The notes under the pieces: model-generated
What the model saw: only the letters and a program-made list of their open reading frames with translations
Told to the model about the DNA's origin: nothing
Database searches by the model: none
Translations under genes and position numbers: made by a program
Assembly: GCF_023277115.1 (NCBI RefSeq)
Contig: NZ_JALQCS010000001.1
Location: 1,172,001-1,236,000, forward strand
Direction: 5' to 3'
DNA length: 64,000 bases
Origin: Acidithiobacillus acidisediminis
Lineage (GTDB): Bacteria; Pseudomonadota; Gammaproteobacteria; Acidithiobacillales; Acidithiobacillaceae
Part shown: positions 1 through 64,000 of the stretch, in pieces
How the letters are laid out: each line of letters opens with the position of its first letter
How positions within the stretch are numbered: position 1 is the first letter of the stretch

Positions 1-82
1 CGTGGGAACGCCGGGTGTTGCTCGAGCGCGGAACTGGGGGTGGGGCGGTGCGTTCTAAGTCTTGAACTTGTGGAGGTGCGGA

Positions 83-499
83 ATGGATTACCAGATGTTT
101 GATCAGCAGTACAATCAGATTGCCCAGGCGACCCAGAACAATATTCAGGGTCTGCAGCAGGTGGCGCAAAAGGTCCAGGCGACGGTTCCGGACTCTACGC
201 AAGCGCGCGATCTGATTCTGGAATTGCGGAATATGGCGATGAATCTACAGGGCCAGCAGCAAAATGTGAATTTCCTGTTGCAGCAGATGGGGCAGCGTAT
301 TCAGCAGCTGGAGATGCAGATGCAACAGATGGGTGGGCAGCCAGGGATGAACCCCAATATGGCGCAGCGCCCCTGGAATGCGCCGGCGCAAGGCGGCATG
401 GGCGGCGGTTTCATGGGCAACGTCATGACGGGTCTGGGGTTGGGCGCGGGCTTTGCGGTGGCAGACAATATTGTTGACGATATCTTCAATATGTTCTGA
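83..499 (+). CDS. Gln/Met-rich hypothetical protein, 138 aa
   Basis: I do not recognise this family. The first two thirds is rich in Gln, Asn and Met and looks helical, possibly coiled-coil (repeated QQ and QM pairs with heptad-like spacing). A Pro/Gly-rich linker follows (about residues 85-110), then a Gly/Ala-rich hydrophobic tail with a GLGLGAGF stretch and acidic end (DNIVDDIFNMF) that could be one short membrane-associating segment. I chose ATG 83 because GGAGG at 72-76 sits 6 nt upstream. A TTG at 62 would add seven residues and lies ahead of that site. An intrinsic terminator follows directly, so it is the last or only gene of its transcript. No signal peptide is evident. Confidence 0.7.
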   Translation: MDYQMFDQQYNQIAQATQNNIQGLQQVAQKVQATVPDSTQARDLILELRNMAMNLQGQQQNVNFLLQQMGQRIQQLEMQMQQMGGQPGMNPNMAQRPWNAPAQGGMGGGFMGNVMTGLGLGAGFAVADNIVDDIFNMF

Positions 500-521
500 C
501 CGACTGCATTGTGATCGGAGT

Positions 522-550
522 GCGGCGGCCTGATCGGGCCGCCGTTTTTG
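522..550 (+). terminator. Rho-independent terminator after the Gln-rich gene
   Basis: CGGCGGCC and GGCCGCCG arms close a short loop (523-544) and are followed by five T residues. It separates the Gln-rich gene from rlmB, whose ribosome-binding site begins about 8 nt later, so rlmB may depend on readthrough or on an internal promoter. Confidence 0.8.
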
Positions 551-567
551 TTGGCCCGGGAGGTAAA

Positions 568-1305
568 GTGGCAGAGGAATGGATCTATGGGTTCCACGCA
601 GTCGAAGCGGCGCTAAACGCGGGGGAAGTAGAGCGTCTGTGGTTGGCGCAGGAACGTGCGAATGATGTCCGTCTGCAAAGCATCCGCCATCTTGCGGAGA
701 GGCGGGGGATTGTACTGGAAATCGAGCCCGCGCAAGCTCTGGCACGGCGTTGTCGCAGCGAGCAGCATCAAGGGGTGCTGGCGCGCGCCTTGCCGGCCTC
801 GCCGCGAGACTGGCAGGCCTTTGCAGCGCAGTTGCCGGCGGATGCCCTTCTCCTCATGCTCGATGGGGTTACCGATCCGCACAACTTGGGGGCCTGTTTG
901 CGCAGCGCCGAGGCCGCCGGCGTGAATGCAGTCCTTCTGCCTAAAGACAATGCCTGTGCTATTACCGCGGCGGTACGCAAAGCGGCAGCAGGTGCGGCTT
1001 CACGGGTGCCGGTGTTCTTCCTGACCAATCTTGCCCGCAGCCTAGCAGACTTACAGAAGCGAAATTTTTGGGTGGCCGGGTTGGCTGGAGAGAGTGAGCA
1101 GAGCGTCTATGCAGCAGATCTGCGCGGTCCCCTGGTACTGGTGCTGGGGAGTGAAGAAAAAGGGATGCGCCGCTTGATCCGGGAGCATTGTGACTATCTC
1201 CTGCGCATCCCCATGCAGGGACAGATCGAAAGCCTGAATGTCTCTGTCGCTACGGCGATCGTGCTCTTCGAAGCTCGGCGTCAGCGGGACAACAGGGTGC
1301 AATAA
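568..1305 (+). CDS. rlmB: 23S rRNA 2'-O-ribose methyltransferase of the TrmH/SpoU family (RlmB-like)
   Basis: SPOUT-fold enzyme expected to methylate the 2'-OH of G2251 in the P loop of 23S rRNA using S-adenosylmethionine. The N-terminal substrate-binding domain (YGFHAVEAAL near residue 7) is followed by the three SpoU motifs: DPHNLGACLRSAEAAG, the knot strand LVLVLGSEEKGMRRL, and SLNVSVATAIVLFEARR at the C terminus. From GTG 568 it is 245 aa, the usual RlmB length. GGGAGGT at 558-563 decides this start; an upstream in-frame ATG at 511 would place the start before the terminator hairpin. The subfamily (RlmB rather than TrmL or another SpoU methyltransferase) is inferred from the N-terminal domain and length. 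Confidence 0.9.
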   Translation: MAEEWIYGFHAVEAALNAGEVERLWLAQERANDVRLQSIRHLAERRGIVLEIEPAQALARRCRSEQHQGVLARALPASPRDWQAFAAQLPADALLLMLDGVTDPHNLGACLRSAEAAGVNAVLLPKDNACAITAAVRKAAAGAASRVPVFFLTNLARSLADLQKRNFWVAGLAGESEQSVYAADLRGPLVLVLGSEEKGMRRLIREHCDYLLRIPMQGQIESLNVSVATAIVLFEARRQRDNRVQ

Positions 1306-1315
1306 GGCGAGAGGC

Positions 1316-1828
1316 TCAGCGTCTCTGAGGAATTGGCGTGTCGGTAAGCGCTGCGGCGAGTTGGGTGTCATAATCGGGAACCCGCTCCCTAGCCCAGTTC
1401 TCGATATGCTGCCTGCCATCCGCACGGGCCTTTTCGGTATTTAGGCTGCGGAATTGCCAAATGGCCATCCAGAAACAGAGGGTGGCAATTCCTGCATCGG
1501 CCAAACGCAGCGTTGATGGAAGACGCAGCCGAATCAACGCGATGTCGAACAGTAAACAAAGGAGCAGAGCGATGGCGGTAATCCACCATCGCTTTCTGCG
1601 CTTGGGCATGCTCGCCTTGCCCAGCTCCCGTGCCAAAATTGCCCGGCGTTGCCCGATAGGTTGTCGCGCCAGTTCGGGAGAAAGCAGTACCGCGCCGGTA
1701 AGTGGTTCCTGCAAGCCGAGAGCGTTTTCCGCTAGGGTGCTATACCACACGGGAGTGTGCGTGTCCCCGAGGCTGTCACGCAAGGCCAACAGCGGTGGAT
1801 CGCGGTAGAGAAGTTCCCGTGGCAGCAT
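1316..1828 (-). CDS. Hypothetical two-helix membrane protein, 170 aa
   Basis: Unrecognised protein lying 15 nt downstream of htpG on the same strand, probably co-transcribed. The first ~70 residues are soluble (LLSPELARQPIGQRRAILARELG). Two hydrophobic segments follow, about residues 81-100 (ITAIALLLCLLFDIALI) and 110-125 (AGIATLCFWMAIW), and then a charged tail. The ELARQPIGQRRAILARELG stretch faintly recalls the helix of membrane M48 peptidases, but no HExxH is present, so I do not assign protease function. The ribosome-binding site is weak. Confidence 0.6.
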   Translation of the reverse strand: MLPRELLYRDPPLLALRDSLGDTHTPVWYSTLAENALGLQEPLTGAVLLSPELARQPIGQRRAILARELGKASMPKRRKRWWITAIALLLCLLFDIALIRLRLPSTLRLADAGIATLCFWMAIWQFRSLNTEKARADGRQHIENWARERVPDYDTQLAAALTDTPIPQRR

Positions 1829-1843
1829 GTCAGCACCCCAATC

Positions 1844-3733
1844 TCAATTCGCCAGGGCCAGCATCAGCTGGTTCAGGCGGGCGACGAAACTGGCGGGATC
1901 TTCGAGCTGCCCGCCCTCGGCGAGGATGGCCTGGTCCAGCAAGAGTGCGGACCATTCGCCAAAACGGGTATCATCTGCCTCTTTTTCGATCCGTGCCAAC
2001 ATCGGATGCCGTGGGTTGATCTCCAGAGTCGGTTTGCTGCTCGGCATCTCATGCCCGGCTTGTTTAAGCAACTGCTGCATGTACAGCGCCATGTCGCGCT
2101 CGCCCAAGACGATACACGAAGGGGAGTTGGTCAGTCGCTGCGAAACGCGCACGGTATCTACCCGATCGCCCAGCGCCTTCTTGATCCGCTCAACCACACC
2201 TTCAGCCGCTTTCTCCGTCTCTGCCTGCTCCTTCTTCTCTTCCTCGCTTTCAATCTGGCCGAGGTCGAGGTCGCCCTTTGCTGCGGAAACCAGACTCTTC
2301 CCATCGAATTCATGGAGATGACTGGTGAGCCATTCGTCCACCCGATCGCTGAGCAGGAGCACTTCGATACCTTTTTTGCGCAGGAGTTCGAGCTGTGGGC
2401 TGTTTTTGGCTGCCAGGAAAGAATCGGCGGTAATGTAATAAATCTTGTCCTGGCCCTCTTTCATACGGCTGACATAATCCGTCAACGAAACGTTTTGCAC
2501 GTCGGTATCACTGTGGGTACTGGCAAAGCGTAGCAATTTGGCGATCTGCTCGCGGTTGCCGAAGTCCTCGCCCGGCCCTTCCTTCAAGACTCGGCCGAAT
2601 TCTGTCCAGAATGTCTGATATTTTTCGGGCTCCTTCGCCGCGATGTCTTCCAGCAGCCCGAGAACGCGTTTGCTGGCACCCGAGCGCATCTGCTCGATGG
2701 TGCGGTTGCCCTGCAGGATCTCTCGCGACACGTTCAACGGTAGGTCGCTGGAATCGATCACGCCGCGCACGAAGCGCAGATAGCGCGGCATCAGCTGCTC
2801 GGCATCATCCATGATGAAGACCCGCTGTACATACAGCTTGATGCCGTGGGTCTGCTTCTGGTCCCAGAGATCGAAGGGCGCCTTGCTCGGGATATAGAGC
2901 AGGGAGGTGTATTCCAGCCGTCCCTCGACGCGGTTGTGTACCCACGCCAGGGGTTCACCAAAATCGTGGCTGACGTGCTGATAAAATTCCTGGTATTCCT
3001 CGTTACTGATTTCGCCTTTCGGACGTTGCCAGAGCGCCGAGGCCTTGTTGACGGTCTCCCACTCATCGCCGGGCTTGCCATCGTCACCGAGCTTGCGCAT
3101 GCGGATCGGTAGCGGAATATGGTCAGAATATTTGCTGATAATGGAGCGTAGCCGCCAGGAGTTGAGCAGATCTTGCCGTTCCTCTTCGCGCAGATGGAGA
3201 ACAATCTCTGTGCCGCGCCCCGGGAGCTCGATGGTTTCGAGGGTATAGGCGCCGGTGCCATCGGATTCCCAACGCACGCCATGCTCCTTGCCCATGCCGG
3301 CGCGGCGGGTACTCAGGGTAACACGTTCGGCGACGATGAAAGCGGAATAGAAGCCCACACCAAACTGGCCAATCAGCTGCGCATCCTTGGCTTGGTCGCC
3401 GCTCAGGCGGGAAAAAAATTCCCGCGTCCCCGACTTGGCAATAGTGCCGATGTTGGCGATGACCTCATCACGATCCATGCCGATGCCGTTGTCGCGGACA
3501 GTGATCGTGCTGGCATCCTGATCGAACGTCACATCAACCTGCAGATCGCTCCCGCCCTCCAGCAGGGCAGGGTCGGAAAGGGCCTCGAAGCGCAGTTTGT
3601 CGCAGGCATCCGAGGCGTTGGAAAGGAGTTCGCGGAGGAAGATTTCCTTGTTGGAATAGAGGGAGTGGATCATCAGCTGCAGAAGCTGGTTCACTTCCGC
3701 TTGGAATTGCATTGTTTCTTTTGAGGTAGTCAT
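1844..3733 (-). CDS. htpG: Hsp90-family molecular chaperone HtpG
   Basis: Cytosolic ATP-dependent chaperone of the GHKL ATPase superfamily; 629 aa, normal for bacterial HtpG. The N-terminal ATP-binding motifs are intact: [47 protein letters not shown] and [10 protein letters not shown]. The middle domain ([33 protein letters not shown]) and C-terminal dimerisation domain follow. The frame stays open upstream to 3970, but that extension has no family similarity. ATG 3733 has a GGAGAAGG site just upstream and gives the canonical N terminus. It is divergent from amt, and its promoter must lie in 3734-3900, sharing space with the amt NtrC site. A small membrane-protein gene follows 15 nt downstream. 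Confidence 0.97.
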
Positions 3734-3841
3734 GCCTTCTCCTGAATTTGGTACACGCCGCATCGTGACCTTACGCAGGGCGAAGATGGGGATAGTAGAG
3801 AAAAAAATCAAGAATAGGCGGAAAGGTCTTCCCTTCCGTTT

Positions 3842-3858
3842 CGCACTGTTTTGGTGCG
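3842..3858 (+). promoter_or_regulatory. NtrC (NRI) binding site upstream of amt
   Basis: CGCACTGTTTTGGTGCG is a 17-bp dyad close to the known NtrC consensus TGCACYAnnnTGGTGCA. Its centre lies about 85 bp upstream of the start implied by the sigma-54 element at 3908-3924, a normal enhancer distance. Confidence 0.7.
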
Positions 3859-3907
3859 TGCGCGGGTGATCAGGTTCCCGAACCGCCGCGCGCTTGGCCA
3901 TCTGCAT

Positions 3908-3924
3908 TGGGCCCGTTCTTTGCT
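3908..3924 (+). promoter_or_regulatory. Sigma-54 promoter of amt
   Basis: GGGCCCGTTCTTTGCTT contains GG (3910-3911), exactly 10 nt, then GC (3922-3923), matching the -24/-12 pattern TGGCACG-N4-TTGCW at most positions. Predicted transcript start is about 3935, 57 nt before the amt ATG. Confidence 0.75.
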
Positions 3925-3936
3925 TATAAGTTTCCA

Positions 3937-3962
3937 TCCAGTTGGGAGCTAGGCCAACTGGA
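3937..3962 (+). other. Stem-loop at the 5' end of the amt mRNA
   Basis: TCCAGTTGG and CCAACTGGA form a 9-bp perfect stem with an 8-nt loop. It begins 2-3 nt after the predicted sigma-54 start and ends before the AAGGAG site (about 3981). This could be an mRNA-stabilising 5' hairpin; no T-run follows, so it is not a terminator. Confidence 0.5.
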
Positions 3963-3991
3963 CAATCCAATACATAGTTTAAGGAGCGTAT

Positions 3992-5299
3992 ATGACACGA
4001 AAGGGAGCCATGAGGGCAGCGGCATTGACTGCCTCTCTTACATTTTTTGCCAGTCCCTGGGCCTGGGCGGATGCTGCACCCCCTTTCAAAGGCGGGGATA
4101 CGGCCTGGATGCTGACCTCTACCGCGCTAGTCCTCCTGATGACCATCCCGGGTTTGGCCCTATTTTACGGTGGCATGGTTCGGCGCAAAAACGTTTTGGC
4201 GACAGCGGCACAAAGCTTTGCAGTAACCGCATTGATCTCGGTATTGTGGATGTTCTTTGGCTACTCACTAGCCTTCACGCCGGGGAATGCCTTTATTGGT
4301 GGCACCAGTCGATTCTTTTTGCAGGGCTTGGGGTTAGACAGCTTCAATCCACTTGCACCGACAATCCCGGAATCGGTCTACATGACCTTTCAGATGACCT
4401 TTGCCATCATTACCCCAGCCCTCATCGTCGGCGCCTTTGCGGAGCGGATGAAGTTCTCTGCCTTGCTGTGGTTCACGGGTCTATGGTCGCTACTGGTCTA
4501 TGCTCCCATTGCGCACATGGTCTGGGGGCCGGGCGGCTGGCTCGGCGGCGACGGCGTCCTCGATTATGCCGGTGGCACGGTGGTGCACATCAATGCCGGT
4601 ATTGCGGGTCTGGTCGCGGCCTTGGTGATCGGCAAGCGCGTTGGTTATCGGCATGATGTGATGCATCCGAGCAATCTTCTTTTCACCTTGATGGGGGCAG
4701 CGATGCTCTGGGTCGGTTGGTTTGGCTTCAATGCCGGTTCTGCGGTGGCAGCGAGTGATCGTGCGGGTATGGCGATGGCGGTGACGCAGATCGCAACAGC
4801 GGCAGCGGCGCTTGCTTGGACCTTTGTCGAGTGGTGGGCGCGCGGCAAGCCGACGGTGCTCGGGATGAGCTCGGGCGCGGTGGCGGGTCTGGTGGCTATC
4901 ACCCCCGCCTCAGGCTTTGTCGGGCCCGTGGGCAGCTTGTGGATCGGCATTGCGGCTGGCGTCGGTTGTTTCTGGGCCTCGGTGTATGTGAAGAACTGGC
5001 TGAATTACGATGACTCTTTGGATGCCTTTGGCGTCCATGCGGTAGGCGGCATAATTGGGGCGCTGCTGACGGGGGTCTTTGCCGTGGCGGCGATCGGTGG
5101 CACGGCAGGGGTGCTGGAAGGCAATCTGCACCAGTTGTGGATTCAGGCAACGGGTGTCGGGATCACGATCGCCTATGATGCGGTGGTGAGCTGGATTCTG
5201 CTGAAGTTGATCGACTGGACCGTCGGCCTGCGCGTGAGCGAGGACGCGGAACGCGAGGGCTTGGATGTCAGCCAGCACGGGGAGCAGCTCTATATGTAA
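3992..5299 (+). CDS. amt: Ammonium transporter (Amt/MEP/Rh family), first of two copies
   Basis: Inner-membrane NH4+/NH3 channel of 435 aa. A Sec signal peptide with a cleavage-like ASPWAWADA site near residue 27 precedes the Amt core, as in E. coli AmtB. The core starts [36 protein letters not shown], whose pore-helix and loop features are all family typical; [17 protein letters not shown] and [16 protein letters not shown] carry the twin pore histidines. AAGGAG precedes ATG 3992. It differs from the copy at 19642 in having a signal peptide and no adjacent PII gene. The sigma-54/NtrC elements upstream indicate induction under nitrogen limitation. A terminator follows and then an NtrC-controlled porin. 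Confidence 0.95.
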
Positions 5300-5320
5300 G
5301 CATCAGAGGAGTTTCTCGTG

Positions 5321-5345
5321 GCCCCGGCAAGTCCGGGGCTTTTTG
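5321..5345 (+). terminator. Rho-independent terminator of amt
   Basis: GCCCCGG / CCGGGGC stem with a CAAGT loop (5321-5339) followed by a T-run at 5340-5344. The next regulatory dyad starts immediately after, so amt and the porin are separate transcripts. Confidence 0.85.
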
Positions 5346-5380
5346 CACCATTATAATGCAATGGGAGATAAAATGGTGCA
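5344..5380 (+). promoter_or_regulatory. Two NtrC-like sites upstream of the porin gene
   Basis: TGCACCATTATAATGCA (5344-5360) is a near-consensus NtrC dyad. A second site at 5364-5380 keeps one good half (TGGTGCA). Their centres are 20 bp apart, two helical turns, at about -94 and -74 relative to the predicted sigma-54 start. Confidence 0.65.
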
Positions 5381-5418
5381 GATCATGAGGCGATGTGGCA
5401 GGTATATCCCAATATTTC

Positions 5419-5436
5419 CAGGCACGATTTCTGCAG
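5419..5436 (+). promoter_or_regulatory. Sigma-54 promoter of the porin gene
   Basis: CCAGGCACGATTTCTGCAG has GG (5421-5422), 10 nt, GC (5433-5434), including the GGCACG block of the -24 element. Predicted start is about 5446, 35 nt before the ATG. Confidence 0.7.
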
Positions 5437-5480
5437 AGGGCAGATTGCAGTCTCACAATATCGTATCTGGAGCGTATGCA

Positions 5481-6653
5481 ATGAATCAAAATCCTTCTTC
5501 TGTGAAGAAATCACTGACTTCCGCGGTGGTGGCTCTGACTGGAATTTTCGCTGCTGAAGAATTACAGGCGGCGCCGCTCAGTCTGCCCGCAGCACTGCAA
5601 ATTGATGCGGGTCCGATCGGCAAGCTCAACTTGCAGGGCGCAGCGAGTGCCTACGGAATGTGGCAAGACAACGCCTTTCCCGGTTCTGGAACGCCGGGCA
5701 ACAAAGCCGCCTCTGCGGACATCAGCAATGGTTTGGTGATGCTGTCCAAGACAGACGGGATGCTCCAATTTGCCGTGCAGGCCGGGGCCTATAATGTGAT
5801 CACCCTGGGGGCCCCATTTGCTTCTACGGGTACCTTTACCCAGAACACCTTTGGGGCGCTGCCCACGGCCTATGTCGAGTTTGCACCGACGGATCATTTT
5901 AACATCCAAGTGGGTAAGCTTTTTACCCTGATTGGAGCGGAATATACCTTCTCCTATCAGAACTGGAATATCAACCGCGGGCTCCTATGGGGACAGGAGA
6001 ATGCTGTCAATAAGGGCGTACAGTTGAACTATACGGCTGGGCCGGTGACGGCAGCTCTGTCGTGGAATGATGGCTTCTATTCCAACCGCTTCAACTGGGT
6101 AACGGGCATGTTGACTTGGGCAGTCAACAAGAAAAATAGCGTATTTCTGCAAGCAGGGGGAAATCTCGGCCATACCGACTACGTGCACGAGAGCCTTGCC
6201 ACGGCGCCTCTGCAGAACAATGAGACCATCGCCGTTGCGGGTTACACCTACACGGGCGACACCTTGGTGCTCACCCCCTATCTGCAATATACCTCGGTTC
6301 CTGCCAGTGCCATTCAGGCGCTGGGGGCAGGCAGCAAGCGCACGAGCACCCTTGGTGCGGCGGTGCTGGCTGACTACAGCTTCAGCGATACGATGTCCCT
6401 CGCTGGTCGGGTAGAGTACATCAGCAACTCCGGCAATCTTACCGATGGGTCCGCCAATCTCACCGGCTTTGGTCCTGGATCGCACGCCTGGTCGTTGACG
6501 GTAACGCCCACCTACCAAAAGGGGAGCTATTTTGCTCGTGCCGAGCTGGCCTATGTGGCTGCCAGCATGGCGGCGGATACCGGAATTTTCGGGCGCAGTG
6601 GCCTGAATCAAAGCCAGCTTCGTGGAATGGTGGAGACCGGCTTCTTGTTCTAG
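5481..6653 (+). CDS. Outer-membrane beta-barrel porin, BBP2/OmpL-like
   Basis: Predicted 390-aa outer-membrane barrel. Residues 1-34 look like a Sec signal peptide (SLTSAVVALTGIFAAEELQAA, cleavage near QAA). The rest alternates polar and hydrophobic residues as beta strands, with aromatic girdles (YTFSYQNWNINRGLLWGQ) and a terminal strand ending in aromatic Phe (GMVETGFLF), the usual BAM signal. The N-W-N-x-x-R motif near residue 160 resembles the putative beta-barrel porin-2 (BBP2) family. I chose ATG 5481 because it opens at the signal peptide with GGAG 8 nt upstream; the frame runs open to 5265 but overlaps amt and the promoter. Sigma-54/NtrC elements suggest it imports a nitrogen source. 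The substrate is unknown. Confidence 0.85.
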   Translation: MNQNPSSVKKSLTSAVVALTGIFAAEELQAAPLSLPAALQIDAGPIGKLNLQGAASAYGMWQDNAFPGSGTPGNKAASADISNGLVMLSKTDGMLQFAVQAGAYNVITLGAPFASTGTFTQNTFGALPTAYVEFAPTDHFNIQVGKLFTLIGAEYTFSYQNWNINRGLLWGQENAVNKGVQLNYTAGPVTAALSWNDGFYSNRFNWVTGMLTWAVNKKNSVFLQAGGNLGHTDYVHESLATAPLQNNETIAVAGYTYTGDTLVLTPYLQYTSVPASAIQALGAGSKRTSTLGAAVLADYSFSDTMSLAGRVEYISNSGNLTDGSANLTGFGPGSHAWSLTVTPTYQKGSYFARAELAYVAASMAADTGIFGRSGLNQSQLRGMVETGFLF

Positions 6654-6667
6654 GCCGCTTCAGAAAA

Positions 6668-6696
6668 TGCCGCCCCCCGTGTTTGGGGGGTCGGCA
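6668..6696 (+). terminator. Strong stem-loop after the porin gene
   Basis: TGCCG-CCCCCC and GGGGGG-T-CGGCA pair as an 11-bp stem with one bulge. No T-run follows, so this may be a Rho-assisted stop or an mRNA 3' stabiliser rather than a classic intrinsic terminator. Confidence 0.45.
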
Positions 6697-6778
6697 CGCA
6701 TCATCGGCAGGCTTCCCACGCGGCGGCAACTACGCCACTATTAGGCACCACCGATGCTTGAGCCGAGGGGACCGCGAG

Positions 6779-7516
6779 ATGACCTACTGTCTGGCCATCC
6801 ATGTAGACGAAGGGCTGGTGTTTTGTTCCGATTCGCGGACCAACGCCGGCACCGATCACGTCAATGTTTATTCCAAGATGCACGACTTTATCAAGGCGGG
6901 CGAACGTTACTTTTGTCTGCTATCGTCCGGGAATTTGGCCACCACCCAGGTGGTGGTGCAGCGGCTGCGTCAGGATCTCGAGACGCCCGCGGCACGGAGC
7001 CTGTGGACGGTACAGAATCTGGCGGAAGCGGCGGATTATGTGGGATGGGTGAATGCCGATACACAACGGGTACAGTCCAGCCGGGATACCGCCAATACCA
7101 TTTTTGAGGCCAGCTTCATTCTTGGCGGACAGATTGCGGGCGAGGAGCCGGGGATCTATCTCATCTATCCCCAGGGGAACTATATCCACGAGTCTGCGGA
7201 TCACCCCTTTTTGCAGGTTGGCGAGATCAAGTATGGCAAGCCGATCCTGGATCGGGTGGTGCAGTCGGGTATTTCTCTCGAAGTGGCCGCGCGTTGCGCC
7301 TTGGTTTCCATGAACTCGACCATTCGCAGCAATCTGACCGTGGGGCCGCCGGTGCAGTTGGCGCTCTATCGCAATCATGCTCTCGACAAGGGAGAGTGTC
7401 TCAGTTTGGCCGAAGACGACCCCTTCTATCGCGGTATTGCGGATGGTTGGAGTGCTGGTTTGGCGCGTGCCCTAGACGAACTACCGCATTTTGATTGGGA
7501 GCAATCGCCCCCCTGA
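6779..7516 (+). CDS. Anbu, ancestral beta-subunit proteasome-like protease
   Basis: Ntn-hydrolase related to HslV and the 20S proteasome beta subunit; 245 aa. After Met removal the N terminus would be TYCLAIHVDEGLVFCSDSR, with Thr1, Asp17 (in SDSR) and Lys32 (in YSKM) at the catalytic positions of the fold; Gly-rich SSGNLATTQ follows. I chose ATG 6779, which gives this canonical Thr-next-to-Met start and has GAGGGG about 10 nt upstream; the frame runs upstream to 6683 without family similarity. It is the first gene of a cluster with ATP-grasp, alpha-E and transglutaminase genes, a grouping known from comparative genomics. Substrate and physiological role are unknown, and proteolytic activity of Anbu has been hard to show. 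Confidence 0.93.
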   Translation: MTYCLAIHVDEGLVFCSDSRTNAGTDHVNVYSKMHDFIKAGERYFCLLSSGNLATTQVVVQRLRQDLETPAARSLWTVQNLAEAADYVGWVNADTQRVQSSRDTANTIFEASFILGGQIAGEEPGIYLIYPQGNYIHESADHPFLQVGEIKYGKPILDRVVQSGISLEVAARCALVSMNSTIRSNLTVGPPVQLALYRNHALDKGECLSLAEDDPFYRGIADGWSAGLARALDELPHFDWEQSPP

Positions 7517-7677
7517 GTGATGCACCAAATTGGTTCCTGATCGCCCAATAATCGTGCATAACGTCTGGGGTTCTGTGGTGTTTCCCGAGGACCGCGCTCG
7601 GCATGGGCCTTGCTACGGTTTTTCCAAGGGTTGGATAACAACCTCGCGACGGAGCAAAACCCGTAAGGGAGACAGGC

Positions 7678-9126
7678 ATGCAGAAGATACTCTATGCGTA
7701 CCCGAAAGGAAGCTCATACGATGAGCTTTTGACGGCAGCAGGAAAACCGCGCCCGGTAGCCCGCGCGGTCTTGGAGCATTTGGAAAAGCTCGGTCCCGAG
7801 GCCCTTCGACAGCGGCAAGAGACAGCGGATGCAGGCATCCGCGCCATGGGGATCACCTTCACCGTGTACAGCGAAGCGGGCAACATCGACCGCTCCTGGC
7901 CCTTCGATATCGTGCCGCGCACCATGTCGGCGCGGGAATGGGCGCGAATCGACGCTGGATTACGACAGCGTTTGCAGGCGCTCAACCATTTCATCGACGA
8001 CATCTACAACGAGCAACGCATTCTCACAGATGGCGTGTTTCCGCGGGAGATCCTGGAAGGATCGCGCAATTTCCGCGCTGCTTGCCGTGGCGTTCATCCG
8101 CCTTTCGGGGCGTGGGCCAACATTTGTGGTAGCGATTTGGTGCGCGATGCGGATGGCACGGTCTATGTCTTGGAAGACAACCTGCGCGTTCCGTCTGGCG
8201 TGTCCTACATGCTGGAGAATCGGGAAATCATGAAGCGGCTCTTCCCGGAAATCTTTGCCCTGTGCTCCATTCTGCCCGTGGATGACTATCCCGCCCAATT
8301 GGCCAGTATGCTCGGCGACCTGAGTCCGCGAGCGGGGGATCGTCCAGTCATTGCGGTGTTGACGCCGGGCATCTACAACTCTGCCTATTTTGAACACAGT
8401 TATTTGGCACAACAGATGGGCGCTTATCTGGCGGAAGGCACAGACTTTTTCGTGGATTCGGAAGATCGGGTGTTCTTGCGTACCATCTCCGGATTATTAC
8501 AGGTGGACGTGATCTATCGCCGGGTGGATGACGACTTCCTGGATCCCGAGGTGTTTCGCGATGACTCGGTGATCGGCGTTCCTGGTCTGATGCGTGCCTG
8601 GAAGCGCGGCAACGTGGCTATTGCCAATGCCCCGGGTACCGGGGTGGCCGATGATAAGGTCGTTTATGCCTTTGTGCCGGATTTCATCCGTTATTACCTC
8701 AAGGAAGAGCCCATTCTGCCGAATGTCCCGACCTACCTGTGCATGCGGGAAACCGACCGGGAATATGTCCTCGCCCATCTCGATGAGTTGGTGGTGAAGC
8801 CAGCGAATGAATCGGGCGGCTACGGCATGCTCATCGGTCCGCGCGCCAGCACTGAGGAGCGGCAACGCTTTGCTGAGCGCATTTGCGACGATCCACGCAA
8901 TTACATCGCCCAGCCCACCCTTTCCCTGTCCACGGCCCCGACCTTGATCGGAGACCATCTGGAACCGCGTCATCTCGACCTGCGCCCATTCATTTTGCAG
9001 GGCAAGGAGAGCTATGTGACGACGGGTGGGCTGACCCGAGTTGCCATGAATGCGGGTTCGTTGGTTGTCAACAGCTCGCAGGGCGGTGGCAGTAAGGATA
9101 CCTGGATTGTCGAGGAGGATGACTGA
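7678..9126 (+). CDS. Circularly permuted ATP-grasp type 2 protein (DUF404/DUF407)
   Basis: Predicted 482-aa ATP-dependent carboxylate-amine ligase of the circularly permuted ATP-grasp family, proposed to form amide or peptide bonds on an unknown substrate. Family blocks visible are IDDIYNEQRIL (near residue 105), VYVLEDNLRVPSGVSYMLEN, VDVIYRRVDDDFLDP, VVKPANESGGYGMLIGP (nucleotide loop) and HLDLRPFILQG near the C terminus. A GGGAGAC-like site precedes ATG 7678. A 161-nt gap separates it from the Anbu gene, and its last base overlaps the next gene. It could hold an internal promoter, but I see no clear one. Confidence 0.92.
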   Translation: MQKILYAYPKGSSYDELLTAAGKPRPVARAVLEHLEKLGPEALRQRQETADAGIRAMGITFTVYSEAGNIDRSWPFDIVPRTMSAREWARIDAGLRQRLQALNHFIDDIYNEQRILTDGVFPREILEGSRNFRAACRGVHPPFGAWANICGSDLVRDADGTVYVLEDNLRVPSGVSYMLENREIMKRLFPEIFALCSILPVDDYPAQLASMLGDLSPRAGDRPVIAVLTPGIYNSAYFEHSYLAQQMGAYLAEGTDFFVDSEDRVFLRTISGLLQVDVIYRRVDDDFLDPEVFRDDSVIGVPGLMRAWKRGNVAIANAPGTGVADDKVVYAFVPDFIRYYLKEEPILPNVPTYLCMRETDREYVLAHLDELVVKPANESGGYGMLIGPRASTEERQRFAERICDDPRNYIAQPTLSLSTAPTLIGDHLEPRHLDLRPFILQGKESYVTTGGLTRVAMNAGSLVVNSSQGGGSKDTWIVEEDD

Positions 9127-10118
9127 TGCTCTCGCGTGTCGCAGAAAATTTGTACTGGATGGCTCGTTACCTGGAGCGGGCTGAGGATTTGGGGCGCTTC
9201 ATCAATTCCGCCACTTTGTTATTGCTCGACTTGCCCTTGGGTACGCGTTTTGGCTGGGATATTCTCCTGCAGGTCACGGGTGAAGCGGAGCGCTTTCAAA
9301 AGTACCATGGGCAGCCAGCAGAAGCATCGATCATGCGTTTTCTGATTTCGGATAGTCGCAATCCTAGTTCGCTGCTCTCTTGTGTGCATCAGGCTCGGGA
9401 AAACTGTCGTACCTTTCGCGATCTCTTGCCGGGAGAGTTTTGGGAGCGCATCAACTCGCTCTTTCTCTATGTGCAGGACGGTCTGGAAAAGGACGATATT
9501 GCCGGTGACCGGCGCGCCCGTCTGGATTTTCTCGGACAGGTCATCGCCCGTCGCCATGCCTTGGTAGGATTGCTGGTGGGCAGCATGAGCCAAAATGCGG
9601 CGTATCAGTTCATCAAGCTGGGACGCAATATTGAGCGTGCGGATATGGGCTCGCGTATCATCGATGTCGTCAGTGCGGTAATTCCTCCCGAGGATCAGGG
9701 AATGCGCAAAACGGTGTACCAAAGTCTCTGGGTGGGTGTGTTGCGTGCCATGAGCGCCCTGGAGATGTACCGGCAGCATGTGGGCGTGCAGATTCGTTCC
9801 GGGCGTGCAGTGGAGTTTTTGCTGCGCGACAGCAAATGTCCGCGGAGTGTGCGTAGTTGCCTAGCGGATATGGAATTGGGACTGGCCTACCTGCCGAATG
9901 CCGGAATCCCCGCCGAGGCCTTGCGGCGTACCCGTCGGCGTCTCGATCAGTTGCAGCTCAAGGAGTTGTCGCCGGCAGTGCTGCATGAGTACTTGGATCA
10001 GGTACAAAAGGATTTGGGCGTGCTCCATAGCAGTATCGAAAATGCCTATTTCCGCATTCGCGAAGATAAGGCACCTTATCCGCATCCCTCGTCGCACCGC
10101 TTTGCCATGCAGGCCTGA
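9126..10118 (+). CDS. Alpha-E domain protein (DUF403)
   Basis: All-helical protein of 330 aa with the alpha-E signature: RVAENLYWMARYLERAEDLG at the N terminus and a related repeat RNIERADMGSRIIDV near residue 170, each with the conserved Glu-Arg pair. The biochemical role is unknown; it always travels with circularly permuted ATP-grasp and transglutaminase proteins and is thought to be their partner. The ATG overlaps the ATP-grasp stop region by one base, implying translational coupling. No signal peptide is seen, so it is cytosolic like its neighbours. Confidence 0.92.
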   Translation: MLSRVAENLYWMARYLERAEDLGRFINSATLLLLDLPLGTRFGWDILLQVTGEAERFQKYHGQPAEASIMRFLISDSRNPSSLLSCVHQARENCRTFRDLLPGEFWERINSLFLYVQDGLEKDDIAGDRRARLDFLGQVIARRHALVGLLVGSMSQNAAYQFIKLGRNIERADMGSRIIDVVSAVIPPEDQGMRKTVYQSLWVGVLRAMSALEMYRQHVGVQIRSGRAVEFLLRDSKCPRSVRSCLADMELGLAYLPNAGIPAEALRRTRRRLDQLQLKELSPAVLHEYLDQVQKDLGVLHSSIENAYFRIREDKAPYPHPSSHRFAMQA

Positions 10119-10129
10119 GGAGCGCACTG

Positions 10130-13100
10130 ATGGCCATCCAGGTTGCCCTGTCGCATATCACGGAATATCACTTTGACCGCCGTGTCGGGATGGCCCCGCA
10201 CCTGATTCGTTTACGTCCAGCACCCCATTGTCGTACACCGATTCTGGCGTACTCGCTGCAGATCGAGCCCGAACCCCATTTTTTGCATTGGCAACAAGAT
10301 CCCTTCGGCAATTACCTGGCCCGCTTGACCTTTCCCGAGCCGGCGCGGCATTTTCGGGTTGCGGTAGAACTCATTGCCGAAATGGTGGCCATCAACCCCT
10401 TCGACTTCTTTCTCGAGGAGTCGGCAGAGCACTACCCGTTTCAGTACGACGCCGAAACTTTGGCTTCTCTGCGCCCCTATCTGGAACGCGAGCAGGCCGG
10501 CCCCCAGTTGCGCAACTGGTTGGCAGAAGTGCCACGGACGCGGCGCCATACCGTCGATTTTTTGGTGGATCTGAATCAACGGGTGCAGCGCGATATCGGC
10601 TACCGAATTCGCATGGAGCCAGGAATACAGGCTTGCGACGAAACCTTGGAGCTGGCCTCGGGCTCATGCCGGGATAGTGCCTGGCTCCTGGTACAAATCC
10701 TGCGCCACCTGGGTTTGGCGGCACGCTTCGTATCGGGGTATCTGGTGCAACTCGTTGCCGATGAGAAGCCGATCGAGGGACCGGCTGGACCCAGTACGGA
10801 CTTCACCGACCTGCATGCCTGGGCGGAAGTCTATCTTCCTGGTGCTGGCTGGGTGGGTCTCGATCCCACCTCCGGCCTCTTCGCTGGGGAAGGACACATT
10901 CCTCTTGCCTGCACGCCAAGCCCCAGCGATGCGGCGCCCATTACTGGGGCCGTCGATCCCTGCGAAGTGGAATTTTCCTTTCGGAATGAAGTGCGGCGGA
11001 TTCACGAAGATCCACGTGTCACCTTACCGTACGACGAGGCGACTTGGGCGGATATTGTTGCACTCGGACACAAGGTCGATGCGGATTTGCAGCGCCTCGA
11101 TATGCGCCTGACCCAAGGCGGGGAACCGACCTTCGTTGCGGTGGATGACATGGATGCACCGGAATGGAACACCGCTGCGCTCGGACGAGAAAAGCGGGCA
11201 CGCGCCGAGGAACTTTTACAGCGCCTGGCGAACGCCTTCGCGCCTGGGGCACTGTTTCACACCGGGCAGGGCAAGTGGTACCCCGGGGAACCCTTGCCAC
11301 GCTGGGCATTGAGTTGTTTTTGGCGGGTGGATGGCGCGCCGATCTGGCGGCGACCGCAGTTGCAGTGGCAGCCGGGGAGCAAGTCTACGGGACACCCTGG
11401 CGATGCAGGGCGGTTTGCGGAAGTCCTGACCCAGCGCCTGGGCTTGTCCGCGGAAGTACTGAGTCCTGCGTATGAGGATCCCTTATACCAGCTCTGGCGC
11501 GAGGCACAACAACCTACTGATGTCGATTGGTTGCAGGTAGAGGGCCTCGATGACCCCGCGGCGCGCAACGAATTGGCGATTGCCCTGTCACGGGGTTTAC
11601 GCTCACCAGCAGGTTTTGTCTTGCCGCTGGCCTGGGATTGGCGCAAAAACGCCTGGCATAGTGCCCCTTGGGTCTTTCGCCGCGGCGCCCTGTTCTTGCT
11701 TCCCGGCAATTCTCCTCTGGGCTTGCGTCTTCCCTTGCAAGGGTTGCCGTGGACTGCGGAACAGGAAATTCAACCAGAGCCAGACCCATTTGCAGAGCAT
11801 CCTCCCTTGTCTGCCGATATTCATGGCGAAGTCGAGGCACGCTATTCCAGCTGGACGCAGGCCCAAGTGCCGCAACCAGCACCCGCCGATTTGCCGATGC
11901 CCAGCAAAGTCTGGGTCGAAGTACCCCATACGGCCCTGGCCATCGAGTGGCGGGACGGCGGACTGAATGTATTCCTACCCCCCTTGGTTGTTCTCGAACA
12001 CTATCTCGAACTGGTGGCGGCGATCGAGGGGACGGCAGCAGAATTGGACTTGTCCGTGCGCATCGAGGGTTATCCGCCGCCCAAGGATGCCCGTCTGCGC
12101 AGCTTTGCCGTCACGCCAGACCCGGGGGTAATCGAGGTCAACATCCATCCCTCGGCGAGCTGGGACGAACTACAGGAGAAAACAGAACGCCTTTTTGCGG
12201 AGGCACGGCTGTGTCGTCTCAGCGCAGAAAAATTCATGCTCGACGGTCGCCATACCGGTACCGGTGGCGGCAATCACATGACCTTGGGGGCCGCGCGGGC
12301 CGAGGATAGCCCTTTCCTGCGGCGTCCGGACCTGTTGGGCTCCATGCTACGCTACTGGCAGAACCACCCGACCCTGTCCTACTTCTTCAGCGGCCTCTTC
12401 ATTGGCCCGACTTCTCAGGCGCCGCGGGTGGACGAAGGGCGAGATACGGCTCTGTATGAACTGGAGATTGCCCTGTCACAGCTCCCTACCGGAGAGAGCC
12501 TCGCGCCTTGGCGAGTGGATCGCTTGCTGCGTAATTTTCTGGTGGACCTCACCGGTAACACCCACCGCGCCGAGTTTTGTATCGACAAACTCTATTCCCC
12601 AGATTCGGCCTCTGGTCGTCTCGGACTTTTGGAGCTGCGTGCCTTTGAAATGCCGCCGCACCCGCGCATGGCATTGCTGCAGAGTCTGCTGGTTCGCGCC
12701 CTGCTTGCCCGCTTTTGGCAGATCCCCTATCGCGGGCGTCTACAACGCTGGGGCACCAGCTTGTATGACCGCTGGATGTTGCCGCATTTTCTCTGGGAAG
12801 ATCTGCGCGAGGTCTGCGAGGAGTTAGGAGAAGCTGGATACCCCTTGGCTTCGGAATGGTTCGCCCCCTTTTTGGAGTTCCGTTTCCCGGTATTGGGCCG
12901 GGTACGTATTCGTGGTGTGGAGATCGAGTTGCGCATGGCGTTGGAACCCTGGCCGGTCCTGGGCGAAGAGACAACGGGGCAAGGCACGGCGCGCTTCGTG
13001 GATGCTTCGCTGGAGCGCCTGCAGGTGCGGGTTACGGGGCTGGCGCGGGAGCGCTTTGTATTGCTCTGCAACGGACGTCGGATACCACTACAGGACACCG

Positions 13101-13498
13101 GCACCCAAGGAGAGGCCGTGGCCGGGGTGCGCTATCGAGCCTGGCAGCCGGCCTCAGCCTTGCACCCGGAGTTGCCCACCCATGTGCCACTGGTCTTTGA
13201 CCTGGTCGATACCTGGAACGGGCGCTCTATCGGTGGCTGTACCTACCGTGTCTCGCATCCTGGCGGGCGAAATTACGAGCGCTTCCCGGTGAATGCCTAT
13301 GAGGCCGAGGGGCGGCGCATCGTCCGTTTTGAGCCCATGGGCTTCACCCAGGGTCCCTTGTTGCCGCCACCAGAGCGCGGTGGTCTGCGCGAATTTTATC
13401 CCCATGGTAGTCCCCTCGGGCCTCTGCAACCGCCTCCAGAAGCCCCCAACCCCGAGTATCCCTGCACCCTGGACCTGCGTCGTTCCTTATCCCGATAG
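10130..13498 (+). CDS. Large transglutaminase-like protein with DUF2126 domain
   Basis: 1122-aa fusion. Residues 1-90 match the bacterial transglutaminase N-terminal domain (SHITEYHFDRRVGMAPHLIRL type). The papain-like core has Cys180 (SGSCRDSAW), His229 (DLHAWAEVY) and Asp245 (GLDPTSG), so the triad is complete. From about residue 325 the DUF2126 region starts with RLTQGGEPTFV and continues with DGRHTGTGGGNHMTLG and GNTHRAEFCIDKLYSP, which are likely active-site-like blocks of a second, amidoligase-related (glutamine-synthetase-like) domain. No signal peptide is present. It ends the Anbu cluster, 12 nt after the alpha-E gene. Protease, ligase and transglutaminase together suggest reversible peptide tagging or turnover of a gamma-glutamyl compound; this is inference. 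Confidence 0.92.
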   Translation: MAIQVALSHITEYHFDRRVGMAPHLIRLRPAPHCRTPILAYSLQIEPEPHFLHWQQDPFGNYLARLTFPEPARHFRVAVELIAEMVAINPFDFFLEESAEHYPFQYDAETLASLRPYLEREQAGPQLRNWLAEVPRTRRHTVDFLVDLNQRVQRDIGYRIRMEPGIQACDETLELASGSCRDSAWLLVQILRHLGLAARFVSGYLVQLVADEKPIEGPAGPSTDFTDLHAWAEVYLPGAGWVGLDPTSGLFAGEGHIPLACTPSPSDAAPITGAVDPCEVEFSFRNEVRRIHEDPRVTLPYDEATWADIVALGHKVDADLQRLDMRLTQGGEPTFVAVDDMDAPEWNTAALGREKRARAEELLQRLANAFAPGALFHTGQGKWYPGEPLPRWALSCFWRVDGAPIWRRPQLQWQPGSKSTGHPGDAGRFAEVLTQRLGLSAEVLSPAYEDPLYQLWREAQQPTDVDWLQVEGLDDPAARNELAIALSRGLRSPAGFVLPLAWDWRKNAWHSAPWVFRRGALFLLPGNSPLGLRLPLQGLPWTAEQEIQPEPDPFAEHPPLSADIHGEVEARYSSWTQAQVPQPAPADLPMPSKVWVEVPHTALAIEWRDGGLNVFLPPLVVLEHYLELVAAIEGTAAELDLSVRIEGYPPPKDARLRSFAVTPDPGVIEVNIHPSASWDELQEKTERLFAEARLCRLSAEKFMLDGRHTGTGGGNHMTLGAARAEDSPFLRRPDLLGSMLRYWQNHPTLSYFFSGLFIGPTSQAPRVDEGRDTALYELEIALSQLPTGESLAPWRVDRLLRNFLVDLTGNTHRAEFCIDKLYSPDSASGRLGLLELRAFEMPPHPRMALLQSLLVRALLARFWQIPYRGRLQRWGTSLYDRWMLPHFLWEDLREVCEELGEAGYPLASEWFAPFLEFRFPVLGRVRIRGVEIELRMALEPWPVLGEETTGQGTARFVDASLERLQVRVTGLARERFVLLCNGRRIPLQDTGTQGEAVAGVRYRAWQPASALHPELPTHVPLVFDLVDTWNGRSIGGCTYRVSHPGGRNYERFPVNAYEAEGRRIVRFEPMGFTQGPLLPPPERGGLREFYPHGSPLGPLQPPPEAPNPEYPCTLDLRRSLSR

Positions 13499-13521
13499 GG
13501 CGCGCAGAGCGGGGCGACAAG

Positions 13522-14496
13522 TCATTGTCCCTGCTTGCGCCTATCGGTATTCGATCTCTCGATAAAATTTTGACGCCGTTGGTCCAGCAGGATGCTTTCG
13601 GCGCGTGCACCTAGGTAGACGTAGCCACCCAGGGCAGTGATCAGGGCTGCGGTGGCAAGGAGCAGCAGCACTGGCAACCAGAGCTGCTGCGGGCGATCGA
13701 GGACAAACTTGAATACCAGCATTAAGCCCTCGATAGATACAGCAATGACGATGGCAGCAATAAAGCGGGTGAGGGTACGACGTGTACTGCTGTGGCGACG
13801 CACATCCTTGCGCAGCAAGACCTCCTCTTCGAGGATCGTTTTGGCGAGATCAAAGACGGCCAGTGCCAGGGTAAACAGAATCGTGGCCTGAAAGGGTGCG
13901 GCAAAGTCGCTGAGGGGATTTTGCCACTGCCATAGCCCACGTAACGCGACCAAACCATGCAGGCCCAGGGATGCACTGACGAATAGCAGGCCGCACGAAA
14001 AAAGTGCATAAAAGGCCTTGAAAAAGGGCTCAAAGATGCGCCGGGTATCGTCCTCCTGCAAAAGAGACAGGGCCCGATCCAATTCGCTGTCGGCAACCAC
14101 GATGCCCAATAACTCTCCATCACCGTCGTAAACCGGTATCGCGACGGTGATGCACAGACGATTGGTAGCCAGAGACAGATAGGGCTCAGTCATAATCGGG
14201 CCATTGGCGCTGCGGGCCAGACGATAGTAGGGGCGATGGCTCCGATCACTGCCATCGCCGCTGCGGGCGCTCCGCAGGCGGCTGCAAACGACATTGTCAC
14301 CGAGCTGCACGCCATCGGCATCAAGAAGATACAGGAGGTCGAGGAAGCGGTGCCGGTGCATGAGATGTGCCAACGTTTGCCGTTGATGGGCAGCGTTTTG
14401 TCGAAAAAGTTCCGGGCTGGCTATGGTTTCTACTGCTCCCACGAGAAGAATGTGCAGCTCACGCTGCGATTCATGGAACTGTTCAAAACGATTCAT
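13522..14496 (-). CDS. PDC/Cache-like sensor domain protein with four membrane helices
   Basis: Predicted 324-aa membrane protein of unknown role. Residues 1-160 resemble a PDC/Cache ligand-binding domain (LLYLLDADGVQLGDNV, RPYYRLA, TVAIPVYDGDGELLGIVVAD). Four hydrophobic helices follow (about 165-190, 205-230, 250-270, 280-300), then a basic C terminus. There is no kinase, GGDEF or methyl-accepting domain, and no membrane helix precedes the sensor domain, so that domain would be cytoplasmic, an unusual arrangement. I chose ATG 14496, which overlaps the stop of a short upstream ORF (ATGA) and has an AGAGGT site; an in-frame start at 14523 is possible. It is convergent with the transglutaminase gene. 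Confidence 0.75.
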   Translation of the reverse strand: MNRFEQFHESQRELHILLVGAVETIASPELFRQNAAHQRQTLAHLMHRHRFLDLLYLLDADGVQLGDNVVCSRLRSARSGDGSDRSHRPYYRLARSANGPIMTEPYLSLATNRLCITVAIPVYDGDGELLGIVVADSELDRALSLLQEDDTRRIFEPFFKAFYALFSCGLLFVSASLGLHGLVALRGLWQWQNPLSDFAAPFQATILFTLALAVFDLAKTILEEEVLLRKDVRRHSSTRRTLTRFIAAIVIAVSIEGLMLVFKFVLDRPQQLWLPVLLLLATAALITALGGYVYLGARAESILLDQRRQNFIERSNTDRRKQGQ

Positions 14497-14591
14497 GGCG
14501 AGGACCTCTTTCCACGGACCCAAAACGAGTAAGCAATGCGCGCGCCGTTCTTTGGCACAATATCTGCTAGATATACACTGATCATAGTCAT
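14493..14591 (-). CDS. Short upstream ORF (32 aa) coupled to the sensor-like gene
   Basis: A very strong GAGGAGGAG site (14596-14604, minus strand) precedes ATG 14591. The 32-codon frame begins MTMISVYLAD, ends GKRSSP, and stops at TGA 14495-14493, which shares ATGA with the next gene's ATG. This geometry is typical of translational coupling, so it may be a leader peptide. The composition gives no functional clue: no Trp/His/Leu run suggests amino-acid attenuation. Alternatively its Shine-Dalgarno is the true start region of a different frame of the downstream gene, but I see no frameshift. Confidence 0.5.
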   Translation of the reverse strand: MTMISVYLADIVPKNGARIAYSFWVRGKRSSP

Positions 14592-14614
14592 GGTCACTCC
14601 TCCTCGAATGACTC

Positions 14615-14636
14615 GGCGGCCTAGGCCGCCATTTTT
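14615..14636 (+). terminator. Perfect palindrome followed by five T, orphan terminator
   Basis: GGCGGCCTAGGCCGCC is a perfect 16-bp palindrome with TTTTT shortly after on the plus strand. No plus-strand gene ends here, so it may stop antisense transcription of the sensor gene or a small RNA before ntrBC. On the minus strand it lies just upstream of the short ORF and could be an operator or 5' leader structure. Confidence 0.5.
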
Positions 14637-14664
14637 ATGGGCAATCTGCCATCAGGCTCCGGTT

Positions 14665-14681
14665 TGCCCTATCATGGTGCG
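14665..14681 (+). promoter_or_regulatory. NtrC site upstream of ntrBC
   Basis: TGCCCTATCATGGTGCG matches the NtrC dyad in 15 of the usual conserved positions by eye, with an intact TGGTGCG half. It is centred about 75 bp upstream of the predicted sigma-54 start. Confidence 0.6.
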
Positions 14682-14720
14682 CGAGAAGCCCCTAGAATGT
14701 GCAAAAATCCGATAGCTTTA

Positions 14721-14738
14721 TTGGCATAGGCTTTGCTC
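14721..14738 (+). promoter_or_regulatory. Sigma-54 promoter of ntrBC
   Basis: TTGGCATAGGCTTTGCTC has GG (14723-14724), 10 nt, GC (14735-14736), with the preferred TGGCA and TTTGCT blocks. Predicted start is about 14748, 22 nt before the ntrB GTG. This implies NtrC autoregulation. Confidence 0.7.
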
Positions 14739-14769
14739 GAGTCCAGTAAACAGGAAATGGGAAGACCTT

Positions 14770-15861
14770 GTGATTCCGATCAAACGTTCGAAAAAAAAAC
14801 CTGCGGCTCCAGATCTGCTGGCCACTCTGGATGGGCTGGATGCGGCCGTATTACTTTTGTCGCTGGAGGGAGAGATTGTCTACCTCAATTCCAGCGCCGA
14901 AAATCTGCTGCAAATCAGTGCCAGTGTTTGTCTTGGAGAGCGCCTGGAATCCTTCTGTGCAACCCTGGCGGACGAAAGTCTGGCGACCATTCTCCAGGAC
15001 GCTCGCCGTGCCGGGACGGTGGTGAGCCGTCATGCCCTGGCTCTCCGTGTGGCAGATGGTGGTCGCGTGGTCGTGGACCTGCTCTGCAATGGCCTGAATA
15101 CGGGGAGTCATTGGGTGCTGGAACTGCGACCCGTGGAGGCCTCCCTGCGTCGGGTAGAAGAGGAAATGCAAGACCGAGTCTTTGAAGCGGCGCAAGAAAT
15201 GCTTGCTGGCCTGGCGCACGAAATCAAGAATCCTCTGGGAGGCTTGCGTGGTGCAGCGCAACTGTTAGAGAGAGAACTACCCACGCCGGAGCTGCAGGAA
15301 TACACCCGTATCATTTTGCATGAAGTGGATCGCCTGCGGCGTCTGGTCGACCGCTTGCGGGGTGACAAGGCAGCACCACAAAGGCGCATGGTGAATATTC
15401 ATGAAGTACTGGAACATGTGCGCCGTCTACTACAGGTGAACTTGCCCACGGGAGTGGCGCTGCGCTTTGATTACGATCTATCGATACCGGAATTCCAGGC
15501 GGATCCAGAGCAACTGGTGCAAGTGTTTCTGAATCTTTTGCGGAATGCCCGTCAAGCCTTGGCCGGCCAGGGAAATATCCTCATCCGCACCCGTGTCGAG
15601 CGCTTTGTGAATCTGCAGCAGCGCCTGTATCGCCTGGTATTGCGCGTAGACATTGCCGATGACGGTCCGGGCATCCCCGAGGAGCTGTTACCGCGCATTT
15701 TCTTGCCCCTGGTGACCAGCCGTGCCGAGGGGATGGGGATGGGTTTGGCGATTGTCCAGAACCTGGTACGCGCCCACGGTGGTACGGTGCATTGTCGCTC
15801 CGTGCCGGGAGATACGGTCTTCTCCATACGCTTGCCTTTGTCTGATGGAGGTATCGCATGA
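14770..15861 (+). CDS. ntrB: Nitrogen regulation sensor histidine kinase NtrB (GlnL)
   Basis: Soluble 363-aa kinase/phosphatase that phosphorylates NtrC when nitrogen is scarce and is controlled by PII. A PAS-like domain spans about residues 15-125. His150 lies in AGLAHEIKNPLGGLRGAAQL, the HisKA box. ATPase motifs are NLLRNARQAL (N box), DDGPGIPEELLPRIFLPLVTSR (G1/F box) and GMGMGLAIVQNLV (G2). The start is GTG 14770 with GGGAAG about 6 nt ahead. It overlaps ntrC by four bases (ATGA), so the two products are coupled. No membrane segments are seen, as expected for NtrB. Confidence 0.96.
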   Translation: MIPIKRSKKKPAAPDLLATLDGLDAAVLLLSLEGEIVYLNSSAENLLQISASVCLGERLESFCATLADESLATILQDARRAGTVVSRHALALRVADGGRVVVDLLCNGLNTGSHWVLELRPVEASLRRVEEEMQDRVFEAAQEMLAGLAHEIKNPLGGLRGAAQLLERELPTPELQEYTRIILHEVDRLRRLVDRLRGDKAAPQRRMVNIHEVLEHVRRLLQVNLPTGVALRFDYDLSIPEFQADPEQLVQVFLNLLRNARQALAGQGNILIRTRVERFVNLQQRLYRLVLRVDIADDGPGIPEELLPRIFLPLVTSRAEGMGMGLAIVQNLVRAHGGTVHCRSVPGDTVFSIRLPLSDGGIA

Positions 15862-17306
15862 ATTCGGCAGTCTGGGTCATCGACGATGATCCTTCGATAC
15901 GCTGGGTGTTGGAAAAGGCCTTGCAAAAGGCAGAGATTTCGGTGCGCAGTTTTGCTGACGCCGACCTCGCCCTGCGTGCCATGGGACGCGAACGGCCGGC
16001 CGCGGTAATCAGTGACTTGCGTATGCCCGGCCTCGATGGTCTGGGATTCTTGCAGGAGATTCAGCAGCGCCATCCGCAGCTACCTGTCATCATCATCACC
16101 GCGCATTCGGACCTGGAAAATGCCGTGGCCGCCTTTCAAGGTGGAGCCTTTGAGTACCTCGCCAAGCCCTTTGACATTGATGATGCGGTTGCTTTGGTGC
16201 AACGTGCCCTGACGGTGGAAGCGGCTCATGCCAGCGAACCGGATGCAGGATTTGACCGGCGCGATACGGAAATTATCGGGGAATCACCGGCGATGCAGGA
16301 GGTGTACCGGGCGATTGGGCGTCTCTCGCGCTCCAGCATCAATGTCCTGATCTTGGGGGAGTCGGGTTCCGGCAAGGAGCTGGTGGCCCGGGCGCTGCAT
16401 CGCCATAGTCCCCGCGCCAGTGGCCCGTTCGTCGCCATCAATACCGCCGCGATTCCCGCAGAACTCCTGGAATCCGAGTTGTTCGGGCATGAAAAGGGCG
16501 CCTTCACGGGCGCGGTGCAGATGCGTAAGGGCCGTTTTGAGCAGGCCACGGGTGGTACCCTGTTTCTCGACGAAATTGGCGATATGCCTGCCGCCCTGCA
16601 AACCCGGCTGTTGCGGGTCTTATCTGATGGTACCTACTACCGGGTAGGTGGACACGCATCCATCCGCGCCGACGTCCGGATCCTGGCGGCGACGCACCAG
16701 GACTTGCCGGCCAAGGTGCGGGATGGCAGTTTCCGCGAGGATCTCTATCACCGCCTGAATGTGATTTCTGTCCATATTCCCCCCCTGCGGGAACGCCGTT
16801 CCGATATTCCGCGGCTGGCGCGCTATTTCCTTCATCGCGCCGCCGAAAATCTTGGGGTAGAAGTCCGTAGTTTGAGTCCCGAGGCCGATGCACGCATGCG
16901 CGCTTGGTCTTGGCCGGGGAATGTGCGGCAGCTGGAAAATACCTGCCGCTGGATTACTGTGATGGCGCCCAGTCAGCGCGTGGAGCTGGGCGATTTGCCG
17001 GCCGAACTTCTTGCCGACAGTGCTACGGACGAAGGAATTTCCGAGACGCATTCTCCGGCTGCGGAATCTAGTGCAGGGCCAGCAGTCGTGATGGCAGATT
17101 GGCGTCAACTGCTATTAAAGGAGGCAGAAGAACGCCTCCATGCTGGTGATAGTGGGGTGCTGGATGCCTTGTTGCCAGACTTCGAGCGTGTGCTGCTGCA
17201 AGCCGCCCTCAACGCGAGCCGTGGACATAAGCAAGTGGCGGCGGAACGCCTGGGTTGGGGGCGGAATACGATCGCCCGCAAGATGCGTTCTCTTGGGATG
17301 GAATGA
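15858..17306 (+). CDS. ntrC: Nitrogen regulation response regulator NtrC (GlnG, NRI)
   Basis: 482-aa enhancer-binding activator of sigma-54 RNA polymerase. The receiver domain has phosphoacceptor Asp53 in ISDLRMPGLDG. The AAA+ domain carries the Walker A loop GESGSGKELVARALH, the sigma-54 contact loop EKGAFTGAVQ and GGTLFLDEIGD. The C-terminal Fis-type helix-turn-helix (GHKQVAAERLGWGRNTIARK) is nearly identical to the enterobacterial NtrC pattern, which distinguishes it from NtrX. Dyads matching its binding site occur upstream of amt, the porin, ntrBC, glnA and glnK in this same window. Confidence 0.97.
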   Translation: MNSAVWVIDDDPSIRWVLEKALQKAEISVRSFADADLALRAMGRERPAAVISDLRMPGLDGLGFLQEIQQRHPQLPVIIITAHSDLENAVAAFQGGAFEYLAKPFDIDDAVALVQRALTVEAAHASEPDAGFDRRDTEIIGESPAMQEVYRAIGRLSRSSINVLILGESGSGKELVARALHRHSPRASGPFVAINTAAIPAELLESELFGHEKGAFTGAVQMRKGRFEQATGGTLFLDEIGDMPAALQTRLLRVLSDGTYYRVGGHASIRADVRILAATHQDLPAKVRDGSFREDLYHRLNVISVHIPPLRERRSDIPRLARYFLHRAAENLGVEVRSLSPEADARMRAWSWPGNVRQLENTCRWITVMAPSQRVELGDLPAELLADSATDEGISETHSPAAESSAGPAVVMADWRQLLLKEAEERLHAGDSGVLDALLPDFERVLLQAALNASRGHKQVAAERLGWGRNTIARKMRSLGME

Positions 17307-17316
17307 CTCCGTGCAC

Positions 17317-17340
17317 AAAAAAGCCCGGGCGAACCCGGGC
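17317..17340 (-). terminator. Rho-independent terminator of glnA
   Basis: GCCCGGG/CCCGGGC stem (17323-17340) with a 4-nt loop. On the minus strand it is followed by six T residues. It sits between the convergent ntrC and glnA genes. Confidence 0.85.
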
Positions 17341-17366
17341 AATGACGACGGAGGTTAAAACACTGT

Positions 17367-18782
17367 TCAAAGACTGTAATACATCTGATATTCGACCGGG
17401 TGGGTGGTGACGCGCAGGGCCTGAACTTCGGCCCACTTCACCTCCAGATAGCCTGCCAGCCAGTCGGGGGTAAAGACCCCGCCCTTCATCAAGAACTCAT
17501 GATCGGCCTCCAGGGCACGCAGGGCCTCTTCCAAGGAAGCGGCCACGCCGGGGATCTGCTCCTGCTCTTCCGCCGGTAGGTCATAGAGGTTCTTGTCCAT
17601 GGCATCTCCAGGGTGGATCTTGTTCTGGATGCCATCCAGGCCCGCCATCATCATCGCCGCAAAGGCCAGATAGGGGTTGGCGGTGGAGTCGGGGAAACGC
17701 ACCTCGATGCGCCGCGCCTTGGGATTGCTCACATAGGGGATGCGGATGGAGGCAGAGCGGTTCTTGGCCGAGTAGGCGAGCAGCACCGGGGCCTCGAAAT
17801 GGGGCACCAAGCGCTTGTAGCTGTTGGTGCTGGGGTTGGTCAGGGCATTGATGGCCTTGGCGTGCTTGATGATGCCGCCGATGTAGTACAGGGCCAGCTC
17901 GGACAGGCCACCGTAGGCGTCACCGGTAAACAGGTTCTTGCCGTCCTTGGCCAGGGACTGATGCACGTGCATGCCGCTGCCGTTGTCACCAACAATGGGC
18001 TTGGGCATGAAGGTGGCGGTCTGCCCATAGGCGGCGGCGACGTTGTGGATTACGTATTTGAGGATCTGCACCTCATCGGCCTTGCGGGTGAGGGTGTTGA
18101 AGCTGACACCGATCTCATGCTGGCCAGCAGTGGCGACTTCGTGATGGTGCACCTCGACGGTCAGACCCATCTCTTCCAGGGCCAGGCACATGGCCGAACG
18201 CAGGTCTTGGGCGGAGTCGACGGGGGGCACGGGGAAGTAGCCGCCCTTGACGCCCGGGCGATGGCCCATGTTGCCGGACTCGTATTCCTTGCCCGAGTTC
18301 CAGGCAGCCTCTTCGGCATCCACCTTGTAGCCACAGCCACTCATATCGATGTGCCAGGTGACGGAATCAAAGACGAAGAATTCATTCTCGGGGCCAAAGT
18401 AGGCGGTATCGGCAATGCCCGTACTCTTCAGATAGGCCTCGGCACGCTTGGCCACGGAGCGGGGGTCGCGCTCATAGCCCTGGCCGGTGGCGGGCTCGAT
18501 GACGTCGCAACGGATGTTGAGGGTGACCTCGTCGGTAAAGGGGTCCAGCACCGCGCTCTCCGCCTCGGGCATGAGGATCATGTCCGACTCGTTGATACCC
18601 TTCCAGCCGGTAATGGAGGAGCCATCGAACATCTTGCCTTCGACAAAGGTCTTTTCTTCGATGGTGTGGGCAGGCACCGAGACATGCTGCTCCTTGCCCT
18701 TGGTGTCCGTAAAACGGAAATCAATGAACTTTACGTCTTTGTCTTGAATGAGTTGTAAAACTTCTGCTGGGCTCAACCCCAT
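17367..18782 (-). CDS. glnA: Glutamine synthetase type I
   Basis: Dodecameric enzyme making glutamine from glutamate, ammonia and ATP; 471 aa. Typical GSI motifs are seen: DLRFTDTKG-like N-terminal strand ([17 protein letters not shown]), [59 protein letters not shown] and NRSASIRIP. The adenylylation loop DKNLYDLP near residue 398 is present, so activity is likely set by GlnE. ATG 18782 is fixed by GAGGAG upstream and family length; the open frame to 18929 overlaps the promoter. The sigma-54 promoter and two NtrC dyads upstream are shared with the divergent glnK operon. Confidence 0.98.
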
Positions 18783-18824
18783 GTGTCGCACTCCTCGGTT
18801 CTGTGGATTCTCCCTGTAGGAGCA

Positions 18825-18840
18825 AGCAGATTGTGTGCCA
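18825..18840 (-). promoter_or_regulatory. Sigma-54 promoter of glnA
   Basis: On the minus strand TGGCACACAATCTGCT has GG (18839-18838), 10 nt, GC (18827-18826). Predicted start about 18814, 32 nt before the ATG. Confidence 0.8.
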
Positions 18841-18880
18841 TCCAAAGTGCGCAGCAATTTCGCGACGGACAGCCCTTTGA

Positions 18881-18928
18881 TATCCCAAAATAGTGCAAAA
18901 CAGGACATGATCGCATCATTATAGTGCA
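18881..18928. promoter_or_regulatory. Paired NtrC sites in the glnA-glnK intergenic region
   Basis: Read on the minus strand, TGCACTATAATGATGCG (18928-18912) is a good dyad, and TGCACTATTTTGGGATA (18897-18881) keeps one perfect half. Centres are 31 bp apart, about three helical turns, at roughly -106 and -75 from the glnA start and -109 and -140 from the glnK-side start, so both operons can use them. Confidence 0.7.
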
Positions 18929-19002
18929 TAGCTTGGAAAGAACGCTTATTTATTGAACATTATTGATTATTTAAGATATTGATTATAAAACATAAATTGT
19001 CA

Positions 19003-19018
19003 TGGCATAAATTCTGCA
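19003..19018 (+). promoter_or_regulatory. Sigma-54 promoter of orf60-glnK-amtB
   Basis: TGGCATAAATTCTGCA has GG (19004-19005), 10 nt, GC (19016-19017). Predicted start about 19029, directly ahead of a strong AGGAGGTAA at 19051. The DNA just upstream (18945-19000) is strikingly AT-rich, as expected for a bendable enhancer spacer. Confidence 0.8.
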
Positions 19019-19064
19019 ATGGCGGCCTCAGCTTTCCACAACCTACTGACAGGAGGTAACCGCA

Positions 19065-19590
<526 letters not shown>

Positions 19591-19641
19591 TTTCCACAAT
19601 ACCAGTTTGCTTTCAAAACACCGTTACAAAGGAGAAGTCTT

Positions 19642-20946
19642 ATGTCTGTGTCCTGGTTAAATACCGGTGACAATGCCTGGCAGCTTACGGCGGCAACCAT
19701 CGTCGGCCTGCAGAGTGTTCCCGGGCTTGTCGTGCTCTATGCTGGCATTGTCAAGAAAAAATGGGCGGTAAATTCCGCGTTCATGGCATTTTATGCGTTC
19801 GCAGCGGTGCTGATTGCTTGGGTGCTCTGGGCCTACAATATGGGCTTTGGGCATGAATGGTTCCCCTTCGTGGGTCTGCCACATCCCATCATTAGTATGC
19901 AGGATGAACTCACCCAGGCGTTGTTGCCGACATCGAACACCACGGCTGCTTTTCCCATGTCTACCATGGTGTATTTTCAGTTCGTTTTTGCAGCGATCAC
20001 CTTGGTGATCATGGCGGGTGCTTTTCTTGGGCGGATGAGCTTCAAGGCGTGGATGATTTTCGTGCCCCTATGGCTCACCTTTTCCTATACCGTGGGTGCC
20101 TTCAGCCTCTGGGGTGGTGGTTTTCTTTCCACCTTGGGAGTCATTGACTACTCCGGTGGTTATGTGATCCATCTCTCCGCGGGTATCGCTGGTTTTGTCG
20201 GTGCTGCAGTGATCGGTCCGCGTTTGGCTCGTGATCGGGAAAATTTTCAGCCCAACAACGTGCTGCTGATGTTGGTGGGTGCCGGTATCCTCTGGCTGGG
20301 CTGGAATGGTTTCAACGGCGGCGATCCCTATGCTGCTAGCCGTGACGCTGGTGCCGCGGTGCTCAATACCAATCTGACCACGGCAGTGAGTGTCATTGTC
20401 TGGACCATCATGGATATCTTCTACTTCAAGAAGCCTTCGGTAATCGGTGCGGTGCAGGGCATGATCACCGGCCTTGTCGCCATCACTCCGGCAGCGGGTG
20501 TAGTGGACGGCTGGGGCGCCATTGCCATCGGTATCGCTTCCGGTATCATCCCGTGGATCAGTATGAACATCGTCGGCAAGACGGCGTTATTCCGTAAGGT
20601 GGACGACACCCTGGGCGTATTCCACACCCACGCGGTGGCGGGCGTGCTCGGCGGTATCATGGTCGGCATCTTTGCAACTAAGGAGGGTTGCGCAGCCTTT
20701 GCGTTGACCACTCCTGGCGGAGCGATTGATGGAAACTGGCATCAGGTCTGGTTGCAGATCATCGGTGCGGCGTTCATTATCGGTTTGAACATCGTTGTTA
20801 CCTACGTCCTGCTGAAGCTCATCAGCTTGGTAGTTCCGCTGCGCATGAGTGAGGAGGAGCTCATGGTGGGTGATGATGCGGTCCATGGTGAAGAGGCCTA
20901 TGCCTTCTTTGGCGAAGGGGAACGTCATCCGGTGCTCGGCGACTAA
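19642..20946 (+). CDS. amtB: Ammonium transporter AmtB, PII-linked copy
   Basis: 434-aa Amt channel co-transcribed with glnK. It lacks a cleavable signal peptide and begins within the first core helix ([29 protein letters not shown]). Pore-family blocks include [20 protein letters not shown] and [14 protein letters not shown], the two pore His regions. It differs clearly from the amt copy at 3992 (FYGG versus LYAG in the first helix), so the two are paralogues rather than a recent duplication. AAAGGAGAAG precedes ATG 19642. The cytoplasmic tail is acidic and longer than usual ([21 protein letters not shown]), which may matter for GlnK docking. Confidence 0.96.
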
Positions 20947-20971
20947 CGAGTCGTTTGCGGATAGTGGTTCC

Positions 20972-20999
20972 AACGGCGGCCTCCGGGCCGCCGTTTGTA
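20972..20999 (+). terminator. Terminator-like hairpin after amtB
   Basis: AACGGCGGCC / GGCCGCCGTT is a 10-bp stem with a TCCG loop, followed by TTGT. The T-run is weak, so readthrough into the GATase-PII pair 20 nt downstream is plausible. Confidence 0.6.
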
Positions 21000-21018
21000 T
21001 TCCAGAGAGAGAAAACGC

Positions 21019-21741
21019 ATGACAGCGATTTTGGTTTTGCAACATCATCCCGATGAGGGGCTTGCAACCCTGGCTACCTTGTTGGCGGCCCGTGGCCACG
21101 CGGTTGATCTGCGGAAACTCTATCAGGGCGATTCGCTGCCAGGCAGCATGATTGCTCATGCAGCATTGATTCTGATGGGCGGCCCGATGAGTGTGTATGA
21201 CGAAGCGGAGTATCCCTGGTTAGCCAGAGAGAAGAGCTTGATTCGTGCCGCCGCTCGGGATGGATGCCCTATTTTGGGGCATTGTCTTGGCGCGCAACTC
21301 ATCACTGTTGCCCTCGGTGGAAAGGTGGAAAGCAATCCTTCGGGATTGGAGCTGGGTTGGTGGCCGGTGTCCTTGACCGCAGCGGGGCAGATTTATTGGC
21401 CGGAGATGCGGCGGGAATTCCCCCTATTTCATTGGCATGGCGAACACTGCGTGACGCTTCCCGCCGGTGCAGATGTCTTGGCGCTGAATGATGCAACGCC
21501 AGTCCAGGCCTTTGCGATTGGTAGCCAGATTCTTGCCCTGCAGGCGCACCCGGAGGTGACGGCGGAACAGGTGCGGCAATGGAGCAGCGATAACGCCGCT
21601 GATCTGACAGCCGGAGGAGAGTATGTGCAAACAGTGCCAACCATGCTGCATGCCCTCGATCAGGCTTGCGCCCAACTTGCAGTCACGGCGACGGCGTTGT
21701 ACGGTCCCTGGCTAAAGCAGATCGAGAGACAAGATGGATGA
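21019..21741 (+). CDS. Class I glutamine amidotransferase-like protein
   Basis: Stand-alone 240-aa GATase resembling the GMP-synthase glutaminase domain. Catalytic elements are visible: nucleophile Cys in LGHCLGAQL and the His-x-Glu pair in LQAHPEVT; the oxyanion loop is LILMGGPMSVYDE. Such single-domain enzymes hydrolyse glutamine or gamma-glutamyl compounds, but no synthase partner is near. An AGAGAGAG site precedes ATG 21019. The stop codon overlaps the next gene's ATG (ATGA), tying it to a PII-like protein, which suggests its activity responds to nitrogen status. Substrate unknown. Confidence 0.85.
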   Translation: MTAILVLQHHPDEGLATLATLLAARGHAVDLRKLYQGDSLPGSMIAHAALILMGGPMSVYDEAEYPWLAREKSLIRAAARDGCPILGHCLGAQLITVALGGKVESNPSGLELGWWPVSLTAAGQIYWPEMRREFPLFHWHGEHCVTLPAGADVLALNDATPVQAFAIGSQILALQAHPEVTAEQVRQWSSDNAADLTAGGEYVQTVPTMLHALDQACAQLAVTATALYGPWLKQIERQDG

Positions 21742-22082
21742 GTAGCGCAAGCTCTTGGGTACGAATCACGGCGATCATTCGTCCACAGCGCATGGATCAG
21801 GTCTGTGACGCTCTTGCTGTGCTCGGAGTGAGTGGCGTGACGGTAATCGATGTAGACGGGATTGGCCAACAACTGGGCTATTCCACCTTACGCAGTGGCG
21901 CCTGGTATCAGTCGCGGAGCCATCCCAAGGTGCAGATTGAAACCGTCGTGGCAGAGGGGCAAGCCGGGCAGGTGCTTGCGCTGATTCGGGAGCAGGCCGC
22001 GACTGGCGAAATGGGCGATGGCAAGATGTGGATGGAGCCCGTTGTGGGTATTGTCGGGATTCGCGCGGAAGAAGAGGGCTGA
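21738..22082 (+). CDS. Divergent PII-family protein
   Basis: 114-aa PII homologue clearly different from the GlnK at 19252. Aligned by eye, it keeps the IIRPQRMDQVCDAL start, Gln44 (GlnK Gln39), Tyr57 at the Tyr51 position (SGAWYQSR), Lys64 (Lys58) and TGEMGDGKMW. It changes three ATP-pocket residues or neighbours: Arg38 to Gln, Lys40 to Leu, and Arg101 to Gly. So the fold and perhaps 2-oxoglutarate sensing remain, while nucleotide binding is probably altered. It is translationally coupled to a GATase gene and runs into a convergent amino-acid permease 4 nt away. It could be an accessory PII dedicated to one target. Confidence 0.85.
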   Translation: MSSASSWVRITAIIRPQRMDQVCDALAVLGVSGVTVIDVDGIGQQLGYSTLRSGAWYQSRSHPKVQIETVVAEGQAGQVLALIREQAATGEMGDGKMWMEPVVGIVGIRAEEEG

Positions 22083-22086
22083 TTTC

Positions 22087-23469
22087 CTACTCTACCGATG
22101 GCTGGAGCTGGTCGCTGATGATGGCCTGTAGCCGCGCCGGCTGAAAACGCGCCCAATATAGCCCCAAAGCCGTGCTGAACAGCACCATCGCCAGGAAGAA
22201 AACGATCGTTGCCCCAATTCTGCCGCTCGGGAAGGGAACCACGGTTCCGTAAAATACTGCACCCAACAACGGTAGACTGATGAGTGTGATGACTAAGCTG
22301 AGCCAGCGCAAGCTGACCCTGCTGCGGAAGAGATAGCGCAGAGCGGCGAGATTGCTCAAGGCGTAGAGTAGGACAAAGCCCAGCGCGGTGAAGGTGCCGA
22401 AGATATCGATCAGATCCAGAACCGAGGCGTGGGTCAACCAGAACAGCAGAATGCTCGCCAGCACCAAGGTGGCGAGTAAGCGCAATGCGGCAATGGGCGT
22501 GCCATAGCGCGGATGCTGCCGGGCCAGCGTTACCGGCAAGACGCGGTGGGCAGCCATGCTCAACAGAATACGGGAGATGCTGTTGAAAGTCGCAATACTC
22601 GCCGAGAAAGCGGCGGTCGCCATGGCGAGATCCACCAGGATGCCCAGCCAAGGTTCTCCCATCGCGCTCGCGATGGCATTCAGGGGTGTCGAAGCGTTGC
22701 CCAAGGGTTGTCCCAAACGTTGGAATGCTAGGGTCTCGGTGTAGGCCAGAAAAACGAAAAAGACGGCGACGAGAATCACTGCCCAGCGCATCATGCCCGG
22801 GATGGCTTCGGGTTTCTTTGCCTCCGCTGCCAAATTTCCGGCCGTCTCGAACCCGCCATAGGCGAGCAAGGACAGTACCAGGGCGCTGAGTAGGGAAGGG
22901 GGTTGCAGGTGTTGAAACTGCCATTGCTGCGGATCGCTGATGCCAAAATGGGCCAGGGTAAGGATGGCAATGAGGAGAATGCAAGCGATGGAGAACCACT
23001 CCACCCACAGTCCCCAGCGCGCCGAAATCTCCACCCCGCGCCGCGCCAACGAGAAGGCAATCGCCAGGGTAGCTAGGGCAAAGAGATCAAGCAGATGCGC
23101 GCTGCCAGACCAGATGCTGTGCACGGCAGTATCGAGGAAGAGACCACAGAGCAGTGGGGCACCGAGCAGGGCACCACCGTAACCCAGAATCATGGTGAAG
23201 CCCGCTACCAAGCCGGCGACCGGATGCAGTGCCTTGGCAAGATAAAAGAATAGTGAGCCGGGGGAAGGAAAATGCCGCGCCAGGATACCCAGTTGGATCG
23301 CGACCAGCCACATGACGATCCCGACCAGGGCATAAGCCAGCCAAGTGAAGGGGCCACCATGCGCGGCGACCAAGGCAATGGTCACGGCGGGCATGGCCGA
23401 GGGGGTGATATTGGCCACGGCATGGCCCCACACCTCGCGGGTGTCTACCCGCCGGGAAGCGCTGGTCAT
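22087..23469 (-). CDS. Amino-acid/polyamine permease (APC superfamily)
   Basis: 460-aa inner-membrane secondary transporter with about 12 hydrophobic helices. The N-terminal helix 1 region (WGHAVANITPSAMPAVTIALVAAHGG) and PSPGSLFFYLAKAL in helix 2-3 fit the APC fold, as does LAYGGFETAGNLAAEAKKPE after helix 5. The substrate cannot be read. The ATG at 23469 lies 8 nt after the pmbA stop with no convincing ribosome-binding site, so it is probably coupled to pmbA. It converges with the PII-like gene, a hint of nitrogen-related function only by location. Confidence 0.88.
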   Translation of the reverse strand: MTSASRRVDTREVWGHAVANITPSAMPAVTIALVAAHGGPFTWLAYALVGIVMWLVAIQLGILARHFPSPGSLFFYLAKALHPVAGLVAGFTMILGYGGALLGAPLLCGLFLDTAVHSIWSGSAHLLDLFALATLAIAFSLARRGVEISARWGLWVEWFSIACILLIAILTLAHFGISDPQQWQFQHLQPPSLLSALVLSLLAYGGFETAGNLAAEAKKPEAIPGMMRWAVILVAVFFVFLAYTETLAFQRLGQPLGNASTPLNAIASAMGEPWLGILVDLAMATAAFSASIATFNSISRILLSMAAHRVLPVTLARQHPRYGTPIAALRLLATLVLASILLFWLTHASVLDLIDIFGTFTALGFVLLYALSNLAALRYLFRSRVSLRWLSLVITLISLPLLGAVFYGTVVPFPSGRIGATIVFFLAMVLFSTALGLYWARFQPARLQAIISDQLQPSVE

Positions 23470-23477
23470 TAAAGGTC

Positions 23478-24806
23478 TTAGTTGCCGGCGATGGTCATGT
23501 TATCGATGAGGATAGAGGGGCTACCGGTCCCGCCTTGAATCAGGAGATCACTGCCAATGGCAGCGAAGCCCTGAAACATCTCGCGCAGATTGCCGGCAAT
23601 CGTGATTTCCTCCACCGGATATTGAATCTCTCCGTTTTCCACCCAGAACCCAGCGGCGCCACGGGAGTAATCCCCCGTCACGCCATTGACACCAAAACCG
23701 ATCAGCTCGGTGACAAAGAGTCCGCGTCCCATCTGCCGGAGCAGAGCGTCGAGATCGTCCGATCCCGGTGCAAGGGTGAGATTGTGCGCACCGCCGGCAT
23801 TGCCGGTGCTTTGCAGTCCCAACTTGCGGGCGCTGTACACATCCAGCAGGTACGATTGCAGGACCCCATCGCGGATCAGGTCCCGATTCTGCGTGGCAAC
23901 CCCATCGCCATCAAAGCTGGCGCTGGACAGTCCACGGCGCCGCAACGGCTCTTCGTAAATGTGCACCTGTTTGGGGAAGAGAGTTTGCCCAAGGCTGTCC
24001 TGAAGAAAGCTTGCCTTTCGATAGAGGCTGCCACCGCTGATAGCTTGCGCAAAATGCCCCAGCAAGCTGGAGGCGATCTGGTTTTCGAACAGAACCGGCG
24101 CCGTGCAAGTGCCAATTTTTCGCGCACCAAGGCGACGCACGGTACGTTCGGCACAGATTCGGCCAATTTCCTCCGCGCTGGCGAGATCCTCATGCCGGCG
24201 GGCCACATCATACCAGTAGTCTCGTTGCATGCCCTGTACGTCTTCGGCAATGACCGAGCAGGATAGGCTGTGGCGTGAACCCTGACTGCGTCCAAGGAAG
24301 CCCAGACTATTGGCATAGACACTGAGGCCCTCGCCGGTGCCGATGCTGGCGCCCTCGGAATTGGTGATGCGGGGATCGGCAGCTCGCGCCACCTCTTCAC
24401 AGCGGCGCGCGAGTGCTGCCGCTGCATCGGGATCAATGTCCCAGGGATGGTAGAGGTCGAGATCCGGAAATTCCTTGGCCAACAGAGCAGGATCTGCGAG
24501 CCCGGCATAGGAGTCCGGTGCGGTATGGCGAGCAATGTTCAAGGCGGCCTCGACGGTCTCGGTCAGCGCCGTGGGGGAAAAATCTGAACTGGAGGCTGAG
24601 CCCTTGCGATCTCCCAGATACACGGTGACACCGACACTCTTGTCGCGATGATATTCTACCGACTCCACCTCGCCGAGACGCACGCTCAGGGACAAGCCCT
24701 TGCCACTGCTTGCGCCCACTTCTGCGGCACTTGCGCCGCGCGCCTTGGCGATCTCCAGACATTGCTGCGCAACGTTACTGAGTTCTTGCGCTTCGCTGCT
24801 GCTCAT
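23478..24806 (-). CDS. pmbA: Metalloprotease subunit PmbA/TldE
   Basis: 442-aa partner of TldD in the TldD/TldE protease that trims peptides such as microcins and affects gyrase inhibitors. Family sequence includes VGVTVYLGDRKGSASSSDFS in the N-terminal domain and FGVNGVTGDYSRGAAGFWVE, ITIAGNLREMF and GTGSPSILIDNMTIAGN at the end. As expected for TldE, the HExxxH zinc motif of TldD is absent. TldD itself is not in the window. ATG 24806 has AAAAGGA 7 nt upstream; an in-frame ATG at 24842 lacks one. Divergent from leuC. Confidence 0.94.
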   Translation of the reverse strand: MSSSEAQELSNVAQQCLEIAKARGASAAEVGASSGKGLSLSVRLGEVESVEYHRDKSVGVTVYLGDRKGSASSSDFSPTALTETVEAALNIARHTAPDSYAGLADPALLAKEFPDLDLYHPWDIDPDAAAALARRCEEVARAADPRITNSEGASIGTGEGLSVYANSLGFLGRSQGSRHSLSCSVIAEDVQGMQRDYWYDVARRHEDLASAEEIGRICAERTVRRLGARKIGTCTAPVLFENQIASSLLGHFAQAISGGSLYRKASFLQDSLGQTLFPKQVHIYEEPLRRRGLSSASFDGDGVATQNRDLIRDGVLQSYLLDVYSARKLGLQSTGNAGGAHNLTLAPGSDDLDALLRQMGRGLFVTELIGFGVNGVTGDYSRGAAGFWVENGEIQYPVEEITIAGNLREMFQGFAAIGSDLLIQGGTGSPSILIDNMTIAGN

Positions 24807-24939
24807 GGGCTGTCCTTTTCTGTCACTCTGCGATCCTACCATCTTAAACGCTGCGGCAGCTGCGGGGAAAGCCGTGCCTTTTCGCCCGCAGCCAAAACGG
24901 CGTAGTATGTCGTCGGAAATCGGTAAAGGCTAGGCAGAC

Positions 24940-26349
24940 ATGGCAGGACAAACCCTCTACGACAAGCTCTGGGAACAGCACCGCATCCTTAGTGAAGAGG
25001 ACGGGCGTACGTTGCTCTACATCGATCGACAGCTGCTGCACGAAGTCACCAGTCCGCAGGCCTTTGCTGGCCTGCGTGCCGCGGGGCGCAAGGTCTGGCG
25101 CGTGGACGCGAACATCGCCACTGCCGACCATAACGTGCCGACTACCGACCGGGCGGCTGGAATCGCCGATGAAACCTCTCGTCTGCAGGTCGAGACCCTG
25201 GATCGCAACTGCGCGGAGTTCGGAATCGAAGAGTTTGGCATGCTCGATCGACGCCAGGGGATCGTCCACGTGATTGCGCCGGAGCAGGGGCTGACCTTGC
25301 CCGGTATGACCGTGGTGTGTGGGGATTCCCATACCGCTACCCACGGTGCTCTGGGGGCACTGGCCTTTGGTATCGGTACCACCGAGGTTGAGCATGTGCT
25401 CGCCACCCAGTGCCTGTGGGCGCGCAAGTCGAAGAATATGCGGATCTGGGTTGATGGAACGTTGCCCGTGGGGGTGAGCGCCAAGGATCTGGTGCTGGCC
25501 ATTATCGGCAAGATGGGCACCGCGGGAGGCACGGGTCATGCCATCGAGTTTGCCGGTCCGGTGGTCGAGGCGCTCAGTGTCGAAGGGCGGATGACCGTCT
25601 GCAACATGGCCATCGAAGCTGGCGCACGGTCGGGAATGGTCGCCCCTGACGAGGTGACTTTCGCCTATCTGCAGGGTCGGCCTTATGCCCCAGAGGGCGA
25701 AGATTGGCAGCGTGCCGTAGCCTTCTGGCGTAGCCTGCACACGGATGCCGACGCGGTTTTTGATCGCGAGCTGCGTATCGACGCTAGTACCCTCGTGCCG
25801 CAGGTGAGCTGGGGCACCAGCCCAGAGATGGTGCTCGGGATTGATGCCCGTGTTCCCGATCCGGTCAATGCCCCAGATCCCGTGCGTCAGGAGGCCTGGA
25901 CTCGTGCCTTGGCCTATATGGATCTGCGTCCCGGCACGGCCATCAGCGAGATCCCCATCGACAAGGTATTCATTGGCTCCTGCACCAATGCGCGCATCGA
26001 GGACCTGCGGGCAGCTGCGGCGGTGTTGCGCGGCAAGCGCAAGGCAGACTCCGTCAAGGCAGTATTGGTGGTCCCGGGTTCGGGCCTGGTGAAACAACAG
26101 GCCGAGGCCGAAGGGCTGGATCAGGTTTTTCTCGCTGCGGGCTTTGAGTGGCGGGAACCGGGCTGCTCCATGTGCTTGGCCATGAACGCCGATCGCCTGG
26201 AGCCGGGGGAGCGCTGTGCCGCGACCTCCAACCGCAATTTCGAGGGCCGCCAGGGAGCGGGTGGGCGCACCCATCTGGTCAGTCCGGCCATGGCCGCAGC
26301 GGCCGCCGTGGCAGGGCATTTCGTCGACGTACGGCAGTGGGACGCGTGA
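24940..26349 (+). CDS. leuC: 3-isopropylmalate dehydratase large subunit
   Basis: 469-aa aconitase-fold subunit that with LeuD isomerises 2- to 3-isopropylmalate in leucine synthesis. The [4Fe-4S] ligands are visible in [12 protein letters not shown] and in [33 protein letters not shown] is the substrate loop. Length is normal. An AGG-containing weak ribosome-binding site precedes ATG 24940. Its stop overlaps the start of a small lipoprotein-like gene (GTGA) that separates it from leuD. Confidence 0.98.
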
Positions 26350-26495
26350 ACACCCGTCTCCTCCTTTTGCGAGCCGCCTTGCTGCTCTTCAGTTGTGGGC
26401 TGACGGAGTTGGGTGCCCTTGCTGCGACGCGGGCCGCCGCCAATGAAGTCGCTGGCGTCGAGTATGTCGTTCTCAAGCGTTTGGAGAAGTCCTGA
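26346..26495 (+). CDS. Small lipoprotein-like protein (49 aa) between leuC and leuD
   Basis: The GTG at 26346 overlaps the leuC TGA (GTGA). The product starts [18 protein letters not shown], a short basic-hydrophobic signal peptide with a Cys at position 17. A lipobox ending LFSC is imperfect (Phe at -2) but allowed in some lipoproteins. The rest is Ala-rich and ends [11 protein letters not shown]. Small entericidin-like lipoproteins sit between leuC and leuD in several proteobacteria, and this position plus the signal fit that class, although the sequence is not close to EcnA/EcnB. It ends 1 nt before leuD. Confidence 0.55.
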
Positions 26496-26496
26496 G

Positions 26497-27126
26497 ATGC
26501 AAGCTTTTACTGTGGTCGATTCGCTTTTGATCCCCCTTGATCGGGCCAATGTCGATACCGATGCCATCATCCCCAAACAATTCCTGAAGACCATCGAGCG
26601 CCAGGGTTTGGGCAAGTTTCTTTTTTTCGACTGGCGCTATCGCAATGGCGACCTCCTCGATCCGAACCCCGATTTTGTCCTGAATGACCCCCAGTTGCAG
26701 GGTGCCCAGGTTCTTCTGGCACAGCAGAATTTTGGCTGTGGCTCGAGCCGCGAGCATGCGCCTTGGGCGTTGGCGGACTATGGGATTCGCGCGGTGATTG
26801 CGCCGAGTTTTGCCGACATCTTCGCCAATAATTGCGTACAAAATGGGATCCTGCTCATTAGCCTGGAGCAGGCCCAGATCGACGCCCTTTTTGCGGCTAC
26901 GCAGCGGACACCTTTGCGGGTACATATCGACCTTGCGGCGCAGGAGCTACGCAGCGACGATGGGCAGCGCTACGCTTTTACGATTGCGCCGGGGGCTAAA
27001 CACAAACTCCTGCATGGCCTTGATGATATTCAGATGACACTGGCGCACGCTGCTGCCATTCGCGATTACGAAGCGCAACGCCAACAAGAAATGCCGTGGT
27101 TGTTTCGCGAGGTACACCATGGCTGA
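26497..27126 (+). CDS. leuD: 3-isopropylmalate dehydratase small subunit
   Basis: 209-aa swivel-domain subunit pairing with LeuC. Family motifs: [20 protein letters not shown] at the N terminus and [19 protein letters not shown] mid-protein, followed by [17 protein letters not shown] at 26483 precedes ATG 26497. It overlaps the following 100-aa gene by 8 nt. The usual third partner, leuB, is not within the window. Confidence 0.97.
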
Positions 27127-27421
27127 GCATGAGGATTCTGGGCTGCCGCCCTTGGCACCGAATGCGCAGATTATCGAAGGGCGGACGCGTCGTGGAAAGG
27201 CGTGTCGGGTCGTGGACAATACCGGCACCGTGGCTCTAGAAGAGTTGCAAAATCTGTTACAGGATCTGATTGAACAAGACCAGTTCCAGCCACTGGGTTT
27301 GAGTATGACCGGCGGCAATACCATTCAGATCGGTGCGCCGCAGACCGCCCACGTGCAGTTGGGCAGCGATCTTTATCGCCTGATTGTGGTCGATTATGAG
27401 GCCCGCATCGAAGGCTTTTGA
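27119..27421 (+). CDS. Hypothetical protein (100 aa) overlapping leuD
   Basis: Unrecognised small acidic protein. No signal peptide or membrane helix. The central stretch [19 protein letters not shown] is amphipathic helix, and the C terminus is a likely beta strand ([16 protein letters not shown]). Its start lies inside the last codons of leuD (8-nt overlap), so it is translated from the leu transcript. Composition matches neighbouring genes, so there is no sign of transfer. It converges with pdxH. Confidence 0.65.
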
Positions 27422-27430
27422 GACTTTGTC

Positions 27431-28078
27431 TCAAGGCATCAGGCGTTGGATGTGCCAGGTATGTCCGGCTGCCACATAGGCAAAGCGGTCGTGCAGACGA
27501 TTGCTGCGGCCTTGCCAGAATTCAAAGCGAATAGGGGATAGACGATAACCGCACCATGCCGGATTGCGGGGCACGTACCCGTCGGCATAGCGGGTAGCGA
27601 GATCTGCGACGCGCGCCTCCAGGCTCGCGCGATCGGCAATTTCCTGACTCTGTTCCGACGCCGCCGCAGCCAGGCGGCTGCCGACCGGGCGCTGGCGAAA
27701 GTAGCTCTCCGCGTCCTCGTCTGGGAGACGGCTCACGGCCCCCTCCAGACGGAGCTGGCGATCGAGTTCCGGCCAGTAAAAGACCACCGCGGCATGGGGA
27801 TTTTCATCCAGCTGATGGCCCTTTTGGCTGCGGCTATCGCTGTACCAACAGATTCCGCGGGAATCGAAGTGCTTCAGCAGTACAAAACGGACACTGGGGT
27901 GGCCATCGGCGCCCGCCGTCGCCAGGGCCATGGCGGTGGGATCGAAGTTGCCGGCCGCCGCGGCCTGTTCCAGCCAGATCTGCATTTGCTGCCAGGGATC
28001 GGCGGCGAGATCCGTGCGCGTCAGGATACCGGCACGAAAATCTCGGCGGGTGGCGCGATGGTCGATCTCGCCGTCCAT
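27431..28078 (-). CDS. pdxH: Pyridoxamine 5'-phosphate oxidase
   Basis: FMN enzyme completing pyridoxal 5'-phosphate synthesis or salvage; 215 aa. Typical elements: PTAMALATAGADGHPSVRFVLLK, GICWYSDSRSQKGHQL, AVVFYWPELDRQLRLEG, and the C-terminal NPAWCGYRLSPIRFEFWQGR followed by NRLHDRF, where the R-F-E-F-W-Q-G motif marks the FMN/PLP site. It follows rpiA by 9 nt on the same strand, so pdxH, rpiA and the DJ-1-like gene form one minus-strand operon. Confidence 0.96.
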   Translation of the reverse strand: MDGEIDHRATRRDFRAGILTRTDLAADPWQQMQIWLEQAAAAGNFDPTAMALATAGADGHPSVRFVLLKHFDSRGICWYSDSRSQKGHQLDENPHAAVVFYWPELDRQLRLEGAVSRLPDEDAESYFRQRPVGSRLAAAASEQSQEIADRASLEARVADLATRYADGYVPRNPAWCGYRLSPIRFEFWQGRSNRLHDRFAYVAAGHTWHIQRLMP

Positions 28079-28087
28079 GTCTGTCTC

Positions 28088-28756
28088 CTACTGCTGCGCG
28101 TTACTACGGCGAATGACGCCGTCCGGACTGCCCAGGATCACCACATCGGCGCGCCGCCAGGCGAAGATGCCATTGTCGAGAACCCCAGGGATGCTATTGA
28201 TTTTGCTCTCCATGGCCGCTGGGTCGGTCAGGTCCAGACCAACAACATCAAGAATCACATTGCCGTTGTCGCTGGTGAAGCCCATCCGCAGGCTGGGATT
28301 GCCACCCAGTTTTACCAACTGCCGGGCCACGAAGCTCCGCGCAAAGGGCAGGACCTCGACAGGCAGAGGAAAGCTTCCCAGTTTGCCGTGATCCTTGGAA
28401 TGATCGGCAATGCAGATGAAACGCCGCGCCGCGGAAGCAACGATCTTTTCCCGGGTAAGGGCGCCACCGCCACCCTTGATGAGTCGGAAGTGCGGGTCGA
28501 TTTCATCAGCACCATCCACATACACCGGAATGTCGCCGGTGTCGTTCAGATCGAGCACCCGCAGCCCCAAAGTTTTGAGCCGTTCTGCCGTGCCCAGGCT
28601 GGAGGGTACGTAGCCCTCAACAGCGATCTTGGCGCGCCCCAGAGCATCTATGAAGTGGTTGCTGGTTGAACCGGTGCCAACACCAACAACCATGCCGGGT
28701 TGGATGTAATCGAGTGCCGCCTCGGCAGCCATGCGCTTCAGTGCATCAGTATCCAT
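28088..28756 (-). CDS. rpiA: Ribose-5-phosphate isomerase A
   Basis: 222-aa isomerase of the pentose phosphate pathway, also needed for the Calvin cycle. Motifs: [44 protein letters not shown] (active-site Asp and Lys/Glu), and [13 protein letters not shown] 28756 has GAGGAAG upstream; the open frame extends to 28954 inside the DJ-1-like gene and is ignored. It overlaps that upstream gene by 11 nt. Confidence 0.97.
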
Positions 28757-29495
28757 GTCTACTTCCTCTATGACGACGATTTTCTTCCAGGCTCTCGAGA
28801 AACGCCCGCGCCAGAGGAAGGGCAGAGGCAGGATTCTGACCACTGAAAAGGGTGCGATCCTTACAGACCTGCGCCTGCCAAGGTTCACCGTGTAGCACCT
28901 GAAAGGCATTGGCACGCAACCGTTCTTCCAAGTGGTAGGGCCAGCGTCCCGCAAGACTGGTCTGCTCTTCCTCCAGCTTCTGAAAGCAGCTTACCTGAAA
29001 GCCAGCAAAAGGGCGATCCTGGCTTGCTGCGGGGCGGGCGAGAAGGGCAGCCGCGCCATGGCAGAGGGTGGCCACGGGAATCTGTCGATCGCGACAATGC
29101 TGCAGCAGGGTGCCAACCGTCTCGGATTCGGGCAGGTCCATCAAAGGTCCATTGCCGCCGGGCACGAACACCCCGCGCAGGGCTGGCAGCAGAGGGGCAA
29201 TCTTGTGCAGTGAAATGGGGCTGTCCAAGGGGATGGCGGCGGACTCTAGCGCTAAGTGCCGTTGCTTTTCGGAATCACCCTGGAGGTTTTCCAGGTCGAG
29301 ACTTTGCGGATCAATGCTGGCCGGGGCACCTTCGGGGCTAAGGAAAAGAACAGGCCAGCCAGCGGCGCGGAATTCCGTCCACGGAATCAACAATTCCTCC
29401 GCCCAGATGCCAGTGGCAATGGCGGTGCCATCGGCAAGGCGCAACGATGTTGCGCTGCTCAGGAGGATGGCGAGAAAGGGTTGCGTTGCTAGCAT
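28746..29495 (-). CDS. DJ-1/PfpI-family protein (Hsp31-like)
   Basis: 249-aa class I GATase-like fold protein. The nucleophile-elbow Cys is in [12 protein letters not shown], and [15 protein letters not shown] is the oxyanion-region block; [23 protein letters not shown] follows the family pattern after strand 2. Members act as glyoxalase III, deglycase or chaperones, and the function here cannot be chosen. First gene of the operon with rpiA and pdxH, and divergent from the cyo cluster across a 470-nt AT-rich region. Confidence 0.8.
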
Positions 29496-29524
29496 AACTC
29501 CAGTATACCAAAATTATGGATATT

Positions 29525-29548
29525 AAAAAATACAATGTTGTATTTTTT
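29525..29548. repeat. Inverted repeat with ATACAA/TTGTAT core, copy 1
   Basis: AAAAAATACAA-TG-TTGTATTTTTT has 11-nt arms around 2 nt. Such a short centre favours a protein-binding operator over a hairpin. It lies 30 nt upstream of the DJ-1-like start. Confidence 0.5.
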
Positions 29549-29789
29549 CCTAAAATAAATATTGTTGTAAGGATAATGTTTTTCCTACTGATTCTTTCGT
29601 TCTACCTATTCGCCCAGAAAAATAGAAAAATTACATATTAGAAAGTACTAACGTAATTATATAGTGTTTTTAGAAAATTCAGTCCTCTAATAGATACTGC
29701 GTATTCCCAAAAATATTTGAAGTCTCTATCTATTGCTTCCGGCTTTGCCCTGGCATACCTTTAACGCCGGTGAAAAGAATCTGTTAAAA

Positions 29790-29803
29790 ATACAATATTG
29801 TAT
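29790..29803. repeat. Inverted repeat with ATACAA/TTGTAT core, copy 2
   Basis: ATACAATATTGTAT is a perfect 14-bp palindrome sharing its core with the one at 29530-29543 (one base different). It lies 163 nt upstream of cyoA. Two copies in one regulatory region suggest a shared DNA-binding protein, identity unknown. Confidence 0.5.
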
Positions 29804-29965
29804 GAATACCGGCTTGAATCGCTCGCAGTTGCTGTTTTGGTCAGAGCAGATCCGTTTTTCGGCAGGGGCGAAAAGGGGAGTGCCTCTCCGAAGGTTTGGG
29901 TGTCGTCCGCTATTGCGGTGACAGAAAGAATGCGGAACTAGGAATCCGTCAGGGAGAAAGTAGTC

Positions 29966-30925
29966 ATGTTCAATAAACAAGCAAAACAACTGGCATTATG
30001 GGGAGGTGGCACGCTGGCAGCTCTGTGGGCTGGCATTGCCAATGCCGGTATTTTTTGGATCTTTGATCCGCAGGGCAAGATGGCCGCTACCAATCTGCGC
30101 TATATGGTCATCGACGTGGTGGTCATGGGGGCCATCGTGGGTCTTACCGCGCTGTTGGTGATTTGGTTCATGTGGAAATACTCCAAGGGCAAGAATCGGG
30201 GCAAGTATGATGCTCATTGGTCACACTCCAACACCCTGGAGGTGGTGGTGTGGGGGATCCCGATCATCGCGGTGGGCTTTCTATCCTACTTTGCGGTCAA
30301 GGGAACCTTTGAGATCAATCCCTACAACCCGACGGTCATCACCAAGCATATGGCGCCCAAGGGTGATCCAGTGGATGTTGATGTGATCGCCACCGATTGG
30401 CAGTGGCTCTTTGTCTATCCGCAGTATCACATGGCCGTTGCCAACGAGTTGGTCTTGCCGGTGCACACGCCGGTGTTTTTTCGTTTGACATCGACGGCCG
30501 TAACCTCGGGTTTCTTCATTCCGCAGTTGGTGGGGATGATCGACGTGATGCCTGGAATGCGCACGAAAAATGCCCTGGAGAGCGACCGCATTGGCGTCTA
30601 TCAGGGTATTGCCTCCGATTACGCTGGCGCTGGTACTTCCTGGATGACCTTCCCCACCAAGATGGTCAGCAAAGGAGATTTCCAAAGCTGGGTGAGCAAG
30701 GTACAGGCTTCGCCGAAGACCATGACCTATGCCAGTTTCAACCGCTTTGCCGAGCCCTATATCAACGTACATCACCGCATTGTGTATTTCTCGCATGTGG
30801 AAGATGGGATCTTTGATCATCTGATGATGGAAGTGATGGATGGCAAGACTTGGCCGTTGCCGCCGGCAATGACGGAAAACATGGTGGCTTACCTGCAAAA
30901 GCAAGCCGCAGAGCAGCGCGACTAG
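29966..30925 (+). CDS. cyoA: Cytochrome bo3 quinol oxidase subunit II
   Basis: 319-aa subunit with a signal peptide-like N terminus (LAALWAGIANAG), two membrane helices (about 45-70 and 90-110) and a periplasmic cupredoxin domain (DVDVIATDWQWLFVYPQY, TSGFFIPQLVGMIDVMPGM). Copper-A Cys/His ligands are absent, which marks a quinol rather than a cytochrome c oxidase. Unlike E. coli CyoA there is no lipobox Cys at the cleavage site, so it is not expected to be a lipoprotein. First gene of cyoABCD, an extra gene, cyoE. AGGGAGAAAG precedes the ATG. Confidence 0.95.
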   Translation: MFNKQAKQLALWGGGTLAALWAGIANAGIFWIFDPQGKMAATNLRYMVIDVVVMGAIVGLTALLVIWFMWKYSKGKNRGKYDAHWSHSNTLEVVVWGIPIIAVGFLSYFAVKGTFEINPYNPTVITKHMAPKGDPVDVDVIATDWQWLFVYPQYHMAVANELVLPVHTPVFFRLTSTAVTSGFFIPQLVGMIDVMPGMRTKNALESDRIGVYQGIASDYAGAGTSWMTFPTKMVSKGDFQSWVSKVQASPKTMTYASFNRFAEPYINVHHRIVYFSHVEDGIFDHLMMEVMDGKTWPLPPAMTENMVAYLQKQAAEQRD

Positions 30926-30947
30926 GAAAAAAGGAGAGGTGACGCAA

Positions 30948-33089
30948 ATGCTCGTTCAAGTGCCTGGGGGCTGGAACCCCATACTGGGGAGACTGGCCAT
31001 AGACCAGATCCCCTATACGAACCCGATTATCGCGCCACTCTTTGTGGCCGTGGTCATCGGTGGAATCATCATCTTGGGACTCATCACCTATTACCAGAAA
31101 TGGGGATATCTCTGGAAAGAGTGGTTGACCACCGTCGATCACAAAAAGCTCGGGGTGATGTATATCATCCTCGGTTTGGTGATGCTGTTCCGTGGCTTTG
31201 TTGACGGACTCATGATTCGTACCCAGCAAGTCTGGGCCAACGGGCCGCAGTCCTCCGGTGTTTTTGGTGCCGTGCATGGTTACCTGACGCCATTCCATTT
31301 TGGACAGGTCTACAGTGCCCATGGCCTGATCATGATCCTGCTCGCGGCCACGCCGTTGCTGGTCGGCTTCATGAATATCATCGTGCCGATTCAGATTGGT
31401 GCGCGGGATATGGCCTATCCCTATCTCAATGCCTTAGGTCTGTGGATCACCGCGGCAGCCGTCGGCTTGATCATGATCTCTCTCTTCGTCGGTGACTTTG
31501 CGCACAACGGTTGGTTTGGTTACGCACCGATCTTTGAACTGCAATACAGTCCCGGTGTGGGGGTTGATTACTGGATCTGGACCCTGGAACTGACCGCCTT
31601 GGGTACGACGCTGGGTGGTATCAACCTGATTGCCACCATCGTCAAGATGCGTGCCCCTGGTATGACCTGGTTCAAGCTGCCAATTTTCACCTGGGCCAGC
31701 CTGTCCGCCAACATCATTGCCTTGACTTCCTTTCCGGCTTTGCAGGTAGCGCTTTTTCTGGTTGCCTGTGACCGCTACTTTGGCTCGCATTTCTTTACGG
31801 CGGGCTTTGGCGGCAACTTGATGTTGTACACCAATCTATTCTGGATCTGGGGTCACCCGGAGGTGTACTTCGTGATTCTGCCGGCCTTCGGCATGATGTC
31901 GGAAATCTTCCCTGCCTTCAGTGAGAAGCCGCTGTTCGGTTACATCACGATGGTGGCGGCGAGCTTCGCCATTGCCGGCGTATCGTGGCTGGTATGGTTG
32001 CACCACTTCTTTACCATGGGTGCCGGTCCCGACGTCAACAGTGCCTTCAGTGTGGCAACCATGCTGGTGGGCATTCCTACTGGTGTGAAGGTCTTCAACT
32101 GGGCCTTTACCATGTACCGCGGCCGCATCACTTATACCGCCGCCATGCTCTGGGCCATCGGTGCGTTGTTCCTGCTCTTGATTGGTGGCTTGACCGGTAT
32201 GATGTTGGCGATTCCTGCCATCAACTACATGGTGCACAACAGCGTCTTTGTGATTGCGCACTTCCACTGCATGTTGCTGACGATCGTCTATGCCATCTTT
32301 GGCGCAGTGATCTTCTGGTTTCCCAAGGTCTTTGGTTTCAAGCTCGATGAGTTCTGGGCTAAGACCATGTTCTGGCTCTTCACTGGTGGCACGGCGCTGG
32401 TTTTCGTGCCGATGTACATGCTCGGCTTCATGGGCGAGACGCGGCGCCTCGATTACGTCTTCAACACCGCGTGGCATCCCTATCTGCTCACGGAAGAGAT
32501 CGGTATCGCCGTCTACTGTCTGTCGGTGGTGGCCTTTTTCGTGCTGCTTTACGTGAGTATTCGCGATCGGGTGAAGAACCGTGTGGGCCAGGATGCCTGG
32601 GGAACTTCGCGTTCTCTGGAATGGGTGACCCATTCGCCGGTGCCGTTCTACAACTTTGCCGTGACGCCGCATGTCAATGCGCGTGATGAATTGGCTTGGC
32701 GCCGTCACAACGGCATCAATGAAGCGCAACCGACGCAATATGTCGACATCCACATGCCGAACAACACTGGCGTGGCAATCTATATTGGCGCTTTGACCTT
32801 CGTCTTGGGCTTTGCCCTGACTTGGCGGGTCTGGTGGCTCTGCCTGTTGAGCCTGCTGGCCATCATCGTGCTGATGATCGTCCGTTCCTGGCGTGGTGAT
32901 CCGGGGTACATCGTCACCGCTGCAGAGTTGGAGCAGATGGAGCGCAAGGCCATGCAGCGCCAGCAGCAGGTGGAGGGACATCTTCCCCATGCTGGTGGAC
33001 AGCATGCAATACCCGGCGGGGCAATGGCCTATGAGGGGCAATCCGTTCGCCCCCTGGGTACGCCACCGAGTACTGGGGATCAGCACTGA
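30948..33089 (+). CDS. cyoB: Cytochrome bo3 quinol oxidase subunit I
   Basis: 713-aa heme-copper oxidase catalytic subunit with about 14-15 membrane helices. Ligand sites: YSAHGLIMIL (low-spin heme His), WGHPEVYFVILPAFG (CuB His, Tyr cross-link and the K channel region), WLHHFFTMG (CuB His pair) and VIAHFHCMLL (heme His pair). TTVDHKKLGVMYI is the usual N-terminal loop. The start is ATG 30948 with AGGAGAGG 8-11 nt before it; GTG 30939 would leave too short a spacer. It pumps protons while reducing O2 with quinol electrons. In an acidophile it would face the periplasm, which is inference. Confidence 0.96.
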   Translation: MLVQVPGGWNPILGRLAIDQIPYTNPIIAPLFVAVVIGGIIILGLITYYQKWGYLWKEWLTTVDHKKLGVMYIILGLVMLFRGFVDGLMIRTQQVWANGPQSSGVFGAVHGYLTPFHFGQVYSAHGLIMILLAATPLLVGFMNIIVPIQIGARDMAYPYLNALGLWITAAAVGLIMISLFVGDFAHNGWFGYAPIFELQYSPGVGVDYWIWTLELTALGTTLGGINLIATIVKMRAPGMTWFKLPIFTWASLSANIIALTSFPALQVALFLVACDRYFGSHFFTAGFGGNLMLYTNLFWIWGHPEVYFVILPAFGMMSEIFPAFSEKPLFGYITMVAASFAIAGVSWLVWLHHFFTMGAGPDVNSAFSVATMLVGIPTGVKVFNWAFTMYRGRITYTAAMLWAIGALFLLLIGGLTGMMLAIPAINYMVHNSVFVIAHFHCMLLTIVYAIFGAVIFWFPKVFGFKLDEFWAKTMFWLFTGGTALVFVPMYMLGFMGETRRLDYVFNTAWHPYLLTEEIGIAVYCLSVVAFFVLLYVSIRDRVKNRVGQDAWGTSRSLEWVTHSPVPFYNFAVTPHVNARDELAWRRHNGINEAQPTQYVDIHMPNNTGVAIYIGALTFVLGFALTWRVWWLCLLSLLAIIVLMIVRSWRGDPGYIVTAAELEQMERKAMQRQQQVEGHLPHAGGQHAIPGGAMAYEGQSVRPLGTPPSTGDQH

Positions 33090-33141
33090 GAGGATTGTGG
33101 GCGTGGCCCATGCCACGCCCCTGACAAGAGGATTTGCTAAG

Positions 33142-33774
33142 ATGAGTGCACACAATTCACCCGATCCAAAGACAGCGGTGCTGTGGGATACCCACTATCA
33201 CGGTCATGACGTGATCTCTACGCGGAGCTTTGGCTATTTTCTGTATCTATTGAGCGACGGCATGCTTTTTGCGACCTTGTTCGCGGCGTACGGCGTGCTG
33301 AGCTATTCCCACAGTTATTTCAATGGCCCGACACCAGCGGATTTTGTTCATCCCTGGTACACCTTTACCCAGACCGTGGCGCTCTTCCTGAGCGTGTTGG
33401 CTTATGGCATGGGCATGAGCGCAGTCAAAAAGGGGAACAAGGCTGGTCTCATGAACGGTTTGGTTGCTGCCTTCGTACTGGGGGCGATTTTTCTGGGTCT
33501 CGACATTCACGACATGATGGACCTTGCCGCCCATGGCATCACCGTGCAAACCAGTGGCGGTACCTCGGCCTTCATCGTTCTGACGCAAGTCCATGCTGCC
33601 CACATCTTTTTTGGCTTGATATGGATTCTGGTGATGATGACCCAGATCGTGGGTAAAGGTTTTACCATCGAAACGGTGGGGCGTTTGCTGAGCTTGCGCA
33701 TGTTCTGGCATCTGCAGGCCATCATCTGGGTCTTTGTCTATGTCTTCGTATATCTGTGGGGATACATGTCATGA
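33142..33774 (+). CDS. cyoC: Cytochrome bo3 quinol oxidase subunit III
   Basis: 210-aa five-helix membrane subunit. FGYFLYLLSDGMLFATLFAAYGVL and QVHAAHIFFGLIWILVMM followed by FWHLQAIIWVFVYVFVYLWG are subunit III family blocks. I chose ATG 33142, preceded by AAGAGG; the frame is open far upstream only by chance within cyoB. It overlaps cyoD by four bases. Confidence 0.95.
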   Translation: MSAHNSPDPKTAVLWDTHYHGHDVISTRSFGYFLYLLSDGMLFATLFAAYGVLSYSHSYFNGPTPADFVHPWYTFTQTVALFLSVLAYGMGMSAVKKGNKAGLMNGLVAAFVLGAIFLGLDIHDMMDLAAHGITVQTSGGTSAFIVLTQVHAAHIFFGLIWILVMMTQIVGKGFTIETVGRLLSLRMFWHLQAIIWVFVYVFVYLWGYMS

Positions 33775-34127
33775 GTCATGGTCACGACAATCCGATCTTG
33801 CACCCGGAAGTACAGATGTCGAGTACGCGGGGATATTTTACCGGCTTCCTGATTTCCTTGTTGTTGATGCTGGCGGCGACGGCAATGGTCTCTTCCCACG
33901 CCTTTCCGCCGTTTGGTCTCCTTTTGGTGATTACGGTTTGCGCCGCCATTGCCATCATCGCGCAGATCTACTTTTTGCTGCATCTTGATGTCTCGGAGCA
34001 CAACATCTGGAATACGGTGTCGTTGGTGCTCTTTATTCCGTTATTCATCATTACCATTGGCTTGACCTGGTGGATGTTCTCGCAGCTGTACCTGCGCACC
34101 ATGCCAATGATGCCAGGAATGCACTAG
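33771..34127 (+). CDS. cyoD: Cytochrome bo3 quinol oxidase subunit IV
   Basis: 118-aa, three-helix subunit IV. GYFTGFLISLLLMLAATAMV, FGLLLVITVCAAIAIIAQIYFLLHLDVSEHN and a third C-terminal helix match CyoD. The ATG at 33771 shares ATGA with the cyoC stop. Its role is assembly and stability of the CuB site. The C terminus is Met-rich (RTMPMMPGMH), an odd feature that could bind copper. Confidence 0.93.
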   Translation: MSHGHDNPILHPEVQMSSTRGYFTGFLISLLLMLAATAMVSSHAFPPFGLLLVITVCAAIAIIAQIYFLLHLDVSEHNIWNTVSLVLFIPLFIITIGLTWWMFSQLYLRTMPMMPGMH

Positions 34128-34146
34128 AGGTATTCGGGAGGGATTG

Positions 34147-35091
34147 ATGTCTACTGCTATTGAGAATGGTCGGGTCGGGTCGCTGGGGCAGGAGAATATC
34201 CCGCACGCGGTAGAACCGGAGATGACCCCCTTCGTACGGGTCATTGGCAAGCTGATTGGGCTGGCCCTATTGGCAGCCATCGTGGCTGGGGTAATTGAAG
34301 GGATGCGCAGCAGCGGCGGCGTGGTTGACGCCCTGGTGCGCGCCCTCTCTACCACCGAGGTCGGTTTTGCCATGGTGCTCATTCTCCTAGGGAGTCTGGT
34401 CGAAGGCTTTGGCTATGGCCTGTCTCTCGGGACCAAATGGCCCTACACGCGGAACATCGTCATTCTGATGTTACGCAGCGATCCCGAGGCTGCGCATCGG
34501 GTGGTCGCCACCTTGGTGGGTTTGCTAGCCTTGGCCTTGGCGATTCTGGCACCGGGCGTGAACACCCTTTCCGGCCTGGGACTCATTGTCGTGACTGCGC
34601 TGTTTGGCATGGGCACGCTCTATGTCCTAGCCGGCAAGGCCCCTTCCCTGGTTCATGGAACCCATGGGCTGCTCGCCTACGGGGTCTTTTTGATTTATCT
34701 CGTCAATCTGGCCTATCCGGGCATGAATTTCTGGACTTATCTCGGTTCCATAGGGGCATTGCATGCGCTTTTACTGGCGGTCTTCCTGGGTGGAATGACC
34801 ACGGGCCAGCGTGGTTTCGGTCAGGCTATTGGCGCGTTTGTGAGTCCGCAGAAGGCCTCGCAGTGGACCGTTGCGGCACATGTTTCTGCGGCACTACTGT
34901 TGGTCGCGACTTTGGGCTGGTATATGCCGGCTTTCCCCGTCGCGTTTTATCTGGCGGTGATCCAGGTCGCCGTTGGCTTCCTGTTGTTCCATTCGGTCAA
35001 TCTCAAGCCCAAGGATCCAGGGATCCTGGTGGCCTTCCATCAAGGCATGGTGCTCTCCATGAGCCTCGCCATCGTCTTGGTCTGGCGTTAA
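34147..35091 (+). CDS. Polytopic membrane protein in the cyo operon, CtaA-like histidines
   Basis: 314-aa protein with 8-9 predicted helices lying between cyoD and cyoE. I do not recognise the family with certainty. Histidines sit in hydrophobic helices in a pattern reminiscent of heme A synthase (CtaA/Cox15): HGTHGLLAYGVF, LHALLLAVFLGG, AAHVSAALLLVAT and VAFHQGMVLSMS. If it binds heme it could modify heme O for this oxidase or assist assembly; the other reading is an unrelated membrane chaperone. GGGAGGG at 34136 precedes ATG 34147. The N-terminal 30 residues are soluble. Confidence 0.6.
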   Translation: MSTAIENGRVGSLGQENIPHAVEPEMTPFVRVIGKLIGLALLAAIVAGVIEGMRSSGGVVDALVRALSTTEVGFAMVLILLGSLVEGFGYGLSLGTKWPYTRNIVILMLRSDPEAAHRVVATLVGLLALALAILAPGVNTLSGLGLIVVTALFGMGTLYVLAGKAPSLVHGTHGLLAYGVFLIYLVNLAYPGMNFWTYLGSIGALHALLLAVFLGGMTTGQRGFGQAIGAFVSPQKASQWTVAAHVSAALLLVATLGWYMPAFPVAFYLAVIQVAVGFLLFHSVNLKPKDPGILVAFHQGMVLSMSLAIVLVWR

Positions 35092-35103
35092 GGAATTACA
35101 GTC

Positions 35104-36045
35104 ATGGCGAAATCTCTCGGTGAGTCCTCCCCCCTTCTATTGCCCAGCCCGGGTTCCGCGCTGCAATTGCTGCGCGATCTTTGGGTCCTGGCCAAGGCGC
35201 GGGTAGTCTCCTTGTTGGTCTTTACCGCCGCGGTGGGAGAACTGCTCGCGCCGGGAGGTATCCAGCACTGGCCGGCGGCCATTGCCGGGCTGGTCGGCAT
35301 CGCCCTCGCCGGTGGCGCTGGCGGGGTCTTGAATCAGATCGTCGAACCCGAACTCGACCAGCACATGCGGCGCACCCATCGGCGTCCCCTGGCGGAAGGT
35401 CGAATTGGTCGCCACGGTGCCATCCTTTATGCCCTGCTTCTGCTGGCCGTGGCGGTGACGGTGTTGTGGATTTGGACCAACCCGCTGACACTGGCCCTTA
35501 CGCTGTTGGGTACGGTCGGCTACGGTGTGGTCTATACCCTCTACCTCAAACCAAGCACTCCGTGGAATATCGTTTGGGGGGGGCTCGCCGGTGCCTTGCC
35601 TCCCCTGATCGGGTGGACGGCAGTCACCGGTTCCATGGCCGCCTTGCCCCTGCTTCTGGTGGCGCTGATCTTTGTCTGGACTCCAGCCCACTTCTGGCCA
35701 CTGGCCATCTACTGCCGTCGTGACTACGCCAAGGCCTGCATCCCCATGCTGCCGGTAACGCACGGTGTGGACCGTACGCGTCGAGAAGTTCTCCTCTACG
35801 CCGTGGCAACCTGGATCGTCAGTCTGGTGCCTGCCTTTCTGAATCACGACTGGATCTATGGCGGTATCGCCTGGATAGCCGGTGCCTGGTTCGTCGGCAT
35901 GGCCCTACGCCTGCGCAAGCTACCCGAAGGGACGGAGATGGATCTGTACGCGCGAAAGATGTTTGCCTTCTCCATCACCTATCTCTTCTTGCTCTTCACC
36001 GCCCTGCTGCTGGGCAAGGTCGTGATGGCGTATGGCCTCCTCTAA
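35104..36045 (+). CDS. cyoE: Protoheme IX farnesyltransferase (heme O synthase)
   Basis: 313-aa UbiA-family prenyltransferase that adds farnesyl to heme B. The first Asp-rich motif NQIVEPELDQHMRRTHRRPL is canonical, with the second motif region PAHFWPLAIYCRRDYAKACIPM. Nine hydrophobic helices are visible. AAGGAATTACAG provides the ribosome-binding site at 35091-35096. Its presence confirms a heme O-using oxidase. Confidence 0.96.
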   Translation: MAKSLGESSPLLLPSPGSALQLLRDLWVLAKARVVSLLVFTAAVGELLAPGGIQHWPAAIAGLVGIALAGGAGGVLNQIVEPELDQHMRRTHRRPLAEGRIGRHGAILYALLLLAVAVTVLWIWTNPLTLALTLLGTVGYGVVYTLYLKPSTPWNIVWGGLAGALPPLIGWTAVTGSMAALPLLLVALIFVWTPAHFWPLAIYCRRDYAKACIPMLPVTHGVDRTRREVLLYAVATWIVSLVPAFLNHDWIYGGIAWIAGAWFVGMALRLRKLPEGTEMDLYARKMFAFSITYLFLLFTALLLGKVVMAYGLL

Positions 36046-37273
36046 AGCCTCCGGTCGGCGTGCCCGCCCTGCGGGCCCGCCAATGACCAGCCGTGAAAAG
36101 AAAGCCGTTTTTGGCTTGAGCTTTATTTATATGACGCGAATGCTCGGGCTATTCATGTTGATGCCCGTGCTTGCCCTCGATGCCCACGCCATGCGCGACA
36201 GCACACCGTTTTTGCTGGGACTGGCAGTAGGAATTTATGGCTTGGCGCAGGCGATGTTACAGTTTCCCTTTGGGAGCGCCTCGGATCGCTTTGGTCGCAA
36301 ACCCGTACTGATTTTCGGTCTTCTGCTCTTTATCCTCGGTTCCGTACTTGGCGCAGTCACGGATAACATCTGGGGTGTGGTGCTGGCCCGTGTGCTGCAA
36401 GGAGCCGGGGCCGTGTCCTCGGTCTTATTGGCCACAGCGGGAGATCTCACCGATGATGCCCATCGCACCAAGGCAATGGCAGCGATTGGCGGGAGTATTT
36501 CCGTTGCCTACGTGCTGGGCATGGCGTTGGGACCAATCATCTATGGCATCGCCGGCCTTGCGGCAGTGTTTTGGGGGGCCGCAGTCCTCGGCGCACTGGC
36601 ATTTCTACCGTTACTGTTGGTGATTCCGCAGATCCCGGAGGGACAGCAGCGGCGCATGGGCTCCTTCCGTGATGCCTTGCGCATATTCGCGCATCCGGCG
36701 GTGCAGGCAGCGAGTGTTGGTATTTTTATCCTGCAAATGGTTCTGGGCGCGAGCTTTGTGGTGCTTTCGCCGGAACTGCTGCGGGCCATGGGGGTGACCC
36801 AGGGTGCCATTTGGGAGGTCTATCTCCCCGTCATGTTCGGCGGCATTGTGGTCATGCTCTACCCTGTTATCTATGCCGAAAAACACAAGCAACATCGGCG
36901 CATGCTCGCTATTAGTGGGGTGACGATTGCCATTGGTGCCCTGCTGATGGGACTCTTTGCAGGTTTTTTTTGGCCAGTTGGCATCGCTGCCATTATCTTT
37001 TTTGGCGGCTATAACATAGCCTCCGCCATCCTGCCCTCCATGATGAGCCGATCTACCGCTCCAGAGCAGCGTGGGGCAGCCAGCGGTGTCTATTCCCTGA
37101 TGCAGTTTCTCGGCATTTTCGCTGGCGGGGTAGTGGGCGGATGGGGTTTGGGCTGGATTGGGGTACAGGGGGTTTTCTATATCCTGGCAGTGGTTGGAAT
37201 CGCCCTGGCTCTCCAAAGCACGATGGCTGGGGGTGCAGTAGGAAAATTGCTGGCGGCGGAAGAACGTTCCTGA
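36032..37273 (+). CDS. MFS transporter (YajR/drug-efflux-like)
   Basis: 413-aa major facilitator protein with about 12 helices. The family motif between helices 2 and 3 is present (GSASDRFGRKPVL), and GAGAVSSVLLATAGDLT is the helix-4/5 motif. The start at ATG 36032 overlaps cyoE by 14 nt and has no clear ribosome-binding site; ATG 36083 is an alternative that skips a basic, Pro-rich leader. The substrate is not readable. It seems co-transcribed with the cyo genes. The soluble C-terminal domain of YajR is absent. Confidence 0.88.
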   Translation: MASSKASGRRARPAGPPMTSREKKAVFGLSFIYMTRMLGLFMLMPVLALDAHAMRDSTPFLLGLAVGIYGLAQAMLQFPFGSASDRFGRKPVLIFGLLLFILGSVLGAVTDNIWGVVLARVLQGAGAVSSVLLATAGDLTDDAHRTKAMAAIGGSISVAYVLGMALGPIIYGIAGLAAVFWGAAVLGALAFLPLLLVIPQIPEGQQRRMGSFRDALRIFAHPAVQAASVGIFILQMVLGASFVVLSPELLRAMGVTQGAIWEVYLPVMFGGIVVMLYPVIYAEKHKQHRRMLAISGVTIAIGALLMGLFAGFFWPVGIAAIIFFGGYNIASAILPSMMSRSTAPEQRGAASGVYSLMQFLGIFAGGVVGGWGLGWIGVQGVFYILAVVGIALALQSTMAGGAVGKLLAAEERS

Positions 37274-37276
37274 GCG

Positions 37277-38116
37277 TTACAGGCCACCATTGCCCACAAT
37301 CAGTGCAAAGATGCCAAAGAGAATACAGTAGATTCCGAAAGGCCGTAGTGCCTTGATTTCGTGTTGATGAAAATAGCGCATCAGGAACCAAACGGAAAAC
37401 CAGGCAAAGATGGCGGAGATGACGCCGGCGATGATAATGACGCCCAAAAGTCCATGCTGCAGATGTTGATGCACCAATTTAGGAACTTCGAGTAGGCCAG
37501 CAGCGCCGATGATTGGGGTTGCCAGCAAGAAGGAAAAGCGCGCTGAATTGGCGTAGTCGAGCCCTACGCCAATACCGGCAACGAGGGTTGCGCCAGAGCG
37601 GGAAAAGCCAGGAATCAGCGCCAAAGATTGTGCGAAACCGATGACCAAGGCGCGCTGCCAGCTCAGTTTTTCGAGGTTGTGGCTCGGTTCCCGGGCACGC
37701 AGACGATCCCCCCAGATGAGCAGAATGCCATTGACCATCAGGGCCACGGCAGCAAAGCTGAAGCCACCGAAGAGGTCCTTGATTCGATGCGCAAGGGCAA
37801 GACCCAGGAGTCCAGCGGGAATGCTTGCCAGTACCAGGAGCCAGAGCAGCCTAGTCTCAGCGCTGCGTGGCCGTCCCCGATCGCGCAGAAAGGCACCAAG
37901 CAGTGAAACCCAGTCGCGCCAAAAAAAGCTGAGTAATGCCGCCAACGTACCGAGGTGTAAGACAACGATAAAGGGCAAAAACCAGGAGGCATCGCGATTG
38001 ATGGGCCAGCGGAAGATGGCCGGCACGAGAATGCTATGCCCGAGACTGGAGATCGGGAAAAGCTCGGTAACGCCTTGCAACGCCGCAAGGAAAAACAGAT
38101 AAAAATGATGGACCAT
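37277..38116 (-). CDS. uppP: Undecaprenyl-diphosphatase (UppP/BacA)
   Basis: 279-aa membrane phosphatase that recycles the cell-wall lipid carrier. The two conserved blocks are LQGVTELFPISSLGHSIL (first, with the Glu) and ALIPGFSRSGATLVAG (second, with Arg-Ser-Gly). It has about eight helices. It runs 9 nt after greA in the greA-carB-carA strand direction and converges with the MFS gene 4 nt away. SSLGH replaces the more usual SSSGH. Confidence 0.95.
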   Translation of the reverse strand: MVHHFYLFFLAALQGVTELFPISSLGHSILVPAIFRWPINRDASWFLPFIVVLHLGTLAALLSFFWRDWVSLLGAFLRDRGRPRSAETRLLWLLVLASIPAGLLGLALAHRIKDLFGGFSFAAVALMVNGILLIWGDRLRAREPSHNLEKLSWQRALVIGFAQSLALIPGFSRSGATLVAGIGVGLDYANSARFSFLLATPIIGAAGLLEVPKLVHQHLQHGLLGVIIIAGVISAIFAWFSVWFLMRYFHQHEIKALRPFGIYCILFGIFALIVGNGGL

Positions 38117-38125
38117 GGATGCGGC

Positions 38126-38602
38126 TCAGAGATAGCGAACGCTGAGAATGCTATATTCTCTGGTTCCGCCGGGGGCGTTGACTTCGATGCTGTCGCCTTC
38201 GTGTTTACCGATCAGGGCACGGGCGACAGGAGAGCTGATGGAGATCTTGTTTTCCTTGATGTCCGCCTCCGCATCACCGACGATCTGATAGGTAATGGCC
38301 TGCCCTTCCTCATCCTCGAGCTCTACCGTGGCCCCAAAGACGATGCGATCGCCAGCATTGAGAGACTTGGGATCAATGATTTGCGCGCGCGCGATGAAGT
38401 CCTCGATCTCCCGAATCCGTCCCTCGATAAAACCCTGTTGTTCCTTCGCCGCGTCATATTCGGCGTTTTCGGAGAGGTCGCCCTTGGCCCTTGCTTCGGC
38501 AATGGCCTCGATCACCGCAGGACGATCTTTGCTTTTGAGGCGTTGTAACTCTTCACGCAAACGTTGGGCGCCGACGACGGTCATCGGGATTTTATCACTC
38601 AT
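38126..38602 (-). CDS. greA: Transcription elongation factor GreA
   Basis: 158-aa factor that stimulates cleavage in backtracked RNA polymerase. N-terminal coiled coil: [32 protein letters not shown] followed by [15 protein letters not shown], including the acidic tip residues ([12 protein letters not shown]). The C-terminal FKBP-like domain ends [18 protein letters not shown]. Its ATG overlaps the carB TAA by one base (TAATG), so carA-carB-greA-uppP form one operon. Confidence 0.97.
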
Positions 38603-41600
38603 TACACTGATCTCCGGGAAGGGGACTGGCTAGCCAGATCCTGCAAACAAACAACGCTACGTTCTTGGCTCAGCAGTACACTCAGAGCCGCGGCACCCGC
38701 CGTGGCGCCGGCCAAGGTGGTGTAGTAGGTGAGCCCCATCTGCAGGGCGGCACGACGGATGCTGAAGGAGTCGCGCACCGACTGCCGCTCATCGACGGTA
38801 TTGATGATGATCTGTACTTTGCCATTCTTGATGGCATCGACGATGTGGGGGCGGCCTTCCGTCACCTTGTTGACTGCCGCGACCTCCAGGCCGGCTTGCT
38901 CGAGGTACTTGGCAGTGCCGCGCGTGGCGATCAAGGTAAAGCCCAGGCGATGCAGCTCTCGTGCTACGGTGATGATGCCTTCCTTGTCCGCATCGCGCAC
39001 GCTCAAAAAGACCGTGCCTTGGCGCGGAAGGTGCTCCCCTGCAGCAATCTGTGCCTTGAGGAAGGCCTCGCCAAAACTGCTGCCGATGCCCATGACCTCG
39101 CCAGTGGATTTCATCTCTGGACCCAACAGCACATCAACACCGGGAAATTTGAGGAAAGGAAAGACCGCTTCCTTGACGCTGAAGTGCTGACCCAAGGTGA
39201 TTTCTTCCACGCCCTGTTCTGCCAGGGTTTTGCCCGCCATGCAGCGCGCGGCAATCTTCGCCAACGGAATGCCCGCCGCCTTGGAGACGAAGGGCACCGT
39301 GCGAGACGCACGCGGGTTCACTTCCAGTACAAAAATATCTGCTCCCTGGACAGCGAATTGGCAGTTCATCAGACCCACTACGCCGAGCGCCTTGCCCAAT
39401 GCCTCGGTTTGCTGCCGCAGTCGGGTCTGTATCTCCATGGGTAGGGAGTAGGGGGGTAAGCAGCAGGCAGAGTCACCACTATGGACGCCGGCTTGCTCAA
39501 TGTGCTCCATGATGCCCGCAACGAGCACGCGCTGCCCATCGGCCACGGCGTCGATATCCACTTCCAAGGCATTGTTCAGGAAACGATCGAGCAGCACCGG
39601 CTGATCCTCGGAAACGCGCACGGCTTCCTGCATGTAGCGCTCCAGATCATCCTCAGCATAGACGATCCGCATGGCGCGGCCACCGAGTACGTAGGAGGGA
39701 CGCACGACCAGCGGATAACCCAGGGCGCGGGCGTGTTGCAGGGCCTCGCTGCCACTCCGGGCAATGGCGTTTTCTGGCTGGCGCAGTTGCAGGCGCTGCA
39801 ACAACTGCTGAAAGCGTTCTCGGTCCTCGGCCAGATCGATGGAGTCGGGGCTGGTACCAATGATCGGCACCCCCGCCGCAGCGAGGTCGTTGGCGAGCTT
39901 GAGTGGGGTTTGGCCCCCAAACTGGACGATGACCCCCTCGGGACGCTCGACGTGGATGATTTCCAGCACATCCTCCAAGGTGAGCGGCTCGAAATAGAGT
40001 CGATCGGAGGTGTCATAGTCCGTCGATACCGTTTCCGGATTGCAGTTGACCATGATGCTTTCGTAGCCATCCTCACGCATGGCCATAGCCGCATGCACAC
40101 AACAATAATCGAACTCGATCCCTTGGCCGATGCGGTTGGGTCCACCCCCAAGAATCACGATTTTCTTGCGGGTGCTGGGCTTCGCCTCGCACTCGTCTTC
40201 ATAGGTAGAGTAGAGGTAGGGGGTAGGCGAGTGAAACTCTGCTGCACAGGTGTCCACCCGCTTGTATACGGGGCGGATGCCGAGTTTCTGGCGATGCTCT
40301 CGTAGCGCCGACTCGCGGCAGCCAAGCAGTTGCGCCAGGCGTCGATCGGAGAAGCCCAGGCGCTTGAGGCGACGTAGCGTGAGTTTGTCGAGACTGGCGA
40401 GGGCGAGGCCACGCAAGCCATTTTCGGTTTCCACCAGCTCGGCAATCTGTTCGAGAAACCAGGGATCGATCTGGGTCAATTCCTGTACCTGGGCGAGGCT
40501 CCAACCGCGGCGGAACGCATCGGCAACTTGCCAGAGGCGCTCGGGGCCAGGGTTGCGCAAGGCCTGCTCCATCTGCGCCGCATCCAGGTCCTTACTGCTG
40601 TCCAGCTCATTCAGGCCATCCATCCCCGTTTCCAGCCCGCGCAGGGCTTTCTGCAGGGACTCTTGGAAGCTGCGGCCCATAGCCATGACCTCACCCACCG
40701 ATTTCATCTGGGTAGTGAGATGGGCGTCGGCATCGGGAAATTTCTCGAAGGCAAAGCGGGGAATCTTCGTCACCACATAGTCGATGCTGGGTTCGAAGCT
40801 GGCAGGTGTTGCCTGGGTGATGTCGTTGCGCAGTTCATCGAGGGTGTAGCCCAGCGCCAGTTTGGCCGCTACCTTGGCGATGGGAAAACCCGTCGCCTTG
40901 GAGGCCAGCGCGGAGGAACGGGACACCCGTGGATTCATTTCGATGACCAGTTGCCGCCCGTTGCGCGGGTTGACGGCAAACTGCACATTCGAGCCCCCGG
41001 TGTCGACGCCGATGCGCCGCAACACGGCAATGGAAGCGTCGCGCATGACCTGATATTCGCGATCCGTCAGGGTCTGAGCCGGTGCCACGGTGATGGAGTC
41101 ACCGGTATGAACCCCCATGGGATCCAGGTTTTCGATCGAGCAGATGATGATGCAGTTGTCGGCACGGTCACGCACCACTTCCATCTCGAACTCTTTCCAG
41201 CCGATCACCGACTCTTCGATCAAGACTTCGTGGGTGGGGCTGGCATCCAGCCCGCGGGTGACGATTTCTTCAAACTCTTCGCGATTATAGGCGACGCCTC
41301 CACCGGTGCCGCCGAGGGTGAAAGAGGGGCGAATGATCACTGGGTAGCCAATGTTTTCAGCAATTTCCCGCGCCTCGTCGAGGTGGTGGGCAAAGGCGGA
41401 GCGCGCGACCTCCAGGCCAATCTCTTCCATGGCCTTTTTGAACAGACCGCGATCTTCGGCCTCGCGGATGGCGGCGATACTGGCGCCAATCAGCTGCACG
41501 CCGAAACGATCGAGCACCCCTTCACGATGCAAGTCCAACGCGCAGTTCAGGGCAGTCTGGCCTCCCATGGTGGGGAGGATGGCGTCGGGTCGTTCCCGTT

Positions 41601-41835
41601 CGATGATGCGGGCAACGGTCTCCCATTCCACCGGCTCGATGTAGACCGCATCTGCAGTCTGTGGATCGGTCATGATGGTGGCGGGATTCGAGTTGACCAG
41701 GATGACCCGGCACCCTTCCTCGCGCAGGGCCTTGCATGCCTGCACACCGGAATAATCGAACTCGCAGGCCTGGCCAATGACAATGGGGCCGGCACCGATG
41801 ATCAGCACACTCCGTAGATCTTCACGCCGAGGCAT
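38602..41835 (-). CDS. carB: Carbamoyl-phosphate synthase large subunit
   Basis: 1077-aa tandem ATP-grasp enzyme that makes carbamoyl phosphate for arginine and pyrimidines. Both halves show [20 protein letters not shown] and [20 protein letters not shown], with ATP-grasp blocks [20 protein letters not shown] and [15 protein letters not shown], and an allosteric C-terminal domain ([19 protein letters not shown]). ATG 41835 is preceded by the strong GGAGGGAAACCC; the frame to 42039 overlaps carA and is ignored. It overlaps carA by 14 nt. Confidence 0.98.
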
Positions 41836-42967
41836 GGGTTTCCCTCCTGGCGAAATGGGCAACGAACTCATCAAATATGACACTGGCGTCATGTGGACCC
41901 GGCCCGGCTTCCGGATGTCCCTGAAAAGAGAATGCCGGAAGCTGGCGATGGCGCATCCCCTGCAAACTGCCGTCGAAGAGAGATACATGGGTGACTTCGA
42001 CACTGTCTGGCAGACTCTCTGCACGAACGGCAAAACCATGATTCTGACTGGTGATCAGTACGCGACCACTGCGCAGATCTCGTACCGGATGATTGGCGCC
42101 GTGGTGACCAAACTTCATTTTTTGCGTCTCGCCACCGAGGGCAAGTCCGAGTAGTTGATGGCCGAGGCAGAGCCCAAAGGTGGGCATCCCCGACTCGACC
42201 ACCGTACGCAGGGTATCTTGTGCCTGCGTCAAGGCGGCGGGATCGCCGGGGCCATTGCTGAACAATACACCATCGGCATCCAGCGCCAGGATTTCGGCTG
42301 CGCTGCTGTTCGGCGGCAACACGGTGACGCGGCAGCCCCGATCGGCCAGGAGGCGCAGGATGTTGCGCTTGGCACCAAAATCCATGACCAGCACATGATG
42401 CTTCTTCTCTGTTGCTGGCTCTTGGCTGATGTAGCCGTGCTCGGGGGCTGGGCTGCCTTGTCGCCATTCCTGTTGCTGACCGTCGGTCACCTCGGCGATG
42501 AGATCGGCGCCCTCCAAGCCGGGAAAGGCGCGAGCCGCGGCCAGCACAGTGTCGACGCAGATGGATGTACCGACCGCAAGGGCGCCATTCTGTGCGCCAT
42601 GTTCGCGCAAGTGCCGCGTGAGGGCTCGGGTGTCGAATTCCGCCATGCCGGGTATGCCATGCCGTTGTAGATAGTCGTTGAGGTCTTCCTGGGCGCGCCA
42701 ACAGCTGGCAGCCCGGGGTAGAGTGCGTACGAGCAGCCCGGCGCAGAATATTTCTCGCCCCTCCGCATCTTCTGCATTGACGCCAACATTGCCGATATGG
42801 GGATAGGTCAGGGTAACGATCTGCCCGCGGTAGGAGGGATCGGTCAAGATTTCCTGGTATCCCGACATTGCCGTGTTGAAGCAAACCTCACCCGCCCGTA
42901 AGCCGGCGGCGCCAAAGCCTGCACCATGAAAGATACGGCCATCGGCCAATGCCAGGACTGCGTCCAA
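41822..42967 (-). CDS. carA: Carbamoyl-phosphate synthase small (glutaminase) subunit
   Basis: 381-aa subunit that channels ammonia from glutamine. The CarA-specific N domain ([16 protein letters not shown]) precedes a class I GATase with nucleophile Cys in [17 protein letters not shown] and His-x-Glu in [11 protein letters not shown]. No ATG fits: TTG 42967, 5 nt after GAGGTGG, gives the normal N terminus ([10 protein letters not shown]). The frame upstream to 43027 overlaps the leader hairpin. A TTG start would lower translation of this first gene. Confidence 0.95.
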
Positions 42968-42998
42968 AATCCACCTCGAAATTGCCAGAGAGAAGATG

Positions 42999-43027
42999 CA
43001 AAAAATGGGAGGGCAGAGGCCTCCCAT
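42999..43027 (-). terminator. Leader hairpin plus U-run in front of carA (possible attenuator)
   Basis: On the minus strand ATGGGAGG and CCTCCCAT (43027-43005) form an 8-bp stem with a 7-nt loop, followed by a run of six T. It lies only about 5 nt after the predicted transcript start and 32 nt before the carA TTG. Confidence 0.55.
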
Positions 43028-43038
43028 CTACTTTTTCT

Positions 43039-43068
43039 ATTCTAGATAACCCGGCATAATCGGGTCAA
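43039..43068 (-). promoter_or_regulatory. Sigma-70 promoter of carAB-greA-uppP
   Basis: TTGACC (43068-43063), an 18-nt spacer, and TAGAAT (43044-43039) on the minus strand. Predicted start is near 43032. Confidence 0.65.
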
Positions 43069-43106
43069 ACGCAGCGAGTTCCGATCCATCCAAGGCGACT
43101 ATGCGA

Positions 43107-43115
43107 TGATATACT
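43107..43115 (+). promoter_or_regulatory. Extended -10 promoter of the yceD-fab run
   Basis: TGATATACT fits an extended -10 (TGnTATACT), with no good -35 at 17 nt. The predicted start near 43122 is about 30 nt upstream of yceD ATG 43153. Confidence 0.5.
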
Positions 43116-43152
43116 TTACTCTCGCCGCCGGGCTCGGTAATATGCCGCCCTC

Positions 43153-43662
43153 ATGACTGCGGCGCGCGCTTCCACCTTATTGATTTCCCGAGTGTCTACC
43201 ACGGGAGAGCGATTGCATGGAGAGCCGGATTTTGGCGCCTGGCTGCGCTTGCAGCAGGCCGTGCAGCGGCTGGATTCGGTAACGGTCGATCTGCAATTGG
43301 AACGCCGCGGGCGGGTCGTGCTCGCAGATGGAGTACTGCGTATTCGGGGACTCTTGCGCTGTGAGCGCTGTCTGGGTGCCATGCCCTGGGAGCTTCGGCA
43401 AGACATCCAGGTGGGGATCGCCGAAGTGGAAGCGACCTTGGCAGCCGTAGATGCGCAGCGGGAAGTGGTGCTGGCGCCGGGAGGTACCCTGGCCCTGCAG
43501 GAATGGTTGGAAGAAGAGGCGCTGTTGGCACTGCCGCTCCTGCCGCGTTGTGCGGAGTGGACCTCCGGCGCTTGCCCGGTTTCGGGGGTCGAGGTGCCGA
43601 GCCTCGATACAAGTCCGTATTTGTTGATGGAGAAGCGAGATCATGGCAGTTCCCCAGAGTAA
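43153..43662 (+). CDS. yceD: YceD/DUF177 family protein
   Basis: 169-aa protein whose gene almost always precedes rpmF. Family features: [15 protein letters not shown] and the metal-like [15 protein letters not shown] near residue 74. It is linked to 23S rRNA processing in bacteria and plants. It overlaps rpmF by 20 nt, and the C-terminal portion ends in a Cys-containing block ([15 protein letters not shown]). Cytosolic. Confidence 0.9.
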
Positions 43663-43828
43663 AACATCCAAATCTAAGCGCGACATGCGTCGGGCCCACG
43701 ATTTTCTGACAGCGACCAACCGGTCGACCTGTGATCATTGCGGAGCGAGCAAGCTGCCGCATCACGTCTGTCCGGAGTGCGGCTACTACAAGGGCCGCGA
43801 AATGGTACGGAAGTCCGTCGACGCCTGA
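43643..43828 (+). CDS. rpmF: 50S ribosomal protein L32
   Basis: 61-aa protein with the standard start [20 protein letters not shown]. It keeps the zinc-ribbon CDHCG and [11 protein letters not shown], so it is the zinc-binding C+ form. Nested between yceD (20-nt overlap) and plsX. Confidence 0.97.
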
Positions 43829-43851
43829 AGCGCTTTCCGGACGCCAACAAG

Positions 43852-44877
43852 TTGCCGCAGATTGCCGTCGATGCCATGAGTGGCGACTCAGGACCGCGCA
43901 CGGTCCTGCGTGCCCTCGTTGGCCTCATCAAGGACTATCCCGATGTGCAGTTCCGCCTCGTTGGTGACGAGGCCGTTCTGCGTTCGGAGCTGCAGCGCAG
44001 CCGTTTGAAAGGATCCGCACAGATCCAGATCCAGCACGCCAGTCAGGTGGTGGCGATGGACGAGGCGCCCTCGCAGGCGCTGCGCGGCAAGCGCGATTCC
44101 TCCATGCACGTGGCCATCGGTCTGTTGCGGGATGGTCACGTGGACGCCGTGGTCAGCGCTGGCAATACCGGCGCGCTAATGGCCATGGGCAAGGTCTTCC
44201 TGCGCACCATCCCGGGGATCGATCGGCCGGCTATTGCGGCCTTTCTACCTACCCAGCACGGTCGGGTCCTGGTCCTGGATTTGGGCGCAAATGTAGATTG
44301 TCACCCGGAACATCTCCTCCAGTTTGCCGTCATGGGCGCGATCCTTTTTGCCCAGGTGACGGGCACGGCTAAGCCGCGGGTGGGTCTGCTCAATATTGGC
44401 TCTGAGGAAATCAAGGGCAACGAACTGGTGAAGGCGGCCAACGTTCTGCTGCGCCAGAGTCACCTGAATTTTGTCGGTAACGTCGAGGGCTCGCAGGTAT
44501 ACCAAGGCGGCTGTGACGTGCTGGTCTGTGATGGCTTTGTTGGCAATGTCTTTCTCAAGACCTCCGAGGGCTTGGCGGCAATGGTGCGCCAGGAACTGCG
44601 CGCCAGCTACACGCGCAGCACCTACGGGCGTCTGGCCTATCTCATCAATCGTCCTATTTTGCAGCAGCTCCGCCGTCGCCTCGATTCACGGCAGTATAAT
44701 GGTGCCACCCTGCTCGGTCTCAACGGGATCATCATCAAAAGTCACGGCAACGCCGATCGCTTGGCTTTCGCTCGCGCTGTGGAAGTAGCCATTGCCGAGG
44801 CACGCCATCGCCTTACCTTGGAGATTGCTAAGGTAGTGCAAGACGATCTGGCCCAAGTGATTCGCAACAGCGCCTGA
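43852..44877 (+). CDS. plsX: Phosphate acyltransferase PlsX
   Basis: 341-aa enzyme making acyl-phosphate from acyl-ACP for phospholipid synthesis. The start is [15 protein letters not shown], where most homologues have DAMGGD. Further blocks: [12 protein letters not shown] and [15 protein letters not shown] and [16 protein letters not shown]. No ATG fits; TTG 43852 gives the family N terminus but has a poor ribosome-binding site, and an upstream non-ATG codon cannot be excluded. Its last base overlaps fabH (TGATG). Confidence 0.9.
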
Positions 44878-45812
44878 TGCCAAAATATAGTCAACTCATC
44901 GCTACCGGCTCCTACTTGCCGGAGAGGGTGCTCGATAACCACGAATTGAGTGGCTGGGTCGACACCAGCGACGAGTGGATCGTTGCCCGAACGGGTATTC
45001 ATCAGCGGCATCTGGCGGCAGAAGGGCAGGGCAGCGTCGATATGGCCACCCGGGCGGCGGAACGTGCCCTTTTGGCCGCAGGACTCAAGGCTTCAGACAT
45101 CGATCTCATCATTGTCGCGACGACGACACCGGATCAGATTTTCCCCAGTACCGCGTGTCTGGTGCAGGCGCGCCTGGGGAATCAGGGCGCGGCCGCCTTT
45201 GATGTGCAAGCGGTGTGTACGGGGTTCATTTATGCCCTCGCCACTGCCGATCAGTTTTTGCGCAATGGGTCGGCGAAAAAGGCCTTGGTGATCGGGGTCG
45301 AGACCATGTCCCGCATTGTCGACTGGCAGGACCGCAGCACCTGTATCCTCTTCGGCGATGGCGCGGGCGCAGTTATTCTCAGTGCAGGAGAGAGCCCAGG
45401 GATCCTTTCTACGCACCTGCATGCGGATGGGCGGTACGCCGAGCTTCTGCAGGTACCGGAGGCCGAGAGTCATCTGCAGATGCAGGGAAATGCCGTCTTT
45501 CGCATGGCGGTGCGTACTTTAGGGGAAATCGTGCAGGAAACCTTGCTTGCCAATGGCCTGCAGGGTAGTGATATTGACTGGCTGGTGCCGCATCAGGCCA
45601 ACATTCGCATCATTCAGGCGACGGCAGAAAAATTGGGTCTGCCGATGGATCGGGTTGTGCTAACTGTCGGTGAGCATGGCAATGTCTCCGCGGCGTCTGT
45701 GCCGTTGGCCTTGGATAGTGCCGTGCAACGTTTCCGCCCTGGGCAGTTGCTCCTGCTCGAGGCCTTCGGCGGTGGTTTTACCTGGGGCTCGGCCCTGCTA
45801 CGCTGGGTCTGA
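44877..45812 (+). CDS. fabH: Beta-ketoacyl-ACP synthase III
   Basis: 311-aa condensing enzyme that starts fatty-acid chains from acetyl-CoA and malonyl-ACP. Cys114 ([10 protein letters not shown]), His in [11 protein letters not shown] and Asn in [12 protein letters not shown] form the active triad. The N terminus ([26 protein letters not shown]) is typical. It starts at the TGATG junction with plsX. Confidence 0.98.
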
Positions 45813-45847
45813 GCGCCAAGCCAACTAATGAATGCAAGGAGATTGCA

Positions 45848-46783
45848 GTGCAGGGTTCCATAGCCTTTGTTTTTCCGGGTCAAGGGTCACAATCGATCGG
45901 GATGCTCGCTGCCATCAGCGCCAGTCGTCCGGTACTGCGCGAGGTGTTTACCGAGGCCTCGGATCTGCTGCACCGGGATCTCTGGCAACTGGCGCAGGAA
46001 GGCCCCGTCGAGGAACTGAATCAGACCCGATGGACACAACCCCTCATGCTTACGGCAGGTTACGCAGTGTTCCGCGCCTGGGAGGAAGAGGGCGGTTCCG
46101 CCCCGGACTTCGTCGCCGGTCACTCCTTGGGTGAGTATACCGCGCTGGTGGTGGCAGGCAGTCTGGATTTTTCCGATGCCTTACACCTCGTTGCCCGTCG
46201 CGGTGCGCTGATGCAGGATGCTGTCCCCGAGGGCGCTGGGGCGATGGCCGCCGTCCTTGGCATTGCCGAGGAAGATCTGCGTGCCCTGTGCCAGCGCGAG
46301 GCGCAGGGAGAGGTACTGGAGCTGGCCAATCTCAACGCCCCGGGACAGATCGTCGTGGCCGGCCAGCGCGCCGCAGTCGAGCGACTCAGTGAGCGGGCCA
46401 AGGATGCCGGTGCCAAGAAGGTGGTTCTGCTACCGGTCAGTGTGCCCAGTCACTGTTCCCTGATGACCGAGGCGGCAGAAGCCTTTGCTGCCGATCTTGC
46501 CCAGGTAGAGATTCGCAGTCCCAATATGCTCCTGGTACAGAATGTCGATGCACAAAGTCATCGCGACCCTGCCGCCATTCGTGAGGCTTTGCGACGGCAG
46601 ATATTCTCGCCCGTGCGCTGGACCGAAAGCATTCGCTTCCTCGCCCGTCAGGGCGCCACTACCTTTGTCGAAATGGGGCCGGGTAAGGTCTTGTCCGGGC
46701 TCGGAAAACGGATTGAGCCCAGTCTGCGTATGCTGTCCTTGGATGACGAAAAGAGCTTCGTCATGGCCCTGGAAGATCTCTAA
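45848..46783 (+). CDS. fabD: Malonyl-CoA:ACP transacylase
   Basis: 311-aa enzyme. The catalytic Ser93 sits in VAGHSLGEYTAL, with the start FVFPGQGSQSIGML and a His in SVPSHCSLM. The start codon is GTG 45848 with AAGGAG 5-6 nt upstream. It overlaps fabG by one base (TAATG). Confidence 0.97.
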   Translation: MQGSIAFVFPGQGSQSIGMLAAISASRPVLREVFTEASDLLHRDLWQLAQEGPVEELNQTRWTQPLMLTAGYAVFRAWEEEGGSAPDFVAGHSLGEYTALVVAGSLDFSDALHLVARRGALMQDAVPEGAGAMAAVLGIAEEDLRALCQREAQGEVLELANLNAPGQIVVAGQRAAVERLSERAKDAGAKKVVLLPVSVPSHCSLMTEAAEAFAADLAQVEIRSPNMLLVQNVDAQSHRDPAAIREALRRQIFSPVRWTESIRFLARQGATTFVEMGPGKVLSGLGKRIEPSLRMLSLDDEKSFVMALEDL

Positions 46784-47523
46784 TGCGTTCGGCAATGGAT
46801 GGTCAGGTGGTGTTGATAACCGGTGGCAGCCGCGGGATTGGTGCGGCTCTTGTCGAGGAATTTCTCTCCCGTGGGGCCCGGGTAGCGGCCACTGCAACCA
46901 GTGAGTCGGGTGCTGCGGCATTATCTGCCAAGATTGCTGCGCAGGGGCGGGGTTATGTCTTGGACGTCACCGACGATGCGGCCATGGACGCGACGCTGGC
47001 GCAGATTCGTGGCGATCTGGGTGCGCCCAGTATCCTGATCAACAACGCTGGCATCACCCGCGATCAGTTGCTGCTGCGGATGAAGGATGAAGATTGGGAT
47101 CGCGTGCTGCATACCAACTTGCGCGCCGTCTATCGCCTCAGTCGGCTTTGTGTGCGGGATATGATCAAAGCACAGTATGGGCGTATCGTCAGCATCACTT
47201 CGGTGGTAGGAATGATGGGCAATGCCGGGCAGAGCAATTACGCAGCGGCCAAGGCCGGCGTCATGGGCTTCAGTCGCGCCCTGGCGCGCGAAGTGGCGGG
47301 GCGTGGAGTGACCGTCAATTGTGTGGCGCCGGGCTTCATCGCCACGGATATGACCGCCGCCTTGAGCGACAGCCAGCGCGAGCACCTGCTGGCGCAAATC
47401 CCCGCCGCGCGCTTGGGCACAGGGCAGGATGTGGCGGCCGCCGTGGCCTTCCTGGCATCCGCCGAGGCTGGCTATATTACCGGTGAGACCCTGCAGGTGA
47501 ATGGTGGTTTGTGGATGGGCTGA
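46783..47523 (+). CDS. fabG: 3-oxoacyl-ACP reductase
   Basis: 246-aa NADPH short-chain dehydrogenase. NADP loop TGGSRGIGAALVEEF, NNAGITRDQLLLRM, catalytic Ser in IVSITSVVG and Tyr-x3-Lys in NYAAAKAGVMGFSRALA; C-terminal GFIATDMT and GYITGETLQVNGGLWM match FabG. ATG 46783 overlaps the fabD stop; ATG 46795 is a possible shorter start. Confidence 0.97.
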   Translation: MRSAMDGQVVLITGGSRGIGAALVEEFLSRGARVAATATSESGAAALSAKIAAQGRGYVLDVTDDAAMDATLAQIRGDLGAPSILINNAGITRDQLLLRMKDEDWDRVLHTNLRAVYRLSRLCVRDMIKAQYGRIVSITSVVGMMGNAGQSNYAAAKAGVMGFSRALAREVAGRGVTVNCVAPGFIATDMTAALSDSQREHLLAQIPAARLGTGQDVAAAVAFLASAEAGYITGETLQVNGGLWMG

Positions 47524-47604
47524 GTCTCTTTACCTTTACAGGACCGCGCTAGCTGTGGTCCAATTCCGCCGAAAATAATTTTTACCAACTGAGGAGTTTC
47601 TCCC

Positions 47605-47853
47605 ATGGATGATATCGCAGCACGTGTGAAAAAAGTGGTCGTCGAGCAGTTGGGTGTGAACGAAGACGAAGTCACCAATGAGGCTTCCTTTGCCGATGAT
47701 CTGGGTGCCGATTCCTTGGATAATGTTGAATTGGTAATGGCTCTGGAAGAAGAGTTCGACTGCGAAATCCCAGACGAAGAAGCAGAAAAGATTTCCACGG
47801 TGCAGCAGGCGATCGATTACGTCAGTGCGCACCTGCCCAAGCAGGATGCCTAA
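47605..47853 (+). CDS. acpP: Acyl carrier protein
   Basis: 82-aa acidic ACP. The phosphopantetheine Ser37 is in [26 protein letters not shown] precedes ATG 47605. The 81-nt gap after fabG and the strong ribosome-binding site fit the high expression of ACP. The last few residues (HLPKQDA) are family typical. Confidence 0.98.
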
Positions 47854-47886
47854 GATTATCCGATCGTTGGGTGTGGAGTATCTTCT

Positions 47887-49128
47887 TTGAAAAGACGCGT
47901 TGTAGTGACCGGCCTGGGAATTGTTTCTCCCGTCGGGATTGGTGTACCCAGCTCCTGGGACAGCATCGTTCATGGCCGGAGCGGTATTGCTCGGGTTACG
48001 CGCATCGACCCAGAGCCCTATGCCTCGCAAATTGCTGGTGAGGTGAAAGGCTTTGATGTCGGCCAATATTTGCCGGTCAAAGAAGCGCGCAAGATGGAGC
48101 CGTTCATTCATTACGGCCTTGCCGCTGCCATGGAAGCGATGGAAGATTCGGGGCTCAAAATCACGCCAGAAATCGCCGAACGCGTTGGTGTCTCCATTGG
48201 CAGTGGCATTGGTGGATTGCCGGGAATCGAAGCCGAGCACTCGGTGGTTATGGAAAGTGGGCCACGACGGATCTCCCCCTTCTTCATTCCTCGTTGTATC
48301 GTCAACATGGTTTCCGGCCATGTGTCGATCCTCTACGGCGCGAAAGGCCCGAATATTGCTATGGCGACGGCCTGTTCTACGGCAACGCATTCCATTGGCG
48401 ATGCGGCACGGCTCATCGAGTACGGCGATGCCGATGTGATGATTGCAGGCGGTGCCGAGGCTGCCATCAGCCCGTTGGGCCTGGGCGGTTTTTCTGCGGC
48501 GCGCGCCCTGTCGACCCGCAATGATTCACCGGAGCAGGCCAGTCGGCCCTGGGACGCAGAGCGGGACGGCTTCGTGTTGGCCGAGGGTGCTGGCATTCTC
48601 GTCCTGGAAGAGCTCGATTTTGCCCGCCGTCGTGGTGCCAAGATCTACGCCGAGGTGGTTGGGTATGGCATGAGTGCCGACGCCTATCATATGACCCAAC
48701 CAGCCAATGGTGGGGAAGGTGCTGCACGCTGCATGCAGGTAGCCCTGCGCAATGCGGGTTTGCCTACCGATGCAGTGGACTATATCAATGCGCATGGTAC
48801 CTCCACACCGCTCGGCGATCTTGCAGAGACGGAGGCGGTGAAGGCTGTTTTTGGACCCCATGCCAAGCGCATCGCCATGAGTTCCACCAAGTCCATGACG
48901 GGCCATTTGCTTGGGGCAGCTGGGGGTATCGAGGCAGTCTTTACGACCTTGGCGATGCATCAGGGCATCCTGCCACCCACCATCAATCTGGAGCAGCCTG
49001 GTGAGGGCTGTGATCTGGATTATGTCCCCAATGTGGCGCGCCATCAGGCCATCGATGTGGCGTTGAGCAACTCTTTCGGTTTCGGCGGTACCAACAGCAC
49101 CCTCGTGTTTCGCAAGTTCCACGACTGA
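47887..49128 (+). CDS. fabF: Beta-ketoacyl-ACP synthase II
   Basis: 413-aa elongation condensing enzyme. Cys163 ([11 protein letters not shown]), His in [11 protein letters not shown] and His in [13 protein letters not shown] make the Cys-His-His triad that separates it from FabH. The likely start is TTG 47887 with GGAG 8 nt upstream ([16 protein letters not shown]); no ATG fits. Confidence 0.97.
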
Positions 49129-49134
49129 GGGCCC

Positions 49135-49998
49135 GTGGCGGTCCTTGCTTGCAGCGTCGACGGTATTCTGCAGGACCCTGCGGCTGTCGACTCCCTGGCA
49201 CGGGCAACCCAATACGGCGATGGTCTCTTCGAAACCATCGCCGTCATTGCTTTACGGCCCCTCTTTTGGGCAGAACATTTGCGGCGTTTGCGGCAGGGAG
49301 CAACTGCCCTGGGGATGGCCCTACCAGACGATCATTCCTTGACCTGCCTGTGGCAGGACCTGCTTGCGAGCCTTCCCGCAACCAACCCCCATCAGCGGCT
49401 CGTGTTGAAAATTTTGTGCGTGCGAAGCGAGGGACAGGGCTATGCGACGCCGCAGCGGAGCGCCGCAACGCTGTTATTCCTCCTGCAGGATTGGCCATTG
49501 CGCCCCAAGCGTTATTGGCAGGAAGGTGTCTGTGCCGGCCTTTCTGCGGTCCCGCTGCAGTGTGGAGAGGAGTATCTGACCGTAAAGACCCTTAACCGTC
49601 TCAATCAGATCATGGCATGGCGTGCCCTACCGGAAGAGTGGCAGGAGGCCGTGCTCTGTGACCAGGCTGGCAATTTGCGCGAAGGCATCCAGAGTAATCT
49701 GTGCTGGCGCATTGGCGACCGGTTGCTGACCCCGGATTTACAGGACGGCGGGATTGCCGGCATTCAGTTGGGCGCTATCCTGCAACAGGCCCGGTCCTGG
49801 GGCCTGACGGTGGAAGTGGTACGAGAGCCTGCCGAGGCGCTAGAGCGAGCGGAAGAGATCCTTTTTTGCAATAGCCTGATTTGCTCCTGGCCAGTGCGGC
49901 GGTGGCAGGAGCGTGATCTTCCCGGCGCGCAGGGTAGTCTGGCGCAGCGTCTGGCTGGGTGGGGACAGCAACTCGGGCTGTTTCCGGAGATGGCGTGA
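49135..49998 (+). CDS. pabC: Aminodeoxychorismate lyase
   Basis: 287-aa PLP enzyme of fold-type IV giving 4-aminobenzoate for folate. ATQYGDGLFETI is the standard opening; catalytic Lys is in YLTVKTLNRLNQIMA, and REGIQSNLCW is the cofactor loop. GTG 49135 has GAGGG just before it. It shares a GTGA overlap with mltG, the common fabF-pabC-mltG-tmk-holB order. Confidence 0.94.
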   Translation: MAVLACSVDGILQDPAAVDSLARATQYGDGLFETIAVIALRPLFWAEHLRRLRQGATALGMALPDDHSLTCLWQDLLASLPATNPHQRLVLKILCVRSEGQGYATPQRSAATLLFLLQDWPLRPKRYWQEGVCAGLSAVPLQCGEEYLTVKTLNRLNQIMAWRALPEEWQEAVLCDQAGNLREGIQSNLCWRIGDRLLTPDLQDGGIAGIQLGAILQQARSWGLTVEVVREPAEALERAEEILFCNSLICSWPVRRWQERDLPGAQGSLAQRLAGWGQQLGLFPEMA

Positions 49999-50999
49999 GA
50001 AGATGGCTGTTGCGGGGCATCTTGCTCCTGCTGTTTACCGTCCTGGCATTGCTCGGCTGGGCGTTGTGGGCATTGTATTATCCCATCTCCCTGCCCGCCG
50101 CTGGAGTCACGGTTCCCATCCGCTTGGGTGCGAGCGTCGACGTCAGTATGCGTGCCCTGCAGCGCGAGGGGCTGCTGCCCTCTCCGATGCTATTTCGCTT
50201 GCTGTGGCAGATCGATGGACGCCCGCCACTGCGGGCAGGCCTGTATGTATTCCGCGGTCGGGTCGGTATGGCCGCTGTGCTCTCGGTCCTGCGTTCGGGC
50301 AAATCCCAACCTCTCACCTTTACCATCATCCCCGGGATGGATTTGCAGCAGGTCTACCAACGACTGCGCAGCTCCCCATATCTGGAGCACGGGGGCTTGC
50401 CGCCACCAGCGCAGTTGCCCCACTTTCTGGGTGGCTTGGCAGATGCCCACGGTAGCGCCGAAGGTTGTCTTTTGCCGCAAAGTTACCGCTATGTTCCTGG
50501 CGAACCCGCTATCACCTTGTTGCGGCAAGCGGCCCAGGGGATGACTCTGGAATTGACCCGGGCGTGGCAGGGCCGCGCCGCAGATTTACCGTTACGGAAT
50601 GTCTACCAGGCACTGATTCTCGCCTCCATCGTGCAGCGAGAGGGGGCACCGTTGGCGCAGCAAGAGCGTATCGCCGCCGTGTTTCTGAATCGCCTGCAGG
50701 CGGGCATGCCCCTGCAATCCGACCCCACCGTCATCTACGCCCTGGGGAAAGCCTACACAGGCCACCTGCAGCCGCAGCAAATGCAAGTACCAAGCCCCTA
50801 CAATACGTACCTGCATGCGGGTTTGCCGCCCACGCCCATCGCCATGCCTTCGCTCCAGGCGCTGCAGGCGGTTCTCCATCCCGCCCCCAGCAGTGACCTG
50901 TACTTCATCGCCAAAGGCAGCGAATATCATTACTCTAAGGGCTTTACCGAGCATCAGCAGCAGATTCAGCGCTATCTCCAGCCGAGTACGAAACAATGA
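49995..50999 (+). CDS. mltG: Endolytic peptidoglycan transglycosylase MltG (YceG-like)
   Basis: 334-aa inner-membrane enzyme with one N-terminal helix (LRGILLLLFTVLALLGWALWAL) and a periplasmic YceG domain. Catalytic Glu is in ILASIVQREGA; EGCLLPQSYRY is the variant of the usual EGLLFPDTY, and QSDPTVIYALG and PSPYNTYLHAGLPPTPI are family blocks. GTG 49995 overlaps the pabC stop. Confidence 0.94.
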   Translation: MRRWLLRGILLLLFTVLALLGWALWALYYPISLPAAGVTVPIRLGASVDVSMRALQREGLLPSPMLFRLLWQIDGRPPLRAGLYVFRGRVGMAAVLSVLRSGKSQPLTFTIIPGMDLQQVYQRLRSSPYLEHGGLPPPAQLPHFLGGLADAHGSAEGCLLPQSYRYVPGEPAITLLRQAAQGMTLELTRAWQGRAADLPLRNVYQALILASIVQREGAPLAQQERIAAVFLNRLQAGMPLQSDPTVIYALGKAYTGHLQPQQMQVPSPYNTYLHAGLPPTPIAMPSLQALQAVLHPAPSSDLYFIAKGSEYHYSKGFTEHQQQIQRYLQPSTKQ

Positions 51000-51640
51000 C
51001 CACAGAAACGGGATATTTCATTACCCTCGAGGGGATCGAGGGGGCCGGAAAAAGTACCGTCTTGCCCTACTTGGCAGAGCAGATCCACGCCCTCGGTTAC
51101 CAGGTGGAGCGCAGTCGGGAGCCGGGTGGTGGCCCTCTGGGGGAGGCCCTGCGCAGTATCTTTCTCGACCCGGACCTGCAGCTTGATGTCGAAGAAGAGC
51201 TGCTCCTACTTTATGCGGGGCGCCGCAATCACTTGCGCCAACGGATCTTGCCGACCTTGGCGGCAGGTAAGGTATTGCTCTGTGATCGCTTTGAAGATTC
51301 TACCATTGCCTACCAGGGCGGTGGCCGAGGATTCCCCCTCAGTCGCATCGTTGAACTCTCGCGTTGGGCGGAGATTTCTCGCCAACCGGATCTGACCTTT
51401 TGGCTCGATCTCGCCCCCGAACTGGCTGCAGAGCGCATCCGGGAGAGGCGTCCCGACCGCCTGGAACGGGAAAGCATCGATTTTTTTCGCCGCGCGCAGG
51501 CAGCCTTTGCCGCCCGTGCCGCAGAGGAGCCGCAGCGTTTTTATCGTGTCGACGCGAGTCTGCCGCTGCCTCAAGTGGAGATGCAGCTGCGCCAAGGACT
51601 GCGAGATCGAATTCCAGCCATCAATGGGAAAGATGGATAG
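50996..51640 (+). CDS. tmk: Thymidylate kinase
   Basis: 214-aa P-loop kinase converting dTMP to dTDP. P-loop LEGIEGAGKST, DRFEDSTIAYQGGGRG (DRY-like motif with F) and LID-like RERRPDRLERES. ATG overlaps the mltG stop (ATGA). LID Arg residues suggest the type II bacterial form. Confidence 0.97.
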   Translation: MTTETGYFITLEGIEGAGKSTVLPYLAEQIHALGYQVERSREPGGGPLGEALRSIFLDPDLQLDVEEELLLLYAGRRNHLRQRILPTLAAGKVLLCDRFEDSTIAYQGGGRGFPLSRIVELSRWAEISRQPDLTFWLDLAPELAAERIRERRPDRLERESIDFFRRAQAAFAARAAEEPQRFYRVDASLPLPQVEMQLRQGLRDRIPAINGKDG

Positions 51641-52598
51641 CAACGCCAGACAATATTTTCGTCCGCCGCCTTGGCTTGCCGCGAGTCGCGCGCAGGGGCT
51701 GTCGCAATCCGTGCTCGTGGAAGGCAGCGCCGATAGCTTGAGCGCGCTGTGGACAGCGCAACTCGTACGCTTATGGTTGTGTCATGAGAGTGGTGCGCAG
51801 TCCTGTGGTCACTGTCTCTCCTGCCATCTGCTCGAGGCCGGAAATCATCCTGACTACCTCGAACTGGTAGCCAAAAATGGCAAGACCTTGGGTATCGAAC
51901 AGGTCCGCGAAGGTATCGATTTTCTTGCGTACACCCCTCAGTCGGGGCCGTTGCGCGTGCTGCGTGTCCTCGCTGCCGAGCAGATGAGTACAGCGGCGGC
52001 GAATGCCCTGCTCAAGGGTTTGGAGGAGCCACCGCCACGTGCGCGGATCCTGTTGTTGAGTGGCAGCCCATCTCGACTGCTACCGACGATTCGCTCGCGT
52101 TGCCAACGCCTTGGCGCGCCGATCGCCGATGTCGCCGCTTGTGCCGATTATCTGCGCAATAGGGGGGTCAAGGAAGAAGATGTTTCCCTGCTTGCCCAGC
52201 ACTACGCAGATCGGCCGGCGCGTGCCCTGGAGCTCGCTGGCAGCGAGATCTGGGGCGAAGTTCCGGGGTTGCAGCGGGTCTTGCTCCCTGCTGTCCCGCG
52301 TACGGAACAGATTTGGCCGTTGGTGGCAAAGTGGGGCAAGGAGGAAGAGCGGATTCTATGGCTCCGCGACACCATGCTGGACTTGTATCGAGACATTTTT
52401 CGACTACAACAAGGACTGACGGCGCAATATTTTCCGACTGGCTTGCCGGCCTGGATTGCGGCACGTGCGGCTGGGGAGTTGTGGCTAGACTATCAGGCGT
52501 GGCTACAGCTGGCGACGGATCTCAGACAGAATCTGCAGATCCCCATGCGGTTGGAACGCCTGCTGTGGCGCTGGTATTTTGGAGGCAAAGATCAATGA
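51633..52598 (+). CDS. holB: DNA polymerase III subunit delta'
   Basis: 321-aa clamp-loader subunit. Zinc-like Cys set CHESGAQSCGHCLSCH (Cx8Cx2Cx2C), then AEQMSTAAANALLKGLEEPP and SPSRLLPTIRSRCQRL (SRC motif). The ATP-binding lysine loop is absent as expected in delta'. I chose ATG 51633; ATG 51624 is also possible. It overlaps tmk, and pilZ follows with an ATGA overlap. Confidence 0.9.
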   Translation: MDSNARQYFRPPPWLAASRAQGLSQSVLVEGSADSLSALWTAQLVRLWLCHESGAQSCGHCLSCHLLEAGNHPDYLELVAKNGKTLGIEQVREGIDFLAYTPQSGPLRVLRVLAAEQMSTAAANALLKGLEEPPPRARILLLSGSPSRLLPTIRSRCQRLGAPIADVAACADYLRNRGVKEEDVSLLAQHYADRPARALELAGSEIWGEVPGLQRVLLPAVPRTEQIWPLVAKWGKEEERILWLRDTMLDLYRDIFRLQQGLTAQYFPTGLPAWIAARAAGELWLDYQAWLQLATDLRQNLQIPMRLERLLWRWYFGGKDQ

Positions 52599-52945
52599 GT
52601 ACGATGGATCCTGCAGCTCGTGCACTCTCGGTCGTATTGCGCGATGCCGAATCGGTGCAACGCTATTTCCTGCCGCAGGTGCGCGGCGGCGGCATTCTGG
52701 TGGAGACGCCCAATCTGTTGCCCATGGGCGCGGACGTGCTGCTCATGATCACTTTGCCCGACAACGGTCAGCGTACCCCGTTGCAGGGCAAGGTGATCTG
52801 GATCATGCCCAAGGACAACCGCGATGGTCATCCGCCGTCCATGGGCATTCGTTTCACCAATGACCGCTCCGGTGTGCTTACGCGGATCCAGAGTATTGTC
52901 AGCAGCCTTCCCAAAGGGCAAAAACGCGAAATCCTGGCTTTTTGA
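52595..52945 (+). CDS. pilZ: PilZ-domain protein
   Basis: 116-aa single-domain PilZ, as found after holB in other proteobacteria. RYFLPQVRGGGILVETP and LQGKVIWIMPKDN and SMGIRFTND are the barrel strands. The RxxxR and D/NxSxxG residues that bind c-di-GMP are not seen, so this is probably the PilZ type that acts in type IV pilus assembly rather than a c-di-GMP receptor. Confidence 0.9.
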   Translation: MSTMDPAARALSVVLRDAESVQRYFLPQVRGGGILVETPNLLPMGADVLLMITLPDNGQRTPLQGKVIWIMPKDNRDGHPPSMGIRFTNDRSGVLTRIQSIVSSLPKGQKREILAF

Positions 52946-52952
52946 GACACGT

Positions 52953-53240
52953 TCACTTCATCCGCCCCTTGGCTTTGCGATATACCGCGCTGTCTTCCCG
53001 CTTGCCCACGGCCACGACGGCCACCACGACTCGCTCGTCGAATACCCGATACACTAGCCGGTAGCCGGCGGCGCGCAGTTTGATCTTGTAGCAGTCAGGC
53101 ATGCCCGAGAGACGGGCAGATTCGACGCGGGGGTTTTCCAGCCGCTCCCGTAGTTTGACCTTGAATTGCTCGTGCAGGGTGTGGTCGAGCTTCTTCCATT
53201 CCTTCCAGGCGGTTTCCTGAAATTCGAGGCTATAGCTCAT
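52953..53240 (-). CDS. RelE/ParE-family toxin
   Basis: 95-aa basic protein. SLEFQETAWKEWKKLDHTLHEQF and NPRVESARLSGMPDCYKIKLRAAGYRLVYRV fit the RelE ribosome-dependent mRNA interferase fold, with the conserved basic YKIKLR and YRLVYRV strands. It overlaps the antitoxin gene by 11 nt, the usual TA layout. Converges with pilZ 7 nt away. Confidence 0.92.
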   Translation of the reverse strand: MSYSLEFQETAWKEWKKLDHTLHEQFKVKLRERLENPRVESARLSGMPDCYKIKLRAAGYRLVYRVFDERVVVAVVAVGKREDSAVYRKAKGRMK

Positions 53241-53475
53241 CGAGGCTGACTCGGACGGTGGGCTCGCTCTCGCGTTCCTTCACTAGCATGGCCAGTTCGA
53301 TGTCGTCGAGCCTCTCCATCATGGCCTCAAAAGCGGCGGCGGGTACCAGATAGGCGGCAGGCCGGTTATGGTTGAGGACGGCGACGGGAAAGCCATCTGC
53401 CTCTTCAATGACAGCTGTGGGATTCCTCTTGAGTTCACTGATGCTGACGGATGCGTTGGTGTAAAGTAGTTCCAT
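53230..53475 (-). CDS. Phd/YefM-family antitoxin
   Basis: 81-aa acidic protein. VSISELKRNPTAVIEEADGFPVAVLNHNRPAAYLVP is the Phd/YefM DNA-binding dimer domain; the acidic C-terminal helix (IELAMLVKERESEPTVRVSLDEL) would neutralise the toxin. AGGAG precedes ATG 53475 by 6 nt. Likely autoregulated with the toxin. Confidence 0.92.
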   Translation of the reverse strand: MELLYTNASVSISELKRNPTAVIEEADGFPVAVLNHNRPAAYLVPAAAFEAMMERLDDIELAMLVKERESEPTVRVSLDEL

Positions 53476-53635
53476 GGAGCGCTCCTACGTAAGAAAGCTT
53501 TAATTAGTGCTTATTTCTGGTCATTATTTGTATCATGCCGCAAGGTGCTGGTTCAACTTATCGATGAAAATTCTGCTCCGTGCTGCGGGTGGTAGATATT
53601 CAAGTATGTGCAGCATAATCGCCAACCTGTTTTGA

Positions 53636-53664
53636 TTGCCTGCAATGGGCAACTGGGCTACACT
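53636..53664 (+). promoter_or_regulatory. Sigma-70 promoter of tRNA-Ser
   Basis: TTGCCT (53636-53641), a 17-nt spacer, TACACT (53659-53664), then a GC-rich discriminator; predicted start about 4 nt before the tRNA. Confidence 0.65.
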
Positions 53665-53674
53665 TCAGCCCTCC

Positions 53675-53765
53675 GGAGAGGTGACCGAGCGGCCGAAGGT
53701 GCAGCACTGGAAATGCTGTGTACTCCAAAAGGGTACCGTGGGTTCGAATCCCACTCTCTCCGCCA
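53675..53765 (+). tRNA. tRNA-Ser (anticodon GGA)
   Basis: Cloverleaf with a 7-bp acceptor stem (GGAGAGG pairing with TCTCTCC), a GCAGCA/TGCTGT anticodon stem around loop CTGGAAA (anticodon GGA, 53709-53711), a long variable arm typical of class II tRNAs, T arm GTGGG-TTCGAAT-CCCAC, and encoded CCA. Confidence 0.95.
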
Positions 53766-53794
53766 GTTCCAGCCACATCGGCCAATGTCTGCAT

Positions 53795-54445
53795 ATGAAC
53801 AATCCCCTTTTTGTTGTCCAAGACCAGTACCTGCAAGATGATGCCTTTGCCAGTCTTCTGCAGGAGCGTGGCATTACGATGCTGCGGGAGTTTCTGCCGT
53901 ATCGGCCCATAGCGGAGCAATTCTGGCAGCAATATGTTCCCGAGCCTCTGCCCCAAACCGTGATCGTAGGACTCAACCCGGGACGCCTGGGCGCGGGCTT
54001 GACGGGCATTCCTCTGCTGGATTTTCGTAGCCTGGCGAATTTGCTCCCGGATACCCAGCTGCCGCGCAACGAGACGGAGCCCTCGGCCAATTTTTTTCAT
54101 CGCGTGGTACAGAACATTGGTGCCGAAAAGTTCTATCGCGAATTCTATGTCAGCAACGTCTCTGCCGTGGGCTATGTGCGGGACAACAAAAACTGCAACT
54201 ATCCCGACCTGCCGGATGCCGCCCAGCGGATTATCGAGCAGCGCTTTCTCGATGAAATGGCCGTACTGGCTCCCAAGCGTATCATCGCCCTGGGGCGTGA
54301 GGTCGAGGCCACGGTTCGGCGATTATTTTCCGGTGGATCGGTAACCATCTCCCATCTCCCGCATCCATCCTGGATCATGACTTATCGCCTGCGTGAGGCG
54401 CAGTCCTGGGTGCGCCGTTACACGCAGATGCTCACGCAAGGCTAG
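53795..54445 (+). CDS. Uracil-DNA glycosylase family protein, SMUG2/DUF4918-like
   Basis: 216-aa repair-type glycosylase. The catalytic-region block VIVGLNPGRLGAGLTGIPLLDF and the later LPHPSW (residues near 190) match the UDG superfamily; FYVSNVSAVGYVRDNKN is another conserved strand-loop. The specific lesion is unknown. No good ribosome-binding site precedes ATG 53795; it starts only 30 nt after the tRNA and may be co-transcribed with it. Confidence 0.8.
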   Translation: MNNPLFVVQDQYLQDDAFASLLQERGITMLREFLPYRPIAEQFWQQYVPEPLPQTVIVGLNPGRLGAGLTGIPLLDFRSLANLLPDTQLPRNETEPSANFFHRVVQNIGAEKFYREFYVSNVSAVGYVRDNKNCNYPDLPDAAQRIIEQRFLDEMAVLAPKRIIALGREVEATVRRLFSGGSVTISHLPHPSWIMTYRLREAQSWVRRYTQMLTQG

Positions 54446-54500
54446 GTGGCAGCGCCCTAGCGGGGTATCATCTGCTTTTCTGATGAAGTGAGAGGCCGTC

Positions 54501-54911
54501 ATGGCTGACGAATTGCCCGTCCTTCCTGCCAAGCGCAAACTGGAGCCTCTTTGCCAAAAGATCGGCCTCCCCACCATCCGCGTGGTGGTGGATGATTTTT
54601 ATGATCGTATTCAACGGCATCCTACCTTGGCCGAGCCCTTTGGCATTGTGGGCGATTGGACCCTGCACAAGGAACGTCTCACCCATTATTGGTGGACCGT
54701 GATGGGCGGTTTGCCCTACCAGGATTTTCGCTACGCCCTGGGTGACAAGCATGCGCCAGTTGGGGTGACGAACGCCTTGGTGGATGACTGGCTGCAGCTC
54801 TTTCACGAAACCTTGCTCGATCATCTCGACGCTGATTTGGCACAGCGCTGGCATGGCCTGGCACGCGGTATCGGGGAGTCGCTACGCCTGATGTTCGCCC
54901 GCGACATGTAG
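54501..54911 (+). CDS. Group III truncated hemoglobin
   Basis: 136-aa globin. VVVDDFYDRIQRHPTLAEPFG (B-C helix region with Phe-Tyr) and WTLHKERLTHYWWTVMGGLPY (E-F region), then LQLFHETLLDHL with the proximal His region, suggest the group III fold. Function in such proteins is O2/NO handling but not settled. Its 3' end overlaps the convergent ilvA gene by 30 nt. Confidence 0.85.
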   Translation: MADELPVLPAKRKLEPLCQKIGLPTIRVVVDDFYDRIQRHPTLAEPFGIVGDWTLHKERLTHYWWTVMGGLPYQDFRYALGDKHAPVGVTNALVDDWLQLFHETLLDHLDADLAQRWHGLARGIGESLRLMFARDM

Positions 54912-56450
54912 GCGCGGCTCACGCTCTTCTCCGGGTTCGAGAAAGAAACGATAGGCGGGGTTTTCCGTCTCTTCGGCATAGGGAAGCCCCAGGCCTTGTA
55001 GCATCGCTTCAAACTCCCGCGCGTCGCTGTTGGGCACCTCGAAGCCAGCAAGGACGCGATCGAAGTCGACGCCATTATTGCGATAATGGAAGAGACTGAT
55101 GTTCCAGCGCCCACCAATCTTGGCGAGAAACTCCATCAGGGCGCCCGGGCGCTCGGGAAACTCAAAGCGGAAGATGCGCTCATGACGGGCGAGCAGGGCA
55201 TGACCACCCACCATGTGGCGGATATGCAATTTGCCCATCTCATCGTCGCTGAGGTCGAGGGCGGTGTGGCCCAGCTGTTGTAGGCCGTGCAAGAGCCGTT
55301 TGGCATCTTCTCGATCCTGCACCGCTACTCCGACAAAGATTTGTGCCTCGTCACGCCGATGCAAACGATAGTTGAATTCGGTGATGACCCGCTGGCCACC
55401 GATTGCGGCACAAAAGGCCTGAAATGCGCCAGGACGCTCAGGTATGGTGACGGCAAAGAGGGCCTCCCGCGCCTCGCCAATTTCGGCCCGTTCCGCAATG
55501 AAGCGCAAGCGGTCGAAATTCATGTTGGCACCTGACAGAATGGCGGCCCAGGCCCCGTGTTTCTCCTGCGTCGACTCTTCCATCGCCAGGCGTTTCAATC
55601 CGGCTACGGCCAGCGCCCCGGCAGGCTCCATTACTGTGCGGGTTTCGTCAAAGACGTCCTTGATGGCGGCGCAGATTTCATCGTTGCTTACCCGTACAAC
55701 CTGATCGACATATTTTCGACACAGGGCGAAGGTATGCTCGCCTACGCGCCGCACCGCGACCCCATCGGCAAAGATCCCCACTTGCTCGAGTTCGATGCGT
55801 TCGTCTGCCTGTAAAGATTGGTACATGGCGTCTGCTTCAAAGGGCTCGACGCCAATGATGCGGATTTCTGGAACGATGCTTTTGAGATAGGCGGCTACGC
55901 CAGCAATCAGTCCGCCTCCCCCCACGGGCACGAAGACGGCACCCAGTCCCGTTCCGCGCTGACGCAACAGCTCGGCCCCTACGGTGCCCTGACCGGCAAT
56001 CACCAGGGGGTCGTCAAAGGGATGGATGAAAACCATCCCTGTCTCGGCTATGAGCTGCTGGCAATGGGCCTGGGCATCGGAGTAGCTGTCGCCATGCAAA
56101 ATGACTTCCGCGCCTAAGGCACGCACCGCCCGCACCTTGATTTCGGGAGTCGTGCGGGGCATGACGATCACCGCCTGAATTCCCAAGAACTGGGCGCTGC
56201 GGGCCACGCCCTGGGCATGGTTGCCAGCACTGGCAGCGATCACGCCCCGCTGACGTTCCTCGGCGCTGAGCTGGGCAATACGGTTGTAAGCACCGCGGAT
56301 CTTAAAGCTGAATACTGGCTGCAGGTCCTCGCGTTTGAACAGCACCTCTCTTCCAAGCCGCGCGCTCAGCTTGGGTGCAGCCTCTAGAGGAGTCTCTCGA
56401 GCGACGTCATAGACTCGGCTACAGAGAATCTCGCGTAGGAGGCCCTTCAT
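54882..56450 (-). CDS. ilvA: Threonine ammonia-lyase, biosynthetic
   Basis: 522-aa PLP enzyme giving 2-oxobutanoate for isoleucine. Lys50 (QPVFSFKIRGAYNRI) binds PLP; SAGNHAQGVA and PVGGGGLIAGVAAY are cofactor loops. Two ACT-like regulatory repeats (RPGAFQAFCAAIGGQRVITEFNYR and RPGALMEFLAKIGGRWNISLFHYR) lie at the C terminus, so Ile/Val control is expected. Starts within the stop of a ModE-like gene (ATGA). Confidence 0.97.
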   Translation of the reverse strand: MKGLLREILCSRVYDVARETPLEAAPKLSARLGREVLFKREDLQPVFSFKIRGAYNRIAQLSAEERQRGVIAASAGNHAQGVARSAQFLGIQAVIVMPRTTPEIKVRAVRALGAEVILHGDSYSDAQAHCQQLIAETGMVFIHPFDDPLVIAGQGTVGAELLRQRGTGLGAVFVPVGGGGLIAGVAAYLKSIVPEIRIIGVEPFEADAMYQSLQADERIELEQVGIFADGVAVRRVGEHTFALCRKYVDQVVRVSNDEICAAIKDVFDETRTVMEPAGALAVAGLKRLAMEESTQEKHGAWAAILSGANMNFDRLRFIAERAEIGEAREALFAVTIPERPGAFQAFCAAIGGQRVITEFNYRLHRRDEAQIFVGVAVQDREDAKRLLHGLQQLGHTALDLSDDEMGKLHIRHMVGGHALLARHERIFRFEFPERPGALMEFLAKIGGRWNISLFHYRNNGVDFDRVLAGFEVPNSDAREFEAMLQGLGLPYAEETENPAYRFFLEPGEEREPRLHVAGEHQA

Positions 56451-56839
56451 TCTGGCGTGCCGTGGCTGGGGGGAAGGGGGCCATCAGGGCGCAACCACTG
56501 GCGGAATCGGGCGATATCCTCGGCCAGCGCGGTGTTGGCCTTTTCTTCCATGGCTTCGTAATGGGCGAGGACTTCCTTGCCCAGCTCCGTCAGATAGGCG
56601 CCACCGCCACGGGTGCCGCCGGTCGCGGTGCCCACCAAAGGGCCAACGAAGGATCGATTCATGGTGTCCACCAGGAGCCAAGCCCGGCGATAGCTCATGT
56701 TCATTGCCCGCGCTGCTGCGGAAATCGAGCCTTTCTCCGCAATGCGTTGCAACAGTTCTGCCTTACCGGGTCCAATGGCAATGGCCTCTGCAAGCAAGAT
56801 CCGCAGGCGCGGCGCGATGACGTGACTATGCTTCTGCAT
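56447..56839 (-). CDS. ModE N-terminal-like winged-helix regulator
   Basis: 130-aa DNA-binding protein. ELLQRIAEKGSISAAARAMNMSYRRAWLLVDTMN matches the helix-turn-helix of ModE/LysR-type regulators and GGTRGGGAYLTELGKEVL is the ModE-family wing. The C-terminal molybdate (TOBE) domains are absent, so the ligand, if any, differs or is unknown. GGGAGAAG precedes ATG 56839. It is coupled to ilvA by ATGA and overlaps yheT by 14 nt. Confidence 0.88.
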   Translation of the reverse strand: MQKHSHVIAPRLRILLAEAIAIGPGKAELLQRIAEKGSISAAARAMNMSYRRAWLLVDTMNRSFVGPLVGTATGGTRGGGAYLTELGKEVLAHYEAMEEKANTALAEDIARFRQWLRPDGPLPPSHGTPE

Positions 56840-57782
56840 GGGGTTCTTCTCCCTGAAAAAATCGCAGGATCTGTGCTGGTAACCAGCGCGTTCGTCCGGG
56901 AAACCTGCCCTGCACATAGGCAACATGACCACCATACTGGGTAAAGCAGGCATGCACTGCCTTACTTCGCGGCCATTTCTCGACTGCGTCTATGGGTACG
57001 ATAGGATCATTGCGACTATTGATCAACAAGGAGCGTACGGTGATGCGCTGTAGACCGGGCCCGGAGGAACTCTGTTGCCAGTAACTCATGGCATCAGAAA
57101 AGCCATGCACTGGTGCGGTGAAGGCATCGTCGAAGGCCCGCAGGGTCTTGGCGCGATGCACCGCAGACCAGTCTACGAGCTGTGGAAAGCGGCGCGCGTA
57201 GCGTCCCATTTGGCGTTGCAGGGTGTGAACGAAATACCAGTCATAGAAACGTTGTTGGGCAATGTGAGCAGCCGTGGCGATGAGATCCACGGGTGCGCAG
57301 ACTGCTGCCGCACCGGTCAGCAGCGGTGGGCGGTCTTCCCCCAGATACTTGAGGAGGGCATTCCCGCCCAGGGATACCCCGACGGCATAGAGTGGGCGGG
57401 CGGGGGAGGCAAGGCGCTCGATGATCCAGGCAATTTCATCGCTGTCGCCGGCGTGGTAGGCGCGCGGAAGCAGATTATCAATGCCGCCACAGCCACGAAA
57501 ATTGACAAAACAGCCGCCCCAGCCACGGTGTTGGAGCGCGGCGCCAAGCGACAGGGCGTAATGTCCGCGGCTGCTACTCCCGAGACCGTGGAATAACACG
57601 AGTAGCGGGGCTTCAGGATTGGCGTCGATCCAATCAACGGCAATCCGATCCTGATCTGGTGTGGACCAGATTTCCCGCCGCAGAGAAACCTTTTCGCGCA
57701 GAGAAAAGAATGGGGCCCAGAGGGTTTCCGCGTCGCCGCTAGGCAGCCAAACCGGGGACGCGAAAGAGCAGGGGAGGCTCAA
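56826..57782 (-). CDS. YheT-family alpha/beta hydrolase
   Basis: 318-aa predicted hydrolase. LLVLFHGLGSSSRGHYALSLG (oxyanion region) and AVGVSLGGNALLKYLGE (Ser nucleophile elbow, GxSxGG) are classical for YheT proteins; FVNFRGCGG is the N-R-G loop. Substrate unknown. It starts at the ATGA junction with the bfd-like gene. Confidence 0.9.
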   Translation of the reverse strand: MSLPCSFASPVWLPSGDAETLWAPFFSLREKVSLRREIWSTPDQDRIAVDWIDANPEAPLLVLFHGLGSSSRGHYALSLGAALQHRGWGGCFVNFRGCGGIDNLLPRAYHAGDSDEIAWIIERLASPARPLYAVGVSLGGNALLKYLGEDRPPLLTGAAAVCAPVDLIATAAHIAQQRFYDWYFVHTLQRQMGRYARRFPQLVDWSAVHRAKTLRAFDDAFTAPVHGFSDAMSYWQQSSSGPGLQRITVRSLLINSRNDPIVPIDAVEKWPRSKAVHACFTQYGGHVAYVQGRFPGRTRWLPAQILRFFQGEEPHAEA

Positions 57783-57988
57783 TCTTCGATATAGGCGTCA
57801 TGCGCCCGGAGGTATTGCTCCAATTCCTCTATACAGCTGCCACAGCCGCTACCGCAGCCAGCATGTACCATCAGAAGTTCCATGAACGGCAATGGTTGCG
57901 CCTGCTGGCGCTCGAGAATTTCCTGGAAGGTGGCCGCCGAACAGCAACAATAGGGGCTGTCATCGACTTCCTGAGCTTCAGCTGACAT
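57779..57988 (-). CDS. Bacterioferritin-associated ferredoxin-like [2Fe-2S] protein
   Basis: 69-aa protein. Cys14-x-Cys16 and Cys49-x2-Cys52 (AGCGSGCGSCIEEL) form the Bfd-type CxC...CxxC cluster ligands; Cys15 and Cys45 are extra. Helices FQEILERQQAQ and LEQYLRAHD fit the fold. Its usual role is releasing iron from bacterioferritin, but no ferritin gene is near. First gene of the bfd-yheT-modE-like-ilvA set, 28 nt after tRNA-Leu. Confidence 0.8.
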   Translation of the reverse strand: MSAEAQEVDDSPYCCCSAATFQEILERQQAQPLPFMELLMVHAGCGSGCGSCIEELEQYLRAHDAYIED

Positions 57989-58015
57989 TCTGCACGCTTA
58001 CCTCAAACAATAAAG

Positions 58016-58100
58016 TGGTGCGAAGAGGGAGACTCGAACTCCCACGCCTTGCGGCGCTGGAACCTAAATCCAGTGCGTCTACCAATTCCGCCATCCTCGC
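58016..58100 (-). tRNA. tRNA-Leu (anticodon TAG)
   Basis: Read on the minus strand: acceptor GCGAGGA with matching 3' side ending in encoded CCA, D arm, anticodon stem CTGGA/TCCAG around loop TTTAGGT (anticodon TAG), long variable arm, T arm GGGAG-TTCGAGT-CTCCC. Upstream promoter at 58110-58138. Confidence 0.95.
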
Positions 58101-58109
58101 GTCTGCGGT

Positions 58110-58138
58110 ATCTTATCGCCTAGGGGCTTTCCGGACAA
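58110..58138 (-). promoter_or_regulatory. Sigma-70 promoter of tRNA-Leu
   Basis: Minus strand TTGTCC (58138-58133), a 17-nt spacer, TAAGAT (58115-58110); predicted start about 58103, 3 nt before the tRNA. Confidence 0.65.
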
Positions 58139-58152
58139 CGACGGAGTCAAGC

Positions 58153-58755
58153 ATGGCCAAGTCTCCACAACGCCTGCGGCGCCTGCTGGCAGTAGAAGCA
58201 GCCAGAATCATGGTCGATGAGGCCGTAGGGGATTTTCGTAGTGCCAAGGAGAAGGCCGCACGGCGTCTGGGGGTAGAGGCGCAGCAGCACTGGCCCAGCA
58301 ATACGGAAATTCATGATGAACTTCAGGCCCGTCTGCAGTTGTTCCATGCTGATACTCAGCCTTTGGCCCTGCGCCGCTTGCGGGAACTCGCCTTGCAGGC
58401 GATGCAGTGGCTGCAAGAATTTCAGCCTAGGCTCGTCGGCCCGGTGTGGGAGGGTGACGCGACTGAGCATAGCAAGATCACCCTGCATTTATTTGCGGAT
58501 GCGCCGGAATCGGTGCTGTTCTTTCTGTTGGATGCGCAGGTCGAATACGAGGAGGGCTGGCAGCGGTTGCGATTTGGCGATGCGCAGCCGCAGGACTACC
58601 CCAGCTTTCAGTTAGAATACGAAGGGGTTCCCTTGCGTCTTGTCGTCTTTGCCTTGGATGAGGATCGTCGCAGTCCCGCCTCACCCCGGGATGGCAAGCC
58701 TTTGCCGCGGGGTGGAATCACGCAGCTACGGCGCCTCTTGGCAGAGACGCCCTAA
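58153..58755 (+). CDS. Hypothetical protein, conserved-looking, 200 aa
   Basis: The N terminus (RRLLAVEAARIMVDEAVGDFRSAKEKAARRLG) resembles a conserved proteobacterial family of unknown function often near nucleotidyltransferase-like proteins; GPVWEGDATEHSKITLHLFADAPESVLFFLLD looks like an alpha/beta nucleotidyltransferase core, but no catalytic Asp pair is clear. GGAG precedes ATG 58153 by 6 nt. The C terminus is basic. It is divergent from tRNA-Leu. Confidence 0.7.
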   Translation: MAKSPQRLRRLLAVEAARIMVDEAVGDFRSAKEKAARRLGVEAQQHWPSNTEIHDELQARLQLFHADTQPLALRRLRELALQAMQWLQEFQPRLVGPVWEGDATEHSKITLHLFADAPESVLFFLLDAQVEYEEGWQRLRFGDAQPQDYPSFQLEYEGVPLRLVVFALDEDRRSPASPRDGKPLPRGGITQLRRLLAETP

Positions 58756-58783
58756 CTGGTGAAGTCCCTATCGAGGGGCGGCC

Positions 58784-59854
58784 TCAAATCGCTAGAGTAG
58801 GATAGTCCGTGTAGCCCTCTGGCCCAGGCGTATAAAAAGTGGCCGGGTTGGGCTCATTGAGCGCCGACCCCTTGCGGATGCGCGCGGGTAGATCGGGATT
58901 GGCCAAAAAGGAGGTACCAAAGGCGACGGCATCGACTAAGCCTTCTGCGACAGCCGTTTCGGCCTCCGCCGGGCTGTAGCCCATGTTGGCGATGAGATTG
59001 CCTTGATAGTGCTTACGCACCGGGCCCAACACATCCGCCTGCTGCTTGCCATAGAAATCGGCACGCATCAGATGCACAAAGGCCAGATGCCGATCATTGA
59101 GCGTCTCGGCCAACCAAGTGTAGAGCCCGACGGGATCACTATCCTGCATGTCGTTGAAACTGTTGAGGGGCGAGAAGCGCACACCCACCCGATCCGCGCC
59201 GATGGCCGCGCTGACCGCGTCCAAGACCTCAAAAAGGAAGCGGGCCCGGGCCTCGCGATTGCCGCCGTACGGGGCTTGCCGCTGGTTACTGCCGTCGCGC
59301 AAAAACTCATCGATGAGATAACCGTTGGCGGCATGTACTTCGACCATATCGAAGCCTGCCTCCCTGGCATTGCGCGCAGCCTGCGCAAAGCCAGCAACGA
59401 TGGCGGGAATTTCGGCATCCTGCAAAGCTCGCGGCACGGTATATGACTGCTTCCCTTTGGGGGTGTGGACTTCTTCGCCGGAGATAGCAATGGCGCTGGG
59501 AGCGACGGGGATCGCGCCGTCATTGAGGTCAGGATGGCAGGCCCGCCCACCGTGCCAGATCTGCAAGGCGATTTTGCCGCCAGCGGCATGCACGGCATCG
59601 GTGGTTAGGCGCCAACCGGCAATCTGTGCAGGGGAATAGATGCCCGGCTCGTGCCAAAAGGCCGAGTTGCCCGGCAGGATCATGGTCGCCTCAGCGATGA
59701 TCAGGCCTGCGCTCGCGCGTTGGGCATAGTACTCTGCCATCAGAGGCGTGGGCACATGCTCTCCCTCGGCGCGGCAACGAGTGAGGGGGGCCATCAGAAC
59801 GCGGTTGTTGATCTCTACGGCACCGAGGCGTAGGGGAGTAAATAAGTCGGTCAC
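58784..59854 (-). CDS. Old yellow enzyme-family alkene reductase
   Basis: 356-aa FMN ene-reductase. LMAPLTRCRAEGEHVPTPLMAEYYAQRAS, LQIWHGGRA (His) and EVHAANGYLIDEFLRDGSNQRQ (His/Asn) are NemA-type motifs. GTG 59854 has AAAGGAG 6 nt upstream. A dyad operator lies 41 nt upstream, while no regulator gene is adjacent. Confidence 0.92.
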   Translation of the reverse strand: MTDLFTPLRLGAVEINNRVLMAPLTRCRAEGEHVPTPLMAEYYAQRASAGLIIAEATMILPGNSAFWHEPGIYSPAQIAGWRLTTDAVHAAGGKIALQIWHGGRACHPDLNDGAIPVAPSAIAISGEEVHTPKGKQSYTVPRALQDAEIPAIVAGFAQAARNAREAGFDMVEVHAANGYLIDEFLRDGSNQRQAPYGGNREARARFLFEVLDAVSAAIGADRVGVRFSPLNSFNDMQDSDPVGLYTWLAETLNDRHLAFVHLMRADFYGKQQADVLGPVRKHYQGNLIANMGYSPAEAETAVAEGLVDAVAFGTSFLANPDLPARIRKGSALNEPNPATFYTPGPEGYTDYPTLAI

Positions 59855-59894
59855 GGTCGCTCCTTTGCATGTCCAGAATGTCGCGAATGAGAAT

Positions 59895-59912
59895 ACCGAC
59901 CGGTCAGTCGGT
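59895..59912. promoter_or_regulatory. TetR-type operator upstream of the ene-reductase
   Basis: ACCGAC-CGGTCA-GTCGGT is an inverted repeat of the kind bound by TetR-family repressors. It lies 41 nt before the GTG, in the promoter position. No TetR gene is found near. Confidence 0.55.
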
Positions 59913-59991
59913 TTGCAACCGGTTCACTCTGATCCTGTATCGAGTGATCCTAAGTTTGACGACGAAAGCTGGCAATTTTGTGATCGTCTGC

Positions 59992-61302
59992 TCAGTCGTA
60001 TATCACAAGACAAGAACCGCCATGTTTCTTTGCTTGATATAAAGCCTGATCTGCTCTTGCCAGGGCGGTATTCAAGGGGTGATCTTCGGACGTTAAAAAT
60101 GTGGCACCAATGCTGGCGGAGATATTTATTTGTACGTCGCCTCTGAGCCGTAAGCTTTTCGATCTAAGCTCGCTTAACATTCTTTCAAGGAGAGGCTGAG
60201 CTGTAGATTTATCAATACTTTGCAATATGATAGAGAATTCGTCTCCTCCTAAGCGACCAAATATATCTGTTTCTCGTAGATTACGCTTAAAAATCTCAGT
60301 AAAAATTTTTAGAATTTTGTCTCCGCTTAAATGCCCAAAATCATCGTTAATTTGCTTGAATTTGTCGAGGTCTACTATCGCTAGTATGGAGGTTTCAGGG
60401 TGTCTTTTTAACTTCTTTACGCACATTTCTGCATTGCGGAGAAACTCCCTACGATTGAATATCCCAGTAAGCTCGTCTGTTGCAGCAAGAAGCTGTAAAT
60501 TTTCCTTCATTGAATTCTGTTCTGTTACATCGCGGAAGACACCCTCCACGCCAATGACATTATTTTCGCTGTCATAAATTGCCCTGCTTGATATTTCTAC
60601 CGAAACCGGATAACCGGATTTATGTTTGAGGTCAACTTGGAAATCTTTTATTTCTCCATCTCGAGCTATTCGTGCAACTACTTCTTCTCTTTTGTTGGGG
60701 TCAACATAAAAACTTGCTGCAGGAAGACCCAGGACATCCTCTGGCTTGTATCCCAGCATTTTAGTTACAGCTGGACCGACGAGAGTGAGTCGTTTTTCTT
60801 TGTCTGTTCGATAGAATACATCGAGCATGTTTTCGAAAAGACTCTGGTAGTTGCGGTCTGATTCGAGCTCTGATCGGTGTATGCCGTTAGTGATATCTGT
60901 TCCGCTCGCAATGGCAAATTCTTGACCATTTACTGTGATGAGCATGCTTGTGGATAGAATTCTCTTGGATCTTTTCTTTAGGGTAGTTATGCGTGTCAGG
61001 GATGGAGGATTTGCCAGTTTATTCGGTCCAAGAATTTCTAGTCTCGTCAGCACACGTCCATGGTCCAAAGGGTGGATGAACGTGGTAATATCCTGCCCCA
61101 ATAAATCCATGGTCGTCTCGGCATCGAATAGCCCTACTGCGGCAGGGTTCACGTAGATAAATCTTCTTTTGTAGGTCACTACATGGGGCAGAGGATGTTG
61201 ATCGAGTAGATTAACCATGGTGATCTGGGCTACCAGGTCTTGTATTTCTGCTTGCGAAAGGAGGGCTGGGATTACATCATTATCATTGTGTTCTTTAAAC
61301 AT
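59992..61302 (-). CDS. Diguanylate cyclase with two PAS domains
   Basis: 436-aa protein: two PAS-like domains (about residues 25-130 and 155-260, the second ending GVEGVFRDVTEQN), then GGDEF (FGRLGGDEFSIIL). The intact active site and an RETD inhibitory I-site five residues before it predict c-di-GMP synthesis with product inhibition. No membrane helix. The gene and flanks are distinctly AT-richer than the neighbours, a sign of possible recent acquisition. GAGGAAAA precedes ATG 61302. Confidence 0.93.
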   Translation of the reverse strand: MFKEHNDNDVIPALLSQAEIQDLVAQITMVNLLDQHPLPHVVTYKRRFIYVNPAAVGLFDAETTMDLLGQDITTFIHPLDHGRVLTRLEILGPNKLANPPSLTRITTLKKRSKRILSTSMLITVNGQEFAIASGTDITNGIHRSELESDRNYQSLFENMLDVFYRTDKEKRLTLVGPAVTKMLGYKPEDVLGLPAASFYVDPNKREEVVARIARDGEIKDFQVDLKHKSGYPVSVEISSRAIYDSENNVIGVEGVFRDVTEQNSMKENLQLLAATDELTGIFNRREFLRNAEMCVKKLKRHPETSILAIVDLDKFKQINDDFGHLSGDKILKIFTEIFKRNLRETDIFGRLGGDEFSIILQSIDKSTAQPLLERMLSELRSKSLRLRGDVQINISASIGATFLTSEDHPLNTALARADQALYQAKKHGGSCLVIYD

Positions 61303-61501
61303 CTGATGTTTTCCTCTACAAGCCTATTGCAGTTACTGGCGTGATCACCAAAAGTCTGGTTTAAAGGTAAGACAAATTGTGCCCACTTCTCCGTGAGCAT
61401 TTGAGATGTCTAAGTGTTTCTGTACAGAGGACGCCTTCGCCAATCATGCTGAGCTTGCTCCTATCGTCATGAGTCCCTCCTACCTTTGGGCGACTGCCGC
61501 C

Positions 61502-61526
61502 TGTGAAGTTGCCTTCACAGTTTTTC
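61502..61526 (+). terminator. Orphan intrinsic terminator, plus strand
   Basis: CTGTGAA / TTCACAG stem with a GTTGCC loop followed by five T. No plus-strand gene precedes it, so a small RNA or an upstream transcript might end here. Confidence 0.5.
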
Positions 61527-61704
61527 CTTATACGTGTTGATAGCAGCTTTTCGGCGCTCGGTAAACCCTTGCGTCAGGTTCACGCAGCGTCGCGAAATTA
61601 AAAATAAAAGCGTTTAGAATATTCTTCTAACCATCTGATTTATCGTGATCACTAGGGCGTGGTTGAAGCTCGTGCTCAGTGATCAATGGTGCGGAAATGA
61701 GAAA

Positions 61705-61737
61705 CAAAAAAAGGTTCGGGAATCATCCCAAACCTTT
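61705..61737 (-). terminator. Intrinsic terminator, minus strand, next to the IS end
   Basis: On the minus strand AAAGGTT-t-GGGA and TCCC-g-AACCTTT pair (one mismatch) and are followed by a T-run. It would stop transcripts coming leftward out of the IS or of a gene interrupted by it. Confidence 0.6.
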
Positions 61738-61745
61738 GGTGTTTT

Positions 61746-62385
61746 GTAACCGGTCTCTCAGCGGCGTTCTTCCCCCCTCCATTGGCATGAGGCAGGATGG
61801 CTTATTGCCTGGTCGGGATTGAGGTGGGCGGTGGAATCAGCGGTGTTGCTGGAAGCGGTGCAGATCGGAGCGCAGGGGTGCCTGGGCAAAGTGCTCTTTC
61901 CACAGACGAGGGGTGAGTTGGGCCACGTCCTTGGCCGGATGCTGACCGACCCGCTGCAGGACGTCTACGAGATAATCGTAGGGATCGATCCCCTGCAGGC
62001 GGCAGGTACTGAGCAGACTCTGGATGATACCGAGATGCTCTGCACCAAGTTCAGTCCAGCAGAAGGTAACCGGTCTCTCAGCGGCGTTCTTCCCCCCTCC
62101 ATTGGCATGAGGCAGGATGGCTTATTGCCTGGTCGGGATTGAGGTGGGCGGTGGAATCAGCGGTGTTGCTGGAAGCGGTGCAGATCGGAGCGCAGGGGTG
62201 CCTGGGCAAAGTGCTCTTTCCACAGACGAGGGGTGAGTTGGGCCACGTCCTTGGCCGGATGCTGACCGACCCGCTGCAGGACGTCTACGAGATAATCGTA
62301 GGGATCGATCCCCTGCAGGCGGCAGGTACTGAGCAGACTCTGGATGATACCGAGATGCTCTGCACCAAGTTCAGTCCAGCAGAAG
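61746..62385. repeat. Tandem duplication of the IS66 left end, 2 x 320 bp
   Basis: Bases 61746-62065 and 62066-62385 are identical by eye throughout. Each unit begins at the IS terminus (GTAACCGG) and ends in tnpC (CCAGCAGAAG). The duplication adds a second terminal end and a truncated tnpC copy. Confidence 0.95.
61837..62065 (-). pseudogene. C-terminal remnant of IS66 tnpC
   Basis: The outer copy of the duplication carries only the last 76 codons (with stop) of tnpC, in the same strand and frame as 62157-62385. It has no start and is not expected to be translated. Confidence 0.85.
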
Positions 62386-63752
62386 AGCCAGTTTTTTCTC
62401 CCCAAGGGAATGGGTCGGATCTGGCACTCGATGTGGTTGGTGTCGATGGGCACGTCAGGTTCTTCCAGAAAGACCTGCAGCGGCCCCTTGCGACTGTGGA
62501 CGTAGGCGAGGGCCTTGGTGAAGGGATTGCTGGGTAGCAAGGCCGTATCCGTCAGCTGCTGTTCGACCCAAGTGAAGAACTGGGCGACCCGGGGGCGGCT
62601 ATGGGTATAGCGATAGTGCCGCTTGTCCGCACCGCTCAATCCTTGGCTGCGAATCTCATCTTCGACGCGATAGAACGCCCGGATCTGCTCCAGGGCCTCG
62701 GCCACCCTTTCCGGGGCGTGGGCCTCGGCACGCACGAACTCCCGTCGGCTGTGGGCCCAGCACTGGGCATGGATCAGCCCCGCGTTTTCTTTCTGGAAGC
62801 GGGCATAAGCGGCATAGCCATCGCTCAGGAGCACCGTACCCGGCGCCAAGGGGCCCAAGAGCTCCCGGATGTGGATGGTGCCCCGGCTTTCGGCATAGGG
62901 AAAGCAGATCTCCTGGGCATCGCCAAAGACCGGCCAGAAGTACCCTTGGTGCATCTTGCCCTTTTCCCGGCGTCCCGCCTTGATGGGGGTCTCGTCCATA
63001 GTCAGCACGCGAGACTGGCGAATGCTCTCAAACTGGGCCGTATAGATGGGGGACAGGAGCAGAATGGACCGTTGCACGAGATCGGTGAGCCAAGAGCGAC
63101 TGACCCGCAGGCCTTGGGCCACCATCCGCTGATGCTGCCGATAGAGCGGCAAGTGGTACAGGAACTTATCCGTCAGGATTCCCGCCAGCAGGCTGACATC
63201 GGCCCGGCTGCCGTCCAGAACCCCCATGGGAGCCGGGGCGGTGTGCAGGGTCTCCGATTCCCGGAGCTTGACCACCGGCCGCTCGTATTTGAGGACGACA
63301 TAGCTGCCTGGCCGCTGGGCCAGGCGGTAGCTGACCTTGGTATCGATGATCTCGCAGGCGTCGGGATCGAGGCCTGCGATCTCGGGAGCCGGGAGGGTGA
63401 TGGTTTCGGTAGGTACCCGGCTCTCATCGAAGAAGGGCAGGCTTTCGGCCCGATCTTCCGGCCGTTTGGGCGCGGCGCGAGTATGGGCGGCGACGATACG
63501 AAGAGGCGCAGGTGCGACTTCCGCCGGAGAAAACTCCTGACCGAGACTCAGCTGCTCGACCGGAGGCGGAGGGACGCGCCGTTCGCTCTTCTGGCCGAAG
63601 AACTGCTGGCGGAACCAATCGAGCTGGCTTTGGAGCCCTTGGATTTGGGCTTCAAATTTCTTGTGGATGGTGGCATTGATCTCGACCTGCAGCTGCCAGG
63701 CAGCGAGGGCTTCGGGGTAGTTTCTGGGGGTGGGAGATTCTGCCAAATCCAT
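62157..63752 (-). CDS. tnpC: IS66 transposase TnpC
   Basis: 531-aa DDE transposase. Near the N terminus is a coiled-coil leucine region (HKKFEAQIQGLQSQLDWFRQQ) with GQKSERR; acidic triad candidates are the Asp in VLTMDETPIKAG, the Asp in LLSDGYAAYARF and the Glu in NHIECQIRPIPLGRKNW. IHAQCWAHSRREFV is a conserved Cys/His block. It is complete, so the element may be active. No clear ribosome-binding site; coupling to tnpB is common in this family. Confidence 0.95.
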   Translation of the reverse strand: MDLAESPTPRNYPEALAAWQLQVEINATIHKKFEAQIQGLQSQLDWFRQQFFGQKSERRVPPPPVEQLSLGQEFSPAEVAPAPLRIVAAHTRAAPKRPEDRAESLPFFDESRVPTETITLPAPEIAGLDPDACEIIDTKVSYRLAQRPGSYVVLKYERPVVKLRESETLHTAPAPMGVLDGSRADVSLLAGILTDKFLYHLPLYRQHQRMVAQGLRVSRSWLTDLVQRSILLLSPIYTAQFESIRQSRVLTMDETPIKAGRREKGKMHQGYFWPVFGDAQEICFPYAESRGTIHIRELLGPLAPGTVLLSDGYAAYARFQKENAGLIHAQCWAHSRREFVRAEAHAPERVAEALEQIRAFYRVEDEIRSQGLSGADKRHYRYTHSRPRVAQFFTWVEQQLTDTALLPSNPFTKALAYVHSRKGPLQVFLEEPDVPIDTNHIECQIRPIPLGRKNWLFCWTELGAEHLGIIQSLLSTCRLQGIDPYDYLVDVLQRVGQHPAKDVAQLTPRLWKEHFAQAPLRSDLHRFQQHR

Positions 63753-63802
63753 AGCAGAATCATAACACTAACTGCTTAATATCGCAAGCATTTCAGCGGG
63801 TT

Positions 63803-64000
63803 TCAGGAGAATTTTTCTCCGTTTTGGTGCCGATAACGGCGCCTTTTTTGGACGCCATCGATGCCCTCCAACAGGAGTTTGAGACCGGTCCAGTCGATCT
63901 CCGCTTTGGGGGGATGCCGCCACGACCAAAAGCCACCCCGCTCCAGGCGCTTGGCCCAGAGACAGTATCCCGTTCGATCCCAATACAGCACCTTCATCTG
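63803..64000 (-). CDS. tnpB: IS66 Orf2 (TnpB), partial at the window edge
   Basis: C-terminal part. MKVLYWDRTGYCLWAKRLERGGFWSW and DWTGLKLLLEGIDG are hallmark TnpB sequence. It ends 50 nt before tnpC. The N terminus is outside the window. Confidence 0.9.
   Translation of the reverse strand, partial: QMKVLYWDRTGYCLWAKRLERGGFWSWRHPPKAEIDWTGLKLLLEGIDGVQKRRRYRHQNGEKFS

Follow-up and report, generated by a model that had tools for sequence, protein, structure and literature searches.

PII proteins usually serve many targets, and we know of no described PII target of the class I (Cys-His-Glu) amidotransferase type. The glutaminase of NadE is of the nitrilase type, a different fold from that of class I amidotransferases, and DnfA of Dirammox is an AurF homologue. 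Among the described systems closest to the locus reported here, the action of PII on Amt has precedent in passages of PMC8395244, which name the 2-oxoglutarate ligand residues of PII and describe a T-loop arginine, printed as Arg41, that blocks the ammonium channel. Excerpts of PMC7196632 report that PII relieves the NAD+ inhibition of NadE and that 2-oxoglutarate hinders the complex, and part of PMC7646526 speculates on a docking of PII to the NadE glutaminase domain. The amidotransferase DnfC hydrolyses glutamine and glutamic acid gamma-hydroxamate, according to an excerpt of PMC11440038.

The window analyzed here is a stretch of 64,000 nucleotides from the acidophilic sulfur bacterium Acidithiobacillus acidisediminis, whose genome (G000) spans 2.81 Mb in four contigs. 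It contains a divergent PII paralogue, which we label PIIx, and an upstream amidotransferase partner, which we label GATase; both were followed through a family set of 29 Acidithiobacillaceae genomes, eight of them in the genus of the window. As in the PII-NadE(Gln) pair (glnB-nadE), a PII gene is paired with a glutamine-hydrolysing enzyme; the enzyme there is a NAD synthetase, whereas here a stand-alone class I amidotransferase goes with a divergent PII. The locus shares with GlnK-AmtB the gene neighbourhood, the PII family and the 2-oxoglutarate residues, but PIIx comes as an additional paralogue downstream of amtB, has neither Arg47 nor Arg101, and belongs to a separate clade. GATase is, like DnfC, stand-alone and tied to ammonia metabolism; DnfC, however, belongs to dnfABC, and no AurF-family (dnfA-type) gene adjoins the pair in the window. 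The same gene pair is found in A. caldus, in the glnK-amt-GATase-PII arrangement of mpAca1.1 and of the chromosome, annotated there by family names only. The earlier note on this DNA did not know the pairing as a described system, and the literature searched, with subscription papers mostly outside its reach, indeed yielded neither the PIIx-GATase pair nor any PII target among class I amidotransferases. Passages of the A. caldus literature on PII and amtB discuss amtB, a PII near a hup cluster or ammonium uptake, not the pair.

Organization of the locus

The order of genes in the window is ntrB-like gene, ntrC, glnA (minus strand), glnK, amtB, GATase, PIIx and a convergent permease:

14770..15861, plus strand: ntrB/glnL-like gene (position before ntrC; A. 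caldus order glnL-ntrC)
15858..17306, plus strand: ntrC (open reading frame; A. caldus orthologue annotated ntrC)
17367..18782, minus strand: glnA, glutamine synthetase (86% identical to the A. caldus gene annotated glnA; start picked by eye within a longer open reading frame, 17367-18929)
19252..19590, plus strand: glnK, canonical PII (profile; Arg38, Arg47, Tyr51, Arg101 and Arg103 present by sequence)
19642..20946, plus strand: amtB, ammonium channel (PF00909, E 9.7e-88; TIGR00836 above cut-off)
20972..20995, plus strand: stable hairpin between amtB and GATase, weak T tail (fold -22 kcal/mol, z -4.2)
21019..21741, plus strand: GATase, stand-alone class I glutamine amidotransferase, 240 aa (ATG-TGA open reading frame, PF00117)
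21738..22082, plus strand: PIIx, divergent third PII paralogue, 114 aa (ATG-TGA open reading frame, PF00543, own clade)
21738..21741, plus strand: ATGA overlap of 4 bases between GATase stop and PIIx start (sequence)
22087..23469, minus strand: APC-family amino-acid permease, convergent with PIIx (PF00324, E 4.7e-28; PF13520)

The earlier note had called GATase and PIIx translationally fused through a shared ATGA. The overlap stands, with correct coordinates, the GATase stop and the PIIx start sharing four bases at 21738-21741; the fusion does not, since these are two separate proteins whose stop and start overlap, which rules out a true GATase-PII fusion protein. The convergent amino-acid permease had been rightly recognized. 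The glnK-amtB genes directly upstream of the pair had been missed, and their presence changes the interpretation. The window also contains a second ammonium transporter gene (3992-5299; 37% identical to amtB), and its interval 18783-19251 is free of the porin-like gene found between glnA and glnK in G002, G003 and G007 (BBP2 in G007, the one scanned).

Six genomes of the genus, that of the window included, have a hairpin downstream of amtB, with folding energies between -17 and -23 kcal/mol. Upstream of GATase it ends in a weak T tail; in G004 and G005, where PIIx is the very next gene, the tail is a strong one of 6 to 8 T. The hairpin at 20972-20995, which a generic terminator scan of the window did not list, is a possible leaky terminator or attenuator; with such a structure after amtB, expression of GATase-PIIx may be partly uncoupled from that of glnK-amtB. 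Sigma-54-like sites are located before glnA (18825-18840, minus strand, one mismatch) and before glnK (19003-19018, plus strand, two mismatches); matches of this kind number 61 in the window against 42 expected, mildly above chance (reached by 1 of 100 shuffles).

Distribution of PIIx

We identified PIIx in seven of the 29 family genomes: six of the eight in the genus of the window (G000, G002, G003, G004, G005 and G007) and A. caldus (G013). The other five proteins of the genus are 73, 69, 69, 60 and 57% identical to that of the window, and the three A. caldus copies 47-48%. PIIx is absent from G006 (98% complete) and was not seen in G001 (69% complete). In the searches run, it was recognized in no genome outside these seven. 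A profile search in 369 genomes of the class, a set that holds only G000 and G010 of the family, gave 194 bits for the window and 107 for the next genome. A pattern-based species-level scan of 84,980 genomes kept 80 loci (from 130), four of which exceed 50% identity to PIIx; these four are records of G003, G007, G004 and G005. As the scan missed the carriers A. caldus and G002, its silence is not complete. A wide PII-GATase system was rejected: a close GATase beside PII was found at two of the 80 scan loci, both titled Acidithiobacillus, and two further loci have weak GATase matches approximately 2.4 and 5 kb from the PII. Viral carriage was also rejected, a viral contig scan having confirmed no relative.

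The PIIx-GATase pair is real and kept in relatives. The order glnK-amtB-GATase-PIIx is found in the window, in G002, G003 and G007, and twice in A. caldus, which has two chromosomal copies of GATase-PIIx and a third on a plasmid. On the plasmid mpAca1.1, one extra small gene lies between amt and GATase; in one of the chromosomal copies (L034), GATase-PIIx is located behind a truncated amtB, without glnK. The A. caldus GATase is 39% identical to that of the window. G004 and G005 have glnK-amtB-PIIx without GATase in the operon, and a search for a GATase remnant in their amtB-PIIx gaps gave scattered short matches on both strands (best E-value 0.004), which are not convincing. Overall, glnK-amtB precedes PIIx at eight of nine PIIx loci. 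The junction between GATase and PIIx is a 4-base overlap in the window, a one-base overlap (TGATG) in G002 and G007, a 5-base gap in G003, and a 19-base overlap, as annotated, in A. caldus. Conservation of the pair in relatives, which the earlier note had proposed to check, was thus found for the most part, the two genes being adjacent in five of the seven PIIx genomes, and fails in the operons of G004 and G005.

In the genome G010, a genus-mate of A. caldus, there is a remnant of GATase in which two TAG codons lie in frame (G010:C35:138046-138345). The sole PII match of this genome adjoins a nadE-like gene and only one amt match is present, therefore no glnK-amtB pair was seen.

PIIx, a divergent PII paralogue

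PIIx matches the P-II family above the gathering score (PF00543, E 1.3e-19). PII proteins make up all 50 Foldseek matches listed, and the best solved-structure matches are canonical PII; the predicted model has a pLDDT of 77, low in the T-loop (GQQLGYSTLRSGAWYQSRSHPKV). Two NCBIfam models match PIIx, both below their curated cut-offs. A tree of 45 rows, with no CPII, SbtB or PstA rows among them, joins the seven PIIx rows in one clade (100/99) separate from the GlnK and GlnB of the family. Three of the 38 source loci (L057, L065, L067) yielded no row at the bit-score cut, and the L128 row, on the wrong strand, was dropped between alignments A3 and A4. Outside both clades and with Ser at position 47, PIIx is not a canonical GlnK or GlnB. 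In the genome of the window, glnB is paired with an upstream nadE-like gene (L046:6979-8960; nadE named by eye from its start).

The residues of PIIx are described here in E. coli PII numbering. The 2-oxoglutarate positions are kept in all seven genomes (residue 9 as R15, Gln39 as Q45, Lys58 as K64), and so is Tyr51 (Y57), as had been noticed for the window from its sequence; the window protein also keeps Thr29 and Gly87-Asp88-Gly89-Lys90. The reported loss of Arg38 (Q44 in the window) and Arg101 (G107) was likewise borne out and extends to relatives: Arg101 is lost in all seven genomes and Arg38 in six, A. caldus retaining Arg. Alignment A3 shows Arg103 in every PIIx row, though alignment A1 places Asp there for A. 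caldus. PIIx lacks the complete nucleotide-site arginine set 38, 101 and 103.

Three further positions, which the earlier note had not mentioned, depart from the canonical residues. Arg47, the AmtB-plugging residue of E. coli GlnK, is Ser in all seven genomes (S53 in the window), which argues against a classical AmtB plug; Glu50 is replaced by Trp (W56) and Phe55 by Ser (S61), again in all seven. Between the window and G004, 22/23 T-loop residues (43-65) are identical against 40/78 in the rest of the protein; the corresponding values are 22/23 and 37/78 for G005, and 17/23 and 31/78 for A. caldus. Conservation in the T-loop thus exceeds that in the body of PIIx, which makes a specific target likely. 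The gene is under purifying selection, with NG86 dN/dS of 0.06-0.26 in the 13 of 15 pairs with unsaturated dS (canonical GlnK: 0-0.03 in unsaturated pairs); where estimable, these values rule out a chance or decaying open reading frame. GlnD was found above cut-off in 27 of the 29 family genomes; as that of the window is among them, Tyr51 of PIIx could be uridylylated.

The amidotransferase

GATase was confirmed as a stand-alone class I amidotransferase (PF00117, E 7.5e-17; triad C89/H177/E179), and the Cys and His-x-Glu motifs are present in 36/36 homologues examined. Its AF2 model has a pLDDT of 95. The best PDB matches are, in order, 3m3p, 1o1y, 8khs (DnfC) and 3l7n, with the plant gamma-glutamyl peptidase lower among the structure matches; DnfC, the third-best, has a TM score of 0.85 at 32% identity. 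Because of these DnfC-type matches and the reported activity of DnfC, GATase is predicted to be, most likely, a glutaminase or gamma-glutamyl amide hydrolase.

Acidithiobacillaceae have AurF-family genes besides their DnfC-like GATases. Matches to AurF-family N-oxygenases (PF11583) were detected in 29/29 genomes, 28 of them above cut-off, against 1/14 controls, below cut-off. The sole match above cut-off in the genome of the window lies about 1 Mb from the pair (G000:C1:135153-135980). Dirammox was considered and set aside, since AurF-family genes in all 29 genomes do not track the GATase-PIIx pair.

GATase with and without PIIx

In the sister genus (genomes labelled g2), seven genomes encode GATase beside amt genes without PIIx, arranged as glnK-amtB-GATase (G019, G022), as amtB-GAF/GGDEF/EAL-GATase (G024, G028) or as second amt-GGDEF/EAL-GATase (G011, G025, G026); the survey of GATase neighbourhoods ran without G008, G015, G016 and G017. 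These amt-linked enzymes, at glnK-amtB or a second amt, are 46-50% identical to that of the window and differ from it in having no PIIx and Phe, not Cys, at position 144 (rows aligned). The enzyme therefore joined amt loci before, or independently of, PIIx. The GATase neighbour is hidden by a contig end in G027 and G020, and in G009 a second amt, on the opposite strand, is close to GATase; no amt locus surrounds the GATases of G014, G018 (C175), G021 and G023 or another A. caldus copy. The amt locus of the sister genus also includes a PAS-SpoIIE gene, an antagonist-like gene (by eye), a second amt and a gene for a GAF-GGDEF-EAL protein (L191, L193, L200, L239), the last overlapping GATase by 4 bases in G024 and G028. 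A link of ammonium uptake to c-di-GMP is possible at this locus.

A tree that omits five distant rows (G021, G015, G023, and G018 twice) unites the GATases of PIIx genomes in one clade (99/90), which includes the distant A. caldus copy; when these five rows are kept, the A. caldus row falls in an unresolved fork and long branches meet. Clade GATases score at least 323 bits and all other GATase matches at most 292. Compared with 12 other rows of alignment A5, five clade GATases have in common D12, R32, C144, T160 and A176, and their A92 is also seen in G022, G014 and the other A. caldus copy. The clade GATase of G005 is on a different contig from PIIx, and a search for its neighbour in four other genomes found nothing; no closely related GATase was found anywhere in the G004 genome, which is 91% complete.

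A clade GATase is thus present in 6/7 PIIx genomes against 0/22 others, 15 of the latter placed by trees and 7 by score or remnant only; the Fisher value of 1.5e-5 ignores relatedness and concerns two genera only. This clade-level co-occurrence supports the PIIx-GATase pair. GATase as a mere passenger is weakened by the tree, which places the unlinked G005 copy and the A. caldus copy in the PIIx clade. Outside the family, among 29 loci fetched from other families of the class (drawn from 89 other genomes with a GATase match, of 274 searched; some cut by contig ends), none had Amt or PII within up to 1.5 kb of GATase.

Possible functions of the pair

The explanation that we favour, at somewhat less than even confidence, is that PIIx senses 2-oxoglutarate as a regulatory subunit dedicated to one enzyme, a DnfC-like gamma-glutamyl amide hydrolase encoded at the ammonium-uptake locus. 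The pair would be an addition, specific to this lineage, to a glnK-amtB locus that neighbours ntrC and glnA. GATase, of the 3m3p/DnfC type, would split glutamine or another gamma-glutamyl amide into glutamate and ammonia (or an amine). PIIx, with its rebuilt T-loop, would be translated together with GATase and serve as its dissociable subunit, with binding and release set by 2-oxoglutarate and ATP/ADP in the manner of PII and NadE; glutamine would then be hydrolysed under nitrogen excess and saved under nitrogen shortage. We infer a shared message, catalytic activity, ligand binding, physical contact and the direction of control. Tight junctions and co-occurrence of the pair favour action of PIIx on the enzyme. 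The earlier suggestion of a direct controller of one enzyme is, however, only partly supported by these comparisons: the GATase clade tracks PIIx, but PIIx follows amtB without the enzyme in the operons of G004 and G005, and seven genomes of the sister genus have the enzyme beside amt genes and no PIIx.

AmtB/GlnK has to be taken seriously as another target. PIIx would then act on the ammonium channel, binding AmtB by a different T-loop or forming mixed trimers with GlnK that tune the AmtB block, and GATase would be a separate member of the ammonium locus. The presence of PIIx at glnK-amtB without the enzyme in two genomes, with T-loops 22/23 identical to that of the window, argues for such a target, as do the glnK-amtB genes before nearly every PIIx locus and the GATases at sister-genus amt loci without PIIx. 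Yet the substitutions at positions 47, 50 and 55 hold in every PIIx genome, a canonical GlnK is already present, and full-length AmtB is 86-96% identical to that of the window with or without PIIx in the genome, therefore giving no sign of adaptation to PIIx. We consider this explanation possible, although on the unlikely side. PIIx and GATase might also be bystanders, merely co-transcribed, with PIIx directed at another target such as glutamine synthetase regulation, NtrB or GAF/GGDEF proteins. The amt locus of the family is fluid, its PAS-SpoIIE, antagonist-like, second amt and GAF-GGDEF-EAL genes being present or absent; GATase overlaps a GAF-GGDEF-EAL gene in two sister-genus genomes; the pair is confined to two genera; and passages of PMC7646526 count GGDEF proteins and the GAF domain of NifA among the partners or docking sites of PII. 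The clade co-occurrence and the tight junctions in both genera speak against mere co-transcription, which we regard as improbable. Control of the convergent APC permease by PIIx seems very remote: the permease adjoins PIIx in five of the six PIIx genomes of the genus, but not in G005 nor at any of the three A. caldus loci, and convergent genes share no promoter.

Implications for Acidithiobacillaceae

In its fullest form, the dedicated-subunit explanation would have a PII paralogue become the subunit of a Cys-His-Glu amidotransferase inside an ammonium-channel operon, with AmtB, GlnK, PIIx and the enzyme acting as one valve that returns glutamine amide nitrogen to ammonia at low 2-oxoglutarate; this we consider doubtful. 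A. caldus, a bioleaching species, is among the PIIx carriers, and ammonia is described as growth-limiting in biomining environments in an excerpt of PMC3826726. If bound to one amidotransferase, PIIx would show the passage from a general nitrogen sensor to a dedicated subunit, here with a modified nucleotide site and a T-loop that is both new and conserved, and a function would be suggested for a class of unassigned stand-alone amidotransferases.
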